In this document: one piece after another, positions 1 to 64,000 of the stretch
Layout of the letters: the number at the start of each line of letters is the position of its first letter
How positions within the stretch are numbered: position 1 is the first letter of the stretch
Source of the DNA: Bdellovibrionales bacterium
GTDB lineage: Bacteria > Bdellovibrionota > Bdellovibrionia > Bdellovibrionales > Bdellovibrionaceae
DNA length: 64,000 bases
Assembly (NCBI GenBank): GCA_018266295.1
Contig: JAFEAQ010000015.1
Coordinates: forward strand, 124,001 to 188,000
Direction: 5' to 3'
Translations under genes and position numbers: made by a program
Notes under the pieces: generated by a model
The model's input: only the letters and a program-made list of their open reading frames with translations
What the model was told of the DNA's origin: nothing
Databases searched by the model: none

Positions 1-107
1 ATGGCAAGGGTTCTACGGGAGTCCCCAAGGGTTATCAATTGCGTAAGGAAAAGCTTATTATGCCTGAATGGAATAGTATTTTTTGCGTACGTTTAGCTTG
101 GCTTTAA
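1..107 (+). CDS. Possible 3' end of a gene entering from the left
   Basis: The third forward frame stays open from base 3 to a TAA at 105-107 and reads as a plausible, charged and aromatic 34-residue C-terminus ending in CVRLAWL. A hairpin follows within 10 bases. No family can be recognised from so short a fragment, and the open frame could be chance. Confidence 0.3.
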   Translation, partial: GKGSTGVPKGYQLRKEKLIMPEWNSIFCVRLAWL

Positions 108-150
108 AAAGGGAAACGCCCGAGTTGGGGGGGGGGATACTCAGGCGTTT
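105..150 (-). terminator. Rho-independent terminator with a G10/C10 loop
   Basis: AAACGCC-C-GAGT (114-125) pairs with ACTC-A-GGCGTTT (139-150), with one mismatch. The loop contains ten consecutive G at 127-136. Read on the minus strand the hairpin is followed by CCC and five T (106-110), so it suits the minus-strand gene that ends at 190. The homopolymer in the loop is unusual. Confidence 0.6.
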
Positions 151-189
151 AGGGGGTCATTTGAATTTTTATCTAAGCCGGATCAAATC

Positions 190-525
190 TTAGAATGATT
201 TGTCAGCAGCTTTAATTTCGTTAGCCAAACGGTTCATTTGCTTATCTTCTGATGGACGGTAGTGAACCATTTCTTTGTCGTAAGTTGTGAAAGCTTTTTT
301 AGTCGGTGTATTCACACTCGAGTCGAAAGCGCCAGCGACTTCAACCATTTCTTTTTTAGGCATTTGCGCTTGGCGAGTCTCGTTCATTTGTTCTTTGAGT
401 TCGTTACGCAATTGCATTTGGGCATTTTGATTCTCATTGATCATCGCGTTGAAATCTTCAACTTTAGCAGAAGAGATTGCAGGGATCATCATTGCCACTA
501 CGAGAGAGAGAAGAGTTGTTTTCAT
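190..525 (-). CDS. Small secreted hypothetical protein
   Basis: A 111-residue protein of unknown function. The N-terminus is a signal peptide (Lys, then a hydrophobic stretch, then a probable cut after ISSA near residue 20). The mature part is hydrophilic, rich in Gln, Asn, Met, Lys and Glu, and probably helical around residues 25-60. The start at 525 was chosen over an ATG four codons upstream because GGAGG sits at the right distance in front of it. A terminator follows at 150-105. It is a single-gene unit, divergent from the 2OG-oxygenase operon. It may be a periplasmic or surface protein, but no family is recognised. Confidence 0.75.
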   Translation of the reverse strand: MKTTLLSLVVAMMIPAISSAKVEDFNAMINENQNAQMQLRNELKEQMNETRQAQMPKKEMVEVAGAFDSSVNTPTKKAFTTYDKEMVHYRPSEDKQMNRLANEIKAADKSF

Positions 526-743
526 AAGGTCCTCCAAGTTTTAATAATTCGGCTTATACCTAGTACTAAAGCAAGCACGGTGCCAACCCAGATGCGCTAC
601 GATGGATTTGGAAAACGTGCCAATGTATCACCCCGGGAAACTGCCAATTTGGGGGTACAACTGTTCGGTTTCTAACAGGAAGGGGCTCTCTAAAATGCAG
701 CCGATGCGAGCTCGTGCTTGCCTCGGTGGTTTTGGTGGAATAT

Positions 744-758
744 TGTCTCACATTGAGA
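744..758. promoter_or_regulatory. GTCTCA/TTGAGA palindrome at the operon start
   Basis: TGTCTCA-CA-TTGAGA runs into the ATG at 758. Near-identical palindromes occur at 10085, 22019 and 53536. It could be an operator or a promoter element. Its overlap with the start codon is odd and would block translation or imply a short leader. Confidence 0.3.
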
Positions 759-1372
759 TGATTAAAAGCCTATTCCCGACCGACATATACTATGCCCCAC
801 TAACCACTGACGGCGCCAAACGCCTGAATAAAGACCTCCTACAGGAAAGCCTCAAATTTAGCGAGATTGATGAGGCCGGAATTGAGTGGTCGGCAAAGAA
901 CTACCGGGGCGGCTATACCTCTTATGGGTCGATTGCTCATCTTCACCAGGTGTCTACAACCTTTGAGGACCTTAAAAAGGCCATCGATAAGCATGTCCGC
1001 AAGTATATTAAGCACCTCGAGATGGACGTCGATCCAAAGCAGATCCAAATGACAAGCTGCTGGATCAATATCATGCCGGAAGGGACCTTCCATACCATGC
1101 ATATCCACCCTCTTTCTGTGATCAGCGGGACCTATTACGTGCAAACTCCGAAAAACTGCAGCGCGATCAAATTTGAAGACCCGCGCATGGTGGGCTTTAT
1201 GGCCTCCCCTCCGCGTGCTGAAAATGCCCAAGAGCGCAACCAGCGCTTCGTGGAGTTAAAACCTCAGGCGGGCCATGTGGTGCTGTTTGAAAGCTGGATG
1301 CGCCATGAAGTGCCGCAGAACCAATCATCCACTGAGCGTATCAGCATCAGCTTTAACTACGACTGGATCTAA
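758..1372 (+). CDS. Putative 2OG-Fe(II) oxygenase (TIGR02466-like)
   Basis: A 204-residue protein resembling the TIGR02466/PF13759 family of putative 2-oxoglutarate and Fe(II) dependent oxygenases, which are usually about 200 residues. It opens with the family-like SLFPTDIYYAPL. The likely metal region is the His cluster around residues 112-117 (FHTMHIHP) plus the distal His in RHEV (residue 183), followed by a beta-strand ending in SISFNYDW. The reading frame is open much further upstream, but ATG 758 gives the family-like N-terminus and length. It is the first gene of an operon with an ABC importer, a GNAT enzyme and an FAD oxidoreductase, so it may act on the imported compound. The substrate is unknown. 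Confidence 0.7.
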   Translation: MIKSLFPTDIYYAPLTTDGAKRLNKDLLQESLKFSEIDEAGIEWSAKNYRGGYTSYGSIAHLHQVSTTFEDLKKAIDKHVRKYIKHLEMDVDPKQIQMTSCWINIMPEGTFHTMHIHPLSVISGTYYVQTPKNCSAIKFEDPRMVGFMASPPRAENAQERNQRFVELKPQAGHVVLFESWMRHEVPQNQSSTERISISFNYDWI

Positions 1373-1377
1373 GTGCG

Positions 1378-2115
1378 ATGTCGGCGATGTTGGAACTGCA
1401 AAATATCCAAAAGAAATTCGCCGATCGCGAGATTTTAAAATCCGTCAGCTTAGAGCTCGGTGAAGGTGAGTTTCTTTGTGTGCTTGGCCCCTCGGGTTGT
1501 GGCAAATCTACTTTGCTGCGGATCATGGCGGGACTTGAAACATCGAGTAGTGGACAACTAACTTGGAAAAACTCGGATCATAACTTTGCCTTCGTCTTTC
1601 AAGAGGCCCAATTGCTTGCTTGGCGAAACGTTTTAGAAAACACTCGTTTGCCGTTAGAGCTGCAAAAACAGCCCGAAGATATTCAAAATAAAAAATCCCG
1701 CGAGGCTCTTGAAAAAGTTCAGCTGAATAATTTTGAAAACCATTTCCCCCATGAGCTTTCTGGCGGGATGAAAATGCGCGTGTCTATTGCTCGCGCCCTC
1801 AGCTCTTCACCGCGAGTCCTGTTTATGGATGAACCGTTTTCTGCATTAGATGAGGTCACGCGCTTTTCGATGCAAAAACAATTGCGTGATCTTTGCGAAA
1901 AAGAAAAACTCAGCGTGGTGTTTGTGACGCACTCGACTTATGAAGCGGCCTTTCTTGCAGACCGCGTACTCATGATGAACACCAAAGGCGGCGAGTTCAT
2001 TTTAAATGAAAAGATTCAATACTCTTCCCAGCGGACCGAAGACCTGCGCAGCTCCAACGAATACCAGGGGATGGTCACAAAGATTAGTCACAAAATGCAG
2101 GAGGCCTTCCGATGA
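1378..2115 (+). CDS. NitT/TauT-type ABC transporter ATPase
   Basis: A 245-residue cytoplasmic ATPase that powers an importer. Walker A GPSGCGKST lies near residues 37-45, the signature LSGGMKMR at 127-134 and Walker B ending FMDEP with Asp 151; a switch His is in VFVTHS. The length and the short spacing match the SsuB/TauB/ThiZ group used for small organic molecules. The gene starts 5 bases after the oxygenase and overlaps the permease by ATGA. With the NMT1-type binding protein downstream, the best guess is import of a pyrimidine or similar nitrogen compound; taurine, sulfonate or nitrate are alternatives. Confidence 0.88.
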   Translation: MSAMLELQNIQKKFADREILKSVSLELGEGEFLCVLGPSGCGKSTLLRIMAGLETSSSGQLTWKNSDHNFAFVFQEAQLLAWRNVLENTRLPLELQKQPEDIQNKKSREALEKVQLNNFENHFPHELSGGMKMRVSIARALSSSPRVLFMDEPFSALDEVTRFSMQKQLRDLCEKEKLSVVFVTHSTYEAAFLADRVLMMNTKGGEFILNEKIQYSSQRTEDLRSSNEYQGMVTKISHKMQEAFR

Positions 2116-2870
2116 AGCGTCTGAATTGGCCTGCCATCGTAAGTTTTATCGTAGCGATTGCTGTGTTTGAAATCGCTGTGCGCCTTGACTGGATTCCAGC
2201 TTTCTTGTTCCCGGCACCTAGCACGGTCGTTGAAACTTTCTGGGAAAATAAATCAGACTTTACGACGGCATTCATTGAGACCTTGCGTGGTTCAATGACC
2301 GGATTGCTACTCAGTATTTTCTTCGGCACCGGACTTGCCGTTTTATTTTCTCTTTCAGCGTTTCTACGAAAGTCTATTTTGCCGTTTGCAGTTTTCTTTC
2401 AGACAGTCCCGATCATCGCAATCGCTCCGCTCTTGGTTATTTACTTTGGCTTCGGCATGCCAACCGTAATTGCGGCGGCCTTTATCGTTTCTATTTTTCC
2501 GATCATTGCAAATACTCTCTTGGGCCTTGAAAGCGTTTCTAAAGCAGAGCTTGAATTATTTAAACTCTATGGCGCCACCCAGACTCAGAGCCTGTGGAAG
2601 TTAAAATTCCCAACGGCCTATAGTTCTATTTATGCAGGCCTCAAGGTTTCGATTGGTCTTGCGATCATTGGCGCGATTGCCGGCGAATTTGTAGCTGGCG
2701 GCGGTCTTGGCGCTATGATTGATTCCGCACGCACTCAGCAAAGAATTGATATCGTGTTTGCGGCTCTGGCGTTGCTTTCTATCATGGGTCTAGCTTGCAT
2801 CTTTTTACTTAAAATACTTCACCGAACTCTTCAAAAAATCCGCCCTTACGGATTGAACCTAAAGGATTAG
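2112..2870 (+). CDS. ABC transporter permease, NitT/TauT type
   Basis: A 252-residue inner-membrane permease of the BPD_transp_1 family with about six predicted membrane segments. The start overlaps the ATPase stop. The cytoplasmic coupling region (ELFKLYGATQTQSLWKLKFP) has the EAA-loop pattern, with G-A followed by a hydrophobic helix. It is the membrane part of the three-gene importer with the ATPase upstream and the binding protein 3 bases downstream. Confidence 0.87.
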   Translation: MKRLNWPAIVSFIVAIAVFEIAVRLDWIPAFLFPAPSTVVETFWENKSDFTTAFIETLRGSMTGLLLSIFFGTGLAVLFSLSAFLRKSILPFAVFFQTVPIIAIAPLLVIYFGFGMPTVIAAAFIVSIFPIIANTLLGLESVSKAELELFKLYGATQTQSLWKLKFPTAYSSIYAGLKVSIGLAIIGAIAGEFVAGGGLGAMIDSARTQQRIDIVFAALALLSIMGLACIFLLKILHRTLQKIRPYGLNLKD

Positions 2871-2873
2871 CTT

Positions 2874-3821
2874 ATGAAAGTTATGTTACTCAGTTTATTG
2901 CTTGGTATCGCATTTACAAATTCCGTTTCATTTGCTGCACCAGCGACGAAAATCAAACTCGCTTTGAATTGGAAAGCAGAACCTCAGTTCGGTGGCTTCT
3001 ATGCGGCTCAGCTGAATGGAGAATTTAAAAAGCGCGGCCTTGATGTCGAAATCCTAGAAGGTGGCTCCGGCACGCCGACAGTGCAAATGCTTGGTGCCAA
3101 CAAAGTCGACTTTGCGATCGTCAGCGCAGAGGAAATCATCGTGGCGCAAGACCGTGGATCCAGCATCACAGGACTTTTTGCCACTTATCAAACAAATCCC
3201 CAGGCGATTATGACCCATGAAGAGAGACACTTTAAGTCTTTGCAGGAAGTTTTTAATTCTGAAGGCGTTCTAGCAATTCAAGCAGGTCTTTCTTATGCGC
3301 AGTTTTTGATGAAGAAATACCCAAAGCCAAAGGCGAAGATCGTTCCCTATTTGGGCGGAATTACGAATTTCACAAAAGACCCGCAATACTCTCAACAGTG
3401 TTTCTTTACTTCGGAACCACTTGTTGCTGAAAAAGCTGGACTCAAAGTAAAGACCTTCTTAGTTTCTGAGGAAGGTTTTAATCCGTATACGACGGTGGTT
3501 GCTATCAACACAGAAGCATTGAAAAAAGATTCCAAGACAGCCAAAGCAGTGGTTGAAGCTGTTCGCGCAGGCTGGCAAGAGTATTTGAAAAATCCAGAGC
3601 CCACAAACAAGCTCATGGCGGGAATCAATAAAGCGATGGATGCAGAGACCTTTACAAAGAGCGCCGCTGCTCAAAAAGATCTGATTGAAACGACTGAAAC
3701 CAAACAAAAAGGTCTTGGTTTCATGTCCTCTGAGCGCTGGCAAAGTTTGATCTCACAGTTGAAAGAACTTAAAATCATCAAGAAAGACCTTAAAGCTCAG
3801 GATATGTATCAGGTGCTCTAG
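2874..3821 (+). CDS. NMT1/THI5-like periplasmic binding protein
   Basis: A 315-residue exported substrate-binding protein. A signal peptide ends near FAAP (about residue 23) and is followed by the family opening KLALNWKAEPQFGGFYAA, typical of the NMT1/THI5 (ThiY) group, which binds 4-amino-5-hydroxymethylpyrimidine-type thiamine precursors. GGSGTPTVQMLGANKVDFAI is the typical phosphate or ring-binding region. Known members deliver pyrimidine precursors to ThiXZ-type transporters, but sequence alone does not settle the ligand. No thiamine-biosynthesis gene and no recognisable TPP riboswitch is present nearby, so the ligand here is inferred with caution. Confidence 0.82.
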   Translation: MKVMLLSLLLGIAFTNSVSFAAPATKIKLALNWKAEPQFGGFYAAQLNGEFKKRGLDVEILEGGSGTPTVQMLGANKVDFAIVSAEEIIVAQDRGSSITGLFATYQTNPQAIMTHEERHFKSLQEVFNSEGVLAIQAGLSYAQFLMKKYPKPKAKIVPYLGGITNFTKDPQYSQQCFFTSEPLVAEKAGLKVKTFLVSEEGFNPYTTVVAINTEALKKDSKTAKAVVEAVRAGWQEYLKNPEPTNKLMAGINKAMDAETFTKSAAAQKDLIETTETKQKGLGFMSSERWQSLISQLKELKIIKKDLKAQDMYQVL

Positions 3822-4384
3822 TGCAAATTCGTGAACTGGAATTAAAAGACATCCCCGCGGTGAAAGTTTTCACTGATGAAGCCATCGGTAAGAATTATTT
3901 CTCGGTCGCGGAGCTCGAAGAGAATTTTAAAAAATCTTCTTCAAACGGAGTGATGTGCTCTTTTGTTCTAGCAGACGGTGAGAAAATTTTTGGTCTGCGC
4001 CTCGCCTACCCGCCAGGTCTTTGGACCAAAGGTAAGGGTAAAAAACTTCGCAGTGATCTCTGGCAGGTGCCGCAGAACAAAGCCGCCTACTTTCAAAGTT
4101 TGTTCTTAGCTGACAGTGTTCAAGGTCAGGGCTGGGGCCCGAAGCTTTCTGCGGCAGCTATCGCCGCTTTTAAAAAGCTCGGTGCCGGAGCGATTGTGAC
4201 TCATGCCTGGAAAGAGTCGCCGAATAATTCTTCGATCCGCTATTTGACCAAACAAGGCTTTCAATCTATTGCGACTCATCCTGAATACTGGATTGATGTC
4301 GATTACGAATGCGTCCGCGACGGCAAACCCTGCCGTTGTACTGCGGAAGAGATGATTTTATATCTCTCCGAAAGGAACCCATGA
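3821..4384 (+). CDS. GNAT family N-acetyltransferase
   Basis: A 187-residue protein starting at a GTG that shares its first base with the preceding stop (TAGTG). The acetyl-CoA binding motif A is visible as SLFLADSVQGQGWGPKLS, where the usual Q/R-x-x-G-x-G/A is QGQGWG, followed by a helix. A late NSSIRYLTKQGF segment matches the conserved NxxxxxxYxxxGF end of GNAT folds. The C-terminus has a Cys-containing tail (CVRDGKPCRC). It overlaps the FAD oxidoreductase by ATGA. It may acetylate the imported compound or its amine product; the substrate is unknown. Confidence 0.75.
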   Translation: MQIRELELKDIPAVKVFTDEAIGKNYFSVAELEENFKKSSSNGVMCSFVLADGEKIFGLRLAYPPGLWTKGKGKKLRSDLWQVPQNKAAYFQSLFLADSVQGQGWGPKLSAAAIAAFKKLGAGAIVTHAWKESPNNSSIRYLTKQGFQSIATHPEYWIDVDYECVRDGKPCRCTAEEMILYLSERNP

Positions 4385-5562
4385 GCATTTCTTTCTGGCT
4401 CGACCAATCAACGAACTCTCAGACAAAAACCTACGACTTCATTATTGTCGGCGGCGGTATTGCCGGACTTTCAACTGCTTATTGGCTGCAAAAAGAAGAT
4501 CCCAACGCAAAAATCGCGATCATAGAAAAGGACCGTATTGGTTTTGGCGCCTCTGGTAGAAACGCAGGGTTTGTGACTTGCGGTTCGACGGCCCACTTTA
4601 TGAAGCTCAACCAGCAGTTCGGCACAGCCAAAGCCACCGAGATCTGGAAGTTCTCTGAACAAAACCGCGAGCTTTTAAAACAGCACGTGATCGAAGACCA
4701 AGCGGATCTCGTGGACTATCGCCAGACTGGGTCTTGTACCGTAGCGCCCAATGAAGAGATGTGGCAAAAGTACCGCGACACCGCGGCAATCATGAAGGCC
4801 CATGGTCTTGCTATTCAAGAAGTCGATTCTAACTACATGGAAAGCGATTACGGCGTTGTCGGCTTCCTAGGCGGCATTGAGTATAAGGGCGACGGTTTCG
4901 TGCATCCTGTGAAGCTTTTAGAGCGTTTAAAAGCAAAACTCAAAGTAGACATCTATGAGGCTACCGAAGTTTTTGCGATAGAAAACCACGGCAAGGTCCA
5001 GCGACTCAAAACCGATCGCGGTGTTTTTGAATCTCCGAAGGTTTTACTGACTCTAAATGCGTATTTGCCGATGGTTTTAAAGAACTTCAAAAACCTGATC
5101 ACTCCTAATCGCGGCCAGATCTTAGTGACAGAGCCACTCCCACAATTTGTAAAAGGCCCTTGTTATCTGACGAAATACTTATGTTACTTTCGCCAGCTTC
5201 CGAGCGGTCACCTGCTGATTGGCGGATTTAGAAATCTATCGATAGAGACTGAGAACAATCTCTTAGACCAAACAACCGAAGTGATTCAAGAGGCTCTTAT
5301 TAAATTTGTCAGAGAGACCTTTAAGCACGGTAAATCCGCAAAGGTTGCTTATCAATGGTCTGGCATCATGGGCTTTACTCCGGATGAGCAAATGATTATC
5401 GGAACTTTGCCTGAAAACCCAGGCGTGAGTTTGATGGCAGGTTGTTCTGGACATGGCATGGGTCTTAGTTTCCATGCTGCGAAAGTTCTGGCCGGCAATC
5501 TTTTCGGCCGCGAAATTCCAGAGCATTTAAATTTAAAACGTTTTCATAAAGAGATTACTTAG
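4381..5562 (+). CDS. FAD-dependent oxidoreductase (DAO family)
   Basis: A 393-residue flavoprotein. The dinucleotide-binding motif IIVGGGIAGLSTAYWL lies near residues 22-37, followed by IEKDRIGFGASGRNAGF, the pattern of gamma-glutamylputrescine oxidase, glycine oxidase and related D-amino-acid-oxidase-fold enzymes. The C-terminal GCSGHGMGLS contacts the flavin. ATG 4381 is used because it overlaps the GNAT stop and has AAAGGA in front; an upstream in-frame ATG would run through the GNAT gene. It likely deaminates an amine made from, or carried by, the imported substrate. The last 8 bases overlap the convergent minus-strand gene. Confidence 0.82.
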   Translation: MSISFWLDQSTNSQTKTYDFIIVGGGIAGLSTAYWLQKEDPNAKIAIIEKDRIGFGASGRNAGFVTCGSTAHFMKLNQQFGTAKATEIWKFSEQNRELLKQHVIEDQADLVDYRQTGSCTVAPNEEMWQKYRDTAAIMKAHGLAIQEVDSNYMESDYGVVGFLGGIEYKGDGFVHPVKLLERLKAKLKVDIYEATEVFAIENHGKVQRLKTDRGVFESPKVLLTLNAYLPMVLKNFKNLITPNRGQILVTEPLPQFVKGPCYLTKYLCYFRQLPSGHLLIGGFRNLSIETENNLLDQTTEVIQEALIKFVRETFKHGKSAKVAYQWSGIMGFTPDEQMIIGTLPENPGVSLMAGCSGHGMGLSFHAAKVLAGNLFGREIPEHLNLKRFHKEIT

Positions 5563-6310
5563 GCGGTGCCGGCGGGCGGACGGTCACAACGACCACTCCC
5601 CGATTGCGGGCATAGCGAATCGAATCATCCAGGCGAGAACGATCTATACCGGCCGAAGTTAAATTCACCAGCATGGCCCCATCGTCGGTGGCCTTCATAA
5701 TCGCATGACCGAGATTATTGTAATCAACCGCACCCACGGAAGGCACGGCATAGGCTTCTCGTTGTACGAGCTTGTTTTGTTCCATAGATTCAACTGGACG
5801 AAGTTCTAATGCCGGCTGACCTTGAGCATTCACCGTCTTCACGAAAAAGCGCGGATCAAAGGCATAGAGTTCCGGCAGCTCGCCAACATAGGCAACTTTT
5901 GAAGAGCCCGTTTGCTGGGCCTTTACAATAAGCTGTTTCAGAAGTTTTTCATCTTCAGCGACATAAGGTTTTGGCTTTGTCTTTTCATCAGCCTTTACTG
6001 CAGGTAACTGCGCCAATACCGACGCAGGCGCCTTCACCGAAGGTGATAAAGAAGAAAAGCTTACTGAAGATTCAGGAACAGTTTTCTTGGAGAAAGTTTC
6101 GAGATCTTTCAGAGATGTATTTTTATTTGTGGCTATCTTAGAAGAATCTTGAGGTGTATTTCGTTTGATAGTCAAAGAACTATTTTTAACCGCCGGCTCT
6201 GCCGCGCTCTCTGAGATATCCACCATCGCCTTCGGAATTTTGGGCTTCCGAAGCGTATAGCAAAACATTAAAGAAACCACGACGAGCGTGGCGGTTAAAA
6301 ACTCTTTCAT
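5555..6310 (-). CDS. Membrane-anchored hypothetical protein
   Basis: A 251-residue protein with a short N-terminal hydrophobic segment (about residues 5-20, no clear cut site), a long Ser/Lys/Pro-rich low-complexity stretch (about 30-120) and a folded C-terminal domain (about 125-250) with LYAFDPRFFVKTV and VVVVTVRPPAPP. The start lies 3 bases after the stop of the preceding small exported protein, so the two are co-transcribed. It is probably tethered to the inner membrane with the domain in the periplasm. No family is recognised. Confidence 0.7.
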   Translation of the reverse strand: MKEFLTATLVVVSLMFCYTLRKPKIPKAMVDISESAAEPAVKNSSLTIKRNTPQDSSKIATNKNTSLKDLETFSKKTVPESSVSFSSLSPSVKAPASVLAQLPAVKADEKTKPKPYVAEDEKLLKQLIVKAQQTGSSKVAYVGELPELYAFDPRFFVKTVNAQGQPALELRPVESMEQNKLVQREAYAVPSVGAVDYNNLGHAIMKATDDGAMLVNLTSAGIDRSRLDDSIRYARNRGVVVVTVRPPAPPK

Positions 6311-6313
6311 AAA

Positions 6314-6589
6314 TTACTTGCCAAAGATAGAGCTCAAATCCAATCCTGAAAAGCTCGGCATTGGCTGAGAGAATGATGGCGGAAACGAAGATCTCAGTTG
6401 TGAATCCAGCTGACTCAAATCCACTGGCGGTGCTGAATCGTTTTGTGGCACACCATTGACTGAATGTTGGTAGTTCGTACAAATGATCCGCTGATTATTT
6501 GCATCCCCCGTTGTCGTGCAGGCCGCTTGAGCCGAATTTGCTGCGAGTATTACTAGGACCGAAAGAAAGCAGTACATTGTCTTTTGCAT
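6314..6589 (-). CDS. Small exported protein, Ser/Pro-rich C-terminus
   Basis: A 91-residue protein. The N-terminus is a signal peptide with a cut expected after ANSAQA (about residue 20). The mature part has two Cys residues (AACTTTG and RIICTNY), which could form a disulfide, and a Ser/Pro/Phe-rich tail. The start at 6589 was chosen because GGGGAGG precedes it by 8 bases; upstream in-frame codons give a nonsensical N-terminus. It is co-transcribed with the membrane-anchored gene 3 bases downstream. Function unknown. Confidence 0.65.
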   Translation of the reverse strand: MQKTMYCFLSVLVILAANSAQAACTTTGDANNQRIICTNYQHSVNGVPQNDSAPPVDLSQLDSQLRSSFPPSFSQPMPSFSGLDLSSIFGK

Positions 6590-6949
6590 ATAGGTTTCCT
6601 CCCCTGGAATTTTATTGAGCCTTTCCTCCACGTCCCGTAGAAGGCCTGTGCTCATTACGTAGTGCATCCCCAGTGCCATACTCCAAATCAAAAGCATTTG
6701 CTTCCCGCTCCCATTTCGAGCAAATCTGCGAATAATTGGAACCGGCGACGTCAAAAAGATCGGCGGGGGTGTCTAAAATTAAAAGCACTTCCACACTCAC
6801 GGACTCTGGCGGGCTCTAGAGGCAACAGAAAGACTACGGGGCTCTTTTCGACTTAAAAACGAAGCGCCTTTTTTTGACCTCCACCGTGTCGAACTTTTCC
6901 CACCCATCAAAAGAAGAGGATGTCTAGGAATGATACTGAATTGATTTAA
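6590..6949. other. Intergenic region, no gene seen
   Basis: About 360 bases between the small exported gene and the OmpA-protein terminator. It carries the ribosome binding site and presumably the promoter of the minus-strand pair. No coding region, tRNA or clear repeat is visible. Confidence 0.5.
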
Positions 6950-6978
6950 TAATAAAAAAGCCCGGCTCTGCACCGGGC
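6950..6978 (-). terminator. Terminator of the OmpA-family lipoprotein gene
   Basis: GCCCGG (6960-6965) pairs with CCGGGC (6973-6978) around a 7-base loop. On the minus strand the stem is followed by TTTTTTATTATT. It lies 30 bases beyond the stop at 7008. Confidence 0.85.
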
Positions 6979-7007
6979 ATTCCTGCGATTTAATTCTAAA
7001 AAATGAC

Positions 7008-8300
7008 TTATTCGACGTTCACCTTAGGCTCGATCACCAAGTCAATACGGCGATTCTGAGCGCGTCCATGTGCAGTCGTATTGTCAGAGATCGGATTATC
7101 CTCGCCTCTGCCAACGGCTTTAATTTGATTCGAAGAGAGGTTTCCCTTATTCACCATGTAGTTTTGAACAGCTTCTGCGCGCTTCTCTGAGATCTCACGA
7201 TTCGCCTCTGGAGAGCCGACAGAGTCCGTATAACCTTCCACAGTAATCGCATTAGCGCCAACAACGCCCAAAGCATGGTCGACCTTCTCTAACAAGGAAG
7301 CACTTTTTTTGTTGATCGTCGCTGAGTTAGAGCCAAATTGGACCCCTTTCAGGCGCACTTTTACGGAATTGTTCTCAACAAAAACCTCCGCTTCGCTTGG
7401 CTTCAGTGACTTACGAAGCTCCTCCGCTGTTTTCAAGGCCGCATTTTTCTGCGCAAGCTCTACTTCCGTTGCCGCCATACCGACAGCCATGCCACCGATG
7501 AGACGTCTTTGTTTTTCAGATTGCAAAACCAAGTCTTCCGTATTTCCGGCTTTGGTTTTCTGATTCACAGCAAGTAAGAACTTAGAGTGGTCCGTAGCAT
7601 CCGCCGCCGCCGTTGCGATTGCTTGAGTATTGCGTGGATTTTCTTTAATCAAAGCCTCCACGTACTGAACTTTGGATTGAACAACGCCATAAGTTTTAGG
7701 CGAAAATTTCTCAGCGTTGTCTTTCTTTGCCGCTTGCAAGTTAATCTGCGCTTCGCTCAAATAAGTCTTTTCAACAGATTCTCTTTCAAGGCTGCGGTAT
7801 TTATTTGTGATCTCATCACCGCGTTTAGAAAGCTTCGCGAGATTGCCTTTTTCAGCATCAGCCGCGAGATCCTTAGTTTCTTCGTCAATCTTTGCGAAGT
7901 CTTTTGGAAAAAAAGTTGGAGCGTTTGCACGGATAGCCCCAGAACGCGCGTCCGAAAGATCTTTAGCCGCCGCACGACTGATGTTGCCGCGAGTTTTAGC
8001 TTCTTCAATCCATGCACGGGATTCCGCAACATCTTCTAGAATTTTCTCTTTAGATTTGCCGCGAACCATGTATTCACGAGCTTCGCCCAACTTTTTAGAG
8101 GCGCGCTCAAAGTTTTTAGGTGAAATAATATCTAAGTTATCTGCTTTAGCGTCATCGAGCATTTTCTGAGTAGCATTGATCTCAGCCGTTGAGTCCGCCG
8201 TGTCTGGAATCGCCTGGACATTGGGTGGCTTTGACGCACACGCAGCCAGCATCGCCATCGATACGAATAGACCGAATTTCAGTTTAAAACTGTGAGACAT
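7008..8300 (-). CDS. OmpA-family peptidoglycan-binding lipoprotein
   Basis: A 430-residue outer-membrane lipoprotein. The lipobox MLAAC places the lipidated Cys at residue 21. Residues about 30-290 are charged and alanine-rich, with long helical or coiled-coil segments and repeated K/E/A patterns (DUF4398-like). Residues about 305-425 are an OmpA C-terminal domain: VQFGSNSATIN, VEGYTDSVG and NREISEKRAEAV, then GRAQNRRIDL; the Asp of YTDS and the Arg of NRR are the residues that grip diaminopimelate in this family. GAGG sits 6 bases before the ATG. It likely links the outer membrane to the wall. It forms a single-gene unit with its own terminator. Confidence 0.9.
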   Translation of the reverse strand: MSHSFKLKFGLFVSMAMLAACASKPPNVQAIPDTADSTAEINATQKMLDDAKADNLDIISPKNFERASKKLGEAREYMVRGKSKEKILEDVAESRAWIEEAKTRGNISRAAAKDLSDARSGAIRANAPTFFPKDFAKIDEETKDLAADAEKGNLAKLSKRGDEITNKYRSLERESVEKTYLSEAQINLQAAKKDNAEKFSPKTYGVVQSKVQYVEALIKENPRNTQAIATAAADATDHSKFLLAVNQKTKAGNTEDLVLQSEKQRRLIGGMAVGMAATEVELAQKNAALKTAEELRKSLKPSEAEVFVENNSVKVRLKGVQFGSNSATINKKSASLLEKVDHALGVVGANAITVEGYTDSVGSPEANREISEKRAEAVQNYMVNKGNLSSNQIKAVGRGEDNPISDNTTAHGRAQNRRIDLVIEPKVNVE

Positions 8301-8449
8301 ATAGACCTCATTTCATAAGTTGTTCTGGGGTTGATCCATCAACTCCTTATTTACAAATGAGTCTTTCAAAAAGACAAAGACAGATGCATCTTCTTGGTAA
8401 ATTACACCACAAGAAGAAATGCCGAAAAATTATTCTTAGCTCAGTAATA

Positions 8450-9964
8450 TTAATCGATTCGCAGGCTTTCCCAGAGCAGATAGTGCAAGCCCGAGCGAGT
8501 GGCAAATCTTTGCAAGGCTTCGGTCGGCGCTTCGCCACGCTTTATCGATTCGAGTGCAATCTTGCGTGCCTCTTCAAGTTTCGGCAAAAACTCAGGACGT
8601 TCAATAAAGAGTGGATCCTTATCCCAATTATGTAACAGTAAACCAAGAGCTTCATTTTTCGAGCCCTCAAGCTTTCCACCGGTAGGATCTTTTTTTAAAT
8701 CCGCAATGGGTTCATAGTAAATGCGATCAACGAGCTTTGTTCCAGAATTGTCAGAAAGAACTGACTTCACGGTGCTGTCTTTTAAGCCATAATCGCCGAT
8801 CAACATACGCGTTTGTACGGACCGTAAGAAATCACCTAAATGCTTTTGATTATGCGATGGAGCTAAATCACGAAGTTCCATGCCCCAAAGTAAAGTCTCA
8901 CCATCATAGACTTTACCGGCACGCATTCCGACGAGTCCTGATTTTTCAGCGATTTTATCTTCGAGAGGATTCTTTAAAAATTTAAGCATCTTGTCTTTAC
9001 CTTTAAAGAAGTTTCTTGCCCAGAGCTTCAAGCGCTCTTTCAAAGTTCCTTCTTCGCGGATCTTTTGATCGACGGCCTTTTGCTTTTCAGCTTTTAAATA
9101 GCGGCCCAAATTTAAAAAATAATTATCTAGACGAACCAGATCGGCTTTCTCAAGCAGCGGCATATTAATATAACTATAGTCACCACTGGTTGCAGTGAGT
9201 TCCTCAACCGAGTGACCACGAGTCACACGCAAGAGTTGCGCATGCAAGCTCACGCGGCGATACAAATCCATCAATTTAAACGCCATCATTTCAGGATTTT
9301 CAGCCAATGCCTCTAAAGGAATGGGCGCAACCACATGCTGATGCACACTAGAAGCATAACCAACAAGAGACTTCTGTAAGCGCGTCGAGGTCACAAGGTT
9401 CTTATCGGCGCCATCTGGGCGTCGGACGTGAATTTCAAAGCCAAGATTATCAACCATGCCTTTTGGTCCCGAAAATTCAATTTTCGTGTTAGCAAAAAGA
9501 TCCTGAGATTTAAAAACATGTTTTCCCGCAGGGTAAGAGCGGCCCATAAATTCAGACGGTTCCTTGAAAACCAACTCAATCTGATCGCGATAAATCAAAC
9601 CTTGTACGTTGCGATCTTGAAAGAAGTTTTGCTTGCGCTGCTTTGTCGAATAAAGAATCAGACTCTCTTTTTCTTTTTGCGTGAGTAGATCCCAAGAAAG
9701 ACTCTCGACCGCTTCCCCTGGAAACGACTCTTTGATTTGCTTTAAAAGCGCCGGAGGCACGGCTGCCTCACCCAGAGGACTGATAACCGGGCCTATTGTT
9801 CCGTCAGAGGTTGTGAACATGCGATCCGCAATCGCACCACTGATCTCGATTTCAACAGCACTGTCACGCAGAGGAACCGAGGTAAAAGCGTTCTCGCAGC
9901 GGAGCCCGGCCCAGGAGGTGGCACTGACAAACAAAGTACTCAATAGAAATAGGCTTGTTTTCAT
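8450..9964 (-). CDS. Large secreted hypothetical protein
   Basis: A 504-residue exported protein: the signal peptide ends at SWAG (about residue 20) and a Cys follows at 23. The family is not recognised. Three spaced motifs, GFEIHVRR (175-182), SVHQHVV (206-212) and GMELRDL (361-367), resemble the E-x-E, H-x-H and E-x-R pattern of carboxylate-amine ligases of the GCS2/amidoligase type, but this is only a resemblance. A basic helix lies around 290-340. The ATG overlaps a 15-base palindrome (ATAGCTT-A-AAGCTAT, 9963-9977), and a GTCTCA/TGAGAC palindrome lies 120 bases upstream at 10085. Confidence 0.7.
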   Translation of the reverse strand: MKTSLFLLSTLFVSATSWAGLRCENAFTSVPLRDSAVEIEISGAIADRMFTTSDGTIGPVISPLGEAAVPPALLKQIKESFPGEAVESLSWDLLTQKEKESLILYSTKQRKQNFFQDRNVQGLIYRDQIELVFKEPSEFMGRSYPAGKHVFKSQDLFANTKIEFSGPKGMVDNLGFEIHVRRPDGADKNLVTSTRLQKSLVGYASSVHQHVVAPIPLEALAENPEMMAFKLMDLYRRVSLHAQLLRVTRGHSVEELTATSGDYSYINMPLLEKADLVRLDNYFLNLGRYLKAEKQKAVDQKIREEGTLKERLKLWARNFFKGKDKMLKFLKNPLEDKIAEKSGLVGMRAGKVYDGETLLWGMELRDLAPSHNQKHLGDFLRSVQTRMLIGDYGLKDSTVKSVLSDNSGTKLVDRIYYEPIADLKKDPTGGKLEGSKNEALGLLLHNWDKDPLFIERPEFLPKLEEARKIALESIKRGEAPTEALQRFATRSGLHYLLWESLRID

Positions 9965-10084
9965 AGCTTAAAGCTATTTCAAAGAATGGGCCCTTTATCT
10001 CGAATATAAGCCTTCTTAAGGCCCGCTCCACAAGCGCCTGACGAAAAGGGCTTTACACTCTGGAGTTTAGCCAACAATGCGGCC

Positions 10085-10099
10085 TCTCAAAATGAGACA
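10085..10099. promoter_or_regulatory. TCTCA/TGAGA palindrome
   Basis: TCTCAAAATGAGACA lies between the divergent secreted-protein gene (start 9964) and yceD (start 10176). The identical 15-mer occurs at 53536, upstream of another secreted-protein gene, with close relatives at 744 and 22019. It is a candidate operator or promoter part. Confidence 0.35.
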
Positions 10100-10175
10100 G
10101 CGGGCCTCATTCGGCACTTGCCTTTTTAACGCCACCCGGCTAAGTTGGGTCCCTTTCGACCTCACGGAGGTTCTT

Positions 10176-10730
10176 ATGAAAATCAATCTGACTGAAATCC
10201 CTGAAGAGGGAAAACAATTCGTATGCACTCCACAAACGGGCGAGTTGAACTCGGTTTTAAAAGACCTCATCGGTGACCGTGCTTATCACACTGAATTTTT
10301 TATACGCCCACTAAACTCTAAAGACTTTGAACTCACTGGGACCGTTAAAACAGAGCTTCCTGAAGAATGCTCTCGCTGCGGCCTTGATTTCTGCCTGAAG
10401 GTCACACCAAGTCTGAGCGCCATCCTTATTCCGCGACAATCCGACGACCGCACGGGTAAATATGCTAAAGTGAACCATATTTCTGAAGCCATCGAAAATG
10501 GCCCTGCAACGGCGGAATACGACGGTATGGTCTTCGATATGGGCGAATATGTGCACGAAGCTGTGGCAATTGCCGCGCCTTTTAATCCAGCAGGACCTGA
10601 GGATGAAAAGGGCGATTGCACAGTCTGCGGAATCCACGTAAAAGGCCGTAGCTTTGGTTATGACGAGGAAATGCCTGCCGAAAAGCCGGAATCCCCGTTT
10701 GCAGCCCTTAAAAATATTAAGTTGAATTAA
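10176..10730 (+). CDS. yceD: YceD/DUF177 family protein
   Basis: A 184-residue protein of the DUF177 family, which in other bacteria is needed for 23S rRNA accumulation and is nearly always encoded just before rpmF, as here. The conserved ECSRCG (Cys pair near residues 66-69) is present, and a second pair CTVCG occurs at about 148-151, suggesting a bound metal; the family pattern DMGEYVHEAVAIAAPF is clear. ACGGAGG precedes the ATG by 5 bases. The open frame extends upstream, but nothing there looks coding. Confidence 0.88.
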   Translation: MKINLTEIPEEGKQFVCTPQTGELNSVLKDLIGDRAYHTEFFIRPLNSKDFELTGTVKTELPEECSRCGLDFCLKVTPSLSAILIPRQSDDRTGKYAKVNHISEAIENGPATAEYDGMVFDMGEYVHEAVAIAAPFNPAGPEDEKGDCTVCGIHVKGRSFGYDEEMPAEKPESPFAALKNIKLN

Positions 10731-10793
10731 GGTTGATTTTTATCGACTTTTGGTTAAATTACCAACCTTTGTAACACTTTAAAGAGGTAGACA

Positions 10794-10982
10794 ATGCCAA
10801 CTCCTAAAAAGAAAACTTCCCGCGCTCGTCGCGATCAACGCCGCTCTCATGATGGTATCTCTGCTCCTGCAGTAGCTATTGAAAAGAAAACGGGAGAACT
10901 TGTACGTCCTCACCGTGCTCACAAAGCTTCTGACGGTGCTTACTACTACAAAGGTAAGCAAATCAGCGCAGCTAAAGCTTAA
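10794..10982 (+). CDS. rpmF: Ribosomal protein bL32
   Basis: A 62-residue large-subunit protein. The hallmark N-terminus MPTPKKKTSRARRDQRRSH is intact. It lacks the CxxC pairs of zinc-binding L32 forms, so it is a zinc-independent (C-) type. It lies 63 bases after yceD and 22 bases before fabH in the conserved order. The usual plsX gene is not between rpmF and fabH. Confidence 0.96.
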   Translation: MPTPKKKTSRARRDQRRSHDGISAPAVAIEKKTGELVRPHRAHKASDGAYYYKGKQISAAKA

Positions 10983-11004
10983 TTCTTAGGACGAGGATTA
11001 ATCC

Positions 11005-12012
11005 ATGGCTGGTATTTACAGATCTCGCGTAGCTGGAACAGGTTCCTATTTGCCACCCGGCATTCTTACGAATGCCGACTTGGAAAAAATGGTGGAAACC
11101 AACGATCAATGGATCGTTGAACGTACCGGGATCAAACGCCGCCACATGGCTTCTGATCGTCCTGAAGATTATCAGTCCTGCTCGGACTTAAGCTTGATCG
11201 CTTCTGAACAAGCTCTCAAAGACGCGGGTCTCACCGCGCAAGATCTCGACGCTATCATTGTTTGTACTGTTTCTGGTGACCAGGTCATGCCGAGCACGGC
11301 CTGCGTACTTCAGCACAAACTCGGCGCTCGCAATATCATGGCCTTCGATCTTTCTGCTGCCTGTTCTGGTTTCGTCTATGGTTTGTCCGTAGCCGATCAG
11401 TTCATCCGTACCGGCGTTTACAAGCATGTGCTTGTTGTAGGTGCCGAAGTCCTTCATCGCTTTGTAAACTATCAAGACCGCGAAACTTGCATCCTCTTTG
11501 GTGATGGTGCCGGTGCGTGGGTTCTATCTCGCACATCCACTGAAGACAGAAACGTGATCATGAGTTCTCACTTGCACGCTGATGGCGGCTTGGGTGATCT
11601 CTTCGTTTTGCCTGCTGGTGGTTCAAAAATTCCGTTCTCTGCTGAAGTTCTCGAGAACAAAGGCCAGTACGTGAAAATGAAGGGCCGCGAGATTTTCAAA
11701 AATGCTGTTCGTACGATGAGCCACTGCTGCCAAGAAGCTTTGGATGCAAATCATATGACGGCAGATCAAGTCGATTGGCTAATTCCACATCAAGCCAACA
11801 ACCGTATCATTGAAGCAATTGCTGATTACTATGAGTTCCCGAAAGAAAAAGTGGTCGTGAGCGTTCACGAAACTGGGAATACATCAGCAGCATCTATTCC
11901 TTTGGCCTTCCAAATGGCAAAAGAAGACGGCCGTGTTAAACGAGGACAAACAATTCTCCTCACCGCTTTCGGAGCTGGTCTCACGAGCGGCAGCCTTTTA
12001 ATGAGGTACTAA
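11005..12012 (+). CDS. fabH: Beta-ketoacyl-ACP synthase III
   Basis: A 335-residue enzyme that condenses acetyl-CoA with malonyl-ACP to start fatty-acid synthesis. The catalytic triad is complete: Cys 120 in SAACSGF, His 262 in IPHQANN and Asn 292 in ETGNTS. The length is normal. GAGGA precedes the ATG. It is the first fab gene of the cluster and is followed 4 bases later by fabD. Confidence 0.96.
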   Translation: MAGIYRSRVAGTGSYLPPGILTNADLEKMVETNDQWIVERTGIKRRHMASDRPEDYQSCSDLSLIASEQALKDAGLTAQDLDAIIVCTVSGDQVMPSTACVLQHKLGARNIMAFDLSAACSGFVYGLSVADQFIRTGVYKHVLVVGAEVLHRFVNYQDRETCILFGDGAGAWVLSRTSTEDRNVIMSSHLHADGGLGDLFVLPAGGSKIPFSAEVLENKGQYVKMKGREIFKNAVRTMSHCCQEALDANHMTADQVDWLIPHQANNRIIEAIADYYEFPKEKVVVSVHETGNTSAASIPLAFQMAKEDGRVKRGQTILLTAFGAGLTSGSLLMRY

Positions 12013-12016
12013 TTTT

Positions 12017-12988
12017 ATGATGACTCTTTTATTTCCTGGTCAAGGCAGTCAACAGCCTGGAATGGGCCGTTTTTTATTCGATAACTTCAAAGTCGCTAAA
12101 GAAACTTTCGAAGAAGCCAGCGAAGCCCTGTCGCAAGACATGAAAAAGCTCTGCTTCGATGGTTCTGAAGCGGATCTCGCACTGACTGAAAACACACAAC
12201 CTGCGTTGTTAGTCACTTCGACGGCAACTCAAAGAGTTTTGAAATCAGAATATCATATCAAAGTTGCAGCTGGCGCTGGCCACTCCATCGGCGAATATGC
12301 CGCTCTTGTTGCCGCAAACGTGATTGATTTCATGCCGGCAATGAAAGCAGTTCGCACTCGCGGTCAAGCGATGCAATCCGCAGTTCCTGTAGGCCAAGGC
12401 GGAATGATCGCGACTCTGGGTTTAGAACCAGATCAGGCGAAATTCCTTTGTGAGTTTGTGGTGAAAAATTCAGGTCACGGACCGTTGTCACCTGCCAACT
12501 TCAATAGCCCAGGCCAAATCGTATTGAGCGGCTCAATGAAAGCGATTGAATGGTTAAAGGCGAATTTCAAACCAGAAATTTTCCCGGAGCCACCAAAGCG
12601 CGCAAAGCTCATTCCTTTGAATGTTTCAGCTCCATTCCACTGTGAAATGATGCTTCCAGCCGAGAAAAAGATGCGTGAAGTGCTCACCGCCATGGAGTTT
12701 AGAGCGCCTTCTTTCAAGATCGTTCAAAACTTTACTGCTAACTTTGAAAGCACTCCTGAGACACTTCGAGAAAACTTAATTCGCCAGGTTTCTGCACCGG
12801 TTCGTTGGACTGAAAGCATGGAGCTTTTAAAGGCACAAAACCTCACTAAATGTGTTGAGTGCGGCGCTGGCAAGGTTGTTGCGGGTCTTCTTAAGAAAAT
12901 CGACAGCGAAGCCTTCACCGTGTTTAATACGAACTCCTTAGAAGATCTTAAATTGATTGAGGAATTTCTGAAAGCTTCGAGTCATTAA
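12017..12988 (+). CDS. fabD: Malonyl-CoA:ACP transacylase
   Basis: A 323-residue enzyme that loads malonyl groups onto ACP. LFPGQGSQQPGMG is at the N-terminus and the nucleophile elbow GHSIGEYAAL (Ser near residue 91) is intact, with the partner His in APFHCEMM. The gene starts with two ATGs in a row. It lies tightly behind fabH. Confidence 0.95.
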   Translation: MMTLLFPGQGSQQPGMGRFLFDNFKVAKETFEEASEALSQDMKKLCFDGSEADLALTENTQPALLVTSTATQRVLKSEYHIKVAAGAGHSIGEYAALVAANVIDFMPAMKAVRTRGQAMQSAVPVGQGGMIATLGLEPDQAKFLCEFVVKNSGHGPLSPANFNSPGQIVLSGSMKAIEWLKANFKPEIFPEPPKRAKLIPLNVSAPFHCEMMLPAEKKMREVLTAMEFRAPSFKIVQNFTANFESTPETLRENLIRQVSAPVRWTESMELLKAQNLTKCVECGAGKVVAGLLKKIDSEAFTVFNTNSLEDLKLIEEFLKASSH

Positions 12989-13022
12989 AAGTCCTTGATG
13001 TAGGGAATTCTTTCGGTCAAAG

Positions 13023-13040
13023 TGTGTTGCAAATAACACA
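13023..13040. promoter_or_regulatory. Dyad upstream of fabG
   Basis: TGTGTT (13023-13028) and AACACA (13035-13040) form a perfect 6-base dyad around GCAAAT, followed by an AT-rich stretch. It lies in the only sizeable gap (103 bases) inside the fab cluster, so fabG may have its own promoter or operator. Confidence 0.25.
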
Positions 13041-13091
13041 AGAAAAGCTCAAGTTTTTAGTATTTTAGTTTAGTTACTGTTAGGGAATTTT

Positions 13092-13835
13092 ATGAAAGCT
13101 CTGCAAGGAAAAAAAATCATCGTCACAGGTGGCAGCCGCGGTATCGGCGCGTCCATTGTAAAGCTCCTTGCTGAATCAGGCGCTCAAGTCTGCTTCACAT
13201 ACTCTTCGCGCGAAGAAGCGGCGGCTGAAGTGGCTAAAACTCTTCCTGGCGAAGGTCATTTCTATTTAAAACTCGACGTCGCAAACGAAGAGAGCGTCAA
13301 CCAAGCCATGGAACAAATCACTGCAAAGTGGTCTGAAATCGACGGTCTTGTGAACAACGCCGGTATTACCAAAGATCAACTTCTCCTTCGCATGAAGACG
13401 GAAGACTTCGATGCTGTGATGAATACCAACCTTCGCGGCACTTTCCTTATGACGAAAGCTCTGAGCAAAATCATGATGAAGGCCCGCAAAGGCTCGATTG
13501 TAAATATCACGAGCGTGATTGGCCAAACCGGCAATGCAGGTCAAGCAAACTATGCGGCCTCTAAAGCTGGCACTGAAGCTTTCAGCAAGTCTGTAGCTTT
13601 AGAACTTGCTTCAAGAAATGTTCGTGTAAACTGCGTAGCACCAGGTTTTATCGCTACGGAAATGACCCATGTGTTGTCTGAAGATGCGAAGACAAAAATC
13701 ATGGATAAAATCCCTATGAGCTCCATCGGCGAAGGCGTTGATGTGGCAAATGCAGTTAAGTTTTTATTAAGTGAAGAATCAAAATATATTACAGGCCATA
13801 CCGTGAATGTGAACGGTGGCTTGTTCATGAGTTAA
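13092..13835 (+). CDS. fabG: 3-oxoacyl-ACP reductase
   Basis: A 247-residue short-chain dehydrogenase that reduces 3-oxoacyl-ACP with [15 protein letters not shown] binds the cofactor, NNAG is conserved, the Ser of NITSV and the YAASK motif (Tyr and Lys of the active site) are intact, and the C-terminus reads GHTVNVNGG. The position between fabD and acpP supports the fatty-acid role rather than a generic SDR. Confidence 0.95.
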
Positions 13836-13869
13836 TTTTAAAAAAGTTGAATTTTACCAGGAGGACATA

Positions 13870-14106
13870 ATGGAAATTCACCCAAAGGTTAAAGATATCA
13901 TCGTTGAACAACTTGGCGTAGACCCTGAGAAAGTTAAAGCAGAAGCTTCTTTCATCGACGATTTGGGTGCGGACAGCCTTGATATCGTTGAGCTTGTTAT
14001 GGCGATGGAAGAAGAGTTTGATCTCGAAATCCCAGATGAAGATGCTGAGAAGCTCAAAACAGTTCAAGACGTAGCTTCTTACCTTCAGAAAAAAGGAAAA
14101 GCGTAG
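13870..14106 (+). CDS. acpP: Acyl carrier protein
   Basis: A 78-residue acidic four-helix protein. Ser 36 in [10 protein letters not shown] is the phosphopantetheine attachment site. CAGGAGG lies just before the ATG. It lies 34 bases after fabG and 7 before fabF. Confidence 0.97.
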
Positions 14107-14113
14107 GCGCATT

Positions 14114-15379
14114 ATGAATCCTCGATTTGAACGCCCGGCAAAGGCGCAAAAACGTGTAGTAGTAACTGGTGTTGGCGCTGTGACTCCTCTCGGCCTCTCT
14201 ATTCAAGAGAGCTGGGATAATGCGAAAGCAGGAAAGTCCGGTATTGCCAAGATCACTCGTTTCGATACCACAGGTTATGACGTCTCCATCGCGGGTGAAG
14301 TCAAAGGTTTCAATCCAGATCTTTACATCGATAAAAAAGAGCAAAAGAAAATGGATACCTTTATTCACTACTCCATGGCCTCTACAAAGATGGCCTTAGA
14401 GATGGCGAAGCTTCAAATCGATGATACTCTGGCTCCCCGTGCAGGCTGCATTATCGGCGTCGGCATGGGCGGTCTCCCAGGTATCGAGGAGCAGCATACG
14501 AAGTGTGTAGAACGTGGACCTGGTCGTATCAGCCCGTTCTTCATTCCGATGGTGATTACGAACTTGGCGGCGGGCCAAGTCAGTATCGCTCACAATCTGA
14601 AAGGCCCTAACTACTCTGTCACTTCTGCCTGTGCTTCCGGCGTTCACTCTATCGGTGAAGCGGTGAACTACATCCGCAATGGCTGGATGGACGTGATGGT
14701 GGCTGGCGGCGCTGAATCCACTGTTTGCCCTATGGCGATCGGCGGTTTCGCAGCGATGCGCGCTCTTTCTACTCGCAACGACGCTCCTGAAAAAGCGAGC
14801 CGTCCATGGGACAAAGACCGTGACGGATTTGTGCTTGCTGAAGGTGCGGCGATTTTGATTTTGGAATCTCTTGAACACGCTGAAAAGCGCGGCGCGAACA
14901 TCCTCTGTGAAATCACAGGTTATGGCGTTTCTGCCGATGCTTATCACATGACTTCTCCGGCTCCAGAGGGTGCTGGTGGTTATGCAGCGATGCAAATGGC
15001 TTTGATGGACTCTGGTCTTCAAGCTTCTGACATCACATACGTGAATGCGCACGGAACCAGCACTCCAGTGGGTGACGGTCTCGAATCTGCGGCAATTACA
15101 AAATTAATGGGCGCTCATGCTAAAGACGTTTGGGTTTCCTCGACGAAGAGCATGATGGGTCACGCTTTGGGTGCGGCTGGCGCGATTGAAAGTGCTTTCT
15201 GCGTTATGGCGATCAAAGACCAAGTGGTACCGCCGACAATCAACTTGGAAAACCCAAGTGAAGACTGCAAGTTGGACTATGTTCCTAATGAAGCACGTCG
15301 CGGTAACATCAAAAATGTGATGAACAACAGTTTTGGCTTTGGTGGAACCAACGCCTGTCTGTTACTCTCTAAAACATGA
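14114..15379 (+). CDS. fabF: Beta-ketoacyl-ACP synthase II
   Basis: A 421-residue elongating condensing enzyme. The active-site Cys 173 is in TSACASG, the first His in NAHGTSTPVGD and the second in MMGHALGAAG; the C-terminus has the conserved NSFGFGGTNACL. The length is normal. The stop overlaps the rpiB start by ATGA. Confidence 0.96.
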   Translation: MNPRFERPAKAQKRVVVTGVGAVTPLGLSIQESWDNAKAGKSGIAKITRFDTTGYDVSIAGEVKGFNPDLYIDKKEQKKMDTFIHYSMASTKMALEMAKLQIDDTLAPRAGCIIGVGMGGLPGIEEQHTKCVERGPGRISPFFIPMVITNLAAGQVSIAHNLKGPNYSVTSACASGVHSIGEAVNYIRNGWMDVMVAGGAESTVCPMAIGGFAAMRALSTRNDAPEKASRPWDKDRDGFVLAEGAAILILESLEHAEKRGANILCEITGYGVSADAYHMTSPAPEGAGGYAAMQMALMDSGLQASDITYVNAHGTSTPVGDGLESAAITKLMGAHAKDVWVSSTKSMMGHALGAAGAIESAFCVMAIKDQVVPPTINLENPSEDCKLDYVPNEARRGNIKNVMNNSFGFGGTNACLLLSKT

Positions 15380-15834
15380 TGAAAAAGATCCTAGTTGCTT
15401 CAGACCATGCTGGCTTTGATCTGAAGCAAAAGTTCATAAAGGACAATCCCCAGCTTCCTTGGGAAGACCTGGGACCTTTCGACACTCAGTCTGTCGACTA
15501 TCCTGATTATGCTAAAAAACTTTGTGAAAAGCTGATTGCTGCCACAGGCTCATTGCCTGTGACGGAAGATGCTTTCAAAGCCGAAGTTTGCGGAGTTCTC
15601 ATCTGTGGCTCTGGTCAAGGCATGGCGATCAAAGCAAACAAATACCCACAAATTCGCGCAGCTCTTTGCTGGAACGAAGACGTCGCAAGACTCTCTCGTC
15701 AGCATAATAACGCCAATGTACTATGCGTAGGCTCACGTGCTGTGGACGCGGCAACGGCGCAGAAAATTCTGATGGCGTACTTGGAAGCTTCTTTTGAGGG
15801 CGGACGCCACTCACAAAGAGTTGCCAAGATCTAA
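15376..15834 (+). CDS. rpiB: Ribose-5-phosphate isomerase B
   Basis: A 152-residue RpiB/LacAB-type isomerase interconverting ribose-5-phosphate and ribulose-5-phosphate. ASDHAGFDLK at the N-terminus and CGSGQGMAIKANK carry the phosphate-binding and catalytic residues; HNNANVLCVGSR is also conserved. It is coupled to fabF by overlapping start and stop. Relatives act on allose or galactose phosphates, but the gene is near glyA, a common neighbour of rpiB. Confidence 0.92.
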   Translation: MMKKILVASDHAGFDLKQKFIKDNPQLPWEDLGPFDTQSVDYPDYAKKLCEKLIAATGSLPVTEDAFKAEVCGVLICGSGQGMAIKANKYPQIRAALCWNEDVARLSRQHNNANVLCVGSRAVDAATAQKILMAYLEASFEGGRHSQRVAKI

Positions 15835-15867
15835 GAGATATTTTCTAATAGAGAGCAATTAATAAAT

Positions 15868-15886
15868 AACTGGGATCAGTCCAGTT
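15868..15886 (+). promoter_or_regulatory. Hairpin in the glyA leader
   Basis: AACTGG (15868-15873) pairs with CCAGTT (15881-15886). It lies 37 bases before the glyA start and has no T tract. It could shape the leader RNA or the ribosome site; no known riboswitch class fits. Confidence 0.25.
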
Positions 15887-15923
15887 ACGGGCCTCCAGCC
15901 CTCACTTCCTTCGCGGAGCGACT

Positions 15924-17165
15924 ATGTCTTTTCTAAATCAAGCAGATCCAGAAATTTCTAAACTTATTTCTCAAGAGCAAGATCGCCAAGAATATGGTCT
16001 TGAAATGATCGCTTCTGAAAACTACACCTCGCAAGCCGTGATGGAAGCCCAAGGCTCTTGCCTCACGAATAAGTACGCTGAAGGCTATCCGAACAAACGC
16101 TACTATGGCGGTTGCCACTTTGTTGATTTGATCGAAGCACAAGCCATTGAGCGCGCAAAAAAACTTTTTGGTGTTGAAGCTGCCAACGTTCAACCACACT
16201 CAGGCTCACAAGCTAATATGGGTGTTTATCTTGCGGCTATGAAGGCTGGCGACACTGTTTTAGGTATGGACCTCTCTCACGGCGGTCACCTTACTCACGG
16301 CTCGCCGGTGAACTTTAGCGGCTTCTTATTTCACGCGACTTCTTACAAGCTTGATCCTGCGACCGAGCGTTTGAATTATGATACAATTTTAAAAACCGCG
16401 CGCGAAGTAAAACCAAAATTGATCATTGCGGGGTACAGCGCGTATCCACGCGTTTTAGATTTTGCGAAGTTTAAAGAAATCGCTGACGATGTCGGCGCTC
16501 AGTTGATGGTGGATATGGCTCACTTTGCGGGGCTCGTGGCAACAGGCGCTCATCCAACTCCCGTTGGCTACGCTGATTACATCACGACAACCACGCACAA
16601 AACTTTGCGCGGCCCTCGTGGTGGTATGATTTTGTGCTCTGAAGAAAAATTAAAGTCGATCAATTCAAAAATCTTCCCAGGCATTCAAGGTGGTCCGCTG
16701 GAGCATGTGATTGCCGGTAAAGCTGTTGCTTTCGGCGAAGCTCTGAAACCAGATTTCAAAAAATACATCGACAATGTTGTGACGAATGCTAAGACATTGG
16801 CCGAAGCGTTGATGTCGGAAGGCTTCAAGCTCGTGACTGGCGGAACAGATAATCACTTGATGTTGATTGATCTCAGCGACCGCGAGATCACTGGAAAGTT
16901 GGCGGAAGCTTCTTTGGATGAAGCCGGAATTACCGTGAACAAAAACACAGTTCCGAATGAAAAACGCTCTCCGTTTGTGACAAGCGGCATTCGCATCGGC
17001 ACTCCAGCACTCACAACACGTGGAATGAATGCTTCTGACATGAAGCAAATTGCAAAATGGATCGGGCAAGTTTTGAATAATCCAGAAGACGCTGCACTTA
17101 AAACTCGCATCAAAAATGATGTGAAAACAATGTGCACGAAGTACCCAATTTATAAATCTCTCTAA
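15924..17165 (+). CDS. glyA: Serine hydroxymethyltransferase
   Basis: A 413-residue PLP enzyme that interconverts serine and glycine with tetrahydrofolate. The PLP-binding Lys 226 lies in [24 protein letters not shown] and [13 protein letters not shown] at the N-terminus and the substrate-binding Arg in [15 protein letters not shown] are intact. It lies 90 bases after rpiB. Confidence 0.97.
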
Positions 17166-17173
17166 GAGATTTT
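17154..17173 (+). terminator. Possible glyA terminator spanning the stop codon
   Basis: AAATCTC (17154-17160) pairs with GAGATTT (17166-17172), and the stop codon lies in the 5-base loop; only four T follow. A short stem, so only moderately convincing. Confidence 0.35.
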
Positions 17174-17371
17174 CACTCTGAAACAAAGTGTGGAAGCGAG
17201 AGTTTTTCCTCTAGAAACACTCTCAAATCCGCACCTAGACTGATCTTCAGACCTAAAAACTAATGTCTAGAAATGAGTTCTCTTCTCCGTTCTATTTTGC
17301 AACCGCCTTTGAGCGTCAATTTTAGGGCTTTTACTTTTGGAGAATGTCCCGATATGGGGTATAGTTTACCT

Positions 17372-17980
17372 ATGTCGACACAGAACGTCTTAAAACTCAC
17401 ACTGGCTTTTCTCGCGCTTACGATTTTCGGATCATGCTCGACTTTTGACACTCCTGTTTCTCGCTCACTCGAGACTTCTTCTTTGAGTACGCCTGATTTC
17501 CGAGCAGACAATAAAAACCTGGAAGACGTTAAAAAGATTCAATTTGCTGACAAAACAGATTTGTTTGATTGGCCTGTGGATGATGCTCGGTTAACTCGTG
17601 GATTCTTACCTAAAAAGCGCCGTCCTCATTTGGGAATCGACCTCGCAGCAAAGCGTGGGACTCCGATTCTTGCCGCTCAGGGCGGCTTAGTGATCTATAC
17701 CGGCCGTGAGTTCCGTGGTTATGGCAAAATGGTTTTGATTGAATCTGGCAAAGGCTGGGCGACTCTTTACGCTCATATGGATAAAATTCTTGTTCAAGAA
17801 GGTCAGAAAATCTCTCAAGGTCAAATGATCGGAGCCATGGGCCGCACAGGTCGCGCCACGGGCGTTCATTTGCATTTTGAAATCCGCAAGGACCGTGGAC
17901 CGATTGATCCATTGCCACTTTTGCCAAATGGACACAAAGTGGCGGCTTATCTCAAGGGCCGCGATCTCAGTCGTAACTGA
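17372..17980 (+). CDS. M23 (LytM-type) peptidase lipoprotein
   Basis: A 202-residue cell-wall endopeptidase or cell-wall regulator. The N-terminus has a hydrophobic signal followed by IFGSC (Cys 22), a near-lipobox. The M23 domain covers about residues 75-185: the zinc ligands are in HLGIDLA (HxxxD) and HLHFEI (HxH), so it looks catalytically active, unlike many EnvC/NlpD relatives. An earlier ATG at 17354 is also possible. It stands alone between glyA and the cyclic-nucleotide-domain gene. Confidence 0.87.
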   Translation: MSTQNVLKLTLAFLALTIFGSCSTFDTPVSRSLETSSLSTPDFRADNKNLEDVKKIQFADKTDLFDWPVDDARLTRGFLPKKRRPHLGIDLAAKRGTPILAAQGGLVIYTGREFRGYGKMVLIESGKGWATLYAHMDKILVQEGQKISQGQMIGAMGRTGRATGVHLHFEIRKDRGPIDPLPLLPNGHKVAAYLKGRDLSRN

Positions 17981-18110
17981 ATCTTAACAAAGTCCTTCGA
18001 TCTCTAATTAAGACAGCAGAACTAGACTTTTGTGAGAGCATTCCGCTTTCAGAAAGCAGCGATTTTTTCCGATAGGAAATACTGAAAGATTTAGTTTTCA
18101 GGAGCTTATC

Positions 18111-19259
18111 ATGTCGCTTAGAACTCTTAAAAAGGGCGAAACCCTCTATACTGAGGGTGAGAAAATTACCAACGTGTATCTTATCCAGTCCGGCGCAATT
18201 AACTTGTGCCTGACCCGCAATAAGAAAAACACAGATATGTTCCAAGTGGGTTCCACTCAGATTTTAGGCGAGCAAGTCATCATCGGCCAAGGTACTCACA
18301 CGACCTCGGCGATTGCCACGACCGAAACCAAGGTTCTCGAAATCCCCGCTGACGCATTTAAAGCTCAATACGAAGCCGGTCAGCAGATGTTTAAGATTAT
18401 CATCAAGAGTCTGACAGAGCGTCTTAAAACGGCGACGGCTGAGGTTAAATCCAATCGCATGGAAAAAGATGCGGCACCTTGTCCTGAAGACCAAGTCGCA
18501 AAAGCTTTTGGCGTCGCCTTTCACACCGCAAATCATAAAGGCGAAAAGAAAGAAGGCCGGACCATCATCGACTGGGGTCTTTTCCGCCAGTACTCTCAGC
18601 GCGTGTTTGGCGAATCTCTGAAGCGCCTTGAGGGCACCGTGAACCTTCTCGTAAAATTGAAATTGGCGATGTATGAAATGGGTAAAGATCCAGATGACCC
18701 TGAAGGTCCAGAGATGATCCAAAAGGTTCACTTCTTTGATCTTCAAGCCATTGAGAACTTTTTTGAGTTCTATCAGTACTACTATTTCAAAGGTGGCAAA
18801 TCAGAAGTTCTTAAAATTGAAGACACCGTTTTAAACATCTTAGGAGGCCTTATTGCGTGCACTGAGGGCCAGCCGCTCGACCGCTTTGGCGTTGTCAGCG
18901 TTGAGTTCCCTAAGGTCGTTGAGCACTTTAAAAACGAACTCGGCATGAACTTTACTCCGGACACTCTCACTCGTCTGGAAAATAAAGGCCTCTTCACCAA
19001 ACGCCGCACGAATTCCAATAACGACGTGCAGTTGCAGTTTGAGCTCAAAGAATTCACCGGTTTCTTTAAGAACTGGCGCATTCTCCGTGAAGTCGATAAG
19101 TGGAATGAAAAAGGTTTCGTGGATCCATCTGAACCAGAAAAGAAGCCCGTTAAGAAGGCCTCCAGCGGCCCGAGCTGCCCGTCTTGCAGCGCCAGCGTCA
19201 CTACAGATCAAAAGTTCTGTGGCGAATGCGGTCACAAGCTCGAAGCCAAAGCGGCTTAA
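18111..19259 (+). CDS. Cyclic-nucleotide-binding-domain protein with C-terminal zinc ribbon
   Basis: A 382-residue protein. Residues about 5-110 form a cNMP-binding (CRP-type) beta-roll: LKKGETLYTEGEK, VYLIQSGAINL and a later ILGEQVIIG in place of the usual GE-x-ALL phosphate cassette, so ligand binding is uncertain. Residues about 120-330 are helical and unknown; no helix-turn-helix like CRP is seen. The last 35 residues carry CPSCSAS...CGECG, a zinc ribbon of the double-Cys type, after a Lys/Pro linker. AGGAGC precedes the ATG. It is probably a cytoplasmic signalling adaptor. It is followed by a strong terminator. Confidence 0.8.
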   Translation: MSLRTLKKGETLYTEGEKITNVYLIQSGAINLCLTRNKKNTDMFQVGSTQILGEQVIIGQGTHTTSAIATTETKVLEIPADAFKAQYEAGQQMFKIIIKSLTERLKTATAEVKSNRMEKDAAPCPEDQVAKAFGVAFHTANHKGEKKEGRTIIDWGLFRQYSQRVFGESLKRLEGTVNLLVKLKLAMYEMGKDPDDPEGPEMIQKVHFFDLQAIENFFEFYQYYYFKGGKSEVLKIEDTVLNILGGLIACTEGQPLDRFGVVSVEFPKVVEHFKNELGMNFTPDTLTRLENKGLFTKRRTNSNNDVQLQFELKEFTGFFKNWRILREVDKWNEKGFVDPSEPEKKPVKKASSGPSCPSCSASVTTDQKFCGECGHKLEAKAA

Positions 19260-19280
19260 TACAAACGCAGATCTAGAAAT

Positions 19281-19310
19281 AAAAAAAGGAGCCTAGTGGC
19301 TCCTTTTTTT
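19281..19310. terminator. Bidirectional terminator
   Basis: AAAAAAAGGAGCC (19281-19293) and GGCTCCTTTTTTT (19298-19310) form a 13-base perfect stem with loop TAGT. It serves the plus-strand gene ending at 19259 and the minus-strand gene ending at 19336. Confidence 0.93.
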
Positions 19311-19335
19311 ATTTATTCATGTCAGTAAAAGCTTA

Positions 19336-20295
19336 TTAGTAAGCCATTACAACAGTCATCACGTAACTCAAGTTCGCTTCGTCATATGTTGAAGCGACTT
19401 TCATGTTTGAACCGTCACGTGGCAAAGTTACTGCGTAGTCGATTTCTGGATTCAAGACAAACTTGCCGCCATTGAAAGCAAAGCTTGCACCAAGGTTTGA
19501 CAAGAATTGCTCTTTTGCCAATGCAAAGTTCGATTTTGTCTTCCAGTCATGTCTTGCGCCTACGTTGAGGTAGTAAGAAATATTGTCGTTCACGTTGTAG
19601 TACAAAGTACCGTAGTGGATCAAAGTCGTCTTAGCGAAGTAAGGAACTGTTTGACCATCCAAATCCATTGTTCCTTCTGTAGGAATCAAAGATTGGCGTG
19701 GATTGAGGTAGTAAGAAACCGCCCATTGAGGAGTCAAAGTCCAAACCAACTCAGCATCCATTCTCAAGATACCGTTGTTTTGAGTTTTGTAGTCCGTTGC
19801 AGTTACTGGAACGTAGTACCAGAACAAAGCGCTGATAGGATCCGACTTCGCAACACCTTTAAATGTGTGGCCGTAAGTCAAAACAGGGTAAGACATGTCT
19901 GCGCTATTTACTGCTTTGTTTTTCTCAGCATTTTCAGGATTGTGACTTGCAGTGAAGTATTGTTTGAAACCGATGCTGTTTTCTTTATCGAGCTTGTAAC
20001 CCATGCCGATGTAGTTTGTTGTATCAACAGCTTTGTCTTTGCGATTTGAGTAGTTCAATTCACTACTTCCAAGTTCCGCCTGAACAACAGCAGACAATGA
20101 CCATTTTTTAGTATCGGCAGCAGCAGCTGGAGCTGTTGTCGTTGTAGTGCCTGTCGCGTTTGTTACGGCAACTTGTGAGCCGGCAGCGGGAGCGGATGCT
20201 GTGGCAGTTGAAGATGCTGCTGCATTATTATTGTCTTGAGCGTGTGCAGCAGTTGCAAGGGTCGCTAGAGCGGCGATTGCAAAAATTCTTTTCAT
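19336..20295 (-). CDS. Outer-membrane beta-barrel protein
   Basis: A 319-residue exported protein. The signal peptide ends at AHAQ (about residue 20). An Ala/Thr-rich low-complexity stretch (20-60) precedes many alternating hydrophobic strands rich in Tyr and Trp (FWYYVPVTATDYK, WAVSYYLNPR, YYLNVGARHDW), and the protein ends with an aromatic (VMTVVMAY), as expected for a barrel inserted by BamA. The strand count suggests about 12-14 strands. AAGGGG precedes the ATG. It could be a porin; the cargo is unknown. Confidence 0.8.
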   Translation of the reverse strand: MKRIFAIAALATLATAAHAQDNNNAAASSTATASAPAAGSQVAVTNATGTTTTTAPAAAADTKKWSLSAVVQAELGSSELNYSNRKDKAVDTTNYIGMGYKLDKENSIGFKQYFTASHNPENAEKNKAVNSADMSYPVLTYGHTFKGVAKSDPISALFWYYVPVTATDYKTQNNGILRMDAELVWTLTPQWAVSYYLNPRQSLIPTEGTMDLDGQTVPYFAKTTLIHYGTLYYNVNDNISYYLNVGARHDWKTKSNFALAKEQFLSNLGASFAFNGGKFVLNPEIDYAVTLPRDGSNMKVASTYDEANLSYVMTVVMAY

Positions 20296-20474
20296 TATAT
20301 TTCCCCTTTTTTAGAACTCTGGACTTCCTTTGCCGATCTGAGTTTTGCAACTCTCGCCGACTCCCCTTGTCTCAGCAGTCATAGTGTTTTAATCCTGGTT
20401 CCAAATTGAACCCACTGGACTAAGTTGCAATGACAGTGCCAAAGTTCGGCACTGTTTGCAAGAGCAAATATTTT

Positions 20475-21119
20475 CTAAATACGTGAATTAAAGCGCTGTC
20501 TTAACGCAGTTATGAGCATTGGTAGAAAAGAGACACCAATCACGGTAAAAATTACTACATGGAAGTTACTTTTGACACTTGGGAGGTTGCCAAAATAGAA
20601 ACCGGCCCCCAAAAAAGTGGTCATCCACAGTAAAGAACCTACAACGCTGAAGGTAAAAAATTTACTAAAACTCATGCGTCCAACCCCCGCCACGAAAGGC
20701 ACGAAGGTTCTAAAGATCGGCATGAAACGCGCCAGCAGCACTGTTTTTCCGCCGTGGTCACGATAGAACTCTTGGGTTTGTTCGAGGTATTTTGGATTCA
20801 AAAAGAGCGACTTTTCTTTGTTAAAAACCTTCGGTCCCAAAAAGCGCCCGATCTGATAGTTCGTATTGTCTCCGAGAATGGCCGCTGCCACCAGCAACAC
20901 CCACAGAGTTGTGATGCTCAGACCGCTACTTTCGATGCTCGCCAGGGCTCCGGCCGCAAACAACAAAGAGTCTCCCGGTAAGAACGGTGTCACTACGAGG
21001 CCCGTTTCAGCAAAGATAATTAAGAAAAGAATCACGTAAATCAGTGTCCCATAAGCCGCGGACAACTGAGCCAAGTGAACATCCAAGTGCATAAAGATAT
21101 CAATAATGTTTGCTAGCAT
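20475..21119 (-). CDS. DedA family membrane protein
   Basis: A 214-residue inner-membrane protein of the DedA/SNARE-associated (VTT) family, proposed to act in lipid flipping and envelope homeostasis. The conserved F-x-E-x-G-L-V-V-T-P-F-L-P-G-D-S segment is at about residues 36-51, and the G-x-x-x-x-RF-x-P-x-x-R-x-x-x-P-x-x-A-G motif is present as LLARFMPIFRTFVPFVAG. Several membrane segments follow. It is transcribed alone after the lipoprotein gene upstream on the same strand. Confidence 0.92.
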   Translation of the reverse strand: MLANIIDIFMHLDVHLAQLSAAYGTLIYVILFLIIFAETGLVVTPFLPGDSLLFAAGALASIESSGLSITTLWVLLVAAAILGDNTNYQIGRFLGPKVFNKEKSLFLNPKYLEQTQEFYRDHGGKTVLLARFMPIFRTFVPFVAGVGRMSFSKFFTFSVVGSLLWMTTFLGAGFYFGNLPSVKSNFHVVIFTVIGVSFLPMLITALRQRFNSRI

Positions 21120-21170
21120 AGTATCCCCAGACTAGGGGGGATCTTTAGGATTAGCAAGCCGAGAGGCAAT

Positions 21171-21201
21171 AAAAAAGGCCCTTCGGGGGAAAAGGGCCTT
21201 T
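21171..21201 (-). terminator. Terminator of the lipoprotein gene
   Basis: AAAGGCCCTT (21174-21183) and AAGGGCCTTT (21192-21201) pair; on the minus strand the stem ends in TTTTTTATTGCC. It lies 47 bases beyond the stop at 21248. Confidence 0.88.
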
Positions 21202-21247
21202 GAGGGGTCTAAGCTTAGGGAAACTATCTTTTAATTACTGGCTTTAG

Positions 21248-21805
21248 CTACTGAACAACTGCTTGGTCGAAGGTGTTAATGATGTCTTGGATCGACATGA
21301 ATTCATTGGCACCCAAAGACATTGCCATATCACGATTTGAGTTTGCATTCGTGTAATAGAAGTACTTTCTCATCGCCATTTGCTTGATACGTTGGTTACC
21401 GCGAGAAATCTCGATCACCAAGTAGTAAGGGCTGCAAGTTTCAGAACCACACACGCCGCTAACTTGAAAAGTGGCACCGTCGAAGGTCGCTGAAGTCGAA
21501 GACACTTGACCGATTTGATAGTGAGTTGTGTTGATCTGATAGTTTTTGCTATTTACACTGATTGTAGAAGTCACTGACAAACCACCGCCGCTTTGAACTG
21601 GCTGTTGGATTCCCATAATATCTACTGTGTAACCAGCCGCTGCGGCCGCTGCATCTGCATTCGCAGCCTGCTGACCATTTACGATCGGAGCGCCGGCACC
21701 ATTTTTTCTCGCAGCAAATTCATTATCTCTTTTCGCACAAGCAGAGAGAGCGACAGCTGCAGCTAAGATATAAAGATAAACTTTTGCATTCTTCATGAAA
21801 CCCAT
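21248..21805 (-). CDS. Lipoprotein of unknown function
   Basis: A 185-residue exported lipoprotein with lipobox ALSAC (Cys 23). The mature part opens with a low-complexity Ala/Asn segment (about 30-60), then beta-strands with two Cys in VCGSETCSP. Start ATG 21805 is used because GGAG is 6 bases before it; a second ATG three codons on is too far. The C-terminal LGANEFMSIQDIINTF is helical. No family is recognised. Confidence 0.72.
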   Translation of the reverse strand: MGFMKNAKVYLYILAAAVALSACAKRDNEFAARKNGAGAPIVNGQQAANADAAAAAAGYTVDIMGIQQPVQSGGGLSVTSTISVNSKNYQINTTHYQIGQVSSTSATFDGATFQVSGVCGSETCSPYYLVIEISRGNQRIKQMAMRKYFYYTNANSNRDMAMSLGANEFMSIQDIINTFDQAVVQ

Positions 21806-22018
21806 GGAAAACTCCTGGTTAAATAATCGTCTTCACAGTCCTAGAGAGCAAAAGCCAAACCATCACGTGCCACCCGAAAAACGCCCGATAAGCCACTGAT
21901 TTTAGACGAGAATTAAACCTCGTCTCAAAACGAAACTCAGTCCCCTCAGATCCACTGAAGACCGGCGACGACATTTTAGGCCCACTTTCGTTTAGAGTCT
22001 GGACATCCTAAAAGCCTT
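21806..22018. other. Divergent intergenic region
   Basis: About 300 bases separate the divergent lipoprotein and patatin genes (to 22110). It holds a palindrome at 22019, a GCCCGATAAG string at 21883-21892 without a downstream plus-strand start, and no RNA gene or ORF. Confidence 0.45.
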
Positions 22019-22033
22019 TGTCTCAAATTGAGA
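22019..22033. promoter_or_regulatory. GTCTCA/TTGAGA palindrome
   Basis: TGTCTCAAATTGAGA lies 78 bases before the patatin start. It resembles the sites at 744, 10085 and 53536. TTGAGA could be a -35 box, but no good -10 lies at the usual distance. Confidence 0.33.
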
Positions 22034-22110
22034 TTGCCGGTTAAACTAGAATAAACACCGCCATGACGGCGGACGCATGGACTGTGATTGACTCAATTAG
22101 GAAGAATGAG

Positions 22111-23253
22111 ATGAGTTCAAAACTAAATAAAGGTTTGGTTCTTTCCGGAGGCGGCGCCCGTGGCGCTTATCAAGTAGGGGTTCTTTCAGCGATCGCGGAT
22201 ATCGCTCAATCTGCCGGCATCAAAGAAGCCTTTAACATCTACACCGGAGTCAGCGCCGGCGCAATTAACGCCACATTCATGGCCGCCGGAGCCGATGACT
22301 TCGTCGGCACGACTAAAAACCTTGTGAATCTATGGAGCCGCCTTGAAAGCGAACGCGTTTTCTATTCTGACATTGGCTCCATCGGAAAAATTGGTTTTAA
22401 CTGGGTAAAATCAGTCTCGATTGGCGGCATGACTTCAGCGACCCCGGGGCAAGCGCTGCTCGACACAGCTCCCCTGCATCAACTTCTCAAAAAAGAACTG
22501 CCGTTTACTAAAATCCAAAACAACATCGATAATGGCGTTTTAAAAGCTCTTGCGATTACGGCGATGGATTATCAGGCCTCAACGGCCATTACTTTCGTGC
22601 AAGGTGAAGAGGGACTGCCGGATTGGCAAAAAAGCCGCCGCCGCAGCGAAAAGACCCACATTCAATCCGAACATGTCATGGCCTCTTCAGCGATCCCACT
22701 GCTCTTCCCGCCTATTGGTGTGGACACACGTTACTTCGGTGACGGCTGCGTGAGAAACACGGCTCCTTGTAGTCCGAGTATTTATCTGGGTTCACAAAAA
22801 ATTCTCGTGATCGGCGTGCGCCGCTCAACACAAACCGTGTATGAGTCTCTGGTGATGAAGAACGCAAAGGCCCCAAGCATCGGACGCGTCCTCAACGTGC
22901 TTTTAAATTCGGTAATGCTTGACGGGGTTGAGCTTGATGTCGAGAGACTCGGCAGAATCAACTCACTGATTGATGAAATCCCGCCGGCGGTTCACTCCAA
23001 TTTGCCGTACAAGAAAGTCGACGTCGTTTGGGTTTCACCTTCGGCTGACATCGGTGAAATCGCTGCGCAAAAGAATATGAAACTGCCCCACATCATTCGC
23101 TACATGCTGAAGGGCTTAGGCAGTATTCAAGAAACGAGTGAGATCGTAAGTTATTTGCTATTTGATCCTTCTTTCTGCACTCAACTCATCGAGATCGGCT
23201 ACGAAGATGGAATGAGACAAAAAGAAGAGATTCAAAAATTTCTGGAATCTTAG
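22111..23253 (+). CDS. Patatin-like phospholipase
   Basis: A 380-residue lipase of the patatin family, which cleaves fatty acyl chains from phospholipids. The oxyanion loop GGGARG is at 13-18, the nucleophile Ser 48 in GVSAG and the catalytic Asp 211 in DGC (YFGDG), so it is complete. No signal peptide is seen, so it is either cytoplasmic, bound to the inner membrane or a secreted effector by another route. ATG 22111 is preferred over 22063 because AGGA lies 8 bases upstream. Its own palindrome (22019) lies in front. A role in breaking down prey or self membranes is possible. Confidence 0.88.
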   Translation: MSSKLNKGLVLSGGGARGAYQVGVLSAIADIAQSAGIKEAFNIYTGVSAGAINATFMAAGADDFVGTTKNLVNLWSRLESERVFYSDIGSIGKIGFNWVKSVSIGGMTSATPGQALLDTAPLHQLLKKELPFTKIQNNIDNGVLKALAITAMDYQASTAITFVQGEEGLPDWQKSRRRSEKTHIQSEHVMASSAIPLLFPPIGVDTRYFGDGCVRNTAPCSPSIYLGSQKILVIGVRRSTQTVYESLVMKNAKAPSIGRVLNVLLNSVMLDGVELDVERLGRINSLIDEIPPAVHSNLPYKKVDVVWVSPSADIGEIAAQKNMKLPHIIRYMLKGLGSIQETSEIVSYLLFDPSFCTQLIEIGYEDGMRQKEEIQKFLES

Positions 23254-23305
23254 AGGAACATCGAACACAATTTGCAGCACTAATTTGCGGGTTTCAGCTT
23301 TTCCT

Positions 23306-23313
23306 GCCGATAA
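23306..23313 (+). promoter_or_regulatory. GCCGATAA sigma-28-like -10 box
   Basis: An exact GCCGATAA lies 42 bases before the binding-protein start and matches the FliA -10 consensus. No TAAA-like -35 is visible at 15 bases. See 34802 and 43565 for two more. Confidence 0.35.
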
Positions 23314-23355
23314 GACATCTTAGAATAGGCTATAACTGACCATCCAGCTGAAACC

Positions 23356-24144
23356 ATGAATACTTTTTTGAATGTTGTCACCTCCACCTTCCTGCTCGCC
23401 AGCCCTTCGTTGAGTCTGGCCACCGAGAGCACTCAAAAAGCTCCCAGCGTGGTCCGCGTGGGTGCTGTAGAGTTCCCTCCTTACATTCATATCGAGTCCG
23501 GCGGCAAAGTCACAGGCTTGCTTGAAACGCTTTTAAACTTCATGAACAAGGAACAGAGCCAATACATCTTTCAAGCAATTCCAATTTCGGCGATGAGACG
23601 TCACGGCGACTTTAAAAATGGCGATTACAACTTAAGCTTCTTCGACAATATCGACTGGGGCTGGGACAAAAATACCGTTGATATTTCTAACGTCTATATG
23701 CGCGGGAAAGAAGTTTACATCGCAAAACGAAAGCCCGATCGCACGGATTCTTACTTTAATGACCTCTCCGGCAAATCCATGATCGGCATTCTGGGCTATC
23801 ACTATGGTTTTGCCAATTACAATGCGGACCCGGCATTCCTTCGCAAGAAATACAATATGCAGCTTTCAAACAGCAACGAAGGCAGTATCAAGATGATTCT
23901 TTTCGATCGTGGCGACATCGCCGTGGTCTCTGATATATATTTGAATAGTTATTTAAAAAAACACCCGGAAGACAAGGCAAAGCTCTTGATTTCAAACAAG
24001 ACTGATCAGCAGTACTCACACACAGTCATCGTCAGAAAAAATACCCACCCCACTGTTCAGGAGATCAATCTTCTCCTGAACAAGTTTCAACAATCTAAAG
24101 AATTTAAAGAGATTATCAGTCTCAATCCCAACGAAGCCCCTTAA
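23356..24144 (+). CDS. Periplasmic solute-binding protein (family 3)
   Basis: A 262-residue exported protein with a signal peptide ending near SLA (about residue 22). VVRVGAVEFPPYIHIESGGKVTG is the family-3 start, in which P-P-Y contacts an amino-acid-like ligand; ISNVYMRGKEVYIA and LSGKSMIGILGYHYG are also typical, with SQQYSHTVIVRK near the end. No transporter genes adjoin it, so it could be a sensor or orphan binding protein, as many such proteins in predators are. No strong ribosome site is seen. Confidence 0.78.
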   Translation: MNTFLNVVTSTFLLASPSLSLATESTQKAPSVVRVGAVEFPPYIHIESGGKVTGLLETLLNFMNKEQSQYIFQAIPISAMRRHGDFKNGDYNLSFFDNIDWGWDKNTVDISNVYMRGKEVYIAKRKPDRTDSYFNDLSGKSMIGILGYHYGFANYNADPAFLRKKYNMQLSNSNEGSIKMILFDRGDIAVVSDIYLNSYLKKHPEDKAKLLISNKTDQQYSHTVIVRKNTHPTVQEINLLLNKFQQSKEFKEIISLNPNEAP

Positions 24145-24152
24145 CAGGACTC

Positions 24153-26042
24153 TTAGATTTCAACCTGAATGCCCACTTCGATCACCTGATTCGGCGGGAT
24201 CTTAAAGAAGGCCGTTGGCCGTTGGGCATTTTTCGACATGATCGCAAAGATCTTTTCACGCCATAAGCTCATGCCCGGGATCGTACTTGGCAAGATGGTC
24301 TCACGCCCCAGCACAAACGTCGTCTCTGTCACATTAAAGTGAATATCACGCTGACGGCAGGCTTCGAGGATGTGTTTCATCTTCGGCGTTTCCATGAAGC
24401 CGTAATAAACGATAATGCGGTAGAGATTCGGAATGATTTCCTGAATAACAACGCGTTCTTTCTTCGGCACAAATGGCTCGTCCTTCGTTTGAATCGTCAG
24501 GATCGCCACACGCTCGTGCAGAACTTTATTGTGTTTCAGATTGTGCAACAAAGGCACCGGAATCCCGGAAGGATCCCCGGCCATGTAAATGGCTGTTCCT
24601 GTTACACGTAAAGGTGGCGTACGAAGAATCATCTGACAGAACACTTCGATGGAAACCGAACGTTCTTTCAAACGGGCATACAAAATCTTACGTCCCTTAT
24701 GCCATGTCACCATCAGCATATAAATGACCAACGCCATGACAAGCGGCACCCAGCCACCATGAGTGATCTTCATGATGTTTGCGCCGAAGAATGCCATATC
24801 AAAAATGAAAAGAAGTCCGAATACTAAAATCGCCCGACCAAAACCCCAGTTCCAACGGCGAATTGCAACTTCATAGGCAAGAAGTGTCGTGATCACCATC
24901 GTCCCCGTGACCGCAATACCGTATGCCGCCGCCAAGTTGCTCGAGGATTTAAATGTTAATACCAGCCAGATCACGCCGACAAAAAGAGCCCAATTCACAA
25001 ATGGCACGTAGATCTGACCGATCTCGCGGCTTGAGGTGTGCACCGTTGAAAGACGCGGACAGAAACCCAATTGCACTGCCTGACGAGTGAGCGAGAAAAT
25101 CCCCGAAACCAACGCTTGAGAAGCAATGACAGTTGCCATCGTCGCAAGAATCACCATCGGAGCCAGCGCCCACTTCGGAGCCAGCATATAGAATGGATTT
25201 GAAATGGCTTCAGGATTTGTGAGCAACAAAGCCCCTTGTCCAAAGTAATTAAGCACGAGTGCCGGTAACGCCACCAGAAACCACGCAAGACGAATTGGCT
25301 GACGGCCAAAGTGACCCATATCTGCGTAAAGGGCCTCACCACCGGTAATCACAAGGACGACAGAACCGAGAACAACAAAACCGTGAACTCCATGGCGCAT
25401 AAAGAATTCAACCGCATGAAGAGGATTCACAGCCTCAAGCACCGCCGGATTTTCTGTGATTCCATGCAAACCTAAAACGCCAAGAACCGTAAACCAGATC
25501 AGCAAAATAGGGCCAAAGATCACACCGATTCTGCCGGTACCAAATCTCTGCATGAGAAAGAACGCATTCAGAATAAAAATTGTCAGCGGAATAACATAAG
25601 GCTCAAAGGCCGGAGTCAGGTAATACAAACCTTCGACCGCAGAAAGAACCGAGATCGCCGGCGTAATCACACCATCACCATACAGAAGAGCGGCACCAAA
25701 AAGACCGAGCGTGATAATCGCAATTTTTCGGATGGGGTGTTCTTTAGTTTCACTGCTCGACGCCAGGGCCATAAGCGAAAGAATTCCGCCCTCTCCTTTA
25801 TTGTCAGCTTTCATCACCACAGCCATGTACTTAAAGCAAATAGCGATAATAATCGTCCAGAAAATCAACGACAGAACGCCGATGATGTTGTCTGGAATTA
25901 ACGGAATGGCATGTTCTTCAGCGAAGCATTCGCGAAGAGCGTACAACGGGCTTGTACCGATATCTCCGAACACCACGCCAATGGCGCCAAGAGCCAGCAT
26001 CCAAATATTTCTAGAATGTTTATTATGAGCCGAGGGTTGCAT
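24153..26042 (-). CDS. kup: Potassium uptake protein Kup
   Basis: A 629-residue potassium/proton symporter. ALGVVFGDIGTSPLYALRE is the family hallmark (residues about 16-34). About 12 membrane segments fill residues 15-440, followed by a cytoplasmic domain of about 180 residues. The length matches Kup. The start shares one base with the stop of the FMN reductase (TAATG), so the two are co-transcribed. It imports K+ under low external K+ or acidic conditions. Confidence 0.95.
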   Translation of the reverse strand: MQPSAHNKHSRNIWMLALGAIGVVFGDIGTSPLYALRECFAEEHAIPLIPDNIIGVLSLIFWTIIIAICFKYMAVVMKADNKGEGGILSLMALASSSETKEHPIRKIAIITLGLFGAALLYGDGVITPAISVLSAVEGLYYLTPAFEPYVIPLTIFILNAFFLMQRFGTGRIGVIFGPILLIWFTVLGVLGLHGITENPAVLEAVNPLHAVEFFMRHGVHGFVVLGSVVLVITGGEALYADMGHFGRQPIRLAWFLVALPALVLNYFGQGALLLTNPEAISNPFYMLAPKWALAPMVILATMATVIASQALVSGIFSLTRQAVQLGFCPRLSTVHTSSREIGQIYVPFVNWALFVGVIWLVLTFKSSSNLAAAYGIAVTGTMVITTLLAYEVAIRRWNWGFGRAILVFGLLFIFDMAFFGANIMKITHGGWVPLVMALVIYMLMVTWHKGRKILYARLKERSVSIEVFCQMILRTPPLRVTGTAIYMAGDPSGIPVPLLHNLKHNKVLHERVAILTIQTKDEPFVPKKERVVIQEIIPNLYRIIVYYGFMETPKMKHILEACRQRDIHFNVTETTFVLGRETILPSTIPGMSLWREKIFAIMSKNAQRPTAFFKIPPNQVIEVGIQVEI

Positions 26043-26623
26043 TATTTTGCAGCTTTTTGCGCCAAATGGCTATTGGCATCGAGTTTTGCATCTTTGAGCG
26101 CTTTACAGAATTTTTGAAAACCCAGGACTTGAACTTTCAAAAGATCCTGCATCATCGGATCCGTGAGGGCGCCGTCTTTCATTACCTTATGCACATTCAT
26201 CAAGAACACGCGTTGAGGATAGATAAAAGCATTTCTATAGCCGAAAACCTGCTGCAGATGTTCGACGGGTCTCATGCCGCCGAACATTCCACCAAGTCCA
26301 ACGAACGCCACGGGACGGAATTCAAAAGAGTCAGGAAACTTCATATGATCAATATAGTATTTTAAAATGCCCGGCATCGAACCATTGTACTCTGGGCAAA
26401 CCACGATCAAACCGTCAGAATGAACAACCTTGTTGATTTCAGCTTGCAAGCCGCTGGGCTGATTGGAACCATAATGAGGTCCTGTTGCCAGTTCGCTGCG
26501 GATTTCACGCATATCGATCAAACCGACTTCTTCACCCGCCTCTTTGTACAAGGCTTGGATGTACTTTGAAATTTTCATCGTGTTAGAGTCCGCGCGATCA
26601 GTTCCGGAAATCACATACTTCAT
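26042..26623 (-). CDS. NADPH-dependent FMN reductase
   Basis: A 193-residue flavodoxin-fold reductase. The phosphate-binding loop is near SGTDRADSNTMK (residues about 6-17) and the family signature CPEYNGSMPG occurs at about 90-99, with YIDH shortly after. A TTG two codons upstream is possible, but ATG 26623 follows AAAGGAC at a better distance. It probably reduces FMN or quinones with NADPH. It is co-transcribed with kup, a link of unknown meaning. Confidence 0.85.
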   Translation of the reverse strand: MKYVISGTDRADSNTMKISKYIQALYKEAGEEVGLIDMREIRSELATGPHYGSNQPSGLQAEINKVVHSDGLIVVCPEYNGSMPGILKYYIDHMKFPDSFEFRPVAFVGLGGMFGGMRPVEHLQQVFGYRNAFIYPQRVFLMNVHKVMKDGALTDPMMQDLLKVQVLGFQKFCKALKDAKLDANSHLAQKAAK

Positions 26624-26704
26624 AAACAAATTTGTCCTTTAACCTGATTTGACAATAATCTTCTCGTTAGTTCTAATAATCAAGAAGGAACTCATAAGCG
26701 GGGG

Positions 26705-27403
26705 ATGTTCTTGGATCAAAAAAGATGGTTTTTGCTACTAGAAGGACAGGTTACTGGGCCTTACGCGGATCAAGAGATTGAAAATCGCATTGACAAGGCC
26801 AAGGAGCCTCTCATTTGGGGGCGTGGGCAGTCGGAATGGCTCGGGCCCGAGAAGTGGCGCTTGGCAGTGAAAGCGATTCTTGCGCAACAAGCTCTTGAGC
26901 AACAAAACTCCCGTCAATGGAAGATGAGCGTCGATGGCAAAGAGCTCACGCCGATGAACATGGAAGAGCTCATTGAACACCTCAAAGACTATACAGATCT
27001 CTCGCCAGTGCGGGTATGGACGGAAGGCTTTGACGACTGGAAAGAGGTCTTTCAGGTCCGCAAAATCATGGATGAGCTCGGCATTAGCCGCCGCAGTCAC
27101 CCCCGTGTTCCGATCATGGGAAGCCTTAAAGGCACTGCAAGTGTCGGCGATCTCAATGCAAAAATCATTTCGATCAGCGAAGGGGGCGTCGGCGTGAATA
27201 GCGCCAAAGGACTGCAGATCGGCGAACAGTTCCATGCGGTTCTTTCAAGCCCCAATCTTTTTGTGAGCATCAATTGCAATATGGAAGTGGTTTACGTGAG
27301 TGCCGATGGCTATGCCGGCATGCGCTTTTTAGGACTGCCAAGCGAAGCCCGCTCCGCGATCATTGAGTACGTGAAAAAGTTCCAGCAAGTCGCAACTAAA
27401 TAG
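26705..27403 (+). CDS. GYF_2 and PilZ domain protein
   Basis: A 232-residue protein. Residues about 8-55 and 72-118 look like two GYF_2 (DUF4339) modules, each with W near the start, P-x-L and W at the end (WLGPEKW, GFDDWKEVF). Residues about 129-228 are a PilZ domain: RxxxR-type RRSHPR at 129-134 and SISEGG at 156-161 in place of D/N-x-S-x-x-G. The PilZ family binds cyclic-di-GMP; here the two motifs are imperfect, so binding is likely but not certain. No signal peptide is seen, so it is probably cytoplasmic. The last 8 bases overlap the convergent mnmD. Confidence 0.8.
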   Translation: MFLDQKRWFLLLEGQVTGPYADQEIENRIDKAKEPLIWGRGQSEWLGPEKWRLAVKAILAQQALEQQNSRQWKMSVDGKELTPMNMEELIEHLKDYTDLSPVRVWTEGFDDWKEVFQVRKIMDELGISRRSHPRVPIMGSLKGTASVGDLNAKIISISEGGVGVNSAKGLQIGEQFHAVLSSPNLFVSINCNMEVVYVSADGYAGMRFLGLPSEARSAIIEYVKKFQQVATK

Positions 27404-28139
27404 GGCCTTGCAACGCCCCTTTAAAGGCCATTGTGGAGTTGCGCTTGCCTTTAAAACCTTCGTGGGTTTGCACTTCAAAGGACGCCGCCGTCAAGGCTCG
27501 CTTTAAAGTTCCGCGGCTTGCGTAAGTTGAAACCACCGCATCTGCACTGGTTGATTTATTTAGAAAATCAACCAGGAATTCCTCAGTCCAGAGGTCCGGA
27601 GTGGTCTTCGCGCTAAAGGCATCAAACAAAAGACAGTGGGCTTTTGCCAAAAACTCAGAATCTGCAACAAGCGGCCCCTGAAGACTCCAGGAATTTTCTG
27701 TGAGCTTACTCGCCAGTAATTTTTTGAGATCTTTCGAGTTCAAAGTCGTGTCTTTTAAAACATACTTTAACACTTGATCGTACACAGAGCTAATTTCAGA
27801 GTTCACTTCCCCCTCAATCAACCACTGCTTTAAGTAGTCTCTGAGCTCAGGAACGAGCTCAAAGCTCTCGAGAGTAAAGTTGAAGTTTTGCTTTAAGAGT
27901 GCTTCCCTAGCGATGGTCATTTCGACATAACCAAGACCTAAACCCACTGATAGAAAGTGAGGTTTAGGAATCACCTCAAAAGATTTGCGAATCACCCGTC
28001 CGTAGATAAGCTCGGTCTCTTCAGCGGCCCCGCCGGAGTGGTGCATGCACTCACCAGGCATAAGACGGAGGGTTGGACTCCCGTCCCCCGTAATTTCTAC
28101 TTCAAATCCTATAGCCGACCAAGTTTGGGGCGTATTCAT
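27396..28139 (-). CDS. mnmD: tRNA 5-methylaminomethyl-2-thiouridine methyltransferase
   Basis: A 247-residue MnmD-type (DUF752) methyltransferase that completes the wobble modification mnm5s2U. The SAM-binding SVGLGLGYVE is at about 72-81 and the family FDAFSAKTTPDLW at about 163-175; VSTYASRG is also conserved. There is no FAD oxidase (MnmC1) domain fused, so it is stand-alone MnmD. It is divergent from the radical SAM gene. Confidence 0.85.
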   Translation of the reverse strand: MNTPQTWSAIGFEVEITGDGSPTLRLMPGECMHHSGGAAEETELIYGRVIRKSFEVIPKPHFLSVGLGLGYVEMTIAREALLKQNFNFTLESFELVPELRDYLKQWLIEGEVNSEISSVYDQVLKYVLKDTTLNSKDLKKLLASKLTENSWSLQGPLVADSEFLAKAHCLLFDAFSAKTTPDLWTEEFLVDFLNKSTSADAVVSTYASRGTLKRALTAASFEVQTHEGFKGKRNSTMAFKGALQGPI

Positions 28140-28174
28140 TGCTTTTTTGATCCTTCATCCCTATAAGTGAGCCC

Positions 28175-29179
28175 ATGGAAAGAGGCTGGAACGGCTTACC
28201 GTATAACACAATTGCTGAGCACTATTCAAAGCGCTTTGGGGAAAAGGTCTACAAGATCCCCGTGAGCGTCGTGGATGACTGCCCAAACCGTCGCGGCTTG
28301 AAGGGTATGCAGACCTGCGTGTTTTGCGATGTGTGGGGCTCAGCAGCCCGTTCTGAGTCTTTAACCATGGAACTCCGAGCGCAGATCGACAAGTATCACG
28401 CACATATTTCTAAGAAGTATAAAGCCAAAAGCTTCCTCGTCTATTTCCAGGCCTATACCAATACTTTCACCAAGCTCACGGGCCTGCGAGCGAATTTTGA
28501 AACCGCGCTGTCTTATGACTATGTGAAAGGCTTTGTCGTCGGCACACGCCCAGATTGCCTTTCTAAAGGGGTTTTGGATCTTTGGCAGGAATTCCATCAG
28601 AAATCTTTTGTCGCCGTCGAATTGGGCGTTCAGAGCTTCTTTAACGATCAACTGGAGTTCATGCGCCGGGGGCACACTGCGGAAGCTTCGATTGAAGCCG
28701 TTCATAAGATTGCAGATAGCACAGACGTGGATCTGGGAATTCATCTGATTTTTGGAAATCCCGGCGAAACAGACGAACAAATCATTCAGACGGCCGAGAT
28801 TGTGAATAAGCTTCCAATCACGAATGTGAAACTTCATAACCTGCACGTTTTGAAAAACACGCCCCTTGAGGAAATGCACGCCCGCGGCGAGTTCACGCCG
28901 ATCGAAAGAGATGTGTATTCGAACCGTGTGAAACTGTTTTTACAGCATTTAGCTCCGCACATCGCCCTTCATAGGCTTGCAGCCTATTCTTCGCGCTGGG
29001 ATGAACTCATCGCTCCTCAGTGGACAACGGATAAAATGGGCACGCACCAATACATTATCGATAGTTTGCGCAAAGATCAGGCACATCAAAGTCAGTTGTT
29101 CGTTGCCACAGATCCCGAAACCCAGACCTTGATCGAGCAGCTCCGCGAAAAAAGTTTACCGGATTCACGGGAACACTAG
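28175..29179 (+). CDS. TIGR01212-family radical SAM protein
   Basis: A 334-residue radical SAM enzyme of the YhcC/TIGR01212 family. The iron-sulfur ligands are Cys 36, Cys 48 and Cys 51 in DDCPNRR...CVFC, the family's variant spacing. GLRANFETAL, SKSFLVYFQ and ELGVQSFFNDQLEFMRRGH are also family-like. The substrate is not known; neighbouring mnmD suggests tRNA modification at most by location. Confidence 0.88.
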   Translation: MERGWNGLPYNTIAEHYSKRFGEKVYKIPVSVVDDCPNRRGLKGMQTCVFCDVWGSAARSESLTMELRAQIDKYHAHISKKYKAKSFLVYFQAYTNTFTKLTGLRANFETALSYDYVKGFVVGTRPDCLSKGVLDLWQEFHQKSFVAVELGVQSFFNDQLEFMRRGHTAEASIEAVHKIADSTDVDLGIHLIFGNPGETDEQIIQTAEIVNKLPITNVKLHNLHVLKNTPLEEMHARGEFTPIERDVYSNRVKLFLQHLAPHIALHRLAAYSSRWDELIAPQWTTDKMGTHQYIIDSLRKDQAHQSQLFVATDPETQTLIEQLREKSLPDSREH

Positions 29180-29790
29180 GGGTAGATTTAAGATCATGAC
29201 AGATTGCTATATCTAGACCTTGCGTTAATCCGTTGTTTTTCCGTCCTTTCAACTCTTTAGATCACTTTCCGCTATGAGATATGCAAAAAAAAGTAGCTCT
29301 TTTCGGCCTGACAGACATGTCAAGAAGATCAAATTTAGTGCTTAAATGATAAGCAGCGCTAGAAATATTTTGTAAAATTTTTCCTATTTAAGTTTGACTC
29401 CATTTCAAAAAATGAAGATCCTTCAAGTGCGAGGAAGATCGGCCATATGGATATGGCCACTCTGACGAACCCCTAGATCTAGTGGTTCCCCGGCAAAAGC
29501 GAAAAGCTTCGGGGTGCGATGAAAGTCTAGGAGTTAAAAGAGCAATTCTAACTGTTAACAGAAACGTAAACAGGAGGATCCGATTGGAAGAAGCTCTCTT
29601 TCTCTGTCGCTAAACTGATGGCGCCCTATTGATGAAAGTCAATTTCGGTGGCAGCGGCAAACAGTGACTAAAGACAACTAGCAAACACTATTAATTTAGA
29701 TAAAACATCGTTCGGTTTTTACGGAGGGGTAAGAACTGAAGCGGGATTTTTTTCGCCTGGAAACAGGTCATCCATTGAGGGGACGTTATT
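29180..29790 (+). promoter_or_regulatory. Long nrdA leader region
   Basis: About 610 bases without a gene. It holds, in order, a promoter-like TCAA-N15-TCCGCTAT (29250-29276), a stretch with three strong hairpins (29441-29514), an AGGAGG with a TTG-started 9-codon frame (29572-29613), and the nrdA ribosome site GAGGGG before 29791. No NrdR box pair or class II cobalamin riboswitch was recognised. Confidence 0.5.
29441..29531 (+). ncRNA. Candidate structured leader RNA before nrdA
   Basis: Three hairpins follow each other: GGCCATA (29441-29447) with TATGGCC (29452-29458); AACC-C-CTAG (29468-29476) with CTAG-T-GGTT (29479-29487); CCCCG (29488-29492) with CGGGG (29510-29514), holding an inner AAGC-GAAAA-GCTT. 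TCTAGG at 29526-29531 can alternatively pair with CCTAGA at 29472-29477, which would compete with hairpin 2. Such a switch-like layout before nrdA suggests a riboswitch, but no known class fits. Confidence 0.35.
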
Positions 29791-32217
29791 ATGCTGAATC
29801 AGGAGTCCAACGGACAGGGCTATCAATCTGACACTACACCACACATGATGCGCGTAAAGAAACGTGACGGAACTCTTGAGCCCGTTGACGTGACTAAGAT
29901 CGTTGAGCGCGTTACTCGCTGCTGCCAGGGCTTGGCACAGGTTGACCCACTCCGCGTAGCTACAAAGGCTATCAGCGGTCTTTATGATGGCGCCTCTACT
30001 AAGGAACTCGATAACCTTTGCATTCAAACAGCAAGTCTTTTGATCGGTGAAGAGCCAGAATATTCTCGTTTGGCGGCCCGTCTTCTTTCTACATATATTG
30101 ATGAAGAAGTTCGTTCACAAAAAATCGGTTCTTTTGCCGATGCTGTGAACCAAGGCTTTGATAAAGGTCTGATGTCTGAATCTTTGCACAAGTTCGTTGA
30201 GGCGAATAAAGCGGCTTTGTGCGCGGCGATTGAGCCTTACCGCACAGACCGTTTCGAATACTTCGGTCTTCGCACGGTTTATGACCGTTATCTTTTGAAA
30301 AACCCGACAACTCGCCAAGTGATTGAGACTCCTCAGTACTTCTTTATGCGCGTGGCTTGTGGTCTTGCGCAAAACGTCGACGAAGCGATCGAATTCTATC
30401 GCTTGATCTCTTCTCACGATTACATGGCGTCAACTCCGACATTATTCAACTCTGGAACTCTTCGTCCGCAGATGTCTTCTTGCTATTTGCTCGACTCTCC
30501 AGACGATGACTTGCGCGCAATCTATGACAAATACACAGATATCGCTCTTCTTTCTAAATTTGCCGGCGGTATCGGCGTGGCTTTCCACCGCATTCGTTCC
30601 CGCGGTTCCCTTATTAAGGGCACAAACGGTCACTCTAACGGGATCATTCCTTGGTTGAAAACTATGGATTCTTCCGTTGCAGCTGTGAACCAAGGCGGCA
30701 AACGTAAAGGGGCGGCCTGCGTGTACTTGGAAACTTGGCATGCGGACATCGAGGAGTTCCTCGAAATGCGTGACAACACCGGTGATGAAGCAAAACGCAC
30801 TCATAACTTGAACTTGGCAAACTGGGTTCCAGATTTGTTCATGAAGCGTGTTGAAACAGACGGCATGTGGTCTTTGTTTGACCCACGTGTAGTTCCTCAC
30901 TTCACAGATATCTACGGTGATGCTTTCGAAAAAGAATACATCGCAGCCGAAGAAAAGAAAATGTACGTAAAACAAATCAAAGCTCGTGATTTGTACTCTC
31001 GTATGATGAAGACCTTGGCGCAAACTGGCAATGGCTGGATGACTTGGAAGGATGCTTCTAATCTGAAAGCCAACCAAGTGGGCCAACCTCAGAACGTGAT
31101 CCATCTTTCAAATCTCTGCACAGAGATCTTGGAAGTGACTTCTAATAAAGAAACAGCGGTGTGTAACTTGGGTTCTGTGAACTTGGGCCGCCACATCATC
31201 AACGGCGAGTTCGATTTCGAAAAATTGGCTAAAACTGTTCGCACAGCTGTGAAGTACTTGGATCGCGTTGTTGATATCAACTTCTACCCTATTGAGACTG
31301 CTAAAAACAGCAATCACAAATGGCGTCCAGTGGGTTTGGGCATCATGGGCCTTCAGGATGCATTCTTCCAATTGAAGCTGCCTTTTGATTCTGACAAAGC
31401 TCGCGAATTGTCTGCGCGCATTCAAGAAGAGATCTACTACAATGCGATGGTAGCTTCTTGCGAACTCGCTGAAAAGCATGGTCCTCACGGCGCTTACGAG
31501 GAAACTCGTGCGGCTCAAGGATTCTTGCAATACGACCTTTGGGGTGTGACTCCAAGTCAGCCTGAGCGTTTTGTGAAATTGAAAGAACGTATCAAAAAGT
31601 TTGGCTTGAGAAATTCTCTTGTTATTGCGATTGCTCCAACAGCAACGATTGCTTCTATCGTTGGTTGCTACGAAGCCACTGAGCCGCAAGTAAGTAATCT
31701 CTTTAAACGTGAAACTTTGTCTGGCGAGTTCATGCAAATTAATCGCTACTTGGTTTCTGATTTGAAAGCGATGAACCTTTGGAACGAAGACATCCGTAAC
31801 GAAATCAAAATGATGGATGGTTCGATCCAGGACGTGGCCGCAATTCCGCCGCAATTGAAAGAGATCTACAGAACTGTTTGGGAAATCCCAATGAAAGCGT
31901 TGATCGACATGGGTGCGGATCGGGGTGCTTACATCGACCAATCTCAGTCTTTGAACCTCTTCATGGAAAGCCCAACCATCGGCAAGCTTTCTAGCATGTA
32001 CATGTACGCATGGAAAAAAGGTCTGAAAACGACTTACTACCTCCGTTCACGTCCAGCAACAAGCATTGCTAAGACGACTGTGAAGAAAACAACTGCGAGT
32101 GGCTCAACGATCACGGAAACTACGATCGTCGAAGCAGCTCCAAAGAAAGAATACTCTGACGCTGAAGTGATCGCATGTTCTCTGGAAAACCCAGAAGCCT
32201 GCGAAGCTTGCCAGTAA
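29791..32217 (+). CDS. nrdA: Ribonucleoside-diphosphate reductase, alpha subunit
   Basis: An 808-residue class I ribonucleotide reductase large subunit, which makes deoxynucleotides. An ATP cone (about residues 18-110) allows allosteric activity control. The redox Cys in SCYLL (about 231) and the catalytic Asn-x-Cys-x-Glu in NLCTE plus the partner Cys in VCNLGS are intact, and the C-terminal CEACQ supplies the thioredoxin-reducible pair. The length is usual for NrdA with one ATP cone. A TTKK/TTT-rich linker precedes the tail. It forms an operon with nrdB. Confidence 0.96.
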   Translation: MLNQESNGQGYQSDTTPHMMRVKKRDGTLEPVDVTKIVERVTRCCQGLAQVDPLRVATKAISGLYDGASTKELDNLCIQTASLLIGEEPEYSRLAARLLSTYIDEEVRSQKIGSFADAVNQGFDKGLMSESLHKFVEANKAALCAAIEPYRTDRFEYFGLRTVYDRYLLKNPTTRQVIETPQYFFMRVACGLAQNVDEAIEFYRLISSHDYMASTPTLFNSGTLRPQMSSCYLLDSPDDDLRAIYDKYTDIALLSKFAGGIGVAFHRIRSRGSLIKGTNGHSNGIIPWLKTMDSSVAAVNQGGKRKGAACVYLETWHADIEEFLEMRDNTGDEAKRTHNLNLANWVPDLFMKRVETDGMWSLFDPRVVPHFTDIYGDAFEKEYIAAEEKKMYVKQIKARDLYSRMMKTLAQTGNGWMTWKDASNLKANQVGQPQNVIHLSNLCTEILEVTSNKETAVCNLGSVNLGRHIINGEFDFEKLAKTVRTAVKYLDRVVDINFYPIETAKNSNHKWRPVGLGIMGLQDAFFQLKLPFDSDKARELSARIQEEIYYNAMVASCELAEKHGPHGAYEETRAAQGFLQYDLWGVTPSQPERFVKLKERIKKFGLRNSLVIAIAPTATIASIVGCYEATEPQVSNLFKRETLSGEFMQINRYLVSDLKAMNLWNEDIRNEIKMMDGSIQDVAAIPPQLKEIYRTVWEIPMKALIDMGADRGAYIDQSQSLNLFMESPTIGKLSSMYMYAWKKGLKTTYYLRSRPATSIAKTTVKKTTASGSTITETTIVEAAPKKEYSDAEVIACSLENPEACEACQ

Positions 32218-32256
32218 TCCGCAGACGCGGAGGATGCGTAGGGGCCGGACGGCCCC
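32218..32256 (+). promoter_or_regulatory. Hairpins between nrdA and nrdB
   Basis: TCCGC-AGAC-GCGGA (32218-32231) starts with the base after the nrdA stop, followed by GGGGCC-GGAC-GGCCCC (32241-32256). Neither has a T tract, so they more likely affect mRNA processing or stability than termination. Confidence 0.45.
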
Positions 32257-32296
32257 GGCGCTCGACTTAACTAACTACTAGAAGGATTTTACTACT

Positions 32297-33295
32297 ATGT
32301 TGCTCGACCCAGGATTTAATCTCACATTGCGCCCGATGAAATACCCTACCTTCTACGAAATGTATAAGAACGGGATTAAAAACACATGGACTGTAGACGA
32401 AGTTGATTTCTCTACGGACCTTGTCGACCTTCACGCCAAAATGACTCCGGCCGAGAAGCACTTGATCTCTCGTCTTGTGGCTTTCTTCGCAACGGGTGAT
32501 TCTATTGTTGGAAACAACCTTGTTTTGAACCTGTACAAACACGTGAACTCGCCAGAAGGCCGCATGTACTTGTCTCGTCAGCTTTATGAAGAGGCTTTGC
32601 ACGTTCAGTTCTACCTCACTCTTTTGGACACTTACATTCCTAATCCAGATGAGCGCGCGGAAGCTTTTGCGGCGATTGAAAACATCCCGTCCATTAAGAA
32701 AAAAGCTGATTTCTGCTTTAAATGGATCGATTCCGTTCAAGACTTTGAAACTCTTCAAACAAAAGAAGATCGCCGTAAGTTCTTGATGAATATGATCTGC
32801 TTCGCAACGTGCGTAGAAGGCTTGTTCTTCTATGCAGCGTTTGCTTACGTATACTTCTTGCGTTCAAAAGGTCTCTTGGCAGGTCTTGCGACGGGCACAA
32901 ATTGGGTTTTCCGTGACGAATCTATGCACATGGCCTTCGCGTTGGAAGTCATCAAGACAGCTCGCAAAGAAGAGCCGGATTTGTTCAATGAACAAATGGA
33001 AGACATGGTTGTTCAAATGCTTGAAGACGCGATCGACTGTGAGATGGAATTTGCTCAAGACGTATTGCAAATGGGCGTTGCCGGCATGTCTGCAAAAGAT
33101 ATGAGACAGTACTTGGAGTTCGTAGCAGACCAACGTTTGGAAAGCTTAAACATTGCTCCTCGCTACAATGTGAAGAACCCGTTTGCGTTCATGGAACTTC
33201 AAGATATGCAGGAATTAGCAAACTTCTTCGAAAGAAGAGTTTCTGCATACCAAATGGGAGTTTCCGGAAGCGTGTCTTTCGATGAAACGTTCTAG
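32297..33295 (+). CDS. nrdB: Ribonucleotide reductase, beta subunit
   Basis: A 332-residue small subunit that generates the radical. Metal ligands are visible: Asp 68 (ATGDS), Glu 99 and His 102 (EEALHVQF), and later Glu and His pairs in CVEGLFF and FRDESMHMAF. The expected radical Tyr is present at 106 (HVQFY), so it is not the Phe-type Ic enzyme. The C-terminus is SFDETF, the tail that docks on NrdA. The stop region overlaps the next gene by 14 bases. Confidence 0.95.
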   Translation: MLLDPGFNLTLRPMKYPTFYEMYKNGIKNTWTVDEVDFSTDLVDLHAKMTPAEKHLISRLVAFFATGDSIVGNNLVLNLYKHVNSPEGRMYLSRQLYEEALHVQFYLTLLDTYIPNPDERAEAFAAIENIPSIKKKADFCFKWIDSVQDFETLQTKEDRRKFLMNMICFATCVEGLFFYAAFAYVYFLRSKGLLAGLATGTNWVFRDESMHMAFALEVIKTARKEEPDLFNEQMEDMVVQMLEDAIDCEMEFAQDVLQMGVAGMSAKDMRQYLEFVADQRLESLNIAPRYNVKNPFAFMELQDMQELANFFERRVSAYQMGVSGSVSFDETF

Positions 33296-34280
33296 AGAAG
33301 TCCTTCTTTGGGCATTTTTTCTAGCACTGTGTTTCTGGGCAGGTTACCTCAAAGGGTTCCTGCCCTTAACATTTAAGCAGAACCTTTTCACCAAAGGTCC
33401 CGTTCGCATTTTGAATGCGACTCCATTTGATTTGCCACAAGACTTTGTCAAAGCGCTTGAAGATGACTTTGGTCAAAAGGTCGAAGTTCAAAGAATTAAA
33501 ACCTGGGATGAGCTGCAAGCAAAGATGGTCGTAAAAAATGGACCGAACCTGATCTTAGCACCCGCTTACTGGTCTCAGGATCTCGCGAACGAAAACTTGC
33601 TTCTACGTTTAAATCCGCTTCGCTCAAAAATTGAAAAACGCCTGTCTCCGGATTTTATTTCTCTTCAAGGGAAGAACTTAAACGTTCTTCCCCTCTATTG
33701 GACAGTGACGGAGTTCCGCACCCACAAAGACAGCGCTCTTGGCGACACTCTGGATCAGGCGCTCACAAACAAGAACCTGGCGGAATTGCATCTTTTTCCA
33801 GACACGGACCTGATGGCCGTTCATATCAAAGCCTGGTCGAAAAATCCTCAAGTCGGTCTTTTAAAGATTAAAGATATCAGTACTTATCATTTTAATAAGC
33901 TTCCGCAAGAGATCGGCAAAAACACTGTCTGGGAAGTTCCACAGGTTTTAAAGATCAAAGACAGCCGCCCTTTGGAAACGCAAAAAAGCAAGGCCTTAGT
34001 GATCTATGGCATGATGATTCCGAAGAACTCTATGAATCGCAAAGTGTCTTATCACGTGCTTGAACGCTTGATGGATCAAGATATGGAAGAAATGGCTTTA
34101 GCAAAGCTCCCCCTCGGTAGCACATTGCAGGTGTCAGATGGGCCTTTGAGGATTTCTAAAGAACAAAGATCCTCAGAGTTACGTGATTTAAAATTACATG
34201 AATTAGTGATTCTCGAAAGACGCTGGCCAGATCTGTTTCAGGATTACTGGCAGAAATTCAACTTTATCTCACCAAATTAA
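33282..34280 (+). CDS. Membrane-anchored periplasmic binding-protein-like protein
   Basis: A 332-residue protein starting inside the nrdB coding end (14-base overlap), so translation is coupled. The N-terminal hydrophobic segment (about 7-27) has no cut site and probably anchors it to the inner membrane. The rest resembles a family-1 type extracellular solute-binding fold: NLILAPAYWSQDLANENLL, LPLYWTVTEFRTH. Such an orphan binding protein with no transporter nearby is unexpected behind nrdAB. Function unknown; it need not be related to nucleotides. Confidence 0.65.
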   Translation: MKRSREVLLWAFFLALCFWAGYLKGFLPLTFKQNLFTKGPVRILNATPFDLPQDFVKALEDDFGQKVEVQRIKTWDELQAKMVVKNGPNLILAPAYWSQDLANENLLLRLNPLRSKIEKRLSPDFISLQGKNLNVLPLYWTVTEFRTHKDSALGDTLDQALTNKNLAELHLFPDTDLMAVHIKAWSKNPQVGLLKIKDISTYHFNKLPQEIGKNTVWEVPQVLKIKDSRPLETQKSKALVIYGMMIPKNSMNRKVSYHVLERLMDQDMEEMALAKLPLGSTLQVSDGPLRISKEQRSSELRDLKLHELVILERRWPDLFQDYWQKFNFISPN

Positions 34281-34770
34281 GATAGAGATAACCGCCGGCG
34301 GCGTTTGTCACAGGACTGTTATTTGTATCGTAAGCGATCAGCTCAAGCTTAACCGTGTAGATCGCAGCTGTCGGCAAATTACGGATATCAACTGCTACGT
34401 CGAACTTGCCCTTGCGGCAAGCCGGCTGTGTGCTACTGCCAGTAACACTGTAAGCAGGGGCTGTCATTGGCGTATTTCCCGTTTGTTTTACGACCGTCAC
34501 ATTAATTTTGTTGCTTGGATAAGTTGAGTAAGCGCAATCGCCACTGATTTCAACTTTTGTATCAGTCGCTGTTGGGTAAAGAGAAACTGCACTTCCGCTG
34601 TTTGTAAGCTTTAAACCTGTGGCGCTGGCTGCTTGGTTGGCGCAACCATTGGCAGGACATTTGGAGTTCTCGACGTAGTCGCCCATGAGGCTATCAGAGT
34701 ATTGATTACATGCCGTCAAGGCGAAGAAACCTAGAACGAGATATGATTTCAAAAGAGGTTTCAAAGACAT
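34264..34770 (-). CDS. Lipoprotein of unknown function
   Basis: A 168-residue exported lipoprotein: the lipobox ALTAC puts the Cys at residue 21. The mature part has three more Cys in NSKCPANGCANQ and ACRKGKF, and beta-strand-rich segments. The start at 34770 follows GGGGGA; the upstream MIGLRVGG start is less likely. A GCCGATAA box lies 32 bases upstream (34802-34809). The stop end overlaps the convergent binding-protein gene by 17 bases. Confidence 0.72.
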   Translation of the reverse strand: MSLKPLLKSYLVLGFFALTACNQYSDSLMGDYVENSKCPANGCANQAASATGLKLTNSGSAVSLYPTATDTKVEISGDCAYSTYPSNKINVTVVKQTGNTPMTAPAYSVTGSSTQPACRKGKFDVAVDIRNLPTAAIYTVKLELIAYDTNNSPVTNAAGGYLYLNLVR

Positions 34771-34801
34771 ACGGAGTCCCCCTACCCTTAATCCTATCAA
34801 A

Positions 34802-34809
34802 TTATCGGC
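34802..34809 (-). promoter_or_regulatory. GCCGATAA sigma-28-like -10 box
   Basis: The minus strand reads GCCGATAA here, 32 bases before the lipoprotein ATG at 34770. AATT lies 15 bases and TAAT 16 bases upstream as possible -35. It overlaps the end region of the HTTM gene. Confidence 0.42.
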
Positions 34810-34826
34810 TTTTCAGAGATAACAAA

Positions 34827-35777
34827 TTAGAAATTCTCAGTCTGAGACGGTTTTAAGTCCTGAAGAGGATTCAGTATGGGCTTTAAACGCTGTTTTATAT
34901 TCGTAAGAATGCTTTCCAGAAACTCAGGTTGCATAAAGAGGAAGTACACAGAAATCATCACAAATGAGAAATGCAAAAGTCCCATCAAGATTCCGATCGT
35001 CAAATGGAAGAAGATCCCTACTATCAACCAAATTTTTCTAAACTTGGGTTGCAGCATGGCTGCCGGGAAATAGATCTCAAAAATTACGCTCGTAAAACTG
35101 CCGATGGCAATCACCAGTGGAATATGCCTTAAGAATGTCCAGTCATGATCAACCATCTGTGGATTTGCAAGAACACTCCACAAAGCCGTTCCATCCCACC
35201 AGCTTGCACCTTTCAGTTTTTCAAATCCCGTATAGGCGTAAATGATACAAAGCTGGAACTGCATCATGCGCATCATTGCTGATGTCACAAAATCAGACTC
35301 CATTCTTATTGGCTTTTTACGGTTGAAAAGATTCAAAATACTGAGACGTGCGCAACTATCCGTGAAGGCGAGATAAAATAAAAACACACCGCAAATTACG
35401 TCCGCGCCGAAGATCGCTGCGTAATTCCGGTCCAGGAAGCCCATATGCAGAACCCAAGCAGCAATAGCGACTCCCCGGCCACCAATGCCTAAAAATAGCA
35501 ATAGCAGCAACAAAACGTAAATCCCATGCACTGTGCCCGCCATGGAATCCGGCCAGAAAAACCAAGCAAAGGTCGGGCGAATAAAGTCGTCCATACTTTC
35601 AAGCGCAAGGGCTCGCGGCATAAAAGACTTATCAGTGAAATAAGCAATATTCCATGAGCGCATGAAATAAAGATGCAACATCGTTCCGACGAGCAATAAG
35701 CGCATAAAACCAAGATTGATTAACTTTCGTGGGCTAAACCAGAACTGATCCCAGGCCTTCAGAGCTTTATTCAACAT
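34827..35777 (-). CDS. HTTM domain integral membrane protein
   Basis: A 316-residue inner-membrane protein with about seven to eight membrane segments. PRKLINLGFMRLLL, YFMRSWNIAYFTD and a later FTDSCARLSI with QLCIIYAYTGFEKLKGASWWDGTALW match the HTTM domain, related to vitamin-K-dependent gamma-carboxylase. Its start overlaps the preceding gene's stop by 11 bases, so the pair is probably a two-protein unit. Function unknown; a carboxylase-like or quinone-linked reaction is speculative. Confidence 0.8.
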   Translation of the reverse strand: MLNKALKAWDQFWFSPRKLINLGFMRLLLVGTMLHLYFMRSWNIAYFTDKSFMPRALALESMDDFIRPTFAWFFWPDSMAGTVHGIYVLLLLLLFLGIGGRGVAIAAWVLHMGFLDRNYAAIFGADVICGVFLFYLAFTDSCARLSILNLFNRKKPIRMESDFVTSAMMRMMQFQLCIIYAYTGFEKLKGASWWDGTALWSVLANPQMVDHDWTFLRHIPLVIAIGSFTSVIFEIYFPAAMLQPKFRKIWLIVGIFFHLTIGILMGLLHFSFVMISVYFLFMQPEFLESILTNIKQRLKPILNPLQDLKPSQTENF

Positions 35778-36333
35778 GGCAGGACACCTCGCGCTTGATG
35801 AGTTCGTTCTGCTTTGAAAGATCTTCCATCGGCTGATTTTTCATAAACGCCGCTTGATCCAGTGGTGGAATCGACTCAACAACAAAATCAATATAGACCG
35901 AGCTCGCCCCCGGATGCTGGCGGCAAATTTCCGGAGCAAAAAGTTTTTCTAAGCGCTCTGGATTGAGAATAAAATAGTGCATCAAATAGAGCTCTCGACG
36001 TTCACGCGGATCAAAAGTTCCGACATTTTTTAATGCCGGAAAAAAGCCTTCTACAGGATCCTTAACCAACTCCCCGTCGACGTCGGTGAAGTTCACCAAG
36101 TAACGAATGTACATTGTATGAGCAGGATCCGGAGAAAAGAAATTCCAAGCTGTGTTAAAGCCTGTTTGATTTGCGTAGGTCGTGATTTGGTGCTCAAAAA
36201 AGCGGGCCATGAACGACCCGCCATTAGACATGATAACAACAACAAATAGATGGTAAAGTATCCAAATACTTAAAAGGGACTTTGCAAAAACGAGGAACTT
36301 TTTAGAGTTCAGCATCGCCCTCATCAATATCAT
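35767..36333 (-). CDS. Partner of HTTM protein (DUF5819-like)
   Basis: A 188-residue protein with an N-terminal membrane segment (about 15-35) and a periplasmic domain carrying NTAWNFFSPDPAHTMYIRYLVNF, a pattern of the DUF5819-type partners of HTTM proteins; the name is tentative. It starts inside the scpB end (32-base overlap if ATG 36333 is used; ATGs at 36324 and 36315 are alternatives), and its end overlaps HTTM. It is encoded with the HTTM gene and likely acts with it in the inner membrane. Confidence 0.65.
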   Translation of the reverse strand: MILMRAMLNSKKFLVFAKSLLSIWILYHLFVVVIMSNGGSFMARFFEHQITTYANQTGFNTAWNFFSPDPAHTMYIRYLVNFTDVDGELVKDPVEGFFPALKNVGTFDPRERRELYLMHYFILNPERLEKLFAPEICRQHPGASSVYIDFVVESIPPLDQAAFMKNQPMEDLSKQNELIKREVSCHVE

Positions 36334-37792
36334 CCGCTTCGCCTAAGAAAGGCAATTCTTCGGACTCCATTGCTTCTTCTTCATCAACTTCAGCATCAAA
36401 CTCAGCAATTGCCTGTTGTAACTCTGGATTCTCGACATCAACTTCTACATCCAAAGCTTCACTGGCCGCCACTTCGCCTTCAGCATTTTCGATAGCACCA
36501 ACCGCCTCTTCTGTCACAACTGGAGCTGACTGACCGGCAGCCAAAGCTTCATCGTAACGTTTGAGCCAGTTTACATCGCGAGTTGGAACGGCTTCATCCA
36601 TTGCCAAAGCTTCACGGATGTTTTGTGCTTTCTCCTGATCACGTTTTTCACGCTGACGTTGCTTTTCTTTTTCAAAGAAGTCAGACGACGTCGTGATTTC
36701 TTCAAGCTGCTCCGTGATCTTAGTCAATTCATCTTCACCTTGAGAGTAGGAAGTGCCGATCGCTTCACCCATGGAGTCCGTGATCGTGCTAAGAGTTTGC
36801 TTCTCTTTTTCTTCCTCTTCACCAATCCCTTCTGGCAGAAGTTCATCGATTTGAGAAAGAGTCGGCAATTCTTTAAGGTTACGTAGCCCGAAGATCTCGA
36901 GGAACTTACGAGTCGTTCCGTATTGCATAGGACGACCAGGCAACTCGCTCTTACCCTCGAAACAAACCAAGTTCTTTTCCATCAGGGCGCGGAGTAAGTG
37001 ACCAGACTCGACACCACGGATAACATCGACTTCAGATTTCACAAGCGGCTGCTTATAAGCCACGATCGCAAGCACCTCAAGAGCTGGACCTGAAAGCTTG
37101 AATGGACGAGCTTTCAAAGTACGGCGCATGAATTCCATGTTATCGATTTTTGTGCGGAGCTGGTAACCACCTGGAACTTCTTCCAAAGTGACGCCACGAC
37201 GGCCGCCCGCGTATTCAACCGCCAAAGTCTCTAGGACGCGACGGATTTTTTTAGAATCAATATTTGTTCCTTTAAACACCAGCTTCAAAGAAGCAATGCT
37301 CACAGGACGGTCAGAGGCAAACAAAATACTTTCGATGATAGATTCAAGACGTTCTTCTTCAACGAACTCAACCTCTTCGATTTCCGCAGACTCAAAGCCG
37401 TCAAGCTCTGTGCCTTCAACAGAAACACCATCCGCTGAATCCTCTTCAGACGCCAGCATTTCAGCTTCGTCTTCTTCGCTGACTTCAGGCAAGAAGCCAG
37501 GAGTTTCCTCTTCCTCTTGCAAGAAGATAGATGCTTCGGTTTCTACGTCAGCCGTTTCTTCTTCAGACTCTTCGGATTCCTCAGCTTCAGCGGCTTCGAG
37601 CTCTTCGCTCTCAAGCTCTTCAGCTTCTTCGTTTTCGATATTTTCTACAGCTTCTTCTGCAAAGAATTCTTCAGGAAGAGACTCCCCTTCGCTGTTTTTT
37701 TCTGCAGTGCTTGCTTGATTTTCTTCATTGAACAAAGATGCGGACTCAAAAGCCTCTTGCGCCAGATCTTTCACTTTCTTCTTCTTAGCCAA
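36302..37792 (-). CDS. scpB: Segregation and condensation protein B, with acidic extensions
   Basis: A 496-residue protein, more than twice the usual ScpB length of about 180-200. The conserved core is about residues 150-320: ERLESIIESILFASDRPVSIASLK, PGGYQLRTK, LSGPALEVLAIVAYKQPLVKSEVD and RPMQYGTT. It is flanked by an acidic Glu/Ser-rich N-terminal arm of about 145 residues and an acidic C-terminal arm of about 170 residues, both low complexity. The start is TTG at 37792, with GGGG 5 bases before it, inside the last codons of scpA (8-base overlap). ScpB partners ScpA and SMC in chromosome condensation. Confidence 0.88.
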   Translation of the reverse strand: MAKKKKVKDLAQEAFESASLFNEENQASTAEKNSEGESLPEEFFAEEAVENIENEEAEELESEELEAAEAEESEESEEETADVETEASIFLQEEEETPGFLPEVSEEDEAEMLASEEDSADGVSVEGTELDGFESAEIEEVEFVEEERLESIIESILFASDRPVSIASLKLVFKGTNIDSKKIRRVLETLAVEYAGGRRGVTLEEVPGGYQLRTKIDNMEFMRRTLKARPFKLSGPALEVLAIVAYKQPLVKSEVDVIRGVESGHLLRALMEKNLVCFEGKSELPGRPMQYGTTRKFLEIFGLRNLKELPTLSQIDELLPEGIGEEEEKEKQTLSTITDSMGEAIGTSYSQGEDELTKITEQLEEITTSSDFFEKEKQRQREKRDQEKAQNIREALAMDEAVPTRDVNWLKRYDEALAAGQSAPVVTEEAVGAIENAEGEVAASEALDVEVDVENPELQQAIAEFDAEVDEEEAMESEELPFLGEADDIDEGDAEL

Positions 37793-38816
37793 GAGTTCCC
37801 CCCTCTACGTTGCCATCATTCGAAATGTCGTCTTTAAAAAGTTCTTCTTCTGCAGCCAAAAGCTCTTCGTCGCTCGCCATATCGTCGGTAATTTCGACTT
37901 GAGCAACACTCATGTCATCTGCAGAAACTGGAGTTAATACCATTTGTTGATCATTGTCTTCAGCGTCGGTCAAAACGAACTCTTCGTCCGCTGCCGCAGC
38001 TTCTGCCGCTTCTTTTTCGGATTTCGCAAACAGGCTTTCAGCGGCTGCGTCCGCATTCACGGCGCCGTACTCTTCCACACTGGAAAGAACGTCGCCCTCA
38101 ACCGGCTTTCTCGCTTCGACATAAATGTCAGAGTAAGCTTCGGTTTGGAACAAAGAAACAAATCCCATTTTACCAAGTTCTAAAACGGACAAGAACGTGA
38201 TGAGCGCTTGACGAGCACGGTCTTCCGTCGCTGTCACAAGGTCCATCATAATGACTTTTTGACCGACAAAAAGACGATCTTTGATTTCCAAGATACGGCT
38301 AGAGATCGACTGAGCTTTGGCTGTGACTTGGTGGATTTTCTTTTTCGCTGTCTTAACAACTTTGCGGTAAGTCGCAATCAATGAGAACAAAGCGTTCTCT
38401 TCAAGAATGATTTCATCTTCTTTCGGAGCCAAGGTCTCACGCACACCGCGCGCCCAAATATCACGTCCCATCAAAGGGCGGTCATAAAGCATTTTTGCGG
38501 CCTCTTGGTATTTTTGATACTCAAGAAGTTTTTGCACGAGCTCTTTACGTGGATCTTCAGTTTCAACGATCTCGCCGTTTTCATCGTACTGCGGAAGGAG
38601 CATGCGGGACTTGATATGGATCAAAGTCGACGCCATGGCGACGAACTCGCCGGCCACTTCAAGATCCAACTCCTTCATGAGCTTAATATATTCAAAATAC
38701 TGCTTCGTGATATCTTGGATATTGATATCCATAATATCCATGTCTTCTTTACGGATAAGGTAAAGAAGAAGACCTAATGGACCTTCGAATTTTGGCAGCT
38801 GAATATTAATACTCAT
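37785..38816 (-). CDS. scpA: Segregation and condensation protein A
   Basis: A 343-residue kleisin that bridges SMC heads. The N-terminal LPKFEGPLGLLLYLIRKEDMDIMDI is the family hallmark. The last 90 residues are an acidic Ala/Glu/Asp-rich tail not usual for ScpA (about 250 residues), matching the acidic arms of the co-encoded ScpB. The start is ATG 38816 with GGGGG 11 bases before it. It is followed immediately by scpB. Confidence 0.9.
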   Translation of the reverse strand: MSINIQLPKFEGPLGLLLYLIRKEDMDIMDINIQDITKQYFEYIKLMKELDLEVAGEFVAMASTLIHIKSRMLLPQYDENGEIVETEDPRKELVQKLLEYQKYQEAAKMLYDRPLMGRDIWARGVRETLAPKEDEIILEENALFSLIATYRKVVKTAKKKIHQVTAKAQSISSRILEIKDRLFVGQKVIMMDLVTATEDRARQALITFLSVLELGKMGFVSLFQTEAYSDIYVEARKPVEGDVLSSVEEYGAVNADAAAESLFAKSEKEAAEAAAADEEFVLTDAEDNDQQMVLTPVSADDMSVAQVEITDDMASDEELLAAEEELFKDDISNDGNVEGGTLG

Positions 38817-38843
38817 TGAACGATATTCCCCCTAGCTGTCTGT

Positions 38844-39872
38844 TTACCACTTCATTTGAGAGCGCACGATGCCCAGTGTCTTTTGCGCCTCTTTACGAGC
38901 TTTTTCACAACCAGCGTCGATGATTGAATCAAGCAGTTTCGGATTATTCAACAATTCTTTTTTCTTTTCTCGAGGTTCTTTTGTTAGGGCGTCGATATTG
39001 CTGAATAATTTAGCTTTGCAATCGCCGCAACCAATGCCCGCTGTACGGCACCCTTGCTCCACCCAGCTTAAGTCTTCAGCAGTGGAGTAAAGTTTATGAT
39101 ACCCATACACTGAACACACTTCCGGATTTCCCGTGTCCTCGCGGCGAACACGCTGAGGATCCGTCACCATCATGTTTACTTTTTTCTTCAGACTCTTCTC
39201 GTCCTCTGTCAGATAAAGAGTGTTCCCGTAAGACTTAGACATCTTGCGGCCGTCAAGCCCCGGCAATGTCGGAGTTTCCGTGAAGAGTGGCGTCGGCTCA
39301 GGGAGCTTTGCCTTATATATATGATTAAAGCGGCGGATGATTTCGCGGGAAATTTCCAAATGCGCCGTCTGGTCTTTTCCAATCGGTACTTTTTCGCCGC
39401 GGTAAATCAAAATATCTGCCGTTTGCAAAACAGGATAAGCAAAACGACCCAAGTTATGGGTGTCATTGGCCTTCGCCTCTTCCTCGGCGTCTTTCCAAGT
39501 TGTAACGCGCTCTAGCCAACCCATCGGAGTCAGGTTCGCAAGAATCATAAAGAGTTCGATATGCTCTGGAACCTTGCTTTGAACAAAGATTGTTGATTTC
39601 TCAGGATCAAGACCCCAAGCAATAAACTCTGCGATCATCTCGCGGGTCCATGGCGTGACTTCATTCGTCGTTCTGTAGGCCGTGGTCATTCCATGCCAGT
39701 CCATCGCGCCAAAGAAGCAATCGTAGGTGCCTTCGTTTTGAAGTTTCACGAAGTTACTGAGGGCCCCCCAGTAGTTTCCGATATGCAAAGGACCGGTGAC
39801 TCGAATTCCGCTCATCACGCGTTGACGGCGTGGTGGTTTTACAGGCTGCTGCGGTTGTTCGTTTTCACTCAT
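38844..39872 (-). CDS. trpS: Tryptophanyl-tRNA synthetase
   Basis: A 342-residue class I aminoacyl-tRNA synthetase. The HIGH-type motif GPLHIGNYWG is at about 27-36 and KMSKS in GRKMSKSYGN near 211. The length is normal; a short basic, Pro-rich extension precedes the core. It overlaps the M50 protease gene by ATGA and precedes scpA by 27 bases. Confidence 0.95.
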   Translation of the reverse strand: MSENEQPQQPVKPPRRQRVMSGIRVTGPLHIGNYWGALSNFVKLQNEGTYDCFFGAMDWHGMTTAYRTTNEVTPWTREMIAEFIAWGLDPEKSTIFVQSKVPEHIELFMILANLTPMGWLERVTTWKDAEEEAKANDTHNLGRFAYPVLQTADILIYRGEKVPIGKDQTAHLEISREIIRRFNHIYKAKLPEPTPLFTETPTLPGLDGRKMSKSYGNTLYLTEDEKSLKKKVNMMVTDPQRVRREDTGNPEVCSVYGYHKLYSTAEDLSWVEQGCRTAGIGCGDCKAKLFSNIDALTKEPREKKKELLNNPKLLDSIIDAGCEKARKEAQKTLGIVRSQMKW

Positions 39873-40528
39873 AGCATTCCACCCAGGGCCGTCTTCATTA
39901 AAAGATCCTGCCCCCAGTAAACCGGGATCGCGAGCACATGCAATGCTCCCGTCAGAATCAGTGCCATCAAAATCATGCTCGTGATGTGCTCGTTTTGTTC
40001 AAGTTTGTAGTTAAGTTGCGCTGGCAAAAAGCGCGCAAGCACCTTACCGCCATCCAAAGGGTTGAGCGGAATCAAATTGAAAATCGCAAGAAACAGATTC
40101 GTCGTGATGAAGACCTTTACGATTTTCAGGAACGACATCACCACGTCTGAAACGAGGAAGTAACGCGCCGTAATGGCGATCACCAAAGCTCCGACGAGGG
40201 CGAGGAAAATATTCGAAAGGGGCCCTGCAAGCGCCACCCAGAACATGTCTTTTTTCGCATCTTTCAAATTTCGGGCATTCACGGGAACAGGTTTCGCCCA
40301 ACCAAAAAAGATGGGAGTGGCGAAGATGATCGACATCAGAGGCAAAATCAAAGTGCCGAGCATATCCATGTGGGCTACCGGGTTCATCGTCAAACGGCCC
40401 ATAATTTGTGCAGTATTATCGCCACGGAGTTTTGCCACCCATCCATGAGCGAACTCGTGAAAGCAAAGTGCGAACAAAAACGGAATGTAATAAACGCCAA
40501 CCTTTGCACCGATTTCCATCAGGTCCAT
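39869..40528 (-). CDS. M50 family site-2-like metalloprotease
   Basis: A 219-residue membrane protease. The zinc motif HExxH is in CFHEFAHGW (about residues 23-31) and the distal ligand in NPLDGGKVL (about 153-161); about six membrane segments. It resembles the YwhC/SpoIVFB-like short M50 group. It cleaves membrane-embedded substrates; the partner is unknown. It overlaps trpS. GAGGAAAATACT precedes the ATG. Confidence 0.87.
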   Translation of the reverse strand: MDLMEIGAKVGVYYIPFLFALCFHEFAHGWVAKLRGDNTAQIMGRLTMNPVAHMDMLGTLILPLMSIIFATPIFFGWAKPVPVNARNLKDAKKDMFWVALAGPLSNIFLALVGALVIAITARYFLVSDVVMSFLKIVKVFITTNLFLAIFNLIPLNPLDGGKVLARFLPAQLNYKLEQNEHITSMILMALILTGALHVLAIPVYWGQDLLMKTALGGML

Positions 40529-40761
40529 AGTATTTTCCTCAATCGACTTACAGTCGAACTTCAGGCCTCCGGCCTTACGTATCCTTTTACGCTACCCAAC
40601 ACCTAGACACTTGTCTAGAAACAGTTGGCTGCGTGCCCAAAGATCATGCACCCGATGACGCGCAATGTGCTTCGAGTTTCTGCGCTTAATTCCGGTTGCT
40701 TACGACGAAGCTTGCAGATAGTTTTTAGGGGCTTTTTTATCACAATTTGAAGGAGTTTATG

Positions 40762-41928
40762 ATGTCTAATTCTGTTGATGCCCGTCCTGCGCTGACGATT
40801 CTCTCTGAAGACGAAATGGCTTTCCGCGAAGCTGTTCGTAGCTTTGCTGAATCTGAAATCAAACCCCATGTTACTCACATGGACGAAAAAGCCGAAATGG
40901 ATCCGGCGATCGTTAAGAAGCTTTTCGAGATGGGTTTGATGGGCATTGAGACTCCTGAAAAATACGGCGGCGCCGGCTCCACTTTCACAATGGCCTGCTT
41001 AGCGGTTGAAGAGCTTGGCCGTGTGGACGGTTCTGTCAGCGTTCTTTTGGATGTGCAAAATACTTTGGTAACCAACGCGTTTCTTAAATGGGGGAATGAA
41101 AAACTCCAAGCGAAGTACTTGCCAAAGATGGCTTCTGAATGGGTCGGCGCTTACGCTTTGTCTGAAAGCTCTTCAGGTTCTGATGCATTTGCATTGAAAT
41201 TAAAAGCTGAACTTAAAGGCGACAAATATGTTTTGAATGGTTCAAAACTTTGGATCACGAACGGCAAAGAAGCCAACGTGTTCATCTGCTTTGCGAACGT
41301 TGATTTCGGCAAAGGCTACAAAGGTATCACGGCGTTTGTTGTTGAGAAGTCCTTCAAAGGTTTCTCGGTTGGTAAAAAAGAAGACAAACTCGGCATCCGC
41401 GCAAGCTCAACTTGCGAATTGCTCTTTGATAACTGCGAAGTGCCGGTTGAAAACGTTCTTGGCGAAGTCGGCAAAGGTTACAAAATTGCGATTGAGACAT
41501 TGAACGAAGGGCGCATCGGAATCGGCGCGCAAATGGTGGGGATCGCTCAAGGTGCTTACGAGGCGACGTTAAATTATATTAAATCTCGCGAACAATTCGG
41601 CAAATCCATCGCTCAATTCCAAGGCGTTCAGTTCCAATTGGCTGAAATGCGCACGGAACTCGAAGCCGCTCGTTTGATGGTTTACAATGCTGCTCGCTTG
41701 AAAGATGCCGGCCAAGATTTCATCGAAGCGGCCGCAATGGCGAAATTGTTCTCTTCACGTGCTGCTTGCAACATCACATCGACGGCGGTGGACTTGTTCG
41801 GCGGTAACGGCTTCACAAAAGAATATCCAGTTGAGAAGTTCTGGCGTGATGCAAAGATCGGTCAGATCTATGAAGGAACGACAAACATGCAATTGCAAAC
41901 GATTGCCAAAATGGAGCTCGATAAGTAA
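40762..41928 (+). CDS. Acyl-CoA dehydrogenase
   Basis: A 388-residue FAD enzyme of fatty-acid beta-oxidation. The family-typical FAD region YALSESSSGSDAFAL (about 131-145), LWITNGKEA and the C-terminal LFGGNGFTKEYPVEKFWRDAKIGQIYEGTTNMQ are intact; the catalytic base Glu is in this YEGT, as in short-chain and butyryl-CoA dehydrogenases. The start is ATG 40762, with AAGGAG 6 bases in front; the ATG just before is possible. It is 10 bases upstream of the binding-protein gene. Confidence 0.92.
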   Translation: MSNSVDARPALTILSEDEMAFREAVRSFAESEIKPHVTHMDEKAEMDPAIVKKLFEMGLMGIETPEKYGGAGSTFTMACLAVEELGRVDGSVSVLLDVQNTLVTNAFLKWGNEKLQAKYLPKMASEWVGAYALSESSSGSDAFALKLKAELKGDKYVLNGSKLWITNGKEANVFICFANVDFGKGYKGITAFVVEKSFKGFSVGKKEDKLGIRASSTCELLFDNCEVPVENVLGEVGKGYKIAIETLNEGRIGIGAQMVGIAQGAYEATLNYIKSREQFGKSIAQFQGVQFQLAEMRTELEAARLMVYNAARLKDAGQDFIEAAAMAKLFSSRAACNITSTAVDLFGGNGFTKEYPVEKFWRDAKIGQIYEGTTNMQLQTIAKMELDK

Positions 41929-41938
41929 GGAGTTCCCT

Positions 41939-43456
41939 TTGAAGAATCTTGTTAGCCTGGTTTTAGTAGTCCTTTTCGGTTCGCTGGGTTTTGGCGCGGG
42001 AGAAACTCCCGCCCCGACTTTCAAACTGCATCTGTCCAACGAGCCAAGCCAACTCGATCCTCATCAGCAGAAGTCTTCAGCCTCCAGCTATCTTCTGCAA
42101 AATCTCTATCGCAATATTTTCTTCTACGACAATAAGCAGGGCCTCGTTCCGGATCTCGGCGAGAGCTGCAAACGCGATGGACCTTTGGTTCTTATTTGTA
42201 AGCTTAAAAAGGGGCTTATATGGAGTGACGGCAGTGCATTGACTTCTGCCGACTTTATTAAAGGCTATCAACGAGTTCTTGATCCGAAAAACGCCGCTCC
42301 TCGCGCGGACATGCTTTTCAAAATTAAAAACGCGCCGGCGATTTACAAGGGCCAAAAAAAAATGGAGACCCTTGGCATCACCGCTCCTGATGCGACGACT
42401 TTGCGTTTTGAGTTTGAAGAAAAAGATCCTGACTTTGAATACAATCTTGCGAGCTTCTTAATTGCGCCGGTGAAGAATATTCTAAAGCCCGGGCAAAAAG
42501 TTTCTGAATTGATTGTCAATGGTCCTTATAAAATGGCCGATTGGCTGCCTGGACAAAAAATTCAACTTATTAATAATACCAATTACAAGCTGGGAAATTT
42601 TAACAAGCGCCCGCTCGTTGAAATTCTTTTTATCAACGAAGACAGCGTCGCCCTTCAGCTTTATGAGAAAAACGAGCTCAGTTTCCTGCGCCGCCTGCCG
42701 ACTCTTTATATTCCAAAATTTAAATCGCGTCCGGACTTCTATTGGATTCCGGTGATTCGCTTTGACTACATTGGCTTTGGTCCTTCATTGAAAGACCATC
42801 CAAAAATCCGCGAAGCCATTGCTCTTTCTCTTAATTACCCTGAACTGCAGAAAATCTTTTCTTCAGAAGGAGTTCCGGGTTGTCCGGGAATTCCGAGCGC
42901 TTGGATGACAGAAGAGTTATGTTACAAACTCGATGCGCAAAAAGCGAAGAAGGCTTTTAGCGAAGACAAAAAAGTTCCCGCTGATATGAAGCTCATGTAC
43001 TCCGCTTTGGGTGGTGAAGATCATCGCCGCGCGACCGAGTGGATGCAGGCACAGTGGCAAAAGAACCTCGGCCTTAAGGTGCAGCTCGTACTTCGTGAAA
43101 ACAAAGTCTACTTGAACGAACTGCAAAGCAATCCGCCGGCACTTTTCCGTAAAGGTGTCGCCCCGGACCGCCCCACCTGTTTAGCAACGCTTGAGACCTT
43201 TGCGGACTGGAGTCCTGAGAACTACATCCAGATGAAAGACCCTGAGTATCAAGCGATCTTAAAAAAACTCGGTGAATCTACAAAGCCTGAGGATCAGCGC
43301 AAGATCTGCACGGAGGGCATTCACTATTTGATGGATCGTTACCTCGTGATTCCTCTTGGCGAAATTCACTTCGCGATGATGGCGAAAAAGACTTTCCATG
43401 GCTGGAAGGTCAACTCCATGAACCAACTCGATCTTGCAGATTTATCTGCCGATTAG
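41939..43456 (+). CDS. Family-5 extracellular solute-binding protein
   Basis: A 505-residue peptide-type binding protein (OppA/DppA family). It begins at TTG 41939 with AGGAG 6 bases in front; the frame is open well into the acyl-CoA dehydrogenase, but that part is not coding. The signal peptide ends near GFGAGE (about residue 20). LSNEPSQLDPHQQKSSA and NGPYKMADWLPGQKIQL are family landmarks. No permease or ATPase adjoins it; the dipeptide operon at 46.7 kb could share its transporter. It could capture peptides from lysed prey. Confidence 0.88.
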   Translation: MKNLVSLVLVVLFGSLGFGAGETPAPTFKLHLSNEPSQLDPHQQKSSASSYLLQNLYRNIFFYDNKQGLVPDLGESCKRDGPLVLICKLKKGLIWSDGSALTSADFIKGYQRVLDPKNAAPRADMLFKIKNAPAIYKGQKKMETLGITAPDATTLRFEFEEKDPDFEYNLASFLIAPVKNILKPGQKVSELIVNGPYKMADWLPGQKIQLINNTNYKLGNFNKRPLVEILFINEDSVALQLYEKNELSFLRRLPTLYIPKFKSRPDFYWIPVIRFDYIGFGPSLKDHPKIREAIALSLNYPELQKIFSSEGVPGCPGIPSAWMTEELCYKLDAQKAKKAFSEDKKVPADMKLMYSALGGEDHRRATEWMQAQWQKNLGLKVQLVLRENKVYLNELQSNPPALFRKGVAPDRPTCLATLETFADWSPENYIQMKDPEYQAILKKLGESTKPEDQRKICTEGIHYLMDRYLVIPLGEIHFAMMAKKTFHGWKVNSMNQLDLADLSAD

Positions 43457-43545
43457 AACGCCTCAACGTCTCAGACTGAAACAAAATGGGTTTAAAACTA
43501 GACCCATTTTCCCGCTATAAGACATTCATCCCCAAAACTTTTGTC

Positions 43546-43572
43546 TCAACTTTTCTAGATCAAGGCCGATAA
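43546..43572 (+). promoter_or_regulatory. Sigma-28-type promoter, TCAA-N15-GCCGATAA
   Basis: TCAA (43546-43549) and GCCGATAA (43565-43572) are 15 bases apart, the FliA spacing. It lies 57 bases before the small Cys/His gene. A very similar string with a degenerate -10 (TCCGCTAT) is at 29250. This is the best promoter in the window. Confidence 0.6.
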
Positions 43573-43629
43573 GTCTAACATCCAGTCCTGAGACGACAGG
43601 GTACGAACACAATAGGGGAGAATTTCCAA

Positions 43630-43854
43630 ATGTCTGAAACTAAAAAGACTGAAAAACAAGTTCCTAATAACGTGATCCAACTCGGCCCAACGAAGTGCTG
43701 CGGCGAAGGCTGCAACAAGAAGCCTGAAAAAGCGGGTTTCTGCATGGAGCACTTTGAATGGTTTAAAGCCGGTCTCCTCACTAAAGAAGGCGCGAAAGCT
43801 GCTGACTTCGAGAAAAAGCACTACCACTTTATGAAGGCGAAAAGAGCCGCATAA
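43630..43854 (+). CDS. Small Cys/His-rich protein
   Basis: A 74-residue protein with CCGEGC (residues 23-28), C (38) and HFEWF (His 41), a likely zinc-binding cluster, then a basic C-terminus ending KAKRAA. No signal peptide is seen. It is the first gene after a sigma-28-type promoter and is followed by its own terminator. Function unknown; such proteins are seen as lineage-specific small proteins, so nothing further is claimed. Confidence 0.78.
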   Translation: MSETKKTEKQVPNNVIQLGPTKCCGEGCNKKPEKAGFCMEHFEWFKAGLLTKEGAKAADFEKKHYHFMKAKRAA

Positions 43855-43906
43855 GGTTTTACTGTTCCTGAAACTTTTGAACCCTTGCGATTCCCATTTC
43901 CGTTAT

Positions 43907-43933
43907 AGCCCTTCAAGATGAAGGGCTTTTTTT
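43907..43933 (+). terminator. Terminator of the small Cys/His gene
   Basis: AGCCCTTC (43907-43914) pairs with GAAGGGCT (43920-43927) and runs into seven T. It lies 53 bases beyond the stop. Confidence 0.9.
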
Positions 43934-44017
43934 CGTCCTGATTTACTATGTAAACTAATTGCAGATTGACCCTTCTACACTCACCTCTTATTTTTTAGGT
44001 ATACATAGGAGAGAATT

Positions 44018-44581
44018 GTGAATTCTACTTTTTCTAAGATTGTTTTGGTTTGCGCTTCGGCGCTTTTATTGAATGCTTGTGCTTCTTCGGCGACGGTTTC
44101 TGGGATGATTAATACGGAGTATTCTGGGACGAAGCCCTCGAGCCAGAAGATGCAGAATACTGTGCAGCTCGGGGATGTGTATGGTGGAAACGAGACGAAC
44201 CCGATGTGGACTTCACAGATTTCCGGCAATGATTTCAAAGAGGCCCTTCGTGAGTCTTTGAAGAATGCGGGCTTTGCGGCTTCTGGTGAAAACACCCGTT
44301 ATGTTTTGAAAGCGAATTTGATGCGTATTGATCAGCCGCTGTTTGGTTTGGATATGACCGTCACAACGACTGTGAAGTACATCCTTGTTGATAAAGTTAA
44401 AAACACCGTTGTTTGGACTCAAGACGTTTCCGCAGCCCACACGGCGACTTTTAGTGATGCGGCTATGGGCATGGTGCGCTTGCGTCTTGCCAATGAAGGT
44501 TCTGCAAAAAAGAACATCGGTCAGCTCTTAGGCATTCTCCAGGGACTTGATCCAGATAAAATTTCTGTCGGCTTAAACTAA
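44018..44581 (+). CDS. Lipoprotein of unknown function
   Basis: A 187-residue protein starting at GTG with AGGAGAG in front. The lipobox LLNAC puts the Cys at residue 21. The C-terminal half looks like alternating strands and helices (FKEALRESLKNAGFA, RYVLKANLMRIDQ, TTTVKYILVDKVKNTVVW), a pattern found in several outer-membrane-linked lipoproteins, but no family is assigned. It stands alone after a terminator. Confidence 0.7.
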   Translation: MNSTFSKIVLVCASALLLNACASSATVSGMINTEYSGTKPSSQKMQNTVQLGDVYGGNETNPMWTSQISGNDFKEALRESLKNAGFAASGENTRYVLKANLMRIDQPLFGLDMTVTTTVKYILVDKVKNTVVWTQDVSAAHTATFSDAAMGMVRLRLANEGSAKKNIGQLLGILQGLDPDKISVGLN

Positions 44582-44602
44582 AATTGAAATTGATATGGGG
44601 TG

Positions 44603-44689
44603 CTAGATAGTGCCCCAGAAGGCCATGAAGAAAATAAAGCCGAAAATGAAGTATTTGAGGCTGATTTTTAAAGCTTCTTCGATAGACAT
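44603..44689 (-). CDS. Tiny membrane protein, 28 residues
   Basis: An ATG at 44689 opens a frame of 28 codons ending in TAG at 44603. The product begins MSIEEALKISLKYFIF and the rest is a hydrophobic segment with a single Trp near the end. The charge layout (acidic N-terminus, then Lys, then a long hydrophobic span) suits a one-pass inner-membrane peptide. Its ribosome site is weak (GAGAAG). It lies in a 170-base gap between a lipoprotein and an SDR gene, opposite in strand to both. It may be real but needs expression data. Confidence 0.35.
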   Translation of the reverse strand: MSIEEALKISLKYFIFGFIFFMAFWGTI

Positions 44690-44752
44690 GACTTCTCATC
44701 GGCACTTTCCCCTGCTAACATGACCCTCTCTAGACTTTAGTGAGGTTCTCCT

Positions 44753-45499
44753 ATGAAAAAAGCAGCTCTCATCACAGGCGCCAGCTCCGGTATCGGCCAA
44801 GCCACTGCGCTTGAATTTGCCCGCCAAGGCTATTTTGTCTACCTCATGGGACGCAACAAGGAACGCCTCGAAGAAACGGCTCTGCAATGCCCTGCCGGCG
44901 CTTGCTTGCTGTCTTGTGATCTCACAGATCCGAAGGCGGTTGAAAAGCGCGTGCATGAGATTTACGAAAATCCAATTTATCGCATGGAAGTGCTCGTGAA
45001 TAACGCTGGCATTTTCCAAACTCACAGCATGGAAGAAGGCTCGGACGAAATCTGGGACCGCATGTACAAAGCCAATCTGCTCGGCCCTGTTCGTCTGACC
45101 CGACTTTTGATTCCTTATTTCAAAAAGCATCAGAAGGGCTCCATCGTCAATGTGTCTTCAACTCTCGGAATGAGACCTTCTTCGAATACAGGTGCGTACT
45201 CTGCTTTGAAAGCCGCAATGATCAATTGGACCCTGAGCCTGGCGCAAGAAGCAGGTGCCTACGGTGTTCGTGTCAATTGCATCTCTCCTGGAATTGTCGA
45301 TACACCGATTCATGCCTTTCATAGTCTTGAAGATCTGCAAAAGCAGCATCGTCTGGCAGAGATGGCAAAGCTTCAGCCTCTTGGCCGCATCGGCACGCCG
45401 GAAGATATCGCAAAGAGCATCTACTTCCTGGGCTCGGACCTTTCTTCATGGACGACAGGGGCGGTTCTGGCCGTTGATGGCGGGATCAATCTGCAATGA
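44753..45499 (+). CDS. Short-chain dehydrogenase/reductase
   Basis: A 248-residue Rossmann-fold oxidoreductase. TGASSGIGQAT binds NAD(P), NNAG is near residue 85 and the catalytic Ser in VNVSSTLG with YSALK are intact. It overlaps the QueD-like gene by ATGA and shares its operon with QueD and an Rlu-type enzyme. Substrate unknown; sugar, sterol or pterin are all possible, with a pterin link suggested only by location. Confidence 0.85.
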   Translation: MKKAALITGASSGIGQATALEFARQGYFVYLMGRNKERLEETALQCPAGACLLSCDLTDPKAVEKRVHEIYENPIYRMEVLVNNAGIFQTHSMEEGSDEIWDRMYKANLLGPVRLTRLLIPYFKKHQKGSIVNVSSTLGMRPSSNTGAYSALKAAMINWTLSLAQEAGAYGVRVNCISPGIVDTPIHAFHSLEDLQKQHRLAEMAKLQPLGRIGTPEDIAKSIYFLGSDLSSWTTGAVLAVDGGINLQ

Positions 45500-45879
45500 C
45501 GAAGGCCCTGATTTTGAGCGAAGGCTTCGCAGCGGCTCACCTTTATCACCAAAAAGCCTGGTCTGAAGCCGAAAACAAGGCCTGCTTTGGCAAATGCTTT
45601 ACCGAGCATGGCCATGGCCACAATTACCGCTTTGAGGTCGGCTTTACCGAGCCAAAAACTCCTCGCGAAGAGCTGATGAAGGCCGTTAGAGCGACAACGG
45701 ACCTTTTGGATCACCAGCATCTCAACTTTGTCATTCCGGAGTTCAAGGATCTCGTCCCAACGACCGAAAATATCGCCCTTTATCTCCTAAAAAAACTTCA
45801 AGAGCGCTCCCCAGGGGAGCAGATTTCCTATATAAAGCTCTATGAGATGAACGATTTGTGGGTGGAGATCCGACCGTGA
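45496..45879 (+). CDS. queD: 6-carboxytetrahydropterin synthase (QueD-like)
   Basis: A 127-residue PTPS-fold protein. Zinc His residues are at 15 (AAAHLY), 40 and 42 (HGHGHNY); Cys 34 in GKC lies where the catalytic Cys sits, and DHQHLNF plus PTTENIA complete the active site. It would convert dihydroneopterin triphosphate to 6-carboxytetrahydropterin for queuosine or related pteridines. It overlaps the SDR gene upstream and the pseudouridine synthase downstream by GTGA. No other queuosine genes are in view, so a related pterin activity is also possible. Confidence 0.8.
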
Positions 45880-46616
45880 GTAATGACGAAAACAAAGTCC
45901 GATTGTCTAAGTTGATGGCTGAAAAAGGCCTTTGCTCGCGTCGTGAGGCCGATACTTACATCGCTGAAGGCCTCGTCATGGTCGATGGCGTGAAAGTCGA
46001 CGTTCTTGGTACGAAGGTTTCTCCAAACGCGCGGATTACTTTGGATGCAAAAGCACTTAAAAATCAGAAAAATCTTGCCACGATCATTTTAAATAAACCG
46101 ATCGGTTATGTCTCAGCCCAGCCAGAGCCTCAGTACACTCCTGCGATCAAGCTGATCACGCCTGAAAACCAATTCGGCGCAAGCAAGCAAAAACTCACGA
46201 AGGAATCCTTCGAGGGTCTTGCGGTTGCAGGCCGCCTGGATATTGATTCTCAGGGCTTGTTGATTTTCACCCAAGACGGTCGCATCGCAAAACAGATCAT
46301 AGGTGAAAACAGCGAGATCGATAAAGAGTACCTCGTGCGCGTTGAAGGCAGACTGCCAAAAGAAAAACTGGAACTTCTTCGCTTTGGACTGGAACTTGAT
46401 GGAAAACCGCTCCGCCCTGCTATTGTTGAGTGGGTGAACGCAGACCAGTTACGATTTGTCCTGACAGAGGGAAAAAAACGTCAAATCCGCCGCATGTGCG
46501 AAGCTGTGGGACTCAAAGTTCGCGGCTTGAAACGCGTTCGAGTCGGAAAACTCATGCTCGGCCATCTTCCTGAGGGAAAATGGCGCTTCTTAGAGCCTGG
46601 CGAGAGTCTTGATTAG
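45876..46616 (+). CDS. 23S rRNA pseudouridine synthase (RluB/RluF family)
   Basis: A 246-residue enzyme. An S4 RNA-binding domain covers about residues 8-60 ([23 protein letters not shown]), followed by the synthase domain with [18 protein letters not shown] carrying the catalytic Asp, and [19 protein letters not shown] at 45876 overlaps the queD stop. It is the third gene of the operon. Whether it is RluB, RluE or RluF cannot be told from sequence alone. Confidence 0.88.
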
Positions 46617-46624
46617 CGCCTTTC

Positions 46625-46679
46625 TTGACACGTGATATACAATTTCTTTCTAGCAATATTGTTAAGTTCATTTAACAAT
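46625..46679 (+). promoter_or_regulatory. Promoter/operator region of the dipeptide operon
   Basis: TTGACA (46625-46630) is a perfect -35 but no good -10 lies 16-18 bases on. A perfect 8-base dyad follows, ATTGTTAA-GTTCAT-TTAACAAT (46658-46679), 33 bases before the dppA-type start. The dyad may be a repressor site. Confidence 0.35.
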
Positions 46680-46712
46680 CGTTTCAGAAAAATAGAACCC
46701 CATGGAGGATTC

Positions 46713-48317
46713 ATGAAACGATTGGTGACATTGAGTGTGCTTATGACGGCGGCTCTTTTCGCAGGCAGCGCTTCTTTTGCGGCAAAAAGTGAAGGCAAAA
46801 CTTTCGTGTACTGCTCTGAAGGCAGTCCAAGTTCTTTTAACCCCCAATTGGTGGCTGATGGAACTTCGCTCAATACCATGCACCCTATTTACAACGGCCT
46901 TGTTGAATTCGAATTGGGCACAACAAAAGTCGTCCCAGCCCTCGCTGAATCTTACACCATCTCTAAAGACAAACTCACTTACACTTTTAAACTTCGCAAA
47001 GGTGTGAAATTTCACACGACAAAGAATTTTACGCCAAAGCGTGAATTCAACGCTGAGGATGTGATCTTCTCTTACGAGAGAATGTGGAAGAAAGATCACC
47101 CTTACCACAATGTCGGCGGCGGTACTTACGAGTACTTCGAAGGTATGGACATGGGTAAAGTCATTAAGTCGATCAAGGCTATTGATCCAATGACTGTAGA
47201 AATCACTTTGAACTACGCGGAAGCTCCTTTCATTGCAAATATGGCAATGCCGTTCATGAGCATCCTTTCAAAAGAATACGCCGATCAACTGACAGCTCAA
47301 GGTAAGCAAGCGGACATCGATCTTGTTCCTGTGGGCACGGGACCTTTTGTGATGCAATCTTATGCAAAAGGCAGCTCTATTAAGTACACGGCGTTTGAGA
47401 ATTACTGGGGTAAAAAAGGCAATATCGAAAAACTTATTTTTGCGATCACTCCGGACGCCAATGTGCGTGCACAGAAATTGAAAACCGGCGAATGCCAGTT
47501 TATCACAGAACCGGCTCCTTCAGACCTCGAAGCTTTAAAGAACGATACAAAAGTCAGCGTGATCAATGCTCCGGGGCTCAATGTTGCTTATCTTGCAATG
47601 AATGTTACAAAAAAGCCGTTTGATAATGTGATGGTTCGTCAGGCCGTGAACTATGCTTTAAACCGTAAAGCGTACATCGATGCGATCTTCCTCGGAAACG
47701 CAACGATTGCTAAAAATCCAATCCCACCGACAATCTGGTCTTATAACGATGCGGTGAAGGACTATGAATACAATCCTGAAAAGGCAAAAGAGCTTTTGAA
47801 GAAAGCCGGCTACCCAAACGGCTTTGAAACTGAAATGTGGACGATGCCCGTTTCCCGCCCTTACAACCCGAACGGCAAAAAGATGGGCGAACTCATGCAA
47901 GCCGATCTTGCAAAAGTGGGCATCAAAATCAAACTCGTTACTTTCGACTGGCCGACTTACTTGTCTAAATCAAAAGTTGGCGAACATACGTTGATCCAAT
48001 TCGGTTGGACTGGCGATAACGGCGACCCGGATAATTTCTTGAATATGCTTCTGGGTTGTTCAAGCGTTGAGTCCGGCTCAAACTACGCTCGTTGGTGCAA
48101 CAAACCATTTAATGATCTTGTGACCGAAGCTAAAAAAGTAACGGACATGAAGAAGCGTACGGATCTGTATAAAAAAGCCCAGGTGATCTTTAAAGAAGAA
48201 GCCCCTTGGGTGACTCTCGATCACTCCTCTGTTCATCGTGCGATGTCTAAGAGTGTAAAGAACTACAAAATGGACCCATTGGGTGCCGACATCTTTAATC
48301 AGGTGAATATCGAGTAG
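46713..48317 (+). CDS. Dipeptide-type ABC transporter binding protein
   Basis: A 534-residue periplasmic family-5 binding protein. ATG 46713 is chosen as GGAGG is 4 bases before it and a good signal peptide follows (cut near SASFAA, residue 23); an upstream in-frame ATG gives no sensible start. VYCSEGSPSSFNPQLVADGT is the DppA-type start, with PALAESYTISKDKLTYTFKLRKGVKFH (18 shown as motif region) typical of the ligand lobe. It is first in a five-gene operon encoding a complete peptide importer. Confidence 0.93.
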   Translation: MKRLVTLSVLMTAALFAGSASFAAKSEGKTFVYCSEGSPSSFNPQLVADGTSLNTMHPIYNGLVEFELGTTKVVPALAESYTISKDKLTYTFKLRKGVKFHTTKNFTPKREFNAEDVIFSYERMWKKDHPYHNVGGGTYEYFEGMDMGKVIKSIKAIDPMTVEITLNYAEAPFIANMAMPFMSILSKEYADQLTAQGKQADIDLVPVGTGPFVMQSYAKGSSIKYTAFENYWGKKGNIEKLIFAITPDANVRAQKLKTGECQFITEPAPSDLEALKNDTKVSVINAPGLNVAYLAMNVTKKPFDNVMVRQAVNYALNRKAYIDAIFLGNATIAKNPIPPTIWSYNDAVKDYEYNPEKAKELLKKAGYPNGFETEMWTMPVSRPYNPNGKKMGELMQADLAKVGIKIKLVTFDWPTYLSKSKVGEHTLIQFGWTGDNGDPDNFLNMLLGCSSVESGSNYARWCNKPFNDLVTEAKKVTDMKKRTDLYKKAQVIFKEEAPWVTLDHSSVHRAMSKSVKNYKMDPLGADIFNQVNIE

Positions 48318-48329
48318 ATCGGTTTTAGG

Positions 48330-49361
48330 ATGTTGCTATTTGCGCTCAAAAAAATCATGGAAGTGCTTCTCACTCTTGTGGGAATCACTTTCGTTTGTTT
48401 TCTGCTGATCCGCTTGGTGCCGGGGGATCCGGTACTCCTCATGATCGGCGAGCGCAATCTGGATCCCGTCGCCTATGCGGAAGCAAAAGCCAAACTCGGC
48501 CTTGATAAACCCATTGTCAGTCAGTTTGCAAGCTACGCAGGACAAGTGGTCACTGGCGACCTCGGGACCTCAATCACATCGAAAGCTCCGGTATGGACTG
48601 AGTTTAAGGAGCATTTCCCTGCAACAGTAGAACTCAGTATTGTCGCTTTGATTTTTGCGGTTCTATTTTCAATTCCCTTTGGCATTCTTGCGGCCGTTAA
48701 GAAAAACACCTTCTTTGATTATTTTCTGATGGGTACATCTCTGACCGGCTATTCGATGCCGATCTTTTGGTGGGGCCTTGTTTTAATTTTGTTTTTCTCG
48801 GTCAAACTCGGCTGGACTCCAGTTTCAGGCCGCATTGCCCTTGAGTACGATATTCCGGTCAAGACAGGGTTCTATTTGATTGATGCTTTAAGTTCCGAAG
48901 TCCGCGAGGCTGAGGGGTTTAAACCTTTCTGGAGTGCGGTTCAGCACCTTATCTTGCCGATGATTGTGCTAGGAACAATCCCTCTTGCTGTCATGGCACG
49001 TATGACTCGCTCTAGCTTTTTAGAAGTTTTAGGCGAAGACTTTGTCCGTACAGCACGCGCCAAAGGTCTTTCTGAGAAACGCGTGATTCTCGTGCACGCT
49101 TTTCGCAATGCTTTGATCCCGATTGTGACGACTCTGGCTCTCTGCTTTGGCACCGTGATTACGGGCGCGATCCTGACTGAAACAATTTTTAGCTGGCCTG
49201 GAGTTGGAAAGTGGATCGTCACAAGCATTACTTCACGTGATTACCCGACTATTCAGGGCGGTGTATTAATTATTGCTGTGATTATTGTATTAACAAATAC
49301 GTTGGTTGATTTGATTTATATTTACCTAAATCCGCGTATTAAAAACGCCTTGTTGAAATAG
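48330..49361 (+). CDS. Dipeptide-type ABC transporter permease (DppB-like)
   Basis: A 343-residue inner-membrane permease with about six membrane segments. LVPGDPVLLMIGERN at the N-terminus and the EAA loop EDFVRTARAKGLSEKRVILVHAFRNALIP are hallmarks. It lies 12 bases behind the binding protein; TAGG precedes its ATG. A second permease follows. Confidence 0.93.
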   Translation: MLLFALKKIMEVLLTLVGITFVCFLLIRLVPGDPVLLMIGERNLDPVAYAEAKAKLGLDKPIVSQFASYAGQVVTGDLGTSITSKAPVWTEFKEHFPATVELSIVALIFAVLFSIPFGILAAVKKNTFFDYFLMGTSLTGYSMPIFWWGLVLILFFSVKLGWTPVSGRIALEYDIPVKTGFYLIDALSSEVREAEGFKPFWSAVQHLILPMIVLGTIPLAVMARMTRSSFLEVLGEDFVRTARAKGLSEKRVILVHAFRNALIPIVTTLALCFGTVITGAILTETIFSWPGVGKWIVTSITSRDYPTIQGGVLIIAVIIVLTNTLVDLIYIYLNPRIKNALLK

Positions 49362-49362
49362 C

Positions 49363-50226
49363 ATGAAAGATTTTTTAAACGAACTCAGCCGCGACATTCG
49401 CAAAAACAAAGGAGCCTTCGCGGGCCTTTTGCTGATTTTGTTTTTTATCTTGCTTGCGCTGTTTGCGCCTTTTCTTTCACCGTATCAACCGGATCAAGTC
49501 ATTGATGGCGCTCTTCGCCTGCCACCGGGGGCTGATTACAACGGCCATTACTTTCTTTTTGGAACCGACGATATCGGCCGTGACCTCTTTACACGAATTC
49601 TCTTTGGCGCCCGTGTCTCATTGATGGTGGGCCTCAGTGTGGTCGTGCTTGCCGCAAGTCTTGGGACTTTCTTAGGTCTCATGGCGGGCTATTTCGGCGG
49701 CTGGACTGATAGAGTGATTTCACGTGTGATGGATTTCATCATGGCACTTCCCGCTGTGCTATTTGCGATCGTGATCGTAGCTGTTCTTGGCCCGGGCCTC
49801 GTAAACGCCGTTGTGGCAGTTTCCATTGTGGCCCTTCCGAACTTCACACGCTTGATTCGCGCGCAAGTTCTCGCAGAGAAAAACAAACAATACGTCCAGG
49901 CAGCGCGATTGTACGGCGCCGGGCATTTTAGAATTCTTTTTAAAGAAATTCTCCCGAACTGTGTCGCTCCCCTCATCGTTCAAGGCAGCCTGGGTTTTAG
50001 CGATGGTGTTTTAAATTGCGCAGCCCTTGGTTTTTTGGGCTTAGGAGCTCAAGCGCCAACTCCGGAATGGGGCACGATGCTTTCAGACGCTCGAAGTTTT
50101 TTAGAAAGCTCCCCGTGGATGGTAAATCTTCCGGGTATTTGCATTCTGCTTGTTGTTCTTTCGTTTAACCTTCTTGGCGACGGTCTTCGCGATGCCCTGG
50201 ACCCACGCCTTAAGAACCGTGCCTGA
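49363..50226 (+). CDS. Dipeptide-type ABC transporter permease (DppC-like)
   Basis: A 287-residue inner-membrane permease. FGTDDIGRDLFTRILFGARVSL is the DppC landmark, and the EAA loop is KQYVQAARLYGAGHFRILFKEILPN. It starts 1 base after the DppB-like stop. Confidence 0.93.
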   Translation: MKDFLNELSRDIRKNKGAFAGLLLILFFILLALFAPFLSPYQPDQVIDGALRLPPGADYNGHYFLFGTDDIGRDLFTRILFGARVSLMVGLSVVVLAASLGTFLGLMAGYFGGWTDRVISRVMDFIMALPAVLFAIVIVAVLGPGLVNAVVAVSIVALPNFTRLIRAQVLAEKNKQYVQAARLYGAGHFRILFKEILPNCVAPLIVQGSLGFSDGVLNCAALGFLGLGAQAPTPEWGTMLSDARSFLESSPWMVNLPGICILLVVLSFNLLGDGLRDALDPRLKNRA

Positions 50227-50234
50227 GGTGAGAC

Positions 50235-51200
50235 TTGTTGCTGGAAATTGAAGATCTCTCAGTGCAATTTAAAACCGATTCAGGAGTTCTCGAAGCTCTC
50301 CGCCCTGTTTCTTTTTCACTCGCAGAATCTGAAGTCCTTGGCGTGGTCGGTGAATCCGGCTCCGGAAAAAGCGTCACGAACCTTGCGCTCATGGGACTTC
50401 TTCCCGCAAATGCCAAGATCAGCGCCAAGAAAGTCGTCTTTAACGGAAAAAATCTTGATTTGAATTCACAGAAAGAACTTCGCAAAATCCGCGGTTCGCA
50501 GATTTCGATGATCTTTCAAGACCCGATGACAGCTTTGAATCCGAGCTTGAAGGTCGGCTATCAAATGATCGAAACCCTTCGCTGTCATTTTGATATCAAC
50601 AAAGAAGTGGCTCGAAGCCGCGCTATTTCACTGCTTGAACGCGTGGGCATTCCAAATGCTGAGAAAAGACTTTCATCCTACCCGTTTGAACTTTCAGGCG
50701 GCATGAGTCAACGTGTGATGATTGCGATGGCGATCAGCTGCCATCCAAAACTTCTGATCGCGGATGAACCCACAACAGCTCTTGACGTCACTATTCAAAA
50801 ACAGATTTTAGATCTGCTGTTGGATTTACAGAAAGAAAACAAGATGTCGATGATTTTTGTGAGTCACGACTTAGCCCTTGTCAGAAAGTATTCTCACCGC
50901 GTGCAAGTGATGTATGCCGGAGAAATCGCCGAAAGCGGCCGCACAGAAGACGTCATTCAGCATCCGCATCATCCCTACACCTTTGGCCTTTTAAAAGCGC
51001 GTCCGAGCGCCCATGAAGGACTCGCAAAAGAACCTCTTTATGCTATCCCGGGCGTCGTGCCGTCGTTAAGAGCGCGTCCTACGGGCTGTCAGTTTCATCC
51101 ACGCTGTTCGCGCGCAACCGATGTTTGTAAAACGCTGGATCCAAAACTGATGGGCTCTTCACAAAAGTTTGCCTGCCATCATCCACTGGAGACCCCATGA
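50235..51200 (+). CDS. Dipeptide-type ABC transporter ATPase (DppD-like)
   Basis: A 321-residue ATPase. Walker A VGESGSGKS, signature LSGGMSQRVMIAMA, Walker B LLIADEPTTALD and the C-terminal Cys-rich GCQFHPRCSRATDVC that marks peptide ATPases of this group (it can carry an iron-sulfur cluster) are all present. It begins with a TTG (50235 or 50238); GAGGTGAG lies close upstream. It overlaps the next ATPase by ATGA. Confidence 0.92.
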   Translation: MLLEIEDLSVQFKTDSGVLEALRPVSFSLAESEVLGVVGESGSGKSVTNLALMGLLPANAKISAKKVVFNGKNLDLNSQKELRKIRGSQISMIFQDPMTALNPSLKVGYQMIETLRCHFDINKEVARSRAISLLERVGIPNAEKRLSSYPFELSGGMSQRVMIAMAISCHPKLLIADEPTTALDVTIQKQILDLLLDLQKENKMSMIFVSHDLALVRKYSHRVQVMYAGEIAESGRTEDVIQHPHHPYTFGLLKARPSAHEGLAKEPLYAIPGVVPSLRARPTGCQFHPRCSRATDVCKTLDPKLMGSSQKFACHHPLETP

Positions 51201-51958
51201 GTCTTTTACAGGTCAAAAACCTCAAAAAGTCTTATGTTACAAAGAACCTCCTCGGAAAAACCGAAGAATACCAGGTTCTTAAAGGCATTTCGTTTGAGCT
51301 TGCTGAAAACAAAATTCTTGGCGTGGTCGGCGAATCCGGCTGTGGCAAATCGACTCTGGCAAAAGTGCTAACCCGTTTAGAGGATTTTAGCGAAGGCGAG
51401 ATTTTCTTTAACGGCAAGAATCTTCGTGAGATTTCTGCGAAAAATTTCCCGCACGAAATTCAGATGGTTTTTCAGGATCCTTATCAATCTTTAAACCCAC
51501 GCAAAAAAGCCTGGGAAATTATTGCTGATCCTATTTTGGTGACTGAGAGGGTTTCCGTCAAAGAAGCCAAAACCCGGGCGCTTGAAATGATGAGAAAAGT
51601 GGGCCTTCTAATTGAAACTGCTGATCGCTATCCGCATCAGTTCAGCGGCGGCCAACGTCAGCGTCTAGGAATTGCCCGTGCATTGATGCTGCGACCGAAG
51701 TTGCTTATTCTAGATGAGCCGGTTTCAGCTCTGGACGTTTCTATTCAGGCGCAGGTTTTAAATCTGCTTTTAGAACTGCAACGTGAATTCAAGCTCAGTA
51801 TGATTTTTATCTCCCATGATCTTACGGTGGTGAAACACATTTCCGACGAAACGTTGGTTTTGTATTTCGGCGAAATCGCTGAACGTGCTCCGAGCCAGCA
51901 GCTTTTCACAAATCCACAGCACGCCTACACCAAGAAGCTGCTTGAGAGCGCCCCATAA
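51197..51958 (+). CDS. Dipeptide-type ABC transporter ATPase (DppF-like)
   Basis: A 253-residue ATPase. Walker A VGESGCGKST, signature FSGGQRQRLGIARAL and Walker B LLILDEPVSALD are present. It ends short and lacks the C-terminal Cys-rich segment often seen in DppF, which is normal for many relatives. It is the last gene of the operon and is followed by a terminator. Confidence 0.92.
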   Translation: MSLLQVKNLKKSYVTKNLLGKTEEYQVLKGISFELAENKILGVVGESGCGKSTLAKVLTRLEDFSEGEIFFNGKNLREISAKNFPHEIQMVFQDPYQSLNPRKKAWEIIADPILVTERVSVKEAKTRALEMMRKVGLLIETADRYPHQFSGGQRQRLGIARALMLRPKLLILDEPVSALDVSIQAQVLNLLLELQREFKLSMIFISHDLTVVKHISDETLVLYFGEIAERAPSQQLFTNPQHAYTKKLLESAP

Positions 51959-51984
51959 AAAAAGGCCCCGTTTCCGGAGCCTTT
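51957..51984. terminator. Bidirectional terminator after the dipeptide operon
   Basis: AAAGGC-C-CCG (51961-51970) pairs with CGG-A-GCCTTT (51975-51984) with one mismatch. Seven A precede, so the minus-strand form ends in seven T and suits the secreted-kinase gene ending at 52009; the plus form has only a short T run. Confidence 0.75.
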
Positions 51985-52008
51985 GTAGTTTAAAATTTCA
52001 AATATTGA

Positions 52009-53442
52009 TTATGGATTTTGGCAATTCACTGGAGTTGCCGCGAACTTTTTCTGGTAAGCGTCTTTATAGCTGACGAGGTCAAACTTCAAAGTTCCTGCCT
52101 GGCAAGCTTTCATCAAGACTGCCGCCGCCATCTTTGTATTGCCGATTGTCTGCCTCAAAGAGTCCGCACGAAGACCGTAGTTTGCTAAAGCCTGATAGTT
52201 TGCACCTTGCTTATCGAAATCGTCTGATAATTTTATCAAACGGCGGTAAGTGTCTGCGGAAATATGACGAATGCTTTCGAGCATACCCGTCGACTTCGTG
52301 AAGTTCGCGTAAGAAATCATCGCACCGGCATCGTTGTCGCCGATAGATGTTTTCTGAACCAGAACCGGATTGAAAGCAGCGATCTCAGCCGGTGGTTTAA
52401 TGGTAGTTTTCTTTAAAAGGGCTACTTTAGAGTCTACTTTTGCAGTTTGGACTTTACCGCTGGCATCTTGGAAAACCCAGAACCAGCGATAGTCGATGTT
52501 ACCGATACGATCTTGCTGGCTGAAAATATAATCAAGAATCACGATTTCACTGATCTCTTTCATCCACAAAGTGACTTGAGTTGCTGAAGGACGTACGCCC
52601 GCAAAACCGCGAGACATTGCCGGATCTTTGAAAGCTTGGTTAATGCCATCTTCAATTGCCGCCGGCATATCTTGAGACGAGCGTAACGCAGCAAAGCCTG
52701 GAGTTTTTTGGAAGTCCATGTTTTGGCCTTTACCCCAGCCGCTAGCACGTGTGCCGTTGACTTCAACACCGTATCGTTCGCCTTTATCTTTTAAAAGAAC
52801 GCCATAAAGCTGGCCGTCCGCCGTGAAAAGATCTGAAGTTGGTGAGTAAGACGCCGGATTCATTTCGGCATCTTTCAAATGGCTCCAGCCTGCGATATTC
52901 ATTTTCGCATTTGCTGGCGGATGAGCTTTTGTAGAAACGCGGTCATAGTGTTCTTTGCGATCCATCGTCCTGTAGACTGCTACTGGAACATCCACTGTTG
53001 CATCCAAGGCGCGTGAGAAGTGATAATAAAGCATCGATGAATTTGAATAAGTCCCGCTCGTGTCCGGGCGGTTCATTGTTTGTTTAAACTTAGCAATTGA
53101 ATCCAGTGAACTGTCTCTGCCGCAGTTTGAAGCTTCGGACTGAGCCGACATTTTGCCGCTTTTAGAGTTGTCCATAACGATAGTACCAGGGCTTGTACTC
53201 CAAGTCTTTGGACAAAGGGCCACGGAGTTATTATAGAAGTTCAGAGAGCAAAACTCTTTTTCCTTTTGAATGTCCCCGTCTGAGTATTTACCAAGAGGCA
53301 ATTTCGTTAAGGCAATACAAGACTCGGTGACACCGTTAGGTGATTTAAACTGGGTTACATCACCGGAAAGAGCCGCCATTGCCGGATGGATGTTCATAAA
53401 AACCATTAAAGGAGCCAAAAGAATTTGCTTAGGGGATTTCAT
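52009..53442 (-). CDS. Secreted protein with FAM20C-like kinase motifs
   Basis: A 477-residue exported protein. The signal peptide ends near AMAA (about residue 24). The C-terminal half resembles FAM20C-type secretory kinases: LDYIFSQQDRIGN (Asp 311, Arg 312) mirrors the animal DFLMGNMDRHHYE catalytic loop, IGDNDAG (about 367-373) mirrors the metal-binding DNGRGF, and a following ADTYRRLIKLSDDF mirrors the CRIRKSTYLRLQ helix. GVLLKDKGERYGVEVNG could supply the nucleotide Lys. GGAGG lies 4 bases before the ATG at 53442. No close relative is known to me, and the assignment rests on motif spacing only. A palindrome (53536) lies 94 bases upstream. Confidence 0.6.
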   Translation of the reverse strand: MKSPKQILLAPLMVFMNIHPAMAALSGDVTQFKSPNGVTESCIALTKLPLGKYSDGDIQKEKEFCSLNFYNNSVALCPKTWSTSPGTIVMDNSKSGKMSAQSEASNCGRDSSLDSIAKFKQTMNRPDTSGTYSNSSMLYYHFSRALDATVDVPVAVYRTMDRKEHYDRVSTKAHPPANAKMNIAGWSHLKDAEMNPASYSPTSDLFTADGQLYGVLLKDKGERYGVEVNGTRASGWGKGQNMDFQKTPGFAALRSSQDMPAAIEDGINQAFKDPAMSRGFAGVRPSATQVTLWMKEISEIVILDYIFSQQDRIGNIDYRWFWVFQDASGKVQTAKVDSKVALLKKTTIKPPAEIAAFNPVLVQKTSIGDNDAGAMISYANFTKSTGMLESIRHISADTYRRLIKLSDDFDKQGANYQALANYGLRADSLRQTIGNTKMAAAVLMKACQAGTLKFDLVSYKDAYQKKFAATPVNCQNP

Positions 53443-53535
53443 AGAACCTCCAAATATTTTTAATATCGAAGGTCTTAAGAGCAAGGCTGTTGCCACGGAA
53501 GCAGCACCCGAGATCCACTAAACCTGTTTAGGCTA

Positions 53536-53550
53536 TCTCAAAATGAGACA
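53536..53550. promoter_or_regulatory. TCTCA/TGAGA palindrome
   Basis: TCTCAAAATGAGACA, identical to the site at 10085. It lies 94 bases upstream of the kinase-like gene, oriented as at 10085 relative to its minus-strand gene, and abuts TTAGGCTATCT, which is also found upstream of the GH71 gene (58359). Confidence 0.38.
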
Positions 53551-53870
53551 AGCGCAATTTCCGCCATCCGGCTGCCAACGCAATAGACACTAATTCCAAA
53601 TAGACCACCACCATCAAGAGTCCCACAAAAGAGCAGCGCAGCTCAAAGAGCCTAGAATTAGGCCCCTCATTGAGCCTCTTCCGGATGAGACCGAATAAAT
53701 AGCAACCCAAGTCCTTGAAGTACGACACCTCGGCACGCAAGGAATGAATCCCAACGAGCTTCATATCAAACCAACAAGATCTGATCCAGAAAAGCGACCT
53801 GGTACCTTTTCAATAACCTGATTCTCTCCCCTCCAAAAATATCTAAATCGCCCCCATATACCTCACCTGG

Positions 53871-53887
53871 CCGACCACGATGGTCGG
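53871..53887. repeat. Small perfect palindrome, REP-like candidate
   Basis: CCGACCA (53871-53877), CGA, TGGTCGG (53881-53887): a 7-base perfect stem with a 3-base loop, no T tract. It lies 264 bases before a solitary RAYT-like transposase, so it could be a REP-type element that the transposase acts on. Only one copy is seen here. Confidence 0.3.
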
Positions 53888-54150
53888 ACAGCCCCGTTCT
53901 CACGGATGGATGACCACCGCGAAGTAAGCGACTGGGCGAACACGTAAGTCTCATCGCACATCACAGAAAAATTGAAACTCTCAACATGCCTCTTAAGGAG
54001 CTGATGAATTCAAATAATCACGTAGATAGAAGAAAGACATAGAAAATAGAGAGAATAGAGAGAGGTAGAAATCTTAAATCTTCTTATAAATCATTTACTT
54101 AGCACTAAATCCATTGACCTCATATCAACAAATTATTATATTGCCCTCGA

Positions 54151-54726
54151 ATGAAGAAATCCTCCTCCCCACTTTTTGATTATCATGACTCTGGTGCTAC
54201 AAAACGTAAGTACGGAAGAACCACTCATGGGGGAGTTGATTCAAAAGGTCGCCGTAAAGAATACCGTCCACTTTCAGAAAAGAAATGGATCCATCTCACC
54301 CTAAAATCTTCTAAAGCAAAAGGCCCATGGAGCTTCCTCACTCCAAAGAATCAACAAATCATCCGCGAAATCCTTAAATCCAAATCAAAAAAATGGGGCG
54401 TACAGATCGCAGAAGTCGTCAACGTCGGGAATCACCTTCACATCAAGCTTAAATTCAAGTACCGCGAAGGCTTTCAAAACTTCCTAAGATCCGTAACAGC
54501 ACTCATCGCAAGAAAAATCACCAACGCCCGCCGTGGGCATGCTGCCGGTAAGTTCTGGCAAGGCCTCGCCTTCACCCGCGTGATCAAAACCCACATCGAA
54601 GAACTCCAGCTCCGTGGCTACTTCAAAGCCAACCGCCTTCAAGCTGCCAAAGGCCAGAAAGCGCGTGAGGAGTACTTACAGAAATTCAATGAATGGGTCT
54701 CTCGGATGCGGCCAGGGACTGCGTGA
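54151..54726 (+). CDS. HUH/Y1 transposase, RAYT-like
   Basis: A 191-residue single-strand transposase of the Y1 (IS200/RAYT) type. The metal-binding HUH pair is His 95 and His 97 in NHLHIKL, and the nucleophile is likely Tyr 157 in RGYFKANR, which corresponds to the YIxxNP signature of RAYTs. A basic Lys/Arg-rich N-terminus precedes it. No accessory gene, terminal repeats or second copy is seen. The upstream AT-rich tract and the 20-base gap to the convergent DUF455 gene fit an insertion. It may be a domesticated REP-linked enzyme rather than a mobile element. Confidence 0.8.
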   Translation: MKKSSSPLFDYHDSGATKRKYGRTTHGGVDSKGRRKEYRPLSEKKWIHLTLKSSKAKGPWSFLTPKNQQIIREILKSKSKKWGVQIAEVVNVGNHLHIKLKFKYREGFQNFLRSVTALIARKITNARRGHAAGKFWQGLAFTRVIKTHIEELQLRGYFKANRLQAAKGQKAREEYLQKFNEWVSRMRPGTA

Positions 54727-54746
54727 GTGCAGGGGTCTGCTCGCTG

Positions 54747-55562
54747 CTATAAAGAGGCCGACGGTGGCTTTTGTGGAGATGTCTTTTGCTGATATGGCAA
54801 GATGCTTTCACGATAGGCTTCACACGCGAGAATCTCTTCTTCGGTAAAGCCCGCCTTCCGACGCAGATCACGGTTGATCTTCTCCATGCGCTTTGGAAGT
54901 TTATTTCTGAGCGCATTCATTCGCTCCGGAAAGTCTTTGGAAGGGTCGATCTTTTCTATGTCACAGATTTTGCGATACCATTGAGAACCGAAATCGACGT
55001 GACCGATTTCTTCAAAATTAATCTGTCCCACGATTTTACGGGTGAGCTTTCCATCATCAACACCATCAAGGCGCTGAATCAAGTAGCTACCGGCATCAAG
55101 ACCGCTGCCCTCGAGATAACGGTGAACGATCAAAATACGATCCAAAAGCGTATCCTCGGCACTCACCGCGTCCCAAAGAGCGCAGTGAACCGGCCAGTCT
55201 CCCCACTTAAAGCCAAGATCCTGAATCCCTTCAAGGCACAGACGTAAATGCGTCCCTTCCGAAACCGTCACCGCCATCAGCTCTTCGCGGAAGGCCTGAG
55301 GCGCGTCCGGGAACTCGGCAAGCGTTCGAACCCCCAACTCCATAGCCTGGAGCTCAATACTTGCTAAATCATGGAGCATCCGGGCCTGCCCCTCGAGCTT
55401 TGAAAACCCCAATTTAGGCGGGTGAAACTTAGAATCAAGAACCTGGATATCGCGTGCGGGATAGAGCGGAACGGCAAGACGCCCCCCTTGAACGAGGTGT
55501 TCGCAGGAGTTTTGAATATTTTTGATCTTTTCCCACACATCAGGAGTATCCAAAGTGAACAT
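54747..55562 (-). CDS. DUF455 family ferritin-like protein
   Basis: A 271-residue cytoplasmic protein of the DUF455 family. Glu and His residues suited to a ferritin-like di-iron or similar metal core lie in ASIELQAMELG, SEGTHLRLCLEGI and INFEEIGHVDFG, and the helical layout fits the fold. The start ATG 55562 is divergent from yebC by 63 bases. The C-terminus is a Ser/Pro/Lys tail. Function is unknown in the family. Confidence 0.82.
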   Translation of the reverse strand: MFTLDTPDVWEKIKNIQNSCEHLVQGGRLAVPLYPARDIQVLDSKFHPPKLGFSKLEGQARMLHDLASIELQAMELGVRTLAEFPDAPQAFREELMAVTVSEGTHLRLCLEGIQDLGFKWGDWPVHCALWDAVSAEDTLLDRILIVHRYLEGSGLDAGSYLIQRLDGVDDGKLTRKIVGQINFEEIGHVDFGSQWYRKICDIEKIDPSKDFPERMNALRNKLPKRMEKINRDLRRKAGFTEEEILACEAYRESILPYQQKTSPQKPPSASL

Positions 55563-55625
55563 ACGGACCTTTTACATCCCGCGGCCTGTCTTGCCAAATA
55601 TTTCCGAATTTGATCTTATAAACCC

Positions 55626-56324
55626 ATGGGAAAATCATGGAAAAACGCCGGAAAAGTAGAAAAGGCCATGCAAAAAGGCCAAATATTCACCAAACTTGCG
55701 CGCGAGATTGCAGTCTCGGCTAAAGCTGGTGGTCCTGACCCCGCGGCCAATTCCCGTCTGCGCATGGCGATCGATGCCGCAAAAAAGGCGTCTTGCCCGA
55801 CCGATACTATCGATCGTGCTATTAAAAAAGGCGCGGGCCTTTTGGATGACGGCAAAATCATCGAAGAGATGGTTTTTGAAGGTTACGGTCCTCATGGCGT
55901 CGGCGTGATCGTTGAATGCCAAACAGATAATAAAAACCGGACAGCTTCCGAAGTTCGCCACGCTTTCAAAACTCACGAAGGCAATATGGGTGAATCTGGA
56001 TCGGTGGCTTGGATGTTTGAACACGTTGGTTACATCGTTGCTAGCAAAGCCGGCACTTTTGATCCGGATGAAGAAGCCATCGAGGCCGGTGCCAACGAAG
56101 TCTATAAAGACGGCGACGCTTATGACTTCTACACTGGCGCTTCAGACCTTGCAGCAGTGAGTGATGCGCTTACAAAGCGCGGCTGGAAAGTCACGACAGC
56201 GGAGCTTTCTTACAAGCCGAAGAATCCAACGGAGCTCAATGATGCTCAGAAAAAAGACGTCGAAGAGTTCTTAAACTTCCTCGACGATATGGATGACTCA
56301 CACAGAGTCCACGCTACTCTCTAA
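55626..56324 (+). CDS. yebC: YebC/PmpR family regulator
   Basis: A 232-residue protein of the YebC/TACO1 family. MGKSWKNAGKVEKAMQKGQIFTK and AKAGGPDPAANSRLRMAIDAAK are the conserved start, and FEGYGPHGVGVIVECQTDNKNRT follows. Family members regulate transcription in some bacteria and help ribosomes through difficult proline stretches in others. It is followed by a strong terminator. Confidence 0.95.
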   Translation: MGKSWKNAGKVEKAMQKGQIFTKLAREIAVSAKAGGPDPAANSRLRMAIDAAKKASCPTDTIDRAIKKGAGLLDDGKIIEEMVFEGYGPHGVGVIVECQTDNKNRTASEVRHAFKTHEGNMGESGSVAWMFEHVGYIVASKAGTFDPDEEAIEAGANEVYKDGDAYDFYTGASDLAAVSDALTKRGWKVTTAELSYKPKNPTELNDAQKKDVEEFLNFLDDMDDSHRVHATL

Positions 56325-56332
56325 CCTTAACC

Positions 56333-56360
56333 AAAGGGTCTCAAAAGAGACCCTTTTTTT
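56333..56360 (+). terminator. Terminator after yebC
   Basis: AAAGGGTCTC (56333-56342) pairs with GAGACCCTTT (56347-56356) around AAAA and is followed by a T run to 56360. The minus form is also usable for the convergent GH71 gene ending at 56367. Confidence 0.92.
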
Positions 56361-56366
56361 ATCTCC

Positions 56367-58328
56367 TTACGGCTCAGAGAATGTATAACAAGTTCCTGCC
56401 GCTGAAGCGCTGCCACTTTGGTAGGTGTAGTCACTGGTTTCAATCGACGATAGAATCTCTGTCTGACTCTTGAAAGAGATCACGGCGGAATTGTTTCGAA
56501 TCAATTTAAAGCTCGGCACACCGACATCCATCGGAACACGGAAGACATTGATACCCGCCGGCATATCCATGCCAGTGGTTTTGGAACCGGTTGTGATTTC
56601 CACACGGCCCGGAGACTTTAAGAATGCTACAACTTCGATCTCGTCATAAGGAGTGCCGTACTCGATATGATGAGTCCCAGTTTGCTTCGTCTTGTTTGCT
56701 GGCTGCAAATTCGACTTATGACGACGATGGAAGTAGTACAGCATCTCATTTGTGATCGCAGGCTGCGCGCCCATTTTAAACCATGTCAGATAGAATGCAC
56801 TCAAGTCATAGTATGTTCTTTGCATCTCGCCTTTTTGACCGAGAGATGGAGAGAAGTGTGTGTGCTCACTGTAGTCATTCCATGTGACGAGCTGAACCCA
56901 ATCCGCGTTGCCGTTGATCGCACTCAACCATAAGTTTCTGAAAGAGCCGCTGTTATGACTTTCGTAGTAACTAAGATCTTTAGGACGAACATCATTCGGA
57001 GCTACTGGTGCCATGTAAATGCCGGCATATTTGTGAATCAAAGCACCTTGATTCACCATATTTGCAGCATTTTCCTCATCGCGCGGGCCCCAATCGCTGA
57101 AACCCGATGCCACAGAAGCGTAATTCTTTAAGAAACTCTCGGGCAGACTTAGCCCCAGAGGAATAAGCGCTACGTTGTAGCCTTTAGCTTTCAACTGACT
57201 GACTTTTGCACTCCACTGTGCGGGTGTCACACCTTCCGCATAGAATGGACTCATCACAAGACGACCATCATCCATTTTAAACGCCGATGGATGATTGTAA
57301 AAGCCCGCCACGGCAACATCGACTTGATCGAGGCTGATCGCGGTCATATCCGGCATCAGCATGATTCTAAATTTCGGATCAACCGCTTTGGCGGCGTCTA
57401 AAAGTGCTAAAGCAATATCCCAACCCTCGCCTTTTGTATCCATGATATTGAAACTGAATCCATCCAACCCCATGGCGATAGCACGGCGAATATCTTTCTG
57501 AAGATTTGTGCGCCAGTAATTATTTTGATCAGCAAGCGGCGACATGAATAGCGGACGAGCCCTGATGAAACCACCGCCTTCGAGGAACTTGGATCCTTCA
57601 CCGAAAGGATTTAAGTAGTTTACGGTATAGTAGTCATTCGCCGGTGGCTGGTTATCAATCGACAGCGGGAATGGATAGAAATAGTGAGCAAAGACTTTCT
57701 TTGGCTTCGCACGAAGCGCATCCGTTGCATACTCCTGAAACGGCAAGCACGAGTTCTGCGGCTTCATCCCTCCACTTGGTGGAGGGGTTGGGGTTGGTGT
57801 CGCCGTTGGCACCGGAGTCGGTGTTGGTGTCATAGTTGGCGTCGGTGTGGGAGCCGGGGTCGGTGTTGGCGTCGGAGCAGTGACAACGCCAGCAAAGCTG
57901 ACGGATTTCACCCGGGTATTATTATTTACATTTGATTCGGCGAAGCGACCAATATCATTGACCCAAGCTAGCACTTGGTGAGCTCCCGCAGTCGCTTTAA
58001 AGGAAGCGCTCCCCATAGGACCGCTATTCGCAGTTAAAGTCACACTGGCACCGACAGCGAGGGCTTTAGAATAAGTGTCTGACCAGCTGACAGTTTGACC
58101 ATCGACTTGAAACTGCACCCCAATCACGACACCTGCTGGCGTGGACTTGGTGCCCTGATTTTTCACGACCGCCTTGAGTGTTACGACATCCCCTGCTTTA
58201 GGACTTTTAGGACTCATCGAAATGGAAGTTACAACCACATCCGGAAGTCTTGCTGCCAGCGCCGGATGTGCGCCCAGCAGAGTTGTTGCTAAAAACAAAG
58301 ATGCTATCCCCAATGAATGAAGCTTCAT
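56367..58328 (-). CDS. Secreted CARDB-GH71 alpha-1,3-glucanase-like enzyme
   Basis: A 653-residue secreted protein. The signal peptide ends at ALAA (about residue 25). A CARDB module (28-146: VVVTSISMSPKSPKAGD, VKNQGTKSTPAG) is followed by a Thr/Pro-rich linker (about 151-186) and a glycoside-hydrolase family 71-like domain (about 208-530): KKVFAHYFYPFPLS, AIAMGLDGFSFNIMD, LMPDMT and VQLVTWNDYSEH. GH71 enzymes cut alpha-1,3-glucan (mutan) and are best known from fungi. A beta-rich C-terminal module follows (about 540-653). GAGGGGGAG precedes the ATG. It may degrade extracellular glucan of prey or of a biofilm matrix; the substrate is inferred. Confidence 0.82.
   Translation of the reverse strand: MKLHSLGIASLFLATTLLGAHPALAARLPDVVVTSISMSPKSPKAGDVVTLKAVVKNQGTKSTPAGVVIGVQFQVDGQTVSWSDTYSKALAVGASVTLTANSGPMGSASFKATAGAHQVLAWVNDIGRFAESNVNNNTRVKSVSFAGVVTAPTPTPTPAPTPTPTMTPTPTPVPTATPTPTPPPSGGMKPQNSCLPFQEYATDALRAKPKKVFAHYFYPFPLSIDNQPPANDYYTVNYLNPFGEGSKFLEGGGFIRARPLFMSPLADQNNYWRTNLQKDIRRAIAMGLDGFSFNIMDTKGEGWDIALALLDAAKAVDPKFRIMLMPDMTAISLDQVDVAVAGFYNHPSAFKMDDGRLVMSPFYAEGVTPAQWSAKVSQLKAKGYNVALIPLGLSLPESFLKNYASVASGFSDWGPRDEENAANMVNQGALIHKYAGIYMAPVAPNDVRPKDLSYYESHNSGSFRNLWLSAINGNADWVQLVTWNDYSEHTHFSPSLGQKGEMQRTYYDLSAFYLTWFKMGAQPAITNEMLYYFHRRHKSNLQPANKTKQTGTHHIEYGTPYDEIEVVAFLKSPGRVEITTGSKTTGMDMPAGINVFRVPMDVGVPSFKLIRNNSAVISFKSQTEILSSIETSDYTYQSGSASAAGTCYTFSEP
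57778..57876 (-). repeat. Thr-Pro linker repeat in the GH71 gene
   Basis: A tandem GGTGTC/GGTGTT-type hexamer run encodes alternating Thr-Pro, Ala-Pro and Val-Pro pairs between CARDB and GH71. Such runs are slippage-prone, so linker length may vary between strains. Confidence 0.8.
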
Positions 58329-58420
58329 TTCTCTCCCCCTCTTCTTGGAACGATAAACTTAGGCTATCTGTTGCAACCTGGTGCCCGTTGAAAAAAGAGA
58401 AGCGATCTCAGACTGGGACA

Positions 58421-59089
58421 TTAACGAACTAGGACCTGCGCTGTGAAGGCTCCATTGTCACTGGCATAGGAGCAAACGGACCGAAAATGAAATGTCGTTA
58501 CAGTTCCATCGAACATGAGTTTCCATGTTGGATAGGCCAAGCCCGTCGTTGTCACATCGGGATCACTTTTCGCCCAAGGAGAATTACCCCAATCACAATT
58601 TGAAAGATGAGACGTCCAGGTGGATCCATTAAGATAATAAATATTTCCCTGAGTCATTTCAGGAATATGAGTGCATTGCATGATTGTCGTCGTGCGCGTA
58701 AAGATAATTTTCGCCTTAGTATAAGAAATCTTAGCGCCGGTTATGGTAAAGTTATTCGAAGTTCCGGCACAGTTAGATTGCCCCACATTATTGCCCGCGA
58801 TGATATCTGAGGTGTTCAAAGCAGGACTTGATGACGTTACAAGATTGGTATTGAGGCGCGTCCACCCTCCCCCATCCGTGGTCATGTCACAGGTCGCATT
58901 CACCCGGTTGCCTGATATAAGCAGAGGATATACGCCGTCATACTTACAACCAAAATTATAATGAGCTAAGCAGGTGGCCCTTGGAATCTGACAAGCATTC
59001 CAAAAAGCAAAGGGAATCATCGCTGCAGATCCCGTCGAGTTTGGCAATAAAAGCAAAGCCATAAGAGACGTTCTAATAAATTTTCTCAT
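58421..59089 (-). CDS. Secreted fibrinogen-like domain protein
   Basis: A 222-residue exported protein. The signal peptide ends near STGSA (about residue 22). The core shows the fibrinogen-C-terminal opening: NFGCKYDGVYPLLISG, then CDMTTDGGGWTRL; the rest has several Cys that could pair (NCAGT, MQCTH, NCDWG, SVCSY). The animal-type FReD fold binds sugars or acetyl groups, so a lectin role is likely. It is about 60-70 residues shorter than a full FReD. It is on the same strand as the GH71 gene, 92 bases upstream of it. Confidence 0.68.
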   Translation of the reverse strand: MRKFIRTSLMALLLLPNSTGSAAMIPFAFWNACQIPRATCLAHYNFGCKYDGVYPLLISGNRVNATCDMTTDGGGWTRLNTNLVTSSSPALNTSDIIAGNNVGQSNCAGTSNNFTITGAKISYTKAKIIFTRTTTIMQCTHIPEMTQGNIYYLNGSTWTSHLSNCDWGNSPWAKSDPDVTTTGLAYPTWKLMFDGTVTTFHFRSVCSYASDNGAFTAQVLVR

Positions 59090-59255
59090 CTCTTATAAAT
59101 TTAGATGTGCCACATGTTGCCAACAAGTAACGGCGTAAAAAGAAGTAATAAATTGTAAAAATGGAGTCAAAGAGGCCAGAGATCTTATAAAAACGCTTTC
59201 GTGTTGCTCTTCGGCAGCGCCTCAGTAAGAGACTGTTCCGCACGCACAACACTTT

Positions 59256-59269
59256 AGATGTTTACATCT
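59256..59269. promoter_or_regulatory. Dyad in the divergent promoter region
   Basis: AGATGT-TT-ACATCT, a 6-base perfect dyad, lies 36 bases before the TIGR02147-like start and between two divergent genes. It is a candidate operator for autoregulation. Confidence 0.3.
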
Positions 59270-59304
59270 TGCTATCGGTAATTTACGACCATTAGTGTTT
59301 TTAA

Positions 59305-60087
59305 ATGGCTTCAATCTTTGAGTACGACGATATCGTAGGTTTTTTAAAAGCGGTTTACGGAGAAAAAAAGAAAAAAAACTATACTTTTTCTTTGAGATCC
59401 TACGGAAAAGACCTCGACATTAGTGCCTCACACCTATTGCGCGTTCTACATGGCAAAAAGCATCTCTCACTGGGAAAAGCGATGAGTATCGCAAAGAAAC
59501 TCAACCTCTCGCCAACGGAAACCAATTATCTGCTTTTGCTTGCTCAGAAAGACATTGCAAAAGATGACAAAATCAAGAGTGAGTTTGTCACCGCCCTTGC
59601 TAAGAAAAAACGTGAAAACATGCGGCTCCAGTTGGATGCCGAGTCCTTGGAAGAGTTTACTGACTGGCTTTTCTTCGCATTGCTCGCTTTAATCAGGACC
59701 ATCGGATTTAAAAATGATACTAATTGGATCACAAAACGGCTAAATATTTCCAGCAAACAACTCAGCGAAGCGATTGCAAAACTTCGCAAAAGAAAAATGA
59801 TCGAGATTTCTCCACAAGAAGAAATCTCGCTCCCTCATTCGATCAATCTCCACCTGCAAGGCGGCTACGCCAAACGCCTTATAACACAAACGGCGCGGCA
59901 ACAAGAACAGGACGAGAGCCACCTTTCTGCTCTGACTCTTGTCGTAAATCCAAAGGACTTACCACGGGCAAAGCAGCTTATCTCAGAGTTTATTAATAAT
60001 TTTAATGACGAAATTGACAGCCTTGACGGAAATGAAGTTTTTCAACTCAATCTTCAGTTTTACCAACTGACACAAAAAGAGCCTTAA
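59305..60087 (+). CDS. TIGR02147/DUF4423 family protein
   Basis: A 260-residue putative regulator. The N-terminal helix-turn-helix-like region (LRSYGKDLDISASHLLRVLHGKKHLSLGKAM) is at about 30-60, and the C-terminal DUF4423 segment about 100-255 carries SLEEFTDWLFFALLALIRTIGFKND and KQLISEFINNFNDEIDSL. It ends 4 bases into the convergent paralogue. No sensory domain is visible. TIGR02147 proteins are common in Fibrobacteres and Bdellovibrio-type genomes; their function is unknown, with transcription regulation the usual guess. Confidence 0.8.
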   Translation: MASIFEYDDIVGFLKAVYGEKKKKNYTFSLRSYGKDLDISASHLLRVLHGKKHLSLGKAMSIAKKLNLSPTETNYLLLLAQKDIAKDDKIKSEFVTALAKKKRENMRLQLDAESLEEFTDWLFFALLALIRTIGFKNDTNWITKRLNISSKQLSEAIAKLRKRKMIEISPQEEISLPHSINLHLQGGYAKRLITQTARQQEQDESHLSALTLVVNPKDLPRAKQLISEFINNFNDEIDSLDGNEVFQLNLQFYQLTQKEP

Positions 60088-60920
60088 GGCTTCGTCAGTT
60101 TAAAAAATTGCATATTGAGCTGAAAAACGTCTGCACTGCCTTCTATATCCATCTCTGCATTGAATTTATCGATAAAATCGCGAATCAAAGTTTTAGCTTT
60201 TTTAACTTTTTCTGAGTCCATCGAAAGAGTGACATTCATAAATTCCCGCATATCAATGGGCTGAGAATCAAGCGCTTCTTTTGCAAGAGCTAACTGCTGG
60301 CGGTGATTGTCTTTAATCGCCGCAGAGACGATGTCTCCACTCGTTGTGAGGTCCGGTCCTGCTCCTGTGCGGATTTTACCATCTAGGTCCTTCTTAAGAA
60401 ACCCCAATTCCAATAAGCGCTTTAAAGCGATTTCTGCTTTTATAGCGGAAACTCCAAGTCGTCGCGAAACCCACTTAGCATCTCCCTCGAATCCCTTTGT
60501 TTTCGCAAGCACAATAATAGCGGCATGATGCCAATCAGAAATCATTTTAAAAACTTCATTTTTGACGACACTCTTGCCAAGGTGGCGTTTTCTAAGCGAA
60601 AGCTCCCTCAGCATCTCTTTACGGTGACTTTCGCTCTTGGCATTTTCCATTTGCACCAGTAGGCAGAAATATTCTGTCGCACTTGGTGACATCTTCAGTC
60701 TTGAAGCAACCTGTCTTGCTAAGCTCGGTGACATTCTATTGCTGCCTTTAAGCAAACGCGACATGTGCGAGGGACTGACTCCTAAATGGCGTGAAAACGA
60801 TCTCAGGGAAAAAGAAGAGTTTTTATCAGAGATCTTCTTCAATGTCTGACTGAGAAATTCTTCTGAACACTCGTACTCGTAAACAGAGCCCACATAACTC
60901 CTTAACGACACGCGCGGCAA
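60084..60920 (-). CDS. TIGR02147/DUF4423 family protein
   Basis: A 278-residue protein clearly related to its convergent neighbour: SFSLRSFSRHLGVSPSHMSRLLKGSNRMSPSLAR is the helix-turn-helix-like region and AKTLIRDFIDKFNAEMDIEG and FQLNMQFFKLT match the neighbour's end. It starts inside the last codons of the secreted-protein gene upstream (19-base overlap), so the two are probably translated together. The 3' ends overlap by 4 bases. Confidence 0.8.
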   Translation of the reverse strand: MPRVSLRSYVGSVYEYECSEEFLSQTLKKISDKNSSFSLRSFSRHLGVSPSHMSRLLKGSNRMSPSLARQVASRLKMSPSATEYFCLLVQMENAKSESHRKEMLRELSLRKRHLGKSVVKNEVFKMISDWHHAAIIVLAKTKGFEGDAKWVSRRLGVSAIKAEIALKRLLELGFLKKDLDGKIRTGAGPDLTTSGDIVSAAIKDNHRQQLALAKEALDSQPIDMREFMNVTLSMDSEKVKKAKTLIRDFIDKFNAEMDIEGSADVFQLNMQFFKLTKP

Positions 60921-62071
60921 CTTGGCGACTCACGAAGTTGGACTTCGTCTTTAACGGGATCGTAAGTCAGCTGTTGACGCTTCCATTGCACTGCCTGTTC
61001 TTTATAAACTCCAACAAATTCTATTTCCGCAAATCTATTCTCATCGCTAAAACCATCCACACTCACATTTTTCATAAAGTCTTTATCGTCCGTGATAGAA
61101 AAAAAGCTCGCTTGAGTGCTCGTCAGAACTCCATGGAGGCTGCCAAAATCGATCTTGAGGGGCTGCGCACGCACACTAAAATCAACCGGCGCTCCGTCGT
61201 TATTAAAATGTATCGGCATCGGATCACAACACCGCTGATCGACAAGTTCTAAAGCCTGGCCATGCCAAACATACTGAAGATGACTGAAGAAATCCGCAAA
61301 GGAGGCTCGTGCGAAAGCAAACGAGACAAAGTCAGGCTTCGCTTCATTAAAACGCACGTCTAATTGACGAAGGCTGCCGTCATCGTTCTCTGTCAAAATA
61401 TAGATCGGAAATCCGTACTGCGTATCCATCACGGCAAATTGCAGCTTCAGCAGAAGATTATAGTAATCATTCAACTTGATCGTGGTGATTTGATCGGAAC
61501 TGATAAAGGCATTGTAGTAACGGACGTATTTCGAAGTACGATGTGCGGGTTTCTGACTGGCAAGCTCACGATAAATGAGCTCATGCAGAATTAGGCCCGC
61601 TTTACCGTCACTATTAAGGCTTCCCCAAAGATCTTTTTGGATAGCGTACCGCGCATCCCCAGGCAAATCAGGATCTTGCTGAATCGCAATTTGAACGATT
61701 TTACACCCAGGAGTTATTTTCGCAGGGCCTGAATCTGCATTCGAAATGATTTCCAAATTTGTGAAATCCGTTTCACTCATAAATGTTTTCAACCAATGAT
61801 CGTACAAGGTGGCTCTGTTAGGATTGATTTTTTTAAGTCTTTCTAAAACGAGCTGGACCTTTTCCTCAGGTGCAAGCTCTGGGGCCCCCATTTGAATATT
61901 CAAATTGCGGGTTGTGCGGCTTTCCCAGTGATCTAACAACTCAACCGTTCTCAAGACACCTTCGCCACAGACGATGACGTTTCCGCCATTGCCCACTATG
62001 AATCCCGCAAAGGCCTTAGAGACACCACCCAGCAAAAGGACCAAAAGCAAAATAAGCATTTCGATTTTCAT
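60902..62071 (-). CDS. Secreted hypothetical protein co-transcribed with a regulator
   Basis: A 389-residue exported protein. The signal peptide ends at AFAG (about residue 22) and the mature part opens FIVGNGGNVIVCGEG with a Cys. Residues about 150-300 look helical and charged, and the end RESPSCRACR carries two Cys. ATG 62071 is preferred; the upstream start at 62176 has no sensible signal. The end overlaps the regulator start by 19 bases, which suggests that the regulator controls this gene or is controlled with it. Family unknown. Confidence 0.68.
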   Translation of the reverse strand: MKIEMLILLLVLLLGGVSKAFAGFIVGNGGNVIVCGEGVLRTVELLDHWESRTTRNLNIQMGAPELAPEEKVQLVLERLKKINPNRATLYDHWLKTFMSETDFTNLEIISNADSGPAKITPGCKIVQIAIQQDPDLPGDARYAIQKDLWGSLNSDGKAGLILHELIYRELASQKPAHRTSKYVRYYNAFISSDQITTIKLNDYYNLLLKLQFAVMDTQYGFPIYILTENDDGSLRQLDVRFNEAKPDFVSFAFARASFADFFSHLQYVWHGQALELVDQRCCDPMPIHFNNDGAPVDFSVRAQPLKIDFGSLHGVLTSTQASFFSITDDKDFMKNVSVDGFSDENRFAEIEFVGVYKEQAVQWKRQQLTYDPVKDEVQLRESPSCRACR

Positions 62072-62198
62072 GGGATCTTTATATACACGCAAAACAGATG
62101 CTGCCAAATTTTTAGGAATAAAAGAGAGAATGGCTGGTGCCCCTCTGTTGCCTGCGGGTATAGCCTGTTTTTGCAATGCTCAAAGCTGAATTTAAAAA

Positions 62199-62792
62199 CT
62201 AATCCTGACCGGCGACGGGGATCTCTTGACCGTTGCTATTTGCTAGATCCTTGCGCTCTTTGAGCTCTGTCATGACTTCGCTTGCTGATTTTTGCGGGAA
62301 CTTACAGAGAACGTCCACCTGTGCTGACACTTTCCAGTCTAGGCGAATCGTGCCCAAACCCAGATCTTGCTTTTGCTCGGGAGTAAATGCATCGGCCCCC
62401 GTCAATGCCACACACTTTGCACCATCAAGGCCACCATTTGATGTCGAGCTTGAACCAAAAGAATAAATACCGACGCTATAGTAAAACTCCGTACGCTGAG
62501 AAAAGAATCCACCGCCGAATTTGCTGAGATCGCCTTGTGGGTCGGTAGAAATCACACCCTGGTTATTAGCGACGAAATTTAAACCGCCAAAGCTATAGCG
62601 ACGAGCACTGCCTGCGCCAGGCATGCCCCCGCCGGTACCCATAGTCAGCTTTTTACCGCTGGCCACACCAAACATAATCACGTTTGGAATAGGCTTATCG
62701 TCTTTATCAACAACCTTGATGCGAACATTTGCAAATGCAGAGAAAGAAACCGTCATGGCTAAGATGAATGGCAAGGCCGAAAATGCTTTCAT
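62199..62792 (-). CDS. Secreted Gly-rich hypothetical protein
   Basis: A 197-residue exported protein with a signal peptide ending at AFAN (about residue 22), then VRIKVVDKDDKPIPNVIMFG, a beta-sandwich-type start. A Gly/Ser-rich region (GTGGGMPGAGSARR) and a YSVGIYSFGSSS stretch follow. Two Cys occur late (KCVAL, LCKFP). AGGAG lies 6 bases before the ATG. It ends 128 bases before the secreted-protein gene on the same strand. Function unknown. Confidence 0.68.
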   Translation of the reverse strand: MKAFSALPFILAMTVSFSAFANVRIKVVDKDDKPIPNVIMFGVASGKKLTMGTGGGMPGAGSARRYSFGGLNFVANNQGVISTDPQGDLSKFGGGFFSQRTEFYYSVGIYSFGSSSTSNGGLDGAKCVALTGADAFTPEQKQDLGLGTIRLDWKVSAQVDVLCKFPQKSASEVMTELKERKDLANSNGQEIPVAGQD

Positions 62793-62950
62793 TGAAAACT
62801 CCTGTTTTTACGTCACAGGCTGTGAGTTCAAAACCCAAGCCAGGCTCAGATGTAAGATAACTCTATCGAGCCCCTCGCACTGTCAATGTACTCAGCATCT
62901 CTAAGCCAAATGTCACCGCTCGCTCCTCCACGGGCTCTCCTGGGTAAAAT

Positions 62951-62979
62951 AAAAAAACCCGGGTTTAACCCCGGGTTTT
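62951..62979 (-). terminator. Terminator of the protease gene
   Basis: AAAACCCGGG (62954-62963) pairs with CCCGGGTTTT (62970-62979). On the minus strand the stem runs into TTTTTTTATTTTA. It lies 26 bases beyond the protease stop at 63005. Confidence 0.92.
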
Positions 62980-63004
62980 AAAGGTGGTTTAGGACAGGGA
63001 ACTA

Positions 63005-63868
63005 TTAGTGTTTTTTCAAAGCTTCAGAGATGTAAGAGATATTCGTTACATCTTCACCGCGGCAGCCATCCGCTGGGCAGCGATTGCTGACAGAGCATTT
63101 GTTAACACGGTCATAAACGAAATCGCTCTCGCCACGAACCAAGATACCAACAACTTGCAATGTGTTTTGATCAAAGACCGCAGAACCGGAATTACCGCCG
63201 TAAGTGTCCAGATTCGCCGTAAAAAACTCAGGTTTTGTACTACGAACAACGCCGTTGTCTGTGATTTTTGTCGGGATGCCGGATGGATGACCGATGGTTA
63301 CAACCGTGTCACCCACTGCCACCGGGTCTTTTGCCAAAGTCAAAATGCGGTGGCCGCGAACCGGGCGGTCCAACTTCACAAGAGCGTAATCTTGGGCACC
63401 AGTTTGTTCTCTTTCAAGAACCGCCTGACAACGATAGATTTCAGAGCTGCTCACGTTGTTTGGAGCTTGGCCTTGTTCAGACATTCTATAAGTAAATACA
63501 AAACTGCTTTGTGGGCAGCGAGCCGTATCAATACAGTGACCGGCAGTTGCAATCATATCATCGCCGACAAGGAAAGCCGAACAGAAGGCCCCCGAAGGTT
63601 CAGAGGCAAAACGCTCTGTACTGCAGAGACCGACCATCTTTTGAAAAGATTCCGCTTTAATGTCTGTCGTCCCGTCGCTTTTTGGTGTAAGGCTCGAATT
63701 ACGAACGACAGCCGCCGTGCTGTCAGCCACTTCGCGCACATCGGAACGACGAACCTGGAAGAACTCCTGGCGGTTGTCATCACCATAAATAACTTTATTT
63801 TGAATTTTAGCGATTGCGATTGGAGACAGGAAATAACAAAGGGCGACTACGAGAATTGCTTTGACCAC
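63005..63868 (-). CDS. Secreted trypsin-like serine protease
   Basis: A 287-residue S1-family protease. The signal peptide ends near AIAK (about residue 20). The catalytic triad is intact: His in TAGHC, Asp in QDYALVKL and Ser in GGNSGSAVF. Extra Cys residues (VGLCSTE, FCSAF, HCIDTARCP, YRCQ) suggest disulfides. The GTG at 63868 is preferred over the TTG before it because AGGAGG is 5 bases upstream. It resembles V8/trypsin-type secreted proteases of predatory bacteria. It is transcribed alone and ends in a strong terminator. Confidence 0.88.
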   Translation of the reverse strand: MVKAILVVALCYFLSPIAIAKIQNKVIYGDDNRQEFFQVRRSDVREVADSTAAVVRNSSLTPKSDGTTDIKAESFQKMVGLCSTERFASEPSGAFCSAFLVGDDMIATAGHCIDTARCPQSSFVFTYRMSEQGQAPNNVSSSEIYRCQAVLEREQTGAQDYALVKLDRPVRGHRILTLAKDPVAVGDTVVTIGHPSGIPTKITDNGVVRSTKPEFFTANLDTYGGNSGSAVFDQNTLQVVGILVRGESDFVYDRVNKCSVSNRCPADGCRGEDVTNISYISEALKKH

Positions 63869-63951
63869 CAAACCCTCCTGGTTTCTTCGAGAAAAAATGC
63901 TTCATGCATCTTTTTCTATTCTGAAAACAGAATTGTTCGAGGTCAAAAAAT

Positions 63952-64000
63952 TTAGTTCTTAGCTTGTGAATTCAAGACGTAAGCAAAGGCCGTTGCATAG
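63952..64000 (-). CDS. Possible 3' end of a gene entering from the right
   Basis: One minus-strand frame is open from the window edge to a TAA at 63952-63954 and reads TAFAYVLNSQAKN, a plausible C-terminus. Too short to assign. Confidence 0.25.
   Translation of the reverse strand, partial: YATAFAYVLNSQAKN

Follow-up and report, generated by a model that had tools for sequence, protein, structure and literature searches.

This locus raises two questions: whether a gene in a member of the Bdellovibrionales really encodes a glycoside hydrolase of family GH71, and what such an enzyme would cut. By the window we mean the whole stretch of DNA that was analysed, 64,000 nucleotides long. A sequence-only reading had seen in it a secreted protein in which a signal peptide, a CARDB module, a Thr-Pro linker and a GH71-type core are joined. 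That domain reading is borne out, with the signal peptide judged from sequence and hydropathy. The open reading frame encodes a genuine GH71 enzyme, one whose host and N-terminal domain are both uncommon. Its parts are as follows.

56367..58328, minus strand: CARDB-linker-GH71 gene, ATG start, 653 amino acids plus stop codon
58251..58328, minus strand: signal-peptide-like start, residues 1-26, with a K/H n-region, a hydrophobic core and ALA-A, from sequence and hydropathy
57912..58244, minus strand: CARDB domain, residues 29-139, PF07705, E 1.1e-9, 38.8 bits against a cut-off of 22.7
57774..57881, minus strand: Pro/Thr-rich linker, approximately residues 150-185, read from the sequence, pLDDT mostly below 60
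56400..57698, minus strand: GH71 catalytic unit, residues 211-643, a (beta/alpha)8 barrel with a C-terminal beta-sandwich, from PF03659 and structural alignment
56865..56876, minus strand: catalytic dyad D485-x-x-E488 in the motif TWNDYSE, aligned with DYGE of Agn1p

The N-terminus begins with MKLH and continues through a hydrophobic core to ALA-A, which by eye and by hydropathy resembles a Sec signal peptide. Residues 29-139 are the sole CARDB match in a search of the whole genome, and the protein is the sole GH71 match in a profile search of that genome. The GH71 profile comparison, which had been proposed as a check on the sequence-only reading, gave a strong match: PF03659 (Glyco_hydro_71) aligns with residues 269-617 at E 8.9e-41 and 140.4 bits, against a Pfam cut-off of 34. 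The catalytic unit extends N-terminal of this match, since solved GH71 enzymes align structurally with the protein from residue 203 or 211 to 643, and it is flanked by Cys194 and Cys647.

A phmmer search of the PDB returned Agn1p of Schizosaccharomyces pombe (8yfh, E 3.8e-25), the Agn1p mutant chain 9m6l (2e-24), and AnGH71C of Aspergillus nidulans (9fnf, 1.2e-5). Internalin K was matched at E 1.3e-5 over the CARDB and linker region, and GH99 came next at E 0.011. An AlphaFold2 model built from 39 sequences had a mean pLDDT of 80 and a pTM of 0.75; pLDDT was about 90-98 across most of the catalytic unit and low in the signal peptide, CARDB domain and linker, with the CARDB domain poorly modelled at below about 60. 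The top structural matches of this model were all GH71 enzymes (Z 35-37), with both the barrel and the beta-sandwich aligned: Agn1p (8yfh and 9m6l) at Z 37 and an rmsd of 2.4-2.5 over 375 residues, 211-643, and AnGH71C at Z 35.5 over 373 residues. The predicted C-terminal beta-sandwich aligns with 8yfh, 9m6l and 9fnf as far as residue 643. Agn1p has the barrel, the beta-sandwich and the aligned DxxE dyad in common with the window protein, but it is fungal, only 26% identical, and matched over the catalytic unit alone. AnGH71C (MutA; PDB 9fnf-9fnh) likewise shares the two-domain GH71 fold, but is fungal and 18% identical.

The residues expected to carry out catalysis are conserved. D485 and E488 are kept in 71 of 71 aligned proteins, and W413 in 70 of the 71. 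The two Agn1p chains differ at the dyad, which has Asp in 8yfh and Asn in 9m6l (titled D237N), and that Asp aligns with D485. Excerpts of PMC12394665 report that the dyad is essential in the A. nidulans GH71 enzymes, as judged by mutation, with equivalent changes in AnGH71C lowering activity 6,142-fold and 15,427-fold. Sequence comparison and modelling together show the domains, the predicted fold, the putative catalytic dyad and the membership of this protein in the bacterial GH71 group.

How unusual is such an enzyme in a bacterium? The earlier statement that GH71 is mostly known in fungi is outdated, and the premise of an enzyme outside its usual kingdom fails with it, because about half of the family is bacterial and 225 bacterial relatives turned up when bacterial and archaeal genomes were scanned. 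GH71 is described as principally bacterial and fungal, with the bacterial enzymes making up roughly half of the known diversity and not yet investigated (PMC12394665, in excerpt), and as a family that was formerly thought unique to fungi but has since proved common in Actinobacteria (PMC13421300, in excerpt). The best 80 of the 225 relatives are 36-44% identical to the window protein and come from Pseudomonadota, Myxococcota, Actinomycetota, Planctomycetota and others. Those of Methylocapsa, metagenome-assembled Gammaproteobacteria, Myxococcus, Corallococcus and Nannocystis (L007-L021) share the whole catalytic unit at 40-44% identity and the same dyad. Since bacteria were already known to carry GH71 commonly, it is the host that is unusual here, and the enzyme is not of a new kind; the window protein is an addition to a known, widespread bacterial family, and it leaves the known occurrence of GH71 unchanged. 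Within the collection of papers that we searched, none combined GH71 with Bdellovibrio or with myxobacteria.

The less usual aspects of the window protein are its host order and its CARDB fusion. In a domain scan of 71 proteins, GH71 was found in 71, CBM96 in 12, PA14 in one and CARDB in one, the window protein; the 70 other GH71-type proteins scanned differ in having no CARDB. Within the order, PF03659 is matched at E 0.001 or better in 4 of 140 genomes and above the cut-off in 2 of 140, these being the window's own genome and G028. In the phylum sample, 4 of 368 genomes match at E 0.001 and 2 of 368 pass the cut-off. The G028 protein is more distant (25% identity by BLAST), and the WNDYSE motif is present in it. 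Three further loci from G018 and G032 (L003-L005) encode lipoprotein-like proteins with partial matches below the GH71 cut-off, in which a GH99/GH71-like barrel motif, SWNDWxEE, can be seen by eye. Matches to the full-length protein in its own genome and in relatives were set aside, as they fell mostly within the Thr/Pro linker.

We asked where the gene came from. In both phylogenetic trees the window protein falls with the bacterial rows and apart from the fungal row, as a lone branch; the fork beside it is open in one tree and has 89/78 support in the other. Because the outgroup is a single, partial fungal sequence on a long branch, the root and the position of the window protein as sister to all other bacteria are unsure. 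One tree joins the distant G028 protein to the fungal sequence, but each of them sits on a long branch, and the program itself cautions against relying on this join. A fungal source is not supported, as the protein is 36-44% identical to the best 80 bacterial loci versus 26% to Agn1p, and groups with bacteria in the trees.

Gene order gives a second view. Among relatives' genomes, 26 had a yebC match (the window's own genome counted), and six yebC regions were compared. DUF455 and yebC are adjacent in 6 of 6, and a homologue of the trypsin-like gene at 63005 in the window lies beyond yebC in 4 of 6, the matches being approximately 0.1 to 1.9 kb apart; the two regions without it are uninformative on the gap. 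In the window the corresponding gap is 6.7 kb (56325-63004) and holds six genes: the GH71 gene, a fibrinogen-like gene, a pair of TIGR02147 regulators and two more. A tblastn search at 1e-5 matched none of the six in any of the six relatives' regions. The absence of the GH71 gene beside conserved neighbours in six relatives, together with its rarity in the order, favours a lineage-specific gain, and the comparison suggests an apparent insertion of about 6.7 kb. The donor would then have been another bacterium and not a fungus. Loss from each of the six relatives, instead of gain, is a formal but less likely alternative.

The gene closest to the GH71 gene on its upstream side is the following.

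58421..59089, minus strand: small protein that looks exported and carries a fibrinogen-like YCDxxxxGGGW domain, NF040941, E 1.9e-8, above the cut-off

It lies 92 bp upstream of the GH71 gene in the same direction, and the two may be on a shared transcript. Promoter-like matches were close to chance (6 found versus 4.5 expected), Rfam and tRNA searches gave no matches, and we saw no transporter or sugar-use operon adjoining the GH71 gene. At 59305-60920 of the window are the two regulators of the TIGR02147 family (DUF4423), with convergent ORF ends that overlap by 4 bases; one of these neighbours weakly matches (29%) a protein from a Bdellovibrio plasmid. Since TIGR02147 regulators are expanded in Bdellovibrio, this is a weak hint of Bdellovibrio-like kinship. 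An IS200-like (Y1) transposase gene, just above the Pfam cut-off, is located near the locus at 54151-54726.

With respect to the reaction, we consider it quite probable that this is a secreted bacterial GH71 enzyme, most likely cutting alpha-1,3-glucosidic bonds in extracellular glucan. The protein would be exported via the Sec route; members of GH71 are usually, though not always, extracellular. By analogy with AnGH71C, D485 would serve as the general base that activates water and E488 as the general acid, and the bond would be broken with inversion to release nigero-oligosaccharides. CARDB, which we take from the meaning of its name to be an adhesion or spacer module, could together with the Thr/Pro linker hold the barrel off the cell or close to its substrate, for which the alpha-glucan of a biofilm matrix or of fungal debris are the likely targets. 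The excerpts of PMC13421300 describe all characterised GH71 enzymes as mutanases (EC 3.2.1.59), while hydrolysis of alpha-1,3-glucan with inversion is known only for fungal members (PMC12394665 and PMC13421300, in excerpt), and two A. nidulans GH71 enzymes acted only minimally on insoluble glucan (PMC12394665, in excerpt). The excerpted text of PMC13421300 states that no GH71 enzyme from a bacterium had been characterised as of July 2026, so the assumed substrate is that of fungal enzymes 18-26% identical to the window protein. For the same reason, this member of the family, which looks secreted, branches deeply and keeps its dyad intact, would be a reasonable choice for assay.

Action of this GH71-fold enzyme on another alpha-glycan instead, such as a mixed-linkage alpha-glucan of capsule or exopolysaccharide or an alpha-glycan of bacterial prey, is in our view unlikely. 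It would be consistent with the uncharacterised state of the bacterial enzymes (PMC13421300, in excerpt) and with the place of the window protein as a deep, lone branch of the bacterial group, on account of which its specificity may have drifted. It would also fit the genome, where the families searched revealed no toolkit for alpha-1,3-glucan or fungal walls: profile searches found no GH18, GH16 or GH31 match and two GH13 matches. The lack of GH31 would count against the alpha-1,3-glucan reading, as none was found that could finish the nigero-oligosaccharides. Against another alpha-glycan, the protein retains an intact DxxE dyad as well as the two domains of GH71, and every GH71 enzyme assayed is an alpha-1,3-glucanase, as the excerpts of PMC13421300 have it. 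We keep to alpha-1,3-glucan as the most likely substrate.

What the host would gain from cutting such a glucan is a separate question. The sequence-only reading had proposed prey walls or biofilm as the target. Biofilm matrix is possible, but prey-wall attack by this enzyme is speculation and found no support, as no feature of the locus suggests predation and the profile searches of the genome gave no GH18, GH16 or GH31 hit. That gene content, with two GH13 matches, also argues mildly against a dedicated fungal-wall diet. A broader proposal is that a Bdellovibrio-like bacterium acquired a deep-branching bacterial GH71 with CARDB, and with it opens an alpha-glucan biofilm or fungal matrix to reach prey or food. 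We hold this to be quite unlikely; if it were true, the matrix-opening role would be new for Bdellovibrio-like bacteria and would open the uncharacterised bacterial half of GH71 to assay. Distinctly improbable, although compatible with the main reading of the reaction, is a predation factor that opens prey walls or biofilm for a Bdellovibrio-like predator. Relatives of the window protein do occur in myxobacteria, which are predators, and the genome is probably Bdellovibrio-like, for which the TIGR02147 match is a weak hint. Predation in this group evidently does not need GH71, given that it passes the cut-off in only 2 of the 140 genomes examined in the order, and no predation gene was recognised beside the GH71 gene.

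Assignment of the window protein to the GH99-type endo-alpha-mannosidases or mannanases is scarcely credible: these enzymes have a related barrel (Z 25.5 between the AlphaFold2 model and BxGH99) and weak GH99 profile matches occur in 3 of the 71 aligned members, but the window protein itself has no GH99 profile match at E 0.01, its motif is DYSE rather than the EWHE (ExxE) of GH99 (PMC13421300, in excerpt), its model carries a C-terminal beta-sandwich that is absent from known GH99 enzymes, and its GH71 Z-score is about 10 above its GH99 Z-score, so we rejected membership of GH99 on the strength of the motif, the additional domain and the Z-score.

GH71-type genes were also seen on contigs called viral in IMG/VR. 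On one of these (L091, 5001-6389) the gene lies within a block of phage tail genes, between a tail-fibre-like gene and a tail assembly chaperone that is followed by a tape measure gene. No relative of its product was found among 50,697 annotated phage records, which also gave no match for the L090 protein. The L091 protein could be a virion-borne glucan depolymerase. The other five genes (L087-L090 and L092) form one tree group beside genes of Gammaproteobacteria; a terminase gene is present on L088, an integrase on L089, and genes that weakly resemble portal and terminase genes on L090.
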